The notes beneath the pieces are model-generated. The model did no database searches and had not been told where the DNA came from. It saw only the letters and a list, made by a program, of their open reading frames with translations. Position numbers and translations under genes: made by a program. From IMG/VR virus record IMGVR_UViG_3300025310_000225, positions 1 through 25,417 of that record: a stretch of DNA of 25,417 nt; one strand, given 5' to 3'. How positions within the stretch are numbered: the first letter of the stretch is position 1; each line of letters opens with the position of its first letter. Of this stretch, positions 1 to 25,417 are shown one piece after another. Source of the stretch: a virus.

Positions 1-135
1 CTGGAGGAGATCAAGGAAATAGTAATGGCGACAGTCAGGGTTGATGTGTCGCCATTACGGGCCGTGCAGGATGATATGTACCTTCTGAAGCAGGTCAGGG
101 CGCTTAGGGCCGAATTTGGTTCCTTAAAGCGTTGA
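1..135 (+). CDS. 3' end of an unrecognised protein (partial)
   Basis: The window opens inside an open frame that runs 44 codons to a TGA at 133-135. The residues are rich in Leu, Glu, Lys, Arg and Val and look helical, as in the C-terminus of a coiled-coil protein. No family is recognised. It is convergent with, and overlaps by 32 bases, the small minus-strand gene that follows. A perfect 12-bp inverted repeat (22-33 with 47-58) lies inside this frame, so part of the stretch could be regulatory rather than coding. The true start lies outside the window. Confidence 0.4.
   Translation: MEEIKEIVMATVRVDVSPLRAVQDDMYLLKQVRALRAEFGSLKR
22..58. repeat. Perfect 12-bp inverted repeat
   Basis: GTAATGGCGACA at 22-33 is matched exactly by its reverse complement TGTCGCCATTAC at 47-58, with a 13-base loop. 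No T-tract follows, so it is not a typical intrinsic terminator. It could be an operator, an RNA hairpin, or a by-product of coding sequence. Confidence 0.6.
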
Positions 136-268
136 TTTCGTTTTTCAGCTTCTCGTTTTCGTCCTTGAGATCCTCGATTGACTTGCAAATATGTTCCAGG
201 GCTTTGAGTACGTGGGGGTTGTCGATTCCATTCATGGCGCGCTTGGCATGGGCGATTTCAAAAGACAC
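104..268 (-). CDS. Small coiled-coil protein, 54 aa
   Basis: A minus-strand gene of 54 codons. The start chosen is GTG at 268-266 because AGGAGGAAGG lies directly upstream at ideal spacing. An in-frame GTG at 307 would give 67 aa but has a poorer ribosome site. The C-terminal half has a heptad-like run of Leu, Ile, Glu, Lys and Asn (about residues 25-50), which predicts a coiled coil. The family is not recognised. It is the only left-hand gene on the minus strand and is divergent from the early operon at 361, a position often held by a small regulator or structural accessory protein. That role is inference only. Confidence 0.6.
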   Translation of the reverse strand: MSFEIAHAKRAMNGIDNPHVLKALEHICKSIEDLKDENEKLKNEINALRNQIRP

Positions 269-360
269 AGTTTTCCTTCCTCCTCTGGTGTTTTGGTGAC
301 TTCGCACCTCCCGTTATACCAGAGCGGGGAAGGGATTTAAAAGGGTTACGGGGTAAGACG
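269..360. promoter_or_regulatory. Divergent control region
   Basis: About 90 bases separate the minus-strand gene from the first early gene. GTTATACC at 313-320 reads as a -10-like TATACC on the + strand (TTGGTG at 293-298, 16-base spacer) and as TATAAC on the - strand. An inverted repeat, CTCTGGT at 283-289 with ACCAGAG at 318-324, brackets it. The layout fits a divergent promoter with an operator, but the hexamers are weak and nothing here is decisive. Confidence 0.25.
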
Positions 361-648
361 ATGGACGATCTGGCTGCGGTGAAAAAAGAGCTGATGGAAT
401 TGCGGTCGATGCTGGCGGAGGTGCTACCGCTGGTGAGGCCCCCCAAGGCACTGTTGACGCTGACGGAGGCGGCCGAAATCTGCCATGTGAAAAAGGCGTG
501 GCTCCTGGAGCGGGTGCAGCGGGAGGAGATCCCGGCGTTCCGCTCTTCTGCCGACGCTCCGTGGCGGGTGTACGTGGCCGATGTGCAGGCATTCCTCACC
601 AAGGAGAGCAACCAGAAGCGGCCGGTGCGGCGACGGAGGGCGGCATGA
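361..648 (+). CDS. Excisionase/AlpA-like helix-turn-helix protein, 95 aa
   Basis: Residues 1-25 form a short amphipathic helix. Residues about 31-80 match the HTH_17/excisionase pattern: a Leu-Thr-x-x-Glu-Ala-Ala opening, a second helix, then a short Arg/Pro/Trp wing ending in Val-Ala-Asp-Val. The C-terminus is very basic (Arg/Lys run). Proteins of this kind bind DNA as excisionases or small transcription regulators. The start at 361 follows a weak G-rich site. The stop overlaps the next ATG (ATGA at 645-648), so the two genes are probably translationally coupled. As the first gene of the early run it may control it. No integrase is present to support a true excisionase role. Confidence 0.7.
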   Translation: MDDLAAVKKELMELRSMLAEVLPLVRPPKALLTLTEAAEICHVKKAWLLERVQREEIPAFRSSADAPWRVYVADVQAFLTKESNQKRPVRRRRAA

Positions 649-950
649 CGACGAAGGAGTTCGTGGCGCTGGTGGAGGATGTGATCCGGGTGAAGGAGGG
701 ACAGGCTGCTGAGGCGCTGTCGCTGCTGCACCAGGTGGAGGATGTGAGGTATCACTCTGGATATTGGTCCGGGGTGATGGATGGCCTGCACCGGATGGTG
801 ATGACGCTGGCACCGAATGATGCGGCGCGCATGGCTGCCAGGCTGCTGCTGGCTGAGGCCGACGGGCGGCTGGAGGAGCTGATCGAGCAGCATTCCATCC
901 GGGTCCGCCGGGCGGCGCAGCCTATAGCGTTTGAAAGGGGGCGGAAATGA
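645..950 (+). CDS. Hypothetical helical protein, 101 aa
   Basis: The ATG at 645 overlaps the previous stop as ATGA, which decides the start over longer in-frame alternatives. The product is acidic to neutral, almost entirely helical in composition, with no signal peptide or membrane segment. A central segment carries a run of Ala, Met, Arg and Leu. No family is recognised. It is part of the tightly overlapping early operon and ends in another ATGA overlap with the next gene. The coding strand is strongly G-biased, like its neighbours. Confidence 0.65.
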   Translation: MTTKEFVALVEDVIRVKEGQAAEALSLLHQVEDVRYHSGYWSGVMDGLHRMVMTLAPNDAARMAARLLLAEADGRLEELIEQHSIRVRRAAQPIAFERGRK

Positions 951-1177
951 CGGTGTTTGTGTCGCGGGTGCGGCGGGCCTATGTCCGCCGCCGGAGTCTG
1001 AGAGAGATGGCGATCGCTACGTTGCTGATGGTGGCGGCGGTGGCGCTGCTGGCAATCGCGGCCTGCGAGGAGCTGGAGCGGCCGGCGGAGCCGGTGGGGT
1101 TGACGGCGGCCCAAAGGGCGGAGATTGTGCGCTCGTGGTATGGGGAGCTGTATCCCCAGTATGTTGTCCGCCGCTGA
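947..1177 (+). CDS. Small putative lipoprotein, 76 aa
   Basis: The N-terminus is Arg-rich (residues 7-19), followed by a hydrophobic stretch at 21-39 and the sequence Ile-Ala-Ala-Cys, which fits a lipobox with Cys40 as the lipidated residue. An internal ATG at 1007 (Met21) preceded by GAGAGAG would give a more typical short signal peptide. The mature part is only about 37 residues and ends Tyr-Val-Val-Arg-Arg. It is probably anchored in the inner or outer membrane. The function is unknown; small early phage lipoproteins sometimes act in superinfection exclusion, which is only a possibility here. It starts by ATGA overlap with the previous gene. Confidence 0.6.
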   Translation: MTVFVSRVRRAYVRRRSLREMAIATLLMVAAVALLAIAACEELERPAEPVGLTAAQRAEIVRSWYGELYPQYVVRR

Positions 1178-1188
1178 GGCGGTTTTTT
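1168..1188 (+). terminator. Short hairpin plus T6, possible intrinsic terminator or attenuator
   Basis: CCGCC (1168-1172), a 5-base loop and GGCGG (1178-1182) are followed at once by six T (1183-1188). The stem contains the stop codon of the lipoprotein gene. It sits inside an otherwise continuous same-strand gene run, so it may be leaky or act as an attenuator. Confidence 0.45.
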
Positions 1189-1197
1189 GGTGCGGTT

Positions 1198-1350
1198 ATG
1201 CCGTGCGATATGTGCAGGTACCATGGATGCCGCGAGATGGGGCAGTTTTCCCGCCGGTGGCTCTTGGGCAGGTATGTGGATGGGGTGGCGGTTGAGTGTG
1301 TGGATTTCTCGCCCCGCTGGTGCCGAGGGATCGAGGGAGTGACGCTGTGA
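1198..1350 (+). CDS. Small Cys-rich protein, 50 aa
   Basis: An ATG at 1198 opens a 50-codon frame with Cys-x2-Cys near the N-terminus (Cys3, Cys6), a further Cys11, and Cys at 34 and 46, so zinc or other metal binding is possible. Its stop overlaps the next start as GTGA (1347-1350). The ribosome site is weak, and the gene follows a terminator-like hairpin, which lowers confidence. No family is recognised. The G-biased composition and the overlap with the next gene support it being real. Confidence 0.5.
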   Translation: MPCDMCRYHGCREMGQFSRRWLLGRYVDGVAVECVDFSPRWCRGIEGVTL

Positions 1351-1655
1351 CGGCGACGGATGTCATGGATACGTTGGTTATGATGGCAGTGCTTACGGCG
1401 GGGACGATCGGACTGGTGCTGCTGGCGCTTCGCCGGGAGGATGCCGCTGGGGTTGAGCCTGATGATGTGTCTGTGCCCCGGTTCCGGGTTGAGTCTCTGG
1501 GGTGGGTGCTGTCGGTGGGTGATGCGCTGATTTACATTGATGCTGTCCAGCCGCTACACGCGGAGCGGCTGCGGTACAGGATTGCCGTCCGGCCGGATGG
1601 GGCTGAGATGGTGGAGGTGTTCAAGGTGGTGGCCGATGATGTGCCCTCTGTATAA
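1347..1655 (+). CDS. Small membrane protein, 102 aa
   Basis: The start chosen is GTG at 1347, which overlaps the previous stop (GTGA) and has GAGGGAG just upstream. A longer ATG-initiated form would overlap the previous gene deeply. Residues about 8-28 form one transmembrane helix (Met/Leu/Val/Ala/Gly rich) followed by Arg-Arg, predicting a cytoplasmic C-terminal domain of about 70 residues with beta-strand character. The family is not recognised. The end of the gene is overlapped by the next frame. Confidence 0.55.
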   Translation: MTATDVMDTLVMMAVLTAGTIGLVLLALRREDAAGVEPDDVSVPRFRVESLGWVLSVGDALIYIDAVQPLHAERLRYRIAVRPDGAEMVEVFKVVADDVPSV

Positions 1656-2175
1656 GGAGGAGAGGCTGCGGGTGACGCCGGGGTTCTGTGCTAATCGCTA
1701 TGAGATGGCGAAGACCAATCCGCGCAGTGAGTCAAAGTGCGGCGGTTGTACGTGCGGGGAGTGGGCGAGCCTGCATGGGTATTTCCCGGCGGAGGCGGAG
1801 GCGGCGAATGCGGAGCCTCCCAGGCGCGCGGTGCAGGCGCGGCAGATGTGCAGGGTGGAAGGGTGTGAGAAGCATCCGATAGCCGGCTGTGACGGTATGT
1901 GCAGGAGCCACTGGAAAGAGGTGCAGCAGGGCACGCGGAAGCTGCCGGTCAGGCGGCCGAAGCCGAAAGGCCGCGCGAAGGTGCAGCCGGGGGTGTTGTC
2001 GCTGGTGAAGGGTGCGCCGGAGATGTCGGGGCGACCGGGAATTTTTCTGGACTTCACGGGCCACGAGGATGTGCTGGAGCGGCTGCACGAGGTGTCGGAG
2101 GATGTGAACCATGATGTGGTGTGCATTCTCTCGGCGGTGCTGGATGGGAAGATGGCGTTTCTGGGAGGGCGGTGA
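1639..2175 (+). CDS. Zinc-finger-like phage protein, 178 aa
   Basis: There are two Cys clusters. The first has Cys17 then Cys34, Cys37 and Cys39. The second, Cys71-x4-Cys76 ... Cys88-x2-His91, matches a zinc-binding signature I recall from phage proteins, often beside HNH or DNA-binding domains. A basic Pro/Arg/Lys linker follows (about 100-117), then a C-terminal segment of the Phe-Leu-Asp-Phe ... Leu-Glu type seen in small phage regulators. A DNA- or RNA-binding role is inferred. The ATG at 1639 is used, but AGGAGG at 1655-1660 could instead serve GTG at 1672 (11-base spacing), which would remove 11 residues and the 17-base overlap with the previous gene. Confidence 0.6.
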   Translation: MCPLYKEERLRVTPGFCANRYEMAKTNPRSESKCGGCTCGEWASLHGYFPAEAEAANAEPPRRAVQARQMCRVEGCEKHPIAGCDGMCRSHWKEVQQGTRKLPVRRPKPKGRAKVQPGVLSLVKGAPEMSGRPGIFLDFTGHEDVLERLHEVSEDVNHDVVCILSAVLDGKMAFLGGR

Positions 2176-2546
2176 TGTTTGATCGGGAAACGGCTCGCCG
2201 TATGGTGTGGGACACGGTCTGTATGTTGTCGTCGTCGTATCCTGATGGGGCGCTGGAGTGGCTGCGGGCGAATAGGCCCGATGTCATTCGCTATGCCCAT
2301 GAGGCGGAGGCGGCTCTGGATGCGGCGGTAGAGGCTGAGGATGTTCATGGTCTGGCGCTGGCTCTGGAGCGGTATGTAAAGGTTTTCCAACGGGCATTCC
2401 AGGTTTTTGAGGGGCGCCCGCCGGTGATAGAGGTGCAGGCTTTCCCCTCTGCTGGCGTGGCAGAGGGGAAAGCCGTTCTCCGGTCCGCCTCCCCCCTCCC
2501 CCCCGACGATAGAATCCGGCCAATCGTCCAGAATGGGGTTGCGTGA
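2175..2546 (+). CDS. Hypothetical acidic helical protein, 123 aa
   Basis: The ATG at 2175 overlaps the previous stop, with GGGAGGGCGG upstream. A GTG at 2172 is an alternative. Residues 1-80 are helical and acidic with Trp and Tyr residues. The C-terminal 40 residues are low in structure, rich in Pro, Ala and Ser, and are encoded across a perfect 15-bp inverted repeat (2438-2474). The reading frame may have been extended by insertion of that palindrome. No family is recognised. The gene ends in TGATG overlap with the gpZ-like gene. Confidence 0.6.
   Translation: MFDRETARRMVWDTVCMLSSSYPDGALEWLRANRPDVIRYAHEAEAALDAAVEAEDVHGLALALERYVKVFQRAFQVFEGRPPVIEVQAFPSAGVAEGKAVLRSASPLPPDDRIRPIVQNGVA
2438..2474. 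repeat. Perfect 15-bp inverted repeat inside a gene
   Basis: GGCTTTCCCCTCTGC at 2438-2452 and GCAGAGGGGAAAGCC at 2460-2474 are exact reverse complements around a 7-base loop. The transcript would form a very stable hairpin within the 3' end of the 2175-2546 gene. No T-tract follows, so it is not a simple terminator. Confidence 0.8.
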
Positions 2547-3145
2547 TGCGATTCGTATTGCAGGGATTTGAAGATGCGCTCAATGCGGCCACCGAGGAGA
2601 CCATCAAGGACGTGCGGGCAGCGATCAAGAGCACCATGACCAAGGTGTTGAGGTCGGTAAAGAGCCTCACGTCGGAGGAGATCCGCAAGGTTTACAACGT
2701 GCCGAAATCGGTGCTCGACCAGCGCCTTGAATTATTCACGGCCCGGATCAATAACCTGGAGTCTGTGCTGGTGGTCGGCGGCAAGTCGGTATCGCTCTCG
2801 TATTTCAACGCTCGGCAGTTTCGTGGGGCCAGCGTCATCACCAGGGCCAAGGTGACCACCAGGAAGCGCGCCGGCAAGTTCCAGGGCGTGGAAGTGGAAG
2901 TCATCAAGGGGGAGCGCACGCGGTTAAAGAGCGCGTTTATGCAGCGCTTCGCGAGTGGCCACCTCGGTATCCTCACCCGTACCAGCACGAGCCGTTACCC
3001 CGTCCTGATCAAGAGCGCCGTCTCTGTAGCGTCCATGTTCAACCGAGTGGATATCAACGACGCCATCGTCCGCAAGATCGACGAGGACCTGGAGCGGGTG
3101 TTCCGGCACGAGCTGGAGTTCTACCTCAATCGGGGTGCGCGTTGA
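2546..3145 (+). CDS. Minor tail protein Z-like (lambda gpZ family), 199 aa
   Basis: The pattern fits the Minor_tail_Z family: an N-terminal helical segment with many Thr/Lys/Arg, the 'Tyr-Asn-Val-Pro-Lys-x-x-Leu' region, a central Ser-Leu-Ser-Tyr-Phe segment, then Gly-His-Leu-Gly-Ile ... Arg-Tyr-Pro-Val-Leu and a Val-Ala-Ser-Met-Phe motif near residue 165. Lambda gpZ acts in the tail tube, at the end joined to the head, and is needed for DNA entry. The length (199) is close to the family norm (about 190). The ATG at 2546 overlaps the previous stop. The gene is misplaced: it follows the early genes and precedes replication genes, about 14 kb from the tail module. Base composition changes here from the G-rich early genes to a balanced one. 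Confidence 0.75.
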   Translation: MRFVLQGFEDALNAATEETIKDVRAAIKSTMTKVLRSVKSLTSEEIRKVYNVPKSVLDQRLELFTARINNLESVLVVGGKSVSLSYFNARQFRGASVITRAKVTTRKRAGKFQGVEVEVIKGERTRLKSAFMQRFASGHLGILTRTSTSRYPVLIKSAVSVASMFNRVDINDAIVRKIDEDLERVFRHELEFYLNRGAR

Positions 3146-3268
3146 CCGCCTCAACGTTCAGCGCGCGCGGGTCCTTCCCGCTGGGGGTACCCCATGCGGG
3201 CGAGCGAGCGCGCGGGAACTGACTACGAATAAGATTTTTTTTGATTTCGGCTTTTCGCAGGAGGGCAT
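3146..3268. promoter_or_regulatory. Structured intergenic region upstream of replication genes
   Basis: In 123 bases there is a GC-rich fold, CCCGCTGGGG (3177-3186) pairing with CCCCA-t-GCGGG (3190-3200, one bulge) around loop GTA, flanked by alternating CGCGCG tracts. It is followed by an AT-rich stretch with T8 (3235-3242) and the AGGAGG site of the next gene. CGTTGA/TCAACG also forms a small hairpin right at the gpZ stop. No convincing -35/-10 pair is visible. It could hold a terminator for the early operon, a promoter, or a protein-binding site for the replication block. Confidence 0.4.
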
Positions 3269-3664
3269 ATGTCGCAACTTCAACCGCTTACATCCGAGGC
3301 GGTAGCCGCTGCATTCTGCGCTGACTCCCTATCGTGGCATCACGTCGGGCGGTGGATCATTGACCGGCTGAACCCCGGCGGTCCGAAGTGTCCGAAATGC
3401 GGCACCGGCTACAACGACGAGACGCGGCTGGAGCGCTGGTATCAGCGCGAGCGCATCCGTTGCACATCGTGCGGTCACATGCACACGTCCACATCCGGCA
3501 CTATCCTGGCCAACACCACGCTGGAGCCCCGGGAGCTCTTTATCCTGCTGCTCACCAGGGAGCGGTTCACCGTTGCCGAGCGGGCCAAGATGCTCGGCAT
3601 GAACCCTAAGACGGTCCGGACATGGGACGCCAAGCTAACGGACGGGGGTTGCCCCAATGTCTGA
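3269..3664 (+). CDS. Zinc-ribbon plus helix-turn-helix regulator, transposase-type DNA-binding domain, 131 aa
   Basis: Cys41-x2-Cys44 and Cys65-x2-Cys68 form a zinc ribbon. The following Thr-Ser-Gly-Thr-Ile-Leu ... Leu-Glu-Pro-Arg-Glu-Leu segment and an HTH at about 98-123 reproduce the N-terminal layout of IS1595-type transposases, but the protein stops before any DDE/DDN catalytic domain. It is therefore probably a DNA-binding regulator rather than a transposase. The start at 3269 has AGGAGGGC upstream. The stop overlaps the helicase start by 8 bases, tying it to the replication block. A role in controlling replication genes or in origin binding is inference. Confidence 0.65.
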   Translation: MSQLQPLTSEAVAAAFCADSLSWHHVGRWIIDRLNPGGPKCPKCGTGYNDETRLERWYQRERIRCTSCGHMHTSTSGTILANTTLEPRELFILLLTRERFTVAERAKMLGMNPKTVRTWDAKLTDGGCPNV

Positions 3665-5261
3665 TCCCCTGGACGACAAGATCGTAGATATCAGGGCGGC
3701 GGTAGAGGCGCGGAAGAAGGCGGAAGAGGCTTTGCTCGCCGAGAAGGCGAAGCCGGAGACGCCAGTCATAACCCCGCGGCTCGTCAAGCAGTGCCTGCTA
3801 GCCAACGAGCTTGGCGACGGCACTCTCTATGCGGCCCTTCATCGGGGGAAATTCCTCTTCAACAAAACCACGGGACAGTGGCTCATGTGGCAAGGGCACC
3901 ATTGGGCCGTGGACGTCATGGAGCAGGCCTTTGCCGGGGTGGAGGACGTGGCGCTCCAGTATCTGGAAGCCGGCCACCTCTTGAAGGATGACATTGACAC
4001 TGCCCGGACTGCCGATAAATACGATGAAGCCAAGCAGCTTTCCGAGCTCCAGGCCAGCTATTACAAGCGGGTCAAGAAGCTGCGCTCCATCGCCGGTGCC
4101 GGGAATTGCCTGCTGTATAGCCATCGTGTGAAAGACCCCTTGGCCATCAAGGGAGACGAGATCGACACCAACCCGTGGCTGCTGGCGTGCCGCAACGGCG
4201 TCGTAGATCTGCGTACCGGAAAGATGCGTCCAGGACGGCCCGAGGACTACCTCCTCAGGGCCGTGCCCCACGAATGGAGGGGGATTGACTGCCCGGCGCC
4301 AGTATGGGATGCCGCCCTGCGCGATATTTTCGAGGGGCCTCATGCTGACGAGATCATCGCATTTTTGCGTCGCGCCGCCGGCTACAGCATCACCGGACTC
4401 AACATCGAGCGCCTGTTCTTGTTGCTCTACGGCGAACACGGCCAGAACGGCAAGGGGACCATCGTGGAAACCCTACAGTACATCCTTGGCCCCTTGGCCG
4501 CTCCCGTCGCCTCCGAGATGCTCCTCGACCAGGGGCGGACGAAATCCAGTTCCGGTCCCACCCCTGACATCATGGCCCTCAAGGGGCTGCGGATCGCCTT
4601 TGCCTCCGAGACCAATGAGGGGGAGCGCTTCTCCACCTCCAAGGTCAAATGGTTCACCGGCGGCGACACCCTCACCGGCCGCAACCCGCACGACAAACAC
4701 CCCACGTCCTTCACCCCCTCGCACGTCCTGTGGCTCCTCACCAACTACCTCCCCCGGGCCTCTGCCGACGACCGGCCGTTCTGGACCCGAATGAAGGTCG
4801 TCAATTTCAACTGGTCGTTCGTCGAAGAGCCACGGGAACCCTACGAGAAAAAGCGCGACGGTGATCTGCTGCGCAAACTATCCGCCGAAGCCTCCGGCAT
4901 CCTCGCCTGGCTGGTGCGGGGCTGTCTTGAATGGCAGCGGGACGGGCTCTCCCCGCCGGCCATAGTCAAGCAGTACACTTCCGACTACCAGCGCAATGAA
5001 GACAATGTCGGGCAATTCATCGACGAATGCTGCGTCATTGATGACCGCGACGAGATCCCAGTCAAGAGCCGTGACGCCGCTGGGGCCACCGCCCTCTATA
5101 AGGCCTTCAGGGCCTGGTACGAGAACAACATCGGCAACAAGCCCGTCAGCCAGAAGAAATTCGGCGACATCATGGGTAAAAAGGGCTTTCTCAAGGACAA
5201 GGACAACTTCGGCCTGATCCAGTATTTCGGCATCAGGCTCAAGAGCCAGTACGAGACATGA
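3657..5261 (+). CDS. P4-family SF3 DNA helicase (D5/primase C-terminal type), 534 aa
   Basis: The order of motifs is that of phage/plasmid P4-alpha-type superfamily 3 helicases: an N-terminal D5_N-like region (about 90-245), Walker A Gly-x2-Gly-x2-Gly-Lys-Gly-Thr at 259-268, Walker B ending Phe-Ala-Ser-Glu (Glu318), and motif C with sensor Asn363 in Leu-Leu-Thr-Asn-Tyr. A C-terminal winged-helix-like region (about 430-530) probably binds DNA. It would unwind phage DNA at the origin. It lacks the N-terminal primase domain found in P4 alpha; that activity is supplied by the separate gene at 5696. It is translationally coupled to the zinc-ribbon gene and is followed by the iteron region. Confidence 0.88.
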   Translation: MSDPLDDKIVDIRAAVEARKKAEEALLAEKAKPETPVITPRLVKQCLLANELGDGTLYAALHRGKFLFNKTTGQWLMWQGHHWAVDVMEQAFAGVEDVALQYLEAGHLLKDDIDTARTADKYDEAKQLSELQASYYKRVKKLRSIAGAGNCLLYSHRVKDPLAIKGDEIDTNPWLLACRNGVVDLRTGKMRPGRPEDYLLRAVPHEWRGIDCPAPVWDAALRDIFEGPHADEIIAFLRRAAGYSITGLNIERLFLLLYGEHGQNGKGTIVETLQYILGPLAAPVASEMLLDQGRTKSSSGPTPDIMALKGLRIAFASETNEGERFSTSKVKWFTGGDTLTGRNPHDKHPTSFTPSHVLWLLTNYLPRASADDRPFWTRMKVVNFNWSFVEEPREPYEKKRDGDLLRKLSAEASGILAWLVRGCLEWQRDGLSPPAIVKQYTSDYQRNEDNVGQFIDECCVIDDRDEIPVKSRDAAGATALYKAFRAWYENNIGNKPVSQKKFGDIMGKKGFLKDKDNFGLIQYFGIRLKSQYET

Positions 5262-5695
5262 GCGGAAGATCATCTGGCCGGGTTTCCCCTGTAGGGGGGC
5301 GGGGCCGGTTCACATATCCATATCGAGCAGGCGGGCGGAGGATTGATGGGACGAGGGGGCGATGTTCCGGAATCATTATCCGGGCATAACATACCGAAAT
5401 AGCGCCGCAAAAAGTTGTATCCGGAGGATTGGAGGATTACCGCAGACAATTTTTTACAGGAATACTGCAACCAATTGCCTGAAGAAGATACTTACTTATA
5501 TCCTCCAATCCTCCGGAGTCACGTAAAAAAAAGAATATATATAATAAGTTGCGGCGCGGAGGATTAACGAGAAAACGTTTTTCTCATCCTCCGATCCTCC
5601 GGGGGATTTACTCCCTTGGCAGGGGTGATCATAGATAACGGGCCAAGCGCACCGGCTTGCGGAGCGCAGTCCGCAGCCGCCGCAGGGAAATAACC
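5262..5695. other. Candidate replication origin: iteron-rich non-coding region
   Basis: This 434-bp gap contains no credible gene. It carries eight copies of GGAGGAT or its complement: + at 5337, 5423, 5431 and 5558; - at 5500, 5508, 5586 and 5594 (first base of each). Three are doublets spaced exactly 8 bp. TCCGGAGGATTGGAGGAT (5420-5437) and its exact complement (5500-5517) make an 18-bp inverted repeat. A second stem pairs 5557-5564 with 5586-5593, with inner arms GAGAAAA/TTTTCTC. An A/T-rich stretch (about 5521-5549) lies between them. Iterons plus AT-rich DNA between a P4-type helicase and a primase gene is the layout expected of a phage origin. The role is inferred. Confidence 0.6.
5420..5517. 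repeat. 18-bp perfect inverted repeat built from iteron doublets
   Basis: The left arm at 5420-5437 and right arm at 5500-5517 are exact reverse complements, separated by 62 bases. Each arm is two tandem GGAGGAT units 8 bp apart. Confidence 0.85.
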
Positions 5696-7084
5696 ATGAA
5701 CCTCCTCGACATCGCCTCTACATCCGGCCGCCAGTACAAGCGGGTCTCCTCCGTCAAGGGGGGCGAGTACCATGGCCCGTGTCCGGGGTGCGGCGGCACC
5801 GACCGCTTCCATATCTGGCCCGGACAGGGGGACTGCGGCTCCTGGTGGTGCCGCAAGTGCGGCAAGGGGGGAGACGCCATCCAGTACCTCATCGACTTTG
5901 AGGGAATGAGCTTCCCCGATGCCTGCAAGGCCCTGGGCCGGGAGCTCCCCGAGCAGCAGGAGGGGCGGACCCCGCGGGTCCGCACACCCGCCCCCGACTC
6001 CTGGCGGCCCCGCGAAACAGCCCCTCCCCCCGATCCCTGGCGGACGCAGGCCGAAAAACTCGTTGCCTGGGCTCACCAGCGTCTCCTGGAGAGCCCCGAA
6101 CAGCTCGCCTGGTGCGCCGCCCGGGGGCTTGATCTCGCGGCCGTCAAAAAATACCGCCTCGGCTGGAACCCCGGCGAAAAGGGCAAAGACCTCTACCGTG
6201 CCCGCGAAGCCTGGGGGCTCGACACCGTCCTCAAGGCGGACGGCACGGCCAAAAAGCTCTGGCTCCCCATCGGCCTCGTCATCCCCTGTTATCGGGACCA
6301 GGGGCCGGGGACCGAAGACCGGGAATTGCACCGGGTGCGCATCCGGCGCCCCGAGGGAGACCCCCGCTACTACCTCGTCCCCGGCTCCGGCACTGGCCCC
6401 ATGGTTTTGGGCACCGCCGCGCGGGCTTACGTCGTGGTGGAGTCCGAGTTAGATGCCATCCTCATACACCACCTGGCCGGCGACATCGTTGGGGCCGTCT
6501 CCCAGGGCAACAGCACCGCCAAGCCCGACGGCGCCGCCCACGCCCGACTCGGTGAGGCCCTCGCCATACTCGTCGCCCTCGACAGTGATGATGCCGGGGC
6601 CGCTGCCGCCGTCTGGTGGCAGCGGCACTACCCCCAGGCCGATCGCTGGCCCGTCCCCGTCGGCAAGGATCCCGGCGACGCCTTCCGGGCCGGGTGCGAC
6701 ATCCGACAGTGGGTAGCCGCCGGACTCCCCCCGGCCCTGACCCTTCCGTCATCGCGCGGGCCGGAGCGCTCCCCCCCCGTGCCGGTAGAGGCCCCGGCGG
6801 CGCCCCCGGAATCGGTGGTCCATATTATCCGGGCACAGGACGGCCGGGTAGTCCACATAACCGATGATCCCGCCGCTTATGCCCGCCTGGCGAGAGATGG
6901 GGCCATTGTCCTGGACAGCCGGGAGGTGGCCGTTGTCAAGCGCTCCGGCGCCACACCCGAAGACGCCGCCAGATTTCTGGACGTGAAGGAGATCTTCCCT
7001 GGCGCGCGCATCGACGACATCGGTCCCGCAGCCCCGACGCCCGAGCCGAGAAAGCCCGGCACCTGCTACTGGAGGAGCAAATGA
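5696..7084 (+). CDS. DNA primase, CHC2 zinc finger plus TOPRIM domain, 462 aa
   Basis: The zinc-finger cysteines are Cys29-x2-Cys32 and Cys52-x2-Cys55, in a Gly-rich context typical of phage CHC2/P4-type primases. The TOPRIM centre has Glu249 (in Val-Val-Val-Glu-Ser-Glu) and Asp296-Ser-Asp298-Asp299, the metal-binding acidic residues, and a Gly-Lys-Asp-Pro-Gly-Asp segment follows near residue 322. A Pro/Ala-rich linker (about 345-375) leads to a C-terminal tail of unknown role. It would make RNA primers for the adjacent helicase. The ATG at 5696 is preferred because AGGGA lies 8 bases upstream; a longer start would enter the iteron region. It overlaps the next gene as ATGA. Confidence 0.88.
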   Translation: MNLLDIASTSGRQYKRVSSVKGGEYHGPCPGCGGTDRFHIWPGQGDCGSWWCRKCGKGGDAIQYLIDFEGMSFPDACKALGRELPEQQEGRTPRVRTPAPDSWRPRETAPPPDPWRTQAEKLVAWAHQRLLESPEQLAWCAARGLDLAAVKKYRLGWNPGEKGKDLYRAREAWGLDTVLKADGTAKKLWLPIGLVIPCYRDQGPGTEDRELHRVRIRRPEGDPRYYLVPGSGTGPMVLGTAARAYVVVESELDAILIHHLAGDIVGAVSQGNSTAKPDGAAHARLGEALAILVALDSDDAGAAAAVWWQRHYPQADRWPVPVGKDPGDAFRAGCDIRQWVAAGLPPALTLPSSRGPERSPPVPVEAPAAPPESVVHIIRAQDGRVVHITDDPAAYARLARDGAIVLDSREVAVVKRSGATPEDAARFLDVKEIFPGARIDDIGPAAPTPEPRKPGTCYWRSK

Positions 7085-7428
7085 GCGAAACAGGCACCAA
7101 ACACGACACCGGCAAATTGGACTGGTCCGCCATTCCCCTGGAGGTCCTGGAACCCCTGGTGGCGGTCTTTGTCGCCGGGGAGCGCAAATATGGTTACCGC
7201 AACTGTCTGAAGCCCTTCGACAACGGCAGCCGGCGTTTCTTCGCCGCCGCCATGCGCCACGCCGTCAAGGCGCAGGCCGATCCCCTGTCCGTCGATGAGG
7301 AAACCGGCTGTTACGAAGAGGCCGAGGCGGCCTGGAACCACCTGATGAGACTGCACCACGCGCGCATGTCGCACGCCGCGAGCGCGGCGGACAGAGAGAG
7401 CGTGCGGATGCGCGGGGAAACGGGATAA
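7081..7428 (+). CDS. dATP/dGTP diphosphohydrolase-like protein (DUF5664 type), 115 aa
   Basis: The opening Lys-His-Asp-Thr-Gly-Lys-Leu-Asp-Trp, the Gly-Glu-Arg-Lys-Tyr-Gly-Tyr-Arg-Asn segment (about residues 33-41), a Phe-Phe-Ala-Ala-Ala-Met-Arg-His helix and a terminal Glu-Ala-x-x-Ala-Trp-Asn-His-Leu helix match the domain annotated as the N-terminal dATP/dGTP diphosphohydrolase, an all-alpha NTP pyrophosphohydrolase relative. Such enzymes trim purine dNTP pools in phage-infected cells, and a relative (MazZ) serves 2-aminoadenine DNA phages. No PurZ-like gene is seen here. It starts by ATGA overlap with the primase gene and so belongs to the replication operon. Confidence 0.7.
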   Translation: MSETGTKHDTGKLDWSAIPLEVLEPLVAVFVAGERKYGYRNCLKPFDNGSRRFFAAAMRHAVKAQADPLSVDEETGCYEEAEAAWNHLMRLHHARMSHAASAADRESVRMRGETG

Positions 7429-7430
7429 AA

Positions 7431-7979
7431 ATGTTCAAGACCATCGCCGAAGCACATCGCTATCTGGTCGAGCAAGGGTTCACCCTCACCGACCGCACCC
7501 TCGCCAACCACATCAGGCAGGGCCTGCTCGGCTGCGATAAGGACCGCCGGGGCCGGATCACCAATATCGATCACAAGGCCCTCATGGCCTACGCCCGTGC
7601 CCACCTGGAGAAGCGGGGCGGGGGCGACGTCTCTGTGGACTGTGACATCCATGAGGAGATCAAGCGGGAGACCCTGCGCAAGCTGCGCGACGAGAACAAC
7701 CGCAAGGCCGGGCTCTACCTCCTGAAAAGCGAGGAGGAACAGCGCGACGCCGCAGTGCTGGCCGCCTTCCGGCGCCACCTGGAGGCCGGGAGCCATGAGC
7801 GCGTCCAGTCGATCCTCTCCGACATCCTTGGCCACCCCGACATGCCCGACCGCCTCAAAAGCGACCTGACTGCCCGGTTGCCCGAATACGTGCACCACGA
7901 CCTGGAATTCCTGGCCGACATGTTCGACGCCTTCACCCGTATTGCGATACCAGACCCCCTTGAGGCGTCCACCCCATGA
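7431..7979 (+). CDS. Terminase small subunit-like protein, 182 aa
   Basis: Residues 1-60 form an HTH-type region that begins with a helix, then a Thr-Asp-Arg-Thr-Leu-Ala-Asn-His-Ile recognition-type helix. It is followed by a charged helical part with Glu-Glu-Ile-Lys-Arg-Glu and Arg-Asp-Glu-Asn-Asn-Arg, as in Nu1/DUF1441-type small terminases that bind the packaging start site and recruit the large subunit. The position immediately upstream of, and overlapping (ATGA), the GpA-type large subunit is the strongest evidence. The ribosome site is weak (GGGATAAAA). No cos or pac site could be identified. Confidence 0.75.
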   Translation: MFKTIAEAHRYLVEQGFTLTDRTLANHIRQGLLGCDKDRRGRITNIDHKALMAYARAHLEKRGGGDVSVDCDIHEEIKRETLRKLRDENNRKAGLYLLKSEEEQRDAAVLAAFRRHLEAGSHERVQSILSDILGHPDMPDRLKSDLTARLPEYVHHDLEFLADMFDAFTRIAIPDPLEASTP

Positions 7980-9886
7980 TCTATGCCCTTCGCCCTGCTG
8001 AGATCCGTATCCTCAAAAAGCGCGAGCAGCTCCCCACCTCCCGGTGGGCCGAACAAAATCGCGTCCTGAGAAAAGGCCCCAAGCCCGGCCCCTGGCGCAA
8101 CCACCGCAACCCCGCCATGGCCGGCGTCATGGACGCCCTGTGTCAGCCATGGGTGCGGGTCCTTGTCCTCATGAAAGGAATACAGACCGGCGGCAGTGAC
8201 GGCATCTACAACTTTTTGGGCCGCGAAGCCGACTACTCCACCGGCGCAGATAACGCCCTCGTAGTCCTCGCCGATGAGAAGAGCGTCAAGAAGCACGCCA
8301 GAAAGCGGATCATCCCCATGATAGAAGACTCCGCGAGCCTGGCCGCCATCAAGAGCCCCAACCCCGACGATACCACCATCTACAGTATCCGGCTGCAAAC
8401 CGGCTTCACCATTGAGATCGGCTGGTCTACCTCCCAGGTGTCCCTTGCCTCCGACTCCTACCGGATTGTCATCCTGGACGAGCTCGACAAATACAAGAGC
8501 ATCGTCAACGCCAAAGAGGCCGAAGGACGCACCAATACCTACGAAGATCTGGGGAAAAAACTCATCAAGATATCCTCTCCCGGCGAGGAAGACGGCCCCA
8601 TCTCCAAAGCCATGGAAGAGTGCGACGTCATCCATGACTATATCGCCTACTGCCCCGACTGCGGGGGCGGTCAGATCATGACATGGGACCAGTTCCGCTG
8701 GCCGGGGCAGCAGACCCTTGACGGCGGCACCGCCGCTGACCCCCGGGCCATCCGCCGCGACCGTCTCGGCTGGTACCAGTGCGAGCACTGTGACAGCCGC
8801 TGGGACGACCTCAAGCGCAACCGTGCCGTCGCCGCCGGAGAATGGCGGCCCCGCACCCCTGTCGCCCGCCCCTACGCCGTCGGTTTCCACTTTCCCTCAT
8901 GGCTTTCTCCTTTTGTCTCCATCTCCACCATTATCGCCGAGCATCTGGAGGCCAAGGACAGCCCCGAGGCCCTGCGGGCCTGGTACAACAACCGGGCCGG
9001 ACTCCCCTTCTCCGGCGTCGCTGCCGACGAAATCACCGCCGCTGAAGAGCTCTTCCGGCGCCGCTATCAGTGGTGGCCCGACGGCGCCCCGTGGCGTGTC
9101 CCGGCCCGGGCCTGTCTCCTCACCGCCGCCGTAGACATCCAGGATAACCGCCTGGAGGTCAAGGTCATGGCCTGGGCACGGGGATTCGAGAACTGGACCA
9201 TCAGCAAGCACCTCATCCCCGGTTCTCCGGCCGAAGACGCCGTGTGGGAACAGCTCGACGAATACCTGCTGCGCGACTGGCTCCACGAATCCGGCGCCCG
9301 GCTGCGCATCGCCACCGTAGCCGTAGACACCGGCGGCCACCATACCCAGGCCGCCTATCGGTTCCTTCGCTGCCGCCTGGGACGGCGGGTCTACGGCATC
9401 AAGGGGGCCTCAGACTCCGACGCTCCCCTTTGCCGCTGGTCCATGCCCAGCCGCAAGCAGCGCCGCCAGGTGCCGCTGCTCTTTGTCGGCACCGTCGCCG
9501 CCAAAAACGATCTGCACGCCTGGATGAAAAAAGAAGACCCCGGTCCCGGCTTCATGCACTTTCCCGTTGATCTGCCCTTTGAAGCGTTTCAGCAGCTCTG
9601 TTCCGAGCGGCCCCTTGACCAGCGGGACAAGCACGGCAAGAAGCGGCGCTATTGGGTCAAAAAGAGCGCCGGAGCCAGAAACGAGGATCTCGACCTCACG
9701 GTCTACAACTATGCCGTGGTGTCGTACCTCAATCCGAACTGGGATAAGCTGGAGGCGAACCTGGGAGCGCAGGCCCGAGCTACCCTGGGAGAAGAAGAGG
9801 CGGCGCCCCAGCCCAGTGCCGCCGGCAGGAAAAGAAAAGCCATCCGCAAGCGCAAGACCGGCTATGCATCAAAACTGAAGGGATAG
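7976..9886 (+). CDS. Terminase large subunit, GpA family, 636 aa
   Basis: The length and motif order match lambda gpA-type terminases. The ATPase has a lambda-like deviant Walker A in which the lysine comes first (Lys67-Gly-x3-Gly-Gly-Ser74), and Walker B Val-Ile-Leu-Asp168-Glu169. A zinc-ribbon pair (Cys-Pro-Asp-Cys and Cys-Glu-His-Cys, about residues 225-270) is typical of the family. The C-terminal nuclease domain shows Ala-Val-Asp-Thr-Gly-Gly-His-His near residue 448. It cuts concatemeric DNA and pumps it into the prohead. The basic Arg/Lys-rich tail (about 610-636) probably contacts the portal or DNA. The start overlaps the small-subunit stop. Confidence 0.92.
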   Translation: MIYALRPAEIRILKKREQLPTSRWAEQNRVLRKGPKPGPWRNHRNPAMAGVMDALCQPWVRVLVLMKGIQTGGSDGIYNFLGREADYSTGADNALVVLADEKSVKKHARKRIIPMIEDSASLAAIKSPNPDDTTIYSIRLQTGFTIEIGWSTSQVSLASDSYRIVILDELDKYKSIVNAKEAEGRTNTYEDLGKKLIKISSPGEEDGPISKAMEECDVIHDYIAYCPDCGGGQIMTWDQFRWPGQQTLDGGTAADPRAIRRDRLGWYQCEHCDSRWDDLKRNRAVAAGEWRPRTPVARPYAVGFHFPSWLSPFVSISTIIAEHLEAKDSPEALRAWYNNRAGLPFSGVAADEITAAEELFRRRYQWWPDGAPWRVPARACLLTAAVDIQDNRLEVKVMAWARGFENWTISKHLIPGSPAEDAVWEQLDEYLLRDWLHESGARLRIATVAVDTGGHHTQAAYRFLRCRLGRRVYGIKGASDSDAPLCRWSMPSRKQRRQVPLLFVGTVAAKNDLHAWMKKEDPGPGFMHFPVDLPFEAFQQLCSERPLDQRDKHGKKRRYWVKKSAGARNEDLDLTVYNYAVVSYLNPNWDKLEANLGAQARATLGEEEAAPQPSAAGRKRKAIRKRKTGYASKLKG

Positions 9887-9895
9887 GGAGGGAAG

Positions 9896-10147
9896 ATGGA
9901 GACACTGGAGCGGCACATCGAAGATCTGAAAGCGCGCTACGGCAACAAGACATTCTTCAGCTTCCGGGAGGTGGAAGAGATCACCGGGCTGAAGAAGGAC
10001 GCCCTTTACGAGCGCCTCTCTGAGGGGCTGCTGCTGGCCCATAACCCCAATAGGGCGCCGGGCGGTCGGGGGACACGGATACTGGCCTGCTCCGTGTGGG
10101 ACTACATCAGGGGCGGGGTGGTGCCAAAGGAAAAATGGGCGGAATAA
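9896..10147 (+). CDS. Small helix-turn-helix protein, 83 aa
   Basis: A Phe-Ser-Phe-Arg-Glu-Val-Glu-Glu-Ile-Thr-Gly-Leu segment followed by Lys-Lys-Asp-Ala-Leu-Tyr-Glu-Arg gives a MerR/excisionase-like HTH at about residues 21-48, then a short basic wing. It resembles the early gene at 361 in design but not closely in sequence. A strong AGGGAGGG site precedes the ATG. It lies directly after the terminase and ends in a bidirectional terminator, so it is the last gene of the replication/packaging transcript. A DNA-binding accessory role in packaging or late control is inferred. Confidence 0.65.
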   Translation: METLERHIEDLKARYGNKTFFSFREVEEITGLKKDALYERLSEGLLLAHNPNRAPGGRGTRILACSVWDYIRGGVVPKEKWAE

Positions 10148-10177
10148 AGAAAAGGCGGGGGTACCCGCCTTTTCTTT
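10146..10177. terminator. Bidirectional intrinsic terminator
   Basis: AAAGAAAAGGCGGG (10146-10159) pairs perfectly with CCCGCCTTTTCTTT (10164-10177) around loop GGTA. Each strand ends in a U-rich tail. It lies exactly between the convergent HTH gene and hicB and overlaps both stop codons. Confidence 0.9.
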
Positions 10178-10601
10178 ACTCGAGGGAGAGGATCAGCCGC
10201 TTTCCCAGTACCGCCGCCGCCCGCTCAAGCTGCCGCAGGCTTGGCCAGTGGTGTGGGTTCTCCAGCCGGGCCACTGCCGGCCATGATGTGCCGAGCGCCC
10301 GTGCCAGGTCGGCCAGGCTTCGGTGCTGCTCCTCCCTGGCCAGGTGCACCAGCATGGCGCTCTGGATCGCGGCGCTCGGCGCGGCGTAGCGGATGTTCTC
10401 CCCGCCGGTCGCCGATGGCGCGGGGAGCTCCTGCCCCTTGCCGAGGCGGTATCCGATGATGCCCGAAAGCACCTCGGCCGCATTGAACGCCGCCTCCTCC
10501 GGGGTAGCCCCTTCAGTGAACGCCTCCTCGAAATCGACGAACTGCACGAAATAGCCGCCGCCTTCCTGGGGCTCCATGGTGTACGGATATTCTATTTTCA
10601 T
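10176..10601 (-). CDS. hicB: HicB-type antitoxin with helix-turn-helix, 141 aa
   Basis: Residues 1-60 form the HicB partial RNase H-like fold (an acidic Tyr-Phe-Val-Gln-Phe-Val-Asp-Phe strand, then an Ala-Thr-Pro-Glu-Glu-Ala helix). Residues about 85-135 contain an XRE-type HTH (Leu-Ala-Asp-Leu-Ala-Arg-Ala-Leu ... Trp-Pro-Ala-Val-Ala-Arg-Leu) for autorepression. It would neutralise the HicA mRNA-cleaving toxin and repress the operon. The ATG at 10601 overlaps the hicA stop as ATGA, fixing the start and showing toxin-first order. The gene runs against the phage late genes and ends in the shared terminator. Confidence 0.88.
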   Translation of the reverse strand: MKIEYPYTMEPQEGGGYFVQFVDFEEAFTEGATPEEAAFNAAEVLSGIIGYRLGKGQELPAPSATGGENIRYAAPSAAIQSAMLVHLAREEQHRSLADLARALGTSWPAVARLENPHHWPSLRQLERAAAVLGKRLILSLE

Positions 10602-10789
10602 TTCAGCTTCACTCCAGTCTGCCGCTCTATCGCCTTCATGAGGCCGATTCCCACGTCCTTCGTCCCGTGCACCGGCACCGGCACGCACCGGGGCGTCCCC
10701 TCCTTCTCCATGATGTGGTGGCTCCCCTCGACCCGGGCCAGCCGCCACCCCTCCCGCTCCAACCGCTTGATGATCTCCTTGCCGTTCAT
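10598..10789 (-). CDS. hicA: HicA-type mRNA interferase toxin, 63 aa
   Basis: The compact size, an N-terminal Gly-Lys-Glu-Ile-Ile-Lys-Arg-Leu helix, Gly22-Ser23-His24-His25 with the expected catalytic His, and a Val-Pro-Val-His-Gly strand followed by an Ile-Gly-x-x-x-Lys-x-Ile helix are all characteristic of HicA. It has a double-stranded RNA-binding-like fold and cleaves mRNA to block translation. It forms an operon with hicB, which it overlaps by 4 bases. In a prophage such a pair acts as a maintenance or phage-exclusion cargo. No clear SD is visible, consistent with low expression of the toxin. Confidence 0.9.
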   Translation of the reverse strand: MNGKEIIKRLEREGWRLARVEGSHHIMEKEGTPRCVPVPVHGTKDVGIGLMKAIERQTGVKLK

Positions 10790-10842
10790 GGCGACAAAGA
10801 TATATCAAAAAAGATATAGCGTAAAGCAAAAAATGCAACATT
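10790..10842 (-). promoter_or_regulatory. AT-rich promoter/operator region of hicAB
   Basis: On the minus strand TTGCTT (10829-10824) and GATATA (10806-10801) are 17 bases apart, a plausible -35/-10 pair that would give a very short leader. AAGATATA occurs twice (10798 and 10811 areas), and GATATATC is palindromic, so these could be HicB operators. The AT content is far above that of the surroundings. Confidence 0.4.
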
Positions 10843-10854
10843 AAAAATTTTTCA

Positions 10855-10884
10855 TCGGTTTGCGTCGGTTTGCGTCGGGTTGCG
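10855..10884 (+). repeat. Three tandem 10-bp repeats
   Basis: TCGGTTTGCG at 10855-10864 and again at 10865-10874, then TCGGGTTGCG (one change) at 10875-10884. The 10-bp period places the copies on one DNA face. They lie between the hicAB promoter region and the first head gene. Confidence 0.85.
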
Positions 10885-10924
10885 GTCTGGAAACAAACAG
10901 ATTTTATCTCCACAATCCCCCCCC

Positions 10925-11467
10925 ATGATGAACGAGCCATCGGAAATCACGGCGGGGGATCATATCACCTGGACGCGTTACGACGCGGACTATCTGCCTG
11001 CTGACGGCTGGACCCTGAAATACGCCCTCCGTGGTCCAGCGGCCATCAATCTGGTGTCCACTCCCGACGGCGATTCCCACATCATCGACATCCCCGGCAG
11101 CGCCAGCAAGGACTTTGCCCCCGGCGCCTACTCCTGGGCCGGCTATTACGAAAAAAGTGATGGCACCCGCGTCACCCGCTACACCGGCCGCATCAAGATT
11201 GCTCCCGACCTGGTCGCGGCCACCGTCGGCTACGACGGCCGCTCCCATGCCGAGAAGGTCCTCGAAGCAATCGAGCGCGTCATTGAAGGTCGGGCCACCC
11301 GGGGAGACCAGGAACTCACCTTTGACGGCAAGCGGATCGTCAAGATGACCGTGGCCGAACTGATCCAGCTCCGGCAGCAGTACCGCAACGAAGTACAGGC
11401 CGAACGGCGCCGGGCCGCAGCCAAGGCGGGCCGCAGAACCGGCCGGACCATCAAGTACAGGATGTGA
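10925..11467 (+). CDS. gpW-like head-joining protein with N-terminal extension, 180 aa
   Basis: Residues about 105-180 look like the gpW head-completion fold: an Ala-Glu-Lys-Val-Leu helix, a Gly-Arg-Ala-Thr-Arg-Gly-Asp turn, two strands around Phe-Asp-Gly-Lys-Arg, then a Glu-Leu-x-x-Leu-Arg helix and a very basic tail. Residues 1-100 look like a beta-sandwich domain that classic gpW (about 68 aa) lacks. gpW closes the head at the portal before tail joining, and the position between terminase and portal fits. ATG at 10925 or 10928 is assumed. A run of eight C lies upstream and no SD is visible, and TTG at 10880 is an alternative. The stop overlaps the portal region. Confidence 0.6.
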   Translation: MMNEPSEITAGDHITWTRYDADYLPADGWTLKYALRGPAAINLVSTPDGDSHIIDIPGSASKDFAPGAYSWAGYYEKSDGTRVTRYTGRIKIAPDLVAATVGYDGRSHAEKVLEAIERVIEGRATRGDQELTFDGKRIVKMTVAELIQLRQQYRNEVQAERRRAAAKAGRRTGRTIKYRM

Positions 11468-11469
11468 CC

Positions 11470-12984
11470 ATGCTCAGCTGGCTTGCCCGCAAGATTCACC
11501 CGGCAGCATTGGACCGACAGGCCGCAGCCGTCGCGCGGACCGCGCGCGCCGCCATCATGCCTAAATCGTCCGGTGTCCGCATGTTCAAGGCCGGCACTGC
11601 GGATCGCCTCTCCGAGTCCTGGAACCCCTCGGGCTACAACGTTGATTCTGCCCTGCGGCTCGGCCTGCGCCGGATGCGCAACCGCAGCCGCGAGCAGTTC
11701 TACAACAACGAGTACGCAAAGCGGTTCTATGGTCTCCTGAAATCCAACGTCATCGGTCATGCCGGCATTGCCTTGCAGGTAAAGGCCTTGGCGGCCGATG
11801 GGCGGCTCGATACCGTCGGCAACCGGGCGGTCGAAAAGGCGTGGAAGAAGTGGTGCAATCGGGGCAGCTGCGACGTCACCCGCAAGCTCTCCTTTATCGA
11901 CCTGCTGAAAATCGCCCTGGAGACCACGGCCCGCGACGGCGAAGTCTTCATTCGTAAGGTCAAGGGCTTCCCAAATGCGTTCCGCTTCGCCCTCCAGCTC
12001 CTGGAGGCGGACCTGGTCGACGAGAATCTGAACACCGTCCTTGCCAACGGCAACAAGATCCGCATGGGCGTCGAGTTTGACTCCTGGGATGCCCCCGTGG
12101 CCTACTGGATACTGAAGAACCACCCCGGCGATTACCTCTACGGCTACACCGTCGGTACCCACGAGCGGATTCCGGCAGAGGAGATCATCCACCTCTATGC
12201 TCCCGAATTCGTGCGGCAGTCCAGGGGCTTCCCCTGGGGGCACGCGGCCATGAGCCGGCTGCGCAAGATCGACAAGTACGAGGAGGCCGAAGTCACCGCC
12301 GCCTACGGCGCCGCCGCCAAGATGGGATTCTATGAGGTTGACCCGGCCGCCGATCCCGAGGAATACGTAGGAGAGGATGGCGAGACCGCCGAAGAGCTCT
12401 TGTCGGAGTTCGACCCCTTCACCATTGAGAAGCTCCCCCCGGGGTACAAATTCAAGGCGTGGGATCCTCAGCACCCCGCCGGCAACTATGATCCGTTCAT
12501 GTCCCGCATGCTTCGGGCCGTGGCCAGCGGTTTCATGCTGTCCTATCATTCCCTGTGCAACGACCGGGGCGACGCCAACTACGGTTCCCAGCGTGGGGGC
12601 ACCCTGGAGGACCGCGACGTGTTCAAGACCATCCAGACCTGGTTGTGCGAGTGGCTCCTCGAGGACGTGTTCCGGGAGTGGCTCCCCTATGCGGTCCTGA
12701 CCGGCAACTGCCAGATCCCGCCGTCGGATATGCCGCGCTACGGGGATGGCGCCACATGGAAGCCCCGGCGCTGGGACTGGATCGACCCCCTCAAGGATGT
12801 CACCGCCAAAATCAAGGAGATGGATGCCGGGCTCACCACCGCCACATCCATCGTTTCGGAAAAGGGGGAGGACATTGAGGACCTCTATCAGGAGAAGCAG
12901 CAGGAAATGCAGCTGGAAACAACCTACGGGGTAACTCTCGGCACTACGCAGAAAGGAGGGGAGAGCATTGCCATCACCGCTTAG
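11470..12984 (+). CDS. Portal protein, lambda family, 504 aa
   Basis: The sequence shows the lambda-portal pattern: an Arg-x-Arg-Ser-Arg-x2-Phe-Tyr-Asn-Asn-Glu-Tyr-Ala segment near residue 75, the helical Ile-Gly-His-Ala-Gly-Ile region, Ala-Arg-Asp-Gly-Glu-Val-Phe, and a distal Asp-Pro-x2-Pro-Ala-Gly-Asn-Tyr-Asp-Pro-Phe segment followed by Asp-Arg-Gly-Asp-Ala-Asn-Tyr. The length is near the family norm. It forms the dodecameric ring through which DNA enters and leaves the head. ATG 11470 is chosen because AGGA lies 7 bases upstream; GTG at 11464 is too close to it. The 3' end overlaps the protease start by 17 bases. Confidence 0.9.
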   Translation: MLSWLARKIHPAALDRQAAAVARTARAAIMPKSSGVRMFKAGTADRLSESWNPSGYNVDSALRLGLRRMRNRSREQFYNNEYAKRFYGLLKSNVIGHAGIALQVKALAADGRLDTVGNRAVEKAWKKWCNRGSCDVTRKLSFIDLLKIALETTARDGEVFIRKVKGFPNAFRFALQLLEADLVDENLNTVLANGNKIRMGVEFDSWDAPVAYWILKNHPGDYLYGYTVGTHERIPAEEIIHLYAPEFVRQSRGFPWGHAAMSRLRKIDKYEEAEVTAAYGAAAKMGFYEVDPAADPEEYVGEDGETAEELLSEFDPFTIEKLPPGYKFKAWDPQHPAGNYDPFMSRMLRAVASGFMLSYHSLCNDRGDANYGSQRGGTLEDRDVFKTIQTWLCEWLLEDVFREWLPYAVLTGNCQIPPSDMPRYGDGATWKPRRWDWIDPLKDVTAKIKEMDAGLTTATSIVSEKGEDIEDLYQEKQQEMQLETTYGVTLGTTQKGGESIAITA

Positions 12985-14953
12985 AAAACTTGCCAGAACA
13001 GTCAAGACCCAGGGACCGCAACTGCGCACATTCCGTTTCGACCGAGCCACCGCCAACGAGGAGGCCCGCACAGTGGAGCTCTCCTTTTCCTCGGAGACCC
13101 GCGACGTGGTCCGTTGGTTCGGGATCGAAGTTCTGGGGCATGGCCCGGGCGAGGTGCGCCTCGACAGGATCAACACCGGCGGGCCGGTCTTGGTCGACCA
13201 CAATGGCGATCAGGTCGGTGTTGTTGAGCGGGCCTGGATCGATGAATCCGCCCGCAAGGGTCGCGCCATAGTCCGCTTCAGCCGGTCAGAGCGGGGCGAG
13301 GAAGTGTTCCGGGATGTCCTGGACGACATCCGTCGGAACGTCTCATTCGCCTATGAGGTCTACCGCTACGTACTGGAAGAAGAAGGAAGGAACGGTGCCC
13401 AGGACGTCCTGCGGGCCGTGGATTGGGAACCGCTGGAAATATCCATCGTCTCTATGCCGGCCGACATCTCTGTAGGCGTTGGGCGCTCCCGTGACTTTGC
13501 TCCCCGCGAAATCGAAATATATGCAGCAGTCCCCGACACCGAACCCATCGAACAAAACCAAGGAGGTAACAAAGTTATGAATTGCGAAAAATGCGGCAAA
13601 CCGATGGCTGAGTGCACCTGCGGGCGCTCCCACGCGGCCGGCGGCCCGCCGGCAACAGTAACCTTCGCCCCTGACCAGGAGCGTGCAGCCGAGCGCAAGC
13701 GGATTCAGGAGATTCAGGCCATGGCCGCCCCGTTCCGGGGGAAAGTCTCCGGCGTCGAAGAGCTGGAGACCCAGTTCATCGAAAACGGCCGTAGCGTGGC
13801 CGAATTCTCCCAGGCGGTCCTCGACAAGATGGGTGCCCGCGGAGTTGAGGCCCCCCAGCCGGTGGCCTTCACCTTCAATGAGCGGGAACAGAATGAATAT
13901 TCGGTACTTCGCGCCATCTCCATGGCCGCCGGTCTCCGCGATATGAGCGGCATCGAGTACGATATCCATCAGGAGATCGTGCGCAAGCTCAATGGCCGCG
14001 CCACCAAGGGGCTGTATGTGCCCATGCAGCTGCGGGCAAGCCAGCGGGCGCCGCTCACCACGTCGACGTCCGGCGCCGGTGCTGGCTACTCCGTCGCCAC
14101 CGAAGTGCGGGACATGATAGAGCTGCTCCGCGCCAAAATGCTGGTTCGCCAGCTGGGGGCACAGGTCCTCTCCGGCCTGACCAGCAGCGTGGCATTCCCC
14201 CGGCAGACCGGATCGGCGACCCTCTACTGGACAGGTGAAAATCCCGGCAGCGATGTCGCTGAGTCCAATGCCACCCTGGACCAGGTCATACTTACCCCGA
14301 AAACAGCCCAGGCCACGACCCAGTACAGCCGGCAGCTGCTGCAGCAGTCGTCGATCGACGTGGAAAACTTCGTCCGCAACGACCTGACCGCCGCCGGGGC
14401 GCTGGGGCTCGACGCCGCCGCCATTGCCGGCACCGGCTCCGCCAACCAGCCCCGGGGCATCCTCAGTACCTCGGGTATCGGCTCCGTGGCCGGCGGCGCC
14501 AACGGCGCCCTCCCCACCTACGCGAACATGGTGGCCCTGGAGGCGGCCGTTGCCACCGCCAATGCCGATGTCGGTGCCCTGGGGTATCTCACCACCACCA
14601 AGGCCCGCGGCATCCTCAAGACCACCCCGCGCTTCACTGGTGTGGATACGCCAATATGGACCGACGGTCCCGACGGCTTCGGCATGGTCAACGGCTACCG
14701 GGCCGGCGCCACTACCCAAGTGCCGTCCAACCTGGTCAAGGGGACTTCGGGTGCCGTCTGTTCCGCCATCATCTTCGGCAACTGGAACGACCTCCTGATT
14801 GGGGAGTTCGGCGTCATGGAGATCATCGCCGATCCCTACGCCAAGAAGAAACAGGGGCTCATCGAGGTCACCTCCCTCATGATGTGCGACATCGCCGTCC
14901 GGCATCCGGCATCGTTCGCCGCCATGGTCGATGCCCTCACTACCGGCTTCTGA
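12968..14953 (+). CDS. HK97-type prohead protease fused to major capsid protein, 661 aa
   Basis: Residues about 20-190 are an S78-type prohead protease with candidate catalytic His78 (Leu-Val-Asp-His) and Ser126 (Asn-Val-Ser-Phe), and the Trp-Glu-Pro-Leu-Glu-Ile-Ser segment typical of the family. Residues 204-340 hold a Cys-x2-Cys/Cys-x-Cys knuckle and a helical scaffold or delta-like domain. Residues about 347-660 are an HK97-fold major capsid protein. Protease and capsid would be cleaved after assembly. The start is TTG at 12968 with AAAGGAGGGGAG upstream. No stop separates the parts. An internal strong start at 13577 suggests that a capsid-only product is also made. Confidence 0.9.
   Translation: MPSPLRKLARTVKTQGPQLRTFRFDRATANEEARTVELSFSSETRDVVRWFGIEVLGHGPGEVRLDRINTGGPVLVDHNGDQVGVVERAWIDESARKGRAIVRFSRSERGEEVFRDVLDDIRRNVSFAYEVYRYVLEEEGRNGAQDVLRAVDWEPLEISIVSMPADISVGVGRSRDFAPREIEIYAAVPDTEPIEQNQGGNKVMNCEKCGKPMAECTCGRSHAAGGPPATVTFAPDQERAAERKRIQEIQAMAAPFRGKVSGVEELETQFIENGRSVAEFSQAVLDKMGARGVEAPQPVAFTFNEREQNEYSVLRAISMAAGLRDMSGIEYDIHQEIVRKLNGRATKGLYVPMQLRASQRAPLTTSTSGAGAGYSVATEVRDMIELLRAKMLVRQLGAQVLSGLTSSVAFPRQTGSATLYWTGENPGSDVAESNATLDQVILTPKTAQATTQYSRQLLQQSSIDVENFVRNDLTAAGALGLDAAAIAGTGSANQPRGILSTSGIGSVAGGANGALPTYANMVALEAAVATANADVGALGYLTTTKARGILKTTPRFTGVDTPIWTDGPDGFGMVNGYRAGATTQVPSNLVKGTSGAVCSAIIFGNWNDLLIGEFGVMEIIADPYAKKKQGLIEVTSLMMCDIAVRHPASFAAMVDALTTGF
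13577..14953 (+). CDS. Nested in-frame start: scaffold/major capsid product, 458 aa
   Basis: AAGGAGGT at 13560-13567, a near-perfect SD, lies 9 bases before ATG 13577, in the same frame as the protease-capsid fusion. The resulting protein begins with a small Cys-x2-Cys ... Cys-x-Cys knuckle, continues with an acidic helical domain that could act as scaffold, and ends with the complete HK97 capsid domain. Many more capsid than protease copies are needed per head, so independent initiation here would make sense. Whether the full fusion, this product, or both are made cannot be told from sequence alone. Confidence 0.65.
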   Translation: MNCEKCGKPMAECTCGRSHAAGGPPATVTFAPDQERAAERKRIQEIQAMAAPFRGKVSGVEELETQFIENGRSVAEFSQAVLDKMGARGVEAPQPVAFTFNEREQNEYSVLRAISMAAGLRDMSGIEYDIHQEIVRKLNGRATKGLYVPMQLRASQRAPLTTSTSGAGAGYSVATEVRDMIELLRAKMLVRQLGAQVLSGLTSSVAFPRQTGSATLYWTGENPGSDVAESNATLDQVILTPKTAQATTQYSRQLLQQSSIDVENFVRNDLTAAGALGLDAAAIAGTGSANQPRGILSTSGIGSVAGGANGALPTYANMVALEAAVATANADVGALGYLTTTKARGILKTTPRFTGVDTPIWTDGPDGFGMVNGYRAGATTQVPSNLVKGTSGAVCSAIIFGNWNDLLIGEFGVMEIIADPYAKKKQGLIEVTSLMMCDIAVRHPASFAAMVDALTTGF

Positions 14954-14965
14954 TCCGGCGTTCTT

Positions 14966-14988
14966 CCCCGGGGGCATCGCCCCCGGGG
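14966..14988. repeat. 10-bp GC hairpin after the capsid gene
   Basis: CCCCGGGGGC (14966-14975) pairs with GCCCCCGGGG (14979-14988) around loop ATC. No T-tract follows, so a role in mRNA stability or processing of the capsid message is more likely than termination. Confidence 0.7.
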
Positions 14989-15011
14989 CACCATAGCCAA
15001 AAGGAGCAGGC

Positions 15012-15206
15012 ATGAATGTCATCATCACCGAAAGCATCCTCATCGCCGGGAAGCACGTCGAAAAGGGCACGGTAAAAGCCCTCGACGCAGAGACAGCCCG
15101 GCTGCTCATCGGCAGCAACCGGGCGGAAGAGGCCACTGTAGAGGCTCTTGCCCTCCTCGAGCAGCGGCGGCCCGGCTCGGCCAAGGCCGCCGGCAAGGGG
15201 GGGTAA
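15012..15206 (+). CDS. Small structural-module protein, 64 aa
   Basis: AAAAGGAGCAGG precedes ATG 15012. The product starts with strands (Val-Ile-Ile-Thr-Glu ... Ile-Leu-Ile-Ala-Gly), then a helix with Glu-Thr-Ala-Arg-Leu-Leu-Ile-Gly, and ends in a Lys/Gly/Ala-rich tail. Small proteins of this look often follow the capsid gene in siphophages, but no family is recognised. A connector or head-decoration role is inferred from position only. It is followed three bases later by the next gene. Confidence 0.6.
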   Translation: MNVIITESILIAGKHVEKGTVKALDAETARLLIGSNRAEEATVEALALLEQRRPGSAKAAGKGG

Positions 15207-15209
15207 CCC

Positions 15210-15515
15210 ATGTTCACCACGGAAGACCGGGCGCTCTTGCTCGAGGAATTCGGCCGGGACATCCCGGTCAGGCTCAACGGAGCGCTGGTCACCACCATAA
15301 GGGGGATTACACAATACGAGGTTGTCGTATCGTCCCCGGGCGAGGCGGAGCTCGGCTCTTCCGTGCTGACTATGCAGATTGACGAGGCGAGCTATTCCGC
15401 CTTGGACCGGTCCGCTAAATACGTTTTCGAGATTAACAGCCTCAGCTACTCGGCTCGCCCCCTGCCGGAGCAGGACGGCTCCGGCTTCGTGAAGTTAGCA
15501 TTACGGAAGGCATAG
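15210..15515 (+). CDS. Putative head-tail joining protein, 101 aa
   Basis: The size and beta-rich character (repeated Val/Ile/Tyr strands with Gly and Pro turns) and the position between the capsid gene and a tail-terminator-like gene resemble lambda gpFII/tail-attachment proteins, which bind the head connector to the tail. No single signature residue pattern confirms this. The start ATG 15210 has GGGGGGTAACCC upstream, a G-rich site. It is cotranscribed with the flanking genes. Confidence 0.5.
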   Translation: MFTTEDRALLLEEFGRDIPVRLNGALVTTIRGITQYEVVVSSPGEAELGSSVLTMQIDEASYSALDRSAKYVFEINSLSYSARPLPEQDGSGFVKLALRKA

Positions 15516-15521
15516 CCGCCT

Positions 15522-15980
15522 ATGAGCAAAGAGCTGGACATCCTGACCCGCCTCGAAACCGCGCTGCGGGGCATCCTGATTGCCGGCGGTTGCCAGACCG
15601 ACGCCGGGGCGAACGTATACAGAAACCTCGAATACGAGGCCGCCCCGGAAGCGGCCCTCTACCCCTGCATCATCTATTTCCCGGGGGAGCTGTCGAGCGG
15701 CTACGAAGGCGACGTCCCTCCCTCCCTTGGGGAGCAGAACAATTTTCTTCCCGTCCGGATCGAGGCCTACATCCTCGACGATGAACGGGGCGCGCAGGGA
15801 CAGGCGCTGAAGGGAGATCTCCGCAAAGCCCTTGCCGCCGCCGGCGACTTCGGCGGGCTCGTGGAGGAGTTGCAGGGATACAGGGCCGCCGCAGCGGTAC
15901 ACTCCGGCGCGGACGGGTACTGGAGCTACGTTTCCGCTGATTTCACCATCTTCTATGTCACTGCCTGGGGGGAAATGTAA
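15522..15980 (+). CDS. Putative tail terminator (gpU-like), 152 aa
   Basis: A starting helix (Leu-Asp-Ile-Leu-Thr-Arg-Leu-Glu), Ala-Ala-Leu-Tyr-Pro-Cys-Ile-Ile-Tyr near residue 45, a strand rich in Pro-Val-Arg-Ile-Glu-Ala-Tyr and a long amphipathic helix followed by C-terminal strands fit the alpha/beta fold of siphophage tail terminators, which cap the growing tail tube and join it to the head. Family assignment rests on layout and position. The stop overlaps the next start as TAATG. Confidence 0.5.
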   Translation: MSKELDILTRLETALRGILIAGGCQTDAGANVYRNLEYEAAPEAALYPCIIYFPGELSSGYEGDVPPSLGEQNNFLPVRIEAYILDDERGAQGQALKGDLRKALAAAGDFGGLVEELQGYRAAAAVHSGADGYWSYVSADFTIFYVTAWGEM

Positions 15981-16279
15981 TGACGGAACTGCTGCATGGT
16001 GTTCCCGGCTGGTTTTTGATTATCGTCATCGTGCTCTTCGGCGGTGCCATTACCCTGCTGGGGGGATACTTCCTCTGGTCCGTCAAGGGAATCCTCGCCG
16101 GGTTCAAGGATGCCGTGGAGGAGCTGAAAACCCTGATCCAGAAACTCTTCGACAAGCACGACGACCACGAGAAAAGATTATCCGCCCTCGAGGGGCGCTG
16201 CGAGGGCGTCCGCGACACCGGCGCCCTCTGCAGCGGCGGCCGGCGTTACTACGACCCTGCGGAGCGGCCCGGCCTATGA
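15980..16279 (+). CDS. Membrane protein with coiled coil, 99 aa
   Basis: Residues about 11-33 are one strong transmembrane helix (Phe-Leu-Ile-Ile-Val-Ile-Val-Leu-Phe-Gly-Gly). Residues about 40-70 form a charged coiled coil with a His/Asp/Lys stretch, then a Cys-containing tail. It opens the lysis cassette and could be a pinholin-like, holin-partner or spanin-like protein. No family is recognised. Its start overlaps the tail-terminator stop by one base, and its stop overlaps the 29-aa gene (ATGA). Confidence 0.55.
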   Translation: MTELLHGVPGWFLIIVIVLFGGAITLLGGYFLWSVKGILAGFKDAVEELKTLIQKLFDKHDDHEKRLSALEGRCEGVRDTGALCSGGRRYYDPAERPGL

Positions 16280-16365
16280 GCTGGAACTGCCCCGTCCGGC
16301 GACAATACGGGCACCACGGCAAAGGGAGGGAATGCCACGCATGCCGCAATCAGGAAAAGGGATGA
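16276..16365 (+). CDS. Tiny zinc-knuckle-like protein, 29 aa
   Basis: ATGA overlaps lie at both ends: the start at 16276 overlaps the previous stop, and the stop overlaps the endolysin start at 16362. In 29 residues there are Cys5, His14, His15, Cys22, His23 and Cys25, enough for one zinc site. Exact coupling on both sides argues that it is translated. A purely translational relay role is also possible. The family is not recognised. Confidence 0.5.
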   Translation: MSWNCPVRRQYGHHGKGRECHACRNQEKG

Positions 16366-16949
16366 GCCAGCGCTTTCAACGGGCCTTCACCGCCGTCATG
16401 GGCCGCGAGGGGGGATGGGCCGATAACCCCGCCGATCACGGGGGCGAGACCTACAAGGGCATTGCCCGCAAATTCTGGGCCTCGTGGCCGGGGTGGGCCA
16501 TCGTCGACGTCATCAAGGGGGACTACCGCGCCACCGCTCCCCGGTTCGGGTGCCCAGGGTACAAGACCTACGCCGCCGATCTCAGCAAGCGTCTCGCCGA
16601 TCACTCGGGGCTGCAATACCTGGTTGAGATCTTCTACTGGAAAAACTTCTGGCTCGCCGCCTACGATAGTCTGTCCTATGAGCCCCTGGCCGTCTGGCTC
16701 TTCGACAAGGGGGTCAACATGGGGCTCTCGGGCGGCAAGAGCCGGGCGCACCGCTGGCTGCAGGAGGCCCTCGCTGTAACAGTGGACGGCCTTATCGGCC
16801 CCCAGACCATCCGGGCGGTCAACAGCCATCCCGAGCCCGCCAGACTCCTGGAAGAAGCCCGGGAGAAGGCCCGCGAATACTACCGCTCCCTCGCCCGGCA
16901 CGATCCGTCCCAGGCTCAGTTCTTGGCCGGCTGGCTGGCCAGAGCGTAA
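16362..16949 (+). CDS. Endolysin, glycoside hydrolase family 108, 195 aa
   Basis: The N-terminal segment Gly-Arg-Glu16-Gly-Gly-Trp ... Asp-His-Gly-Gly-Glu-Thr is the GH108 active-site signature with Glu16 as the likely catalytic acid. A C-terminal PG_binding_3-like region (about 110-180) includes Gly-Leu-Ile-Gly-Pro-Gln-Thr. The enzyme cleaves the glycan strand of peptidoglycan at lysis. There is no signal peptide, so release needs a holin. ATG 16362 is favoured over 16332 because it overlaps the 29-aa gene stop and has AGGAAAAGGG upstream. Confidence 0.9.
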   Translation: MSQRFQRAFTAVMGREGGWADNPADHGGETYKGIARKFWASWPGWAIVDVIKGDYRATAPRFGCPGYKTYAADLSKRLADHSGLQYLVEIFYWKNFWLAAYDSLSYEPLAVWLFDKGVNMGLSGGKSRAHRWLQEALAVTVDGLIGPQTIRAVNSHPEPARLLEEAREKAREYYRSLARHDPSQAQFLAGWLARA

Positions 16950-16975
16950 CATCTACCGACAAAGGAGACCCGCGA

Positions 16976-17146
16976 ATGCTGAAATACATTACCGACCGCC
17001 TCAAGGAGCGCAGCACCTGGCTCGGCATCATCGCCATCGTGACCGCCGCCGGCGTGGCCCTTACCCCCGAGCAGACCGAAGCCATAGCCGCTGCCGGCGC
17101 CGCCGTCGGGGGGCTAGTGGCCGTTTTTACCGCCGACCACCCATGA
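16976..17146 (+). CDS. Holin-like protein, 56 aa
   Basis: AAAGGAGACCCGCGA precedes ATG 16976. The protein has a Lys/Arg-rich N-terminus, a hydrophobic segment at about 14-29 (Trp-Leu-Gly-Ile-Ile-Ala-Ile-Val), a short Thr-Pro-Glu-Gln turn and a second Ala/Gly/Val-rich hydrophobic segment at about 37-52. This two-segment layout is typical of small phage holins that open the inner membrane for endolysin. It lies between endolysin and Rz genes, and its stop overlaps the Rz start (ATGA). Confidence 0.7.
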   Translation: MLKYITDRLKERSTWLGIIAIVTAAGVALTPEQTEAIAAAGAAVGGLVAVFTADHP

Positions 17147-17394
17147 TAGCTGTCATCCTCCAGATAATCGCGGGCCTCGGTGGAATCGTCTCCCTCTGGC
17201 TCCGCGATTACTACTCCGCCGGTGCGAAGGCGAAACGGGAACAGGAGGCAGGCAATGCGGCAATACAGCAAGGCCGTACTGCTCTGGTGGATGGCGATAC
17301 CGATGCTGTTTCTGCCCGTGTTGACCGCCTGCTCCGGGCCGAAGCAGACCGTCGTGCTGCCGGAATCCAGGACGGCAAAACTCAGACCAGGTGA
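17143..17394 (+). CDS. Rz-like inner-membrane spanin, 83 aa
   Basis: Residues about 2-20 form an N-terminal membrane anchor (Ile-Ala-Val-Ile-Leu-Gln-Ile-Ile-Ala-Gly-Leu). The rest is a charged Ala/Arg/Glu/Gln helix predicting a periplasmic coiled coil. This is the design of i-spanins, which with Rz1 fuse the inner and outer membranes in the last step of lysis. It overlaps the holin stop and contains most of the Rz1 gene in another frame, as in lambda. It is short compared with lambda Rz (153 aa). Confidence 0.7.
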   Translation: MIAVILQIIAGLGGIVSLWLRDYYSAGAKAKREQEAGNAAIQQGRTALVDGDTDAVSARVDRLLRAEADRRAAGIQDGKTQTR

Positions 17395-17476
17395 GCCGGC
17401 CCCTTTCGCGGGCTGGCTTCTCACGGATTCGGCCGCCGCCACACTCCTGGAGGCGGCCGAACGCTGCAAGCAGTAA
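17255..17476 (+). CDS. Rz1-like outer-membrane spanin lipoprotein, nested, 73 aa
   Basis: ATG 17255 has a perfect AGGAGG (17242-17247) upstream. The signal peptide runs to Leu-Thr-Ala-Cys26, a good lipobox. The mature chain of about 48 residues includes Pro residues and ends in a helical segment. It overlaps the Rz-like gene by 140 bases in a different frame, the arrangement typical of Rz/Rz1 pairs. It would sit in the outer membrane and bind the Rz coiled coil. Confidence 0.75.
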   Translation: MRQYSKAVLLWWMAIPMLFLPVLTACSGPKQTVVLPESRTAKLRPGEPAPFAGWLLTDSAAATLLEAAERCKQ

Positions 17477-17489
17477 AAGGAGCCCGACA

Positions 17490-17684
17490 ATGGCGAACAT
17501 TACCGTCAGAGCAAAGATTACCGCCGGCTATCACCCCGGCCTGCGGGCCGAAATCGTGGAGGGGCACGAATACACCATGGATGAATGCGAGTGGTCCGAA
17601 GAGCTCTTCGAGCGCCCCGCGTCCGACTGGCTCGCCCCTTGGGAACAGCCGCCTGAACCGAAACGACAGAAGGGAGGGAAATAA
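17490..17684 (+). CDS. Small hypothetical protein, 64 aa
   Basis: AAAAGGAGCCCGACA precedes ATG 17490, which is better than the longer in-frame start inside Rz1. Residues 1-30 alternate in a strand-like way (Ile-Thr-Val-Arg-Ala-Lys-Ile), followed by an acidic segment with Trp and a Pro/Lys-rich tail. It resembles small phage proteins found just before tail tube genes, but no family is recognised. It ends two bases before the tail tube start. Confidence 0.6.
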   Translation: MANITVRAKITAGYHPGLRAEIVEGHEYTMDECEWSEELFERPASDWLAPWEQPPEPKRQKGGK

Positions 17685-17686
17685 CC

Positions 17687-18748
17687 ATGCCCGCAGGAGT
17701 AGCAGGAAGTGAACTGAAATTCGCCCTCAAGAAAGCGACCACCTGGAACACGCCGGTGGCGTGCGGAGCCAACGACGGCTTCCTTGCGCTGCCCACCGGC
17801 ATCAAGCGCGATGCCGCCGTCGAGATTGACGACTCCCTGGGGCAGTTCTTCATTGCTGGAGCCACCCCCGGCGCCGTCAAGGTAGAAGGTGATCTCCCCC
17901 TTTACCTCCGTTACGATGGGTGCGATCTGCTTCTGGCCCTCTTCATGGGCGTGGCCGGAGCCCCCACCGTGAACCCCGGCTTTGCCAGCGCCTACGACTA
18001 CATCTACAAGTGGGCCGTGAACACCGACGGGCTCTTCGCCACCTTCGCCAAGCACATGAAGAACTACATCGCCGAAACTCCGTCGCTGAAGGTCGCCGGC
18101 ATCACCATTAAGGGAGAGACCGGCAAGCCGCTGCAGCTCATCGCCAACTGCATCGGCAACGACGTGGTCACCAACTCCACCACCAACACCACCGTTACCT
18201 TCAACAGCGTCACTATCCCCGAAACCGGCAACCGGATCAACTTCGGGCAAGGGGTCTTCCGGATGAACGACCAATCAGGAGCGGCCCTCGGCAGCGGCGA
18301 CGTCATCGCCCCCAGCTCCTTCGAGCTCACCGCCAAGCGCAAGCTGGCCGGGGTCTACGGGCAATACAAGACATCCTTTGCCGGCAATGCCCAGGACGTC
18401 ATCGACGAGCCCACCAACGACGGCAGCCCCGAAATAACCCTGAAGCTCCAGTTCCCCCGGCACACCTCAGTCACCCGGCTCAACGACCTGGGCAACGACG
18501 TCAGGAAAAAGATGGACATCACCTTTACCGGCCAGCTCATCGGAGGCACCGCCTACCGGATGTTCAAGATTCAGCTGCCGCACCTGATGCTGAAGAGCGT
18601 CGATGTGGTGGACGAAGCTGGAATCATCAAGGAGCCGGTGGAATTCCTCGTGCTCCCCGCCGCCACCGCCCCCACTGGGATGACCGGCATCACCGACCCG
18701 TTCTGGCTCAGCGGCACCAACAAGCGCAGCACCAACCCGCTGGCTTAA
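17687..18748 (+). CDS. Major tail tube protein, 353 aa
   Basis: The beta-rich sequence with an N-terminal Glu-Leu-Lys-Phe-Ala-Leu-Lys-Lys strand, Thr-Trp-Asn-Thr-Pro, a Gly-Asp-Leu-Pro-Leu-Tyr-Leu-Arg-Tyr segment and repeated Val-Thr/Ser-rich strands resembles the Phage_tube_2-type siphophage tail tube family. It polymerises into hexameric rings around the tape measure. The position before the G/GT chaperones and the tape measure supports this. It is longer than lambda gpV (246 aa), so it may carry an extra surface domain. The gene is followed by a 63-base gap with an AGGAG site. Confidence 0.8.
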   Translation: MPAGVAGSELKFALKKATTWNTPVACGANDGFLALPTGIKRDAAVEIDDSLGQFFIAGATPGAVKVEGDLPLYLRYDGCDLLLALFMGVAGAPTVNPGFASAYDYIYKWAVNTDGLFATFAKHMKNYIAETPSLKVAGITIKGETGKPLQLIANCIGNDVVTNSTTNTTVTFNSVTIPETGNRINFGQGVFRMNDQSGAALGSGDVIAPSSFELTAKRKLAGVYGQYKTSFAGNAQDVIDEPTNDGSPEITLKLQFPRHTSVTRLNDLGNDVRKKMDITFTGQLIGGTAYRMFKIQLPHLMLKSVDVVDEAGIIKEPVEFLVLPAATAPTGMTGITDPFWLSGTNKRSTNPLA

Positions 18749-18811
18749 TTAAGCGGGGACCATGGGCCGGGAATCAGGGACCGGGGAAAACGAAGCGATA
18801 AGGAGTCATTG

Positions 18812-19228
18812 ATGGACATACGCAGGCTCAAGAACAACGATCTGAAAGTATGGCTCCCCATGATGGATGGGGTTGAAGTCCTCGCCCGGCACGTCACCCA
18901 GCGGGAATTTGACGCCATTTCGAGGCAGGCCACCGAAGTGAGGTCTGATCCGGTCACGCGCACCCGCCGCGAGGAACGGGACGAACAGCAGTTCCGTTCA
19001 CTCCTGGCCCGTGCCGTGGTCCTTGACTGGAGGGGCATCTCCGACGGCGAAGCCCCGTTCCCCTGCACCCCGGAAAACATCGACTACCTGGTCGAAGAGT
19101 GCACCGAGTTCCGGCTCCTCGTCATGGACGCCCCCCTGTCGCTGGAACGGATGCTGGCGGCCGAAAAGGAGGCGGAAAGAAAAAACTCCTCAACCACCTC
19201 GCAGCCATCCGGGACTATCCCGGCGTAA
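18812..19228 (+). CDS. Tail assembly chaperone (G-like), 138 aa
   Basis: ATAAGGAGTCATTG precedes ATG 18812. The protein is mainly helical and charged, as in lambda gpG-type chaperones that coat the tape measure during tail assembly. The position between tail tube and tape measure is diagnostic. Near the 3' end, at 19180-19186, is the slippery heptamer A AAA AAC in the correct frame. Ribosomes that do not slip end at the TAA at 19226-19228, which lies inside the downstream hairpin. Confidence 0.8.
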   Translation: MDIRRLKNNDLKVWLPMMDGVEVLARHVTQREFDAISRQATEVRSDPVTRTRREERDEQQFRSLLARAVVLDWRGISDGEAPFPCTPENIDYLVEECTEFRLLVMDAPLSLERMLAAEKEAERKNSSTTSQPSGTIPA

Positions 19229-19237
19229 GCTGCGAGG
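19167..19237 (+). promoter_or_regulatory. Programmed -1 frameshift signal
   Basis: All three parts known from the dnaX signal are present: an internal SD-like AGGAGG (19167-19172), the heptamer A AAA AAC (19180-19186) in the zero frame as X XXY YYZ, and after a 10-base spacer a two-part stem-loop. The lower stem CCTCGCAGC/GCTGCGAGG pairs 19197-19205 with 19229-19237; the upper stem CCGGGA/TCCCGG pairs 19209-19214 with 19218-19223. Confidence 0.85.
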
Positions 19238-19488
19238 CGTGCCGGGAGGCCCTCGACACCGACGGAGTAACGCCCGATTGCGAGGCTGGGCGGGAATGCC
19301 TGATCCCCCCGCTCCTGCCGGCCGGCCGGCGGGCGCTGGAACTGCGGGGTCTCCTGGTGAGGCTCCACCCCACTGTCGATGCCGGCACCGTCTGCCGGCT
19401 GTTCGGCGCCACCCTCGATGATCTGGAGCTCTTGGCCCTCATTGAGGACACCCTGAAGGAGCACAAGCCCGATGGCGAAGGACGTTAG
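19186..19488 (+). CDS. T-like extension of tail chaperone GT, read by -1 frameshift from 18812
   Basis: This frame has no start of its own after the slippery site. A -1 shift at 19180-19186 would continue the G-like protein (125 codons) into 100 more residues, giving a GT product of about 225 aa encoded by 18812-19488. The extension begins Leu-Leu-Asn-His-Leu, has Cys-x2-Cys and a later Cys pair that could bind zinc, and ends in a helical segment. In lambda the T domain links the tape measure to tail tube subunits. The 3' end overlaps the tape measure start by 17 bases. Confidence 0.75.
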   Translation, partial: LLNHLAAIRDYPGVSCEACREALDTDGVTPDCEAGRECLIPPLLPAGRRALELRGLLVRLHPTVDAGTVCRLFGATLDDLELLALIEDTLKEHKPDGEGR

Positions 19489-21898
19489 ATTCCTCATATC
19501 AGCCAGCGCCGCCAAGGCCGAAGATGAGATCAGGCGGCTGCAGCGCACCGGTCAGCAGACCGCAAGCATCCTGCAGCGCGAATTCGACCAGCTCGGCATG
19601 ACCTCCACCATCGCCTTCGAGGCCAAGCGCAAGGCGGCGGAATCCGCCTATAACCGGATCAAGACCTCCGGCATGGCTACCCAGGATGAACTGGCCCGAG
19701 CGGAGAAAGCCCTGGCGGACAAGCTGGTCCAGATTGACACGGAGCAGTTCGGGCGGCGCACAGGGCTGGTGGAGAAGTTCAAGGCCAACTGGCTGGCCGC
19801 CGCGGCGGCCATTGGTGCTGCCTGGGTAGCGATATCGCAGGGATGGGATCTTGCCATGCAGGCCGCCGAAGGGATGCAGCAGCGGCAGTCTTTCGCAAAT
19901 CTGGCGGCCTCCCACGGCTTCGCCGCGGACCAGATAGTCGAGAGCCTGCAGCGGGTCTCCGGCGAAACCATCGCCACGAAGGAGCTGATCGAAAAAGCCG
20001 GCACGGCCATGCTCCTCGGTATCCCGGCCGACAAGCTCTCCCGGCTCATGGAGATCGCCCGGGCCTCCTCCCGCGTCACAGGGCAAAGCGTCTCGAAATC
20101 GTTCGACGACATCGCTCTCGCCGTTGGCCGGGGCAGCAAGATGATCCTCGATAACCTCGGCATCATCGTCCAGGAGGAGCGCGCATACAAAGAGTACGCT
20201 GCCACGCTTGGCAAAAGCGCCGATCAGCTGACCGACGCGGAGAAGAAGCAGGCGTTCATGAACGCCACCCTGGCCGCCGGCGACGAGATCATCAAGCGGG
20301 TCGGGGTCACTGCAGAAACCGCCGCAGAGAAGATGCAGCGCTTCGAGGCCCGCGTGAAGAATCTGCGGGAGACGGTGGGGCGTGGGCTTCTGGCGGCCCT
20401 GACCGCCGTGTATGGGGTCGTCAACCTGACTGCGGCCGCTACCCTCTATCTCTCCGGCGCGATCTTCAAGGTGATCGAAGGAGTAAACTGGATGCTCGGC
20501 CGCAAGGCCGCCATGGACGAATGGCGCCTGAATGCGGAGGCCGCCTTCGCCGCCGCCAAGGACCTGAAGGACAAGGGCCTTGGCGACCTGGGGGCTGTTG
20601 CCGACATTCTCACCGGCAGAATCACCGCCTTCGCCGGTGCCATGCAGAAAATGGCTGCCACTACCAGCGACGCCGCCACCGACATCGCCACCGACATCGC
20701 CACCTACTCCAAGGAAGTTGACAAGCTCGGCGCCCTGCAACTCAAGGCCGCCGCCTCCGGCTACAGCGAGGACCTCAAGCGCCAGGCCGACCTCCTGAAG
20801 GAAAATGGCCGGCTCGCCCGTGACCTCTCCGCTCCCCTCGAGCGCTACCTTGCCGTTATTGATCAGGTCTACTCTGTCCAGCTTGATGCCCAGCGCCAAA
20901 TTGGTCAGGCGCTCTTCCGGGTTGGGGCGGAGCAGATGGCAATTGCACAGCAGAACATCACCATCGCCACCACCGAAAAAGCAGCCACTGACGCCCGTTT
21001 GCAGGCATGGAGCCAGTACCTGGACAACCTCCGGGCCATGCACGCGTCGGCCATGGGTGAAATGAAGAAGGCTCAGGATGAGCTCTTCAGTATCCGCCTG
21101 ACCACGGGCGATCTGGTCGCCCAGGTACAGCAAAAGATGATGAGCCCCATGGAGCAGTATTACGCCCAGGTGCAGCGGCTGGAGGAGAAACAGCGCATTG
21201 CCCAGGGTCTCGGGGCTGACGAGAAAATCCGGATGCTGCAGGGGGTGCAGCAGGCATGGGCCAATCTGACCAGCGAGGTCAAGGATGGCGATCAGATATT
21301 CATCAGTCAGGCCGAGGCCTCGGCCTTTGCCCTAACGAAAATCAAGGCAATCGGCAGCGAGATGGAGGCGGAAAAGGCGGCGCAGATCGGCCGGGCAGGA
21401 GCGGCCGTCGCCTCTCTGCAACAGGCCATGACCGCCGCTGACGGTATGATATCGGAGTACCAGCAGCGACTTGCGGAACTGGACGCCCGTATTGCCGCCC
21501 TGACGCGGACGTTCAGTCTCAGCATGAAAGACGAGGCGAGTCCGGTTATTGCCCAGGCGAAGAGCGCCCTCGACAGCATCCAGGACAAGACCGTCACCAT
21601 CACTGCTGTCTACCGTAACGTCTATGCCGACAGTCCAGCCGCCCTGGGTTCCTATGCCGTGGGTACCAGCTACGTGCCACGCACGGGGCTGTATCAGCTC
21701 CATCAGGGGGAACAGGTCAGCACCCGCACCGAAGCCAGTCGTGAAAGGTCCGGCGGGCTCAGCCTCACCCTGCAAGGGGGTATCAATATCACCCTGCCGA
21801 ATGTCGTCAGGGCCGATGCCGCGTCGGCCGACGATCTCGCCCGGGCAGTATGGCCAAAGCTAGAAGAATTCGCCCGTCGCAAGATGGGCAACCGATAA
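19472..21898 (+). CDS. Tail tape measure protein, 808 aa
   Basis: A long Ala/Gln/Glu/Lys-rich helical protein with two hydrophobic segments (about residues 107-125 and 305-334) flanking a globular region, and long coiled-coil stretches in the C-terminal half, is the tape measure design. It sets tail length; at roughly 0.15 nm per residue it predicts a tail near 120 nm. The C-terminus has a Gly-rich Tyr-Val-Pro-Arg-Thr-Gly-Leu-Tyr-x-Leu-His-x-Gly-Glu motif that I recall from many tape measures. It follows the chaperone GT gene, overlapping it by 17 bases. Confidence 0.9.
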   Translation: MAKDVRFLISASAAKAEDEIRRLQRTGQQTASILQREFDQLGMTSTIAFEAKRKAAESAYNRIKTSGMATQDELARAEKALADKLVQIDTEQFGRRTGLVEKFKANWLAAAAAIGAAWVAISQGWDLAMQAAEGMQQRQSFANLAASHGFAADQIVESLQRVSGETIATKELIEKAGTAMLLGIPADKLSRLMEIARASSRVTGQSVSKSFDDIALAVGRGSKMILDNLGIIVQEERAYKEYAATLGKSADQLTDAEKKQAFMNATLAAGDEIIKRVGVTAETAAEKMQRFEARVKNLRETVGRGLLAALTAVYGVVNLTAAATLYLSGAIFKVIEGVNWMLGRKAAMDEWRLNAEAAFAAAKDLKDKGLGDLGAVADILTGRITAFAGAMQKMAATTSDAATDIATDIATYSKEVDKLGALQLKAAASGYSEDLKRQADLLKENGRLARDLSAPLERYLAVIDQVYSVQLDAQRQIGQALFRVGAEQMAIAQQNITIATTEKAATDARLQAWSQYLDNLRAMHASAMGEMKKAQDELFSIRLTTGDLVAQVQQKMMSPMEQYYAQVQRLEEKQRIAQGLGADEKIRMLQGVQQAWANLTSEVKDGDQIFISQAEASAFALTKIKAIGSEMEAEKAAQIGRAGAAVASLQQAMTAADGMISEYQQRLAELDARIAALTRTFSLSMKDEASPVIAQAKSALDSIQDKTVTITAVYRNVYADSPAALGSYAVGTSYVPRTGLYQLHQGEQVSTRTEASRERSGGLSLTLQGGINITLPNVVRADAASADDLARAVWPKLEEFARRKMGNR

Positions 21899-21907
21899 GG
21901 AGGACTT

Positions 21908-22087
21908 ATGTGGACCGTTGATATGAACCGCTGCCCGGCCTGCCCGGACAAGGATGCGTGCCAGGACCGGAAGGAGATCGTTGCCACCCTCTCTGCCCTG
22001 GCCGTGGAGCTCAACACCGACCTCGCCCATGTGGACGGCCCCGGCGACGGCATCATTATCGTAGCCTGCCATCAGAGACATGGCTGA
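21908..22087 (+). CDS. Small Cys-containing tail-module protein, 59 aa
   Basis: A strong TAAGGAGGACTT precedes ATG 21908. The N-terminal part has Cys9-x2-Cys12-x5-Cys18 and a Cys54 near the end, so a metal site or disulfide is possible. The middle is helical (Thr-Leu-Ser-Ala-Leu-Ala-Val-Glu-Leu). The stop lies 8 bases inside the next gene, so it is part of the operon. No family is recognised. The position after the tape measure suggests a tail-tip or assembly accessory role. Confidence 0.6.
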   Translation: MWTVDMNRCPACPDKDACQDRKEIVATLSALAVELNTDLAHVDGPGDGIIIVACHQRHG

Positions 22088-22514
22088 TACCGGATACGTC
22101 CAGAATCAGCTCGATTATGTAGTCGATGATTATATCGGCCTGGTCGGTAGCCCCGTGGCGTTCCTGTCCGGGGCTACGGGCGCGCTCTATTTCAGCCGTT
22201 CGCCTCGGCGGCCGGGGCGGTCCATCAGGTTTATCCAGCCCCGCCTCGAAACCGCTGGCGCGGAGCGGATTGTCCCTGACTACCTGGTTAATGATTCGTT
22301 GGTGGATCTGGAGTGGAGCAACATGTCCCGGTTTGACTTGGACCGTCTCCTCGTCTGGTGGCGGGACACCGCCCGGGGCATGGCCGTGGCATTCACGTAC
22401 GTTGATCTTTCCGGCGTGCATGCTTCAGTCCGGTTCTCCACGCCCAAGCTCCCGGAGTATCGAGAGCGGGCACATGATTCCTACGAAGTCAAATTACAGT
22501 TGAGGGTGCAATGA
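22080..22514 (+). CDS. Minor tail protein, 144 aa
   Basis: The sequence alternates strand-forming stretches with a central acidic part, Trp-Ser-Asn-Met-Ser-Arg-Phe-Asp-Leu, and a Trp-Trp-Arg motif, ending in Val-Lys-Leu-Gln-Leu-Arg-Val. Its placement after the tape measure and before the large tip protein is that of lambda gpM/gpL-type minor tail or distal-tail proteins. Family assignment is by position and general look only. Its stop overlaps the next start as ATGA. Confidence 0.55.
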   Translation: MADTGYVQNQLDYVVDDYIGLVGSPVAFLSGATGALYFSRSPRRPGRSIRFIQPRLETAGAERIVPDYLVNDSLVDLEWSNMSRFDLDRLLVWWRDTARGMAVAFTYVDLSGVHASVRFSTPKLPEYRERAHDSYEVKLQLRVQ

Positions 22515-25417
22515 TTAACGCATTCGTTTCCGGCGCCGCCATCATCCAGTTTGCCACGCCGCCGCTGCGCGAAGGGGGCGAGACTCCGGAGCTCTACCAG
22601 GTTGAGGGGCGTGATTCGGTCGGTACCCAATACGTGTACGACAAGGGCGCCATCGTCCGGATTTCCAGGCGGCTCGTTTTCCCCCGGGAGAGCGGGGCGA
22701 ACCTCTCCGCGCTCCTGTCGTTCGCGGCGGACACCGTGCGCGGCGGGAAGACCCCCTTCACCTGGCACGACCACGAGGGCATCTTTCGCACCGTTCGACT
22801 GGCAGGCGAGATCAGTTACCGGCAGACCGGGCCAGATTCCTACCGTGTGGAAATTCCCTTTGAGGAGGATTCCGCCTGGTCCGCCCCCATTGCGGACCTC
22901 GGCAAGGACGCCCCCGCCGGCGCCGCTCCGGTCTGGATACTGCGGCTCACGGTGGCAGGGGTGGACTATTGGCTCAGCGACATGACTATTACAGTACCCG
23001 TCTGGCAGGGGGGGGTCACCACTGCGCCCTGGGTGGCGGAATGGGGCCGCGTCCAGGAGGGTATCAGTAACAGCTTGGATGAGTTCCGCGTGGCTGATTT
23101 CTCCCTGACCTGCCTGGTTGATCCTGCCGCGTCGCCGAACATTGAGACACTAGCCACTGGCTACCCCCTGGAAAAGAGCCCGGTGGAGCTGTATCTCTGG
23201 TTCCGGGGGCAGAATGCCGCCGCCAGTCCGCCAGAAATGAAATTCCGTGGCTACGTGCGGGATGTCGAAATACCCGACAGCACCGCTGTGTCGTTGGTGA
23301 TTGAGGATGAGACGGTCCGGCTCCGCAAGTACATCGGCACCAAGGTTGACCGCTCTCTATATCCCTCTGCGGACCCCGATGACGTGGGCAAGGTGATCCC
23401 GATCCCCTACGGCACCGTGCGGCGCCTTCCTAGCCTGGCGGTGGACGCCGGGGCACAGACCAGCCTGCCGGTTGCTATCAACGCCGTTACGACCAGCTTT
23501 GCCCTGTCCGACACCACCTATCTGGTCCCAGGCATGGTGATTCAGGCCGACGACGAGCAGATGTTGATCGGTGCGATCACTGGCGACACCGTGACCGTGA
23601 CCCGCGGTTACAATGCCACCATCGCTACGCCCCACCAAAAAGGGGCCGCCGTGTGGGAATGCAAGATCGAGTTTGCCTATCTGGTGTCTGATGCTCCCGT
23701 TGACGCTGTGGGCAAGGTTTATGGCCGCCTGGGTGACACCGAAATCGACATCACAGCAGTCTGTGCCCGCTACACCGGACAGCCCGGCAATGCCCATGTG
23801 TCGTACCCCGGCAAGGCTGTAGTGACTATCCCCGGGCTCATTACCGTGTCCCAGGCCGTAAGTTTGCTGGTAAGCTCAGGCCTGGCGCTGAACGATGCCA
23901 TTTCGGTTGTGGACGGGATTTCGATCGATGACCAAATTGCTATCAGCGACACCATAGGGATCGTCGACGGCATTACTGTTTCTGACACCATCAATGTCAG
24001 CGACACCATCAGCGTATCTCAGGGCAACCATGGACACAACGCAACAACGTCCTATACCGATACCCTGTATCTCAACGCATCGTCTGTGCTGCAGGGATCG
24101 TGGCCAGTGAGCCCATCATATGCAGTAGACTCTGACCCGAACACCAATGCAGTGGCCGGAGTATTCCCTGCTCGGGCAAAACTGTGGCGGACCTCATCCT
24201 TTAGCAGGGCCGAGACGCCAGTCCAGATCAGGCTGGTAGTGGTGTCAGGAGACCCTACCAATAGTGGAGTTGGCGTCGCATACATGTATGTCAATGGCAG
24301 TAGCGCCTATATGTGGGGCCTAAGTGTCGGTGGGAATTCAAAGGGCACCTCATACGGATCGTGGGTGCCTCTGTCGTCATGGTCCCATATAAATGCGGCA
24401 AACACGTATGTTGAGATCCTAAACAACAGCAGCAACGCAAACGCTGCTATATGGGAGGTGTATTTTGAGGTGCAAAGCAACAATGCCCTGAATATGTCCC
24501 CTGCAACTGGGGTTGCCAAGATGGGCGGAGCGACGAAGATTGGCGTAGCCGCAAAATCGGGGACAGTCTCGAAATCGGGGGGGGCAAGCAAATCAGGCAC
24601 TGTCAGCAAGTTGGGCACTGTCAGCAAGTCGGGCACCGTCACCCTCTCCGGCACTGTCACCCTCTCCGGCAACTCCGTAGCCAACACCCTCGTGGGCGAC
24701 ACTGTCCTCTGCGACGTGGTGCGCAACATCACCACCCCTGGCGCCGTCGTGTCAAACATTCTCTCCACCTACTGCGGCGTCACCTCATTCCAGCAGGTGG
24801 GCACTTTCCCGGCATCCTATGCCATCAACGGCGCCATTACCGAGTACCGCACCGCCCTCGACTGGCTGACCACAATTGCCTTCCAGTGTCGGGCCTGGTT
24901 CCGGATGGAGCTCGGCACGGCAAAGCTCATCGTCCGCCCCGATACCCTCACGCCCGTCAAAACCATCCCGGCCTGCCGGATAACCAACGACGGCCGCCGG
25001 ATCCACCGCCGCCGCAAGGCGCCTTTCGATGACATCATCAACAAGATCAGCCTCCTCTTTGACCGTGACTGGTCCAAGGCACGGGGAGACGACGCCTATC
25101 GCGGCATGTCGCAAGCCTCCGACGCAACCAGCATCGCCAACTACGGCGAGAGGGAGCGGCCGGAGCTCTTCCTCTGCGACTTCATCACCACCCAGGCCAT
25201 GGCCGATGACGTGCGCGCATTCTACCTGCTCCGCTACGCCGTCCGGCCATGGCTCCATGAGTTCGAGACCTACCTCGACCACTCGGAACTCAAATTCGGT
25301 GATGTCGCCACTCTCGGCTTCGCCGGCGACGCCGTGGGAGAGATTATCGAAGCCGGATATTCGCCCGGATCCAGCACGCAAATCGACACCGTGAAATTCA
25401 CGGTCCTGGCGCCGTAA
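22511..25417 (+). CDS. Tail-tip/hub protein with receptor-binding-like insert, 968 aa
   Basis: The gene is complete, with TAA at 25415-25417. Residues 1-120 resemble a distal-tail beta domain. Residues about 329-382 carry a repeated phage tail module ending Val-Thr-Arg-Gly-Tyr-Asn-x-Thr ... Gly-Ala-Ala-Val. Residues 461-504 are seven hexads of the form x-Asp-x-Ile-x-(Val/Ile). Residues 505-666 are a Ser/Thr/Asn/Tyr-rich beta domain with lower GC. Residues 667-720 are nine Gly-Thr-Val-Ser-Lys-Ser-like hexads. Residues 721-968 resemble a hub domain that would close the tip. The insert with its linkers may contact the host surface. No enzyme motif is seen. Confidence 0.75.
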   Translation: MINAFVSGAAIIQFATPPLREGGETPELYQVEGRDSVGTQYVYDKGAIVRISRRLVFPRESGANLSALLSFAADTVRGGKTPFTWHDHEGIFRTVRLAGEISYRQTGPDSYRVEIPFEEDSAWSAPIADLGKDAPAGAAPVWILRLTVAGVDYWLSDMTITVPVWQGGVTTAPWVAEWGRVQEGISNSLDEFRVADFSLTCLVDPAASPNIETLATGYPLEKSPVELYLWFRGQNAAASPPEMKFRGYVRDVEIPDSTAVSLVIEDETVRLRKYIGTKVDRSLYPSADPDDVGKVIPIPYGTVRRLPSLAVDAGAQTSLPVAINAVTTSFALSDTTYLVPGMVIQADDEQMLIGAITGDTVTVTRGYNATIATPHQKGAAVWECKIEFAYLVSDAPVDAVGKVYGRLGDTEIDITAVCARYTGQPGNAHVSYPGKAVVTIPGLITVSQAVSLLVSSGLALNDAISVVDGISIDDQIAISDTIGIVDGITVSDTINVSDTISVSQGNHGHNATTSYTDTLYLNASSVLQGSWPVSPSYAVDSDPNTNAVAGVFPARAKLWRTSSFSRAETPVQIRLVVVSGDPTNSGVGVAYMYVNGSSAYMWGLSVGGNSKGTSYGSWVPLSSWSHINAANTYVEILNNSSNANAAIWEVYFEVQSNNALNMSPATGVAKMGGATKIGVAAKSGTVSKSGGASKSGTVSKLGTVSKSGTVTLSGTVTLSGNSVANTLVGDTVLCDVVRNITTPGAVVSNILSTYCGVTSFQQVGTFPASYAINGAITEYRTALDWLTTIAFQCRAWFRMELGTAKLIVRPDTLTPVKTIPACRITNDGRRIHRRRKAPFDDIINKISLLFDRDWSKARGDDAYRGMSQASDATSIANYGERERPELFLCDFITTQAMADDVRAFYLLRYAVRPWLHEFETYLDHSELKFGDVATLGFAGDAVGEIIEAGYSPGSSTQIDTVKFTVLAP
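23891..24022 (+). repeat. Seven hexapeptide repeats (x-Asp-x-Ile-x-Val/Ile)
   Basis: Residues 461-504 of the tail-tip protein repeat a six-residue unit such as Ser-Asp-Thr-Ile-Ser-Val. The period of 18 nt and alternating hydrophobic residues suggest a beta-helix or triple beta-spiral linker. Confidence 0.75.
24509..24670 (+). repeat. Nine 18-nt repeats encoding Gly-Thr-Val-Ser-Lys-Ser-like hexads
   Basis: Residues 667-720 are nine six-residue units. The last four DNA units (from 24596, 24614, 24632, 24650) are nearly identical, which points to recent tandem duplication. Units change from Ser-Lys-Ser to Thr-Leu-Ser types along the array. Confidence 0.85.

Follow-up and report, generated by a model that had tools for sequence, protein, structure and literature searches.

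A probable replication origin of facing iteron doublets between the helicase and primase genes of a tailed phage, with conserved geometry and a drifting unit

The non-coding gap between the helicase and primase genes of a tailed phage is packed with copies of the heptamer GGAGGAT, which raises the question of what these repeats do. The phage is known from IMG/VR record IMGVR_UViG_3300025310_000225, the whole of which (25,417 nucleotides, hereafter 'the window') was analysed; it is a tailed-phage contig with lambda-type portal, capsid, and GpA terminase genes. The original prediction, made from the letters of the window, read the array as a candidate replication origin built of iterons. The density of the unit and the conservation of the doublet spacing among relatives support that reading, and we put at roughly 0.85 the probability that the array (positions 5337–5600) is the replication origin (ori) of the phage, judging from sequence comparison.

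The gap (5262–5695) lies between two separate plus-strand genes, as had been proposed. Upstream is the gene of a D5/SF3-type (P4-type) helicase (3657–5261; PF08706 D5_N, 5.7e-25; PHROG DNA primase/helicase families down to 3e-90), the proposed initiator, and downstream is the gene of a zinc-ribbon/TOPRIM-like primase (5696–7084; PF08273, 6e-8; phrog_849 DNA primase, 2.7e-29), which is syntenic in relatives. The start of the helicase gene is overlapped by a plus-strand open reading frame for a zinc-ribbon protein of 131 aa (3269–3664), for which Pfam gave no match. Directly after the primase gene, a small protein (7081–7428) matches the N-terminal domain of dATP/dGTP diphosphohydrolase (PF18909, 1e-15). 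A tail-completion/minor tail Z-like gene (2543–3145; PF06763, phrog_27) adjoins the replication genes upstream, apart from the tail genes, and is likewise found upstream of the replication genes in the relatives L032, L033, L034, L056, and L071 and in an element of Syntrophotalea acetylenica described below. Two minus-strand open reading frames (10176–10789) stand within the plus-strand structural module; one (10598–10789) looks HicA-type and its companion looks HicB-type with a C-terminal helix-turn-helix (Pfam HTH_3, 2.4e-6), these names being given by sequence resemblance, without a family match.

GGAGGAT occurs 14 times in the window, a count never reached in shuffles of the window (mean 5.1, maximum 12). 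Eight of these copies fall in 5337–5600, exactly 264 bp, at 5337+, 5423+, 5431+, 5500-, 5508-, 5558+, 5586-, and 5594-; the remaining six are singles. Counted within the window only, the enrichment in the gap amounts to eight copies seen versus 0.10 expected from the density elsewhere (Poisson P ~3e-13). Three doublets have an exact 8-bp spacing (5423/5431, 5500/5508, and 5586/5594). The forward doublet (5423–5437, plus strand; GGAGGATtGGAGGAT), recovered by unit count, inverted-repeat search, and geometry scan, is separated by a spacer of 62 bp (5438–5499; 65% AT) from the reverse doublet that faces it (5500–5514, minus strand), and the two are partners in a perfect 18-bp inverted repeat (5420–5437/5500–5517), the right arm of which has a near-copy (94%) at 5586–5602. 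The third doublet, also reverse (5586–5600, minus strand), lies 148 bp from the forward doublet and is opposed by a single plus-strand iteron (5558–5564); another single plus-strand iteron lies at 5337–5343, and both singles are exact copies of the unit. An A-rich tract at 5521–5549, a candidate unwinding element, is 86% AT and is the AT-richest 29-mer of a contig with 62% GC; the AT-richest 180-bp stretch of the contig begins at 5371. The eight copies within 264 bp, the three doublets, the inverted repeat built from them, and the AT-rich stretch had all been described in the original prediction, and each was recovered on recounting. A search of IMG/VR for the exact doublet (CCGGAGGATNGGAGGAT) returned seven loci, none of them with a comparable array.

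Relatives were sought through the helicase. As a single-sequence query against viral and genome collections, it gave no matches; a two-sequence alignment of the C-terminal halves of the window helicase and the helicase of the circular S. acetylenica element brought up 80 IMG/VR loci and a further 41 in GTDB genomes, of which the nearest are from Desulfobacterota (Desulfovibrio, Desulfobacterales, and Desulfuromonadales). The order of helicase, non-coding gap, and primase is kept in 80 loci, or 67 once near-copies are removed, and these 67 non-redundant relatives are mostly phages and prophages of Desulfobacterota. A 7-mer is repeated beyond Markov shuffles (p ~0.01 or less) in 30 of the 67 gaps, and the same count was found in 18 of 2,201 same-length control windows elsewhere in those loci. 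Some 24–29 of the 67 gaps are without a significant array, perhaps owing to degenerate units or short gaps in some of them. Among the papers searched, none on iterons of Desulfovibrio prophages was found. The S. acetylenica element (L015; NZ_CP015456, strain DSM 3246, 13.7 kb, circular) is annotated as a plasmid, yet its phage-like genes are syntenic with those of the window; tail-Z-like, zinc-ribbon, and helicase genes are present, with the helicase reading frame split into several pieces, and neither iterons nor a primase match was found in it.

The repeated unit differs among these loci. The window shares GGAGGAT with L028–L030, L052–L054, L101, L111, and L113, and the other units are GGACGAT (L020, L027, L032, L100, and L022), GGACCAT (L040, L042, L051, and L099), GGACAAT/GGACAGT (L026, L061, L107, and L110), GGAGGGT (L056, L059, and L116), GTAGGGT (L055 and L080), and GGATGAT (L043 and L103). 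Tabulated by base frequency, 167 doublet units give the consensus GGA[C/G]N[A/G]T, in which the first three bases and the last are nearly fixed; because it was seeded with the own unit of each locus, this tabulation describes the units and is no test of them. On the helicase tree, the iteron types are clustered, requiring 18 changes versus a shuffled mean of 22.4, a value as low being reached in none of 200 shuffles. The GGAGGAT of the window is nested in a GGAC clade, and therefore the unit has switched more than once. That the GGAGGAT iteron was not recognized by the earlier reader fits a unit sequence that varies from phage to phage.

The arrangement of the units was then scored with the unit sequence left unspecified: the geometry scan looked for two doublets facing each other, the forward one first, with four units agreeing and a spacer of 54–66 bp. 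Of the 67 gaps, 35 show this geometry significantly (p<0.01), the observed score being reached by 24 of 2,986 control windows, and the window itself scores 28/28, the maximum. Because the first scan admitted spacers of 54–66 bp only, it was rerun over 0–160 bp; the mean excess peaks at 59, 58, and 60 bp, and a second cluster lies at ~146–153 bp. The corresponding spacers of the window are 62 bp (facing doublet) and 148 bp (third doublet), and L020, L021, L029, L032, L061, and L101 likewise have a reverse doublet ~146–153 bp away among their best-scoring spacings. Same-strand neighbours in relatives mostly stand at a distance of 8 bp (34 cases) or 9 bp (24 cases), less often of 10–11 bp, and an A-rich tract follows the second doublet at many loci, placed as in the window. 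The facing-doublet geometry is retained even in L127, despite a unit of AACAGAA and a helicase identity of 37%. Among the points on which the original prediction had staked itself were the rarity of the unit elsewhere and the conservation of doublet spacing in relatives, and the data speak for it on both: GGAGGAT is not equally dense elsewhere, given its concentration in the gap, its 14 copies versus a shuffle mean of 5.1 and, in relatives, a density of own-unit doublets of 5.34 per kb in gaps versus 0.026 per kb outside, and the spacing is conserved, with a same-strand peak at 8–9 bp and a facing-doublet optimum at 58–60 bp. The array, its conserved position and geometry, the drift of its unit, and the synteny around it are established by sequence; across dozens of relatives, the geometry of the putative origin is kept while its presumed recognition sequence drifts.

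Arrays of this kind are also found beside other D5-type genes. Iterons lie directly downstream of such genes in Acidithiobacillus phage AcaML1, mycobacteriophage LilPharaoh, Lactobacillus phage CL2, and Aurantimonas phage AmM-1, and weaker arrays lie downstream of them in Bacillus phage A9Y, Lactobacillus phage JNU_P5, and a Bacillus plasmid; a significant downstream 7-mer array was not found in BaileyBlu, Shambre1, the Thermaerobacter and Planctomyces plasmids, pGEOTH02, Wildwest, Shawty, and Javan3. In LilPharaoh (L141), at least eight copies of AGCACAG in direct and inverted pairs occupy 4375–4807, directly downstream of the primase/helicase gene, and appear to form an origin of a similar general kind. 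The arrays downstream of the helicase genes of two distant phages, L067 and AmM-1 (L152), have the unit GGGAGGC in common.

The upstream helicase quite probably binds the iterons, to judge from its predicted structure and from analogous systems. Its AlphaFold model has a pLDDT of 93, and its profile matches D5-family structures, among them the 'DNA primase' 7ola (1.4e-14), which we take to be a SaPI5 protein, and ASFV C962R. A separate model of the last 105 residues is a winged helix, and this predicted C-terminal domain (approximately residues 449–534, encoded at 5001–5258, plus strand) is the proposed iteron-binding domain. Both this fold and its likeness to the origin-binding domain of P4 are predictions: the model aligns with 1KA8 at Z 8.1 (78 residues, 3.0 A, 23% identity), with the RFX DNA-binding domain at Z 9.0, and with the ASFV primase-helicase C962R at Z 9.2. 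As common folds also reach Z near 8, the winged-helix match is support rather than proof; the sequence-level kinship to D5-family helicases stands independently of it. When divergence of the iterons was compared with that of the helicase in sliding windows (partial Mantel test), only residues 171–200 (p 0.03) and 291–320 (p 0.047) passed the corrected threshold, and the C-terminal domain was not singled out; the assignment of the helicase C-terminus as the binder of the units therefore rests on fold and precedent. The original prediction had named the zinc-ribbon protein (3269–3664) as an alternative binder, which is unlikely in general because, apart from the S. acetylenica element, no more than a few relatives yielded a homologue, though the arrays persist.

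Initiation at the array may then proceed as follows. The helicase encoded directly upstream would bind the GGAGGAT doublets via its C-terminal P4-type winged-helix domain, and the facing doublets, 62 bp apart, would position two helicase rings, as has been proposed for SaPI Rep and SCCmec Cch2. ATP-driven opening would begin in the AT-rich spacer, in the A-rich tract next to it (5521–5549), or in both, and the primase encoded immediately downstream would prime the opened DNA. It is thus the helicase as binder, the site of melting, and the start of replication at the array that we infer. GC skew lends no support: in the window it does not reverse at the gap as it should for a bidirectional origin, the cumulative skew peaking near 3–4 kb, and among 30 relatives the skew is only slightly higher to the right of the gap (18 of 30).

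The repeats could instead constitute an operator region, bound by a phage regulator (the zinc-ribbon or another winged-helix protein) that controls the primase and downstream genes, an explanation that we consider improbable. The array does lie upstream of the primase and packaging genes, drift is also known for repeated operators, and the helicase itself could double as a repressor. However, a scan of 5150–5800 for sigma-70-like promoters and terminators, a weak test, found none; the fixed 59-bp and 148-bp geometry and the AT extreme exceed the needs of an operator; the arrays persist although few loci have a detected zinc-ribbon gene; and distant phages with different downstream genes also carry arrays immediately 3′ of a D5 helicase gene.

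A second explanation takes a fold-back (stem-loop) in DNA or RNA to be the essential feature, as argued for the archaeal plasmid pRN1, and the iterons to be incidental to the stem. The window accords with it in its perfect 18-bp inverted repeat, as do the arms of L102 (the prophage of Desulfovibrio piger ATCC 29098) and L103, which are nearly perfect palindromes as wholes and complementary despite differing half-units, and the pRN1 origin tolerated a mutation in its stem only with symmetry restored (PMC4234260). Against this stand the limits and the grain of the complementarity. Together with direct-repeat identity, it ends within a few bases outside the doublets (the values inside are inflated, since unit agreement was the criterion for choosing the arms), and within an arm it is lowest at the base between two units, with mismatches at the variable unit positions (in arms chosen in the same way). 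Moreover, tandem units without an inverted partner occur (the 3′ cluster of L042 and the 5′ triplet of L116), and an Rfam search gave no match at gathering score. We judge an essential fold-back to be very unlikely. That the repeat is a functionless product of chance or composition, purine-rich and Shine–Dalgarno-like in that GGAGG resembles the ribosome-binding motif, is scarcely credible, being contradicted by the shuffle and within-locus controls and by a constant geometry with changing sequence.

Read as origins, these loci offer a natural series of dozens of phage origins with one geometry and different recognition words, useful for learning how the D5/P4-type winged-helix domain selects DNA and how initiator and origin change together. 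They also suggest a rule for predicting origins in uncultured phages, namely facing doublets ~59 bp apart directly 3′ of a D5/SF3 helicase gene.

Several known systems may be compared with the window. The origin of pRN1, an element that replication of the plasmid requires, is described as a stem of 21 nt with a loop of 58 nt, just 3′ of the replication gene and without iterons, in which stem symmetry mattered (PMC4234260), and the window likewise has an inverted-repeat element of ~100 bp just 3′ of a P4-family/SF3 helicase gene. Computed as arm, spacer, and arm, the dimensions are 21+58+21 in pRN1, 20+57+20 in pRN2, and 18+62+18 in the window. The arms of pRN1 (TTATGTCCATAGTGTCCAACT; spacer 58 bp) and pRN2 (CGGACCGATAGGACAGGAAA; spacer 57 bp) each hold two GGAC/GTCC cores 9 bp apart, and those of pRN1, pRN2, and pHEN7 parse as inverted doublets with 9-bp spacing (scan p 0.007 to 0.013, a resolution set by the 150 shuffles); pDL10 gives a weak doublet signal, and in pSSVx the part covered (1–400) probably still lies within the replication gene. 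Downstream of the primase gene of Bordetella BPP-1, a relative of BIP-1, which has been cited for a pRN1-like stem-loop, the doublet architecture is not significant. The pRN plasmids differ from the window in being archaeal (Sulfolobales), in being described as having a stem-loop, and in that specific protein binding was not detected in vitro. As the pRN1 units are also opposite in orientation and no 7-mer is repeated beyond the arms, common descent is a lead only. Tentatively, and with more doubt than confidence, one architecture might underlie both the iteron origins of phages and satellites and the archaeal pRN stem-loop origins, that is, facing iteron doublets ~58–60 bp apart, 3′ of a P4/SF3-type initiator gene, with the pRN1 stem as an inverted iteron doublet and with sequences drifting while the spacing is held. 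The disputed pRN1 stem-loop thereby gains a testable reinterpretation.

To phage P4 the likeness is one of protein fold and origin type: the predicted C-terminal winged helix of the window helicase shares the fold of the P4 alpha origin-binding domain (1KA8, Z 8.1), and P4 has an iteron origin, as the window would, the P4 iteron presumably differing in sequence from GGAGGAT. P4 alpha fuses primase and helicase (PMC4234260), whereas the window has separate genes (3657–5261 and 5696–7084), and P4 uses two sites (ori and crr), whereas a second array was not found in the window.

SCCmec Cch2 is a separate D5-family helicase of about equal length to that of the window, working with a separate primase, and its C-terminal residues 400–538 bind iterons directly 3′ of its gene (PMC7581432). 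The Cch2 iterons differ in being three direct repeats of AAGTG, with inverted repeats that are dispensable for binding, and priming there is by CCPol-MP. SaPI Rep proteins likewise bind iterons directly 3′ of their own gene via a C-terminal domain (PMC7581432), and in PICI origins, for which plasmid maintenance by pri-rep-ori was tested, two iteron sets flank an AT-rich region 3′ of rep (PMC6092414); the iteron sequences are given per element (PMC6092414 and PMC7581432). The window differs from these satellites in coming from a tailed phage that encodes terminase, portal, and capsid proteins of its own, in having helicase and primase split with the putative ori between them, and in that phages of its type have paired doublets at ~59 and 148 bp with the unit GGANNAT. 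It resembles them in having two iteron sets that flank an AT-rich region directly 3′ of the initiator helicase gene. The layout of the window, with iterons immediately downstream of the gene of a self-loading initiator helicase, appears from its sequence to match that described for SaPI/PICI and SCCmec origins.
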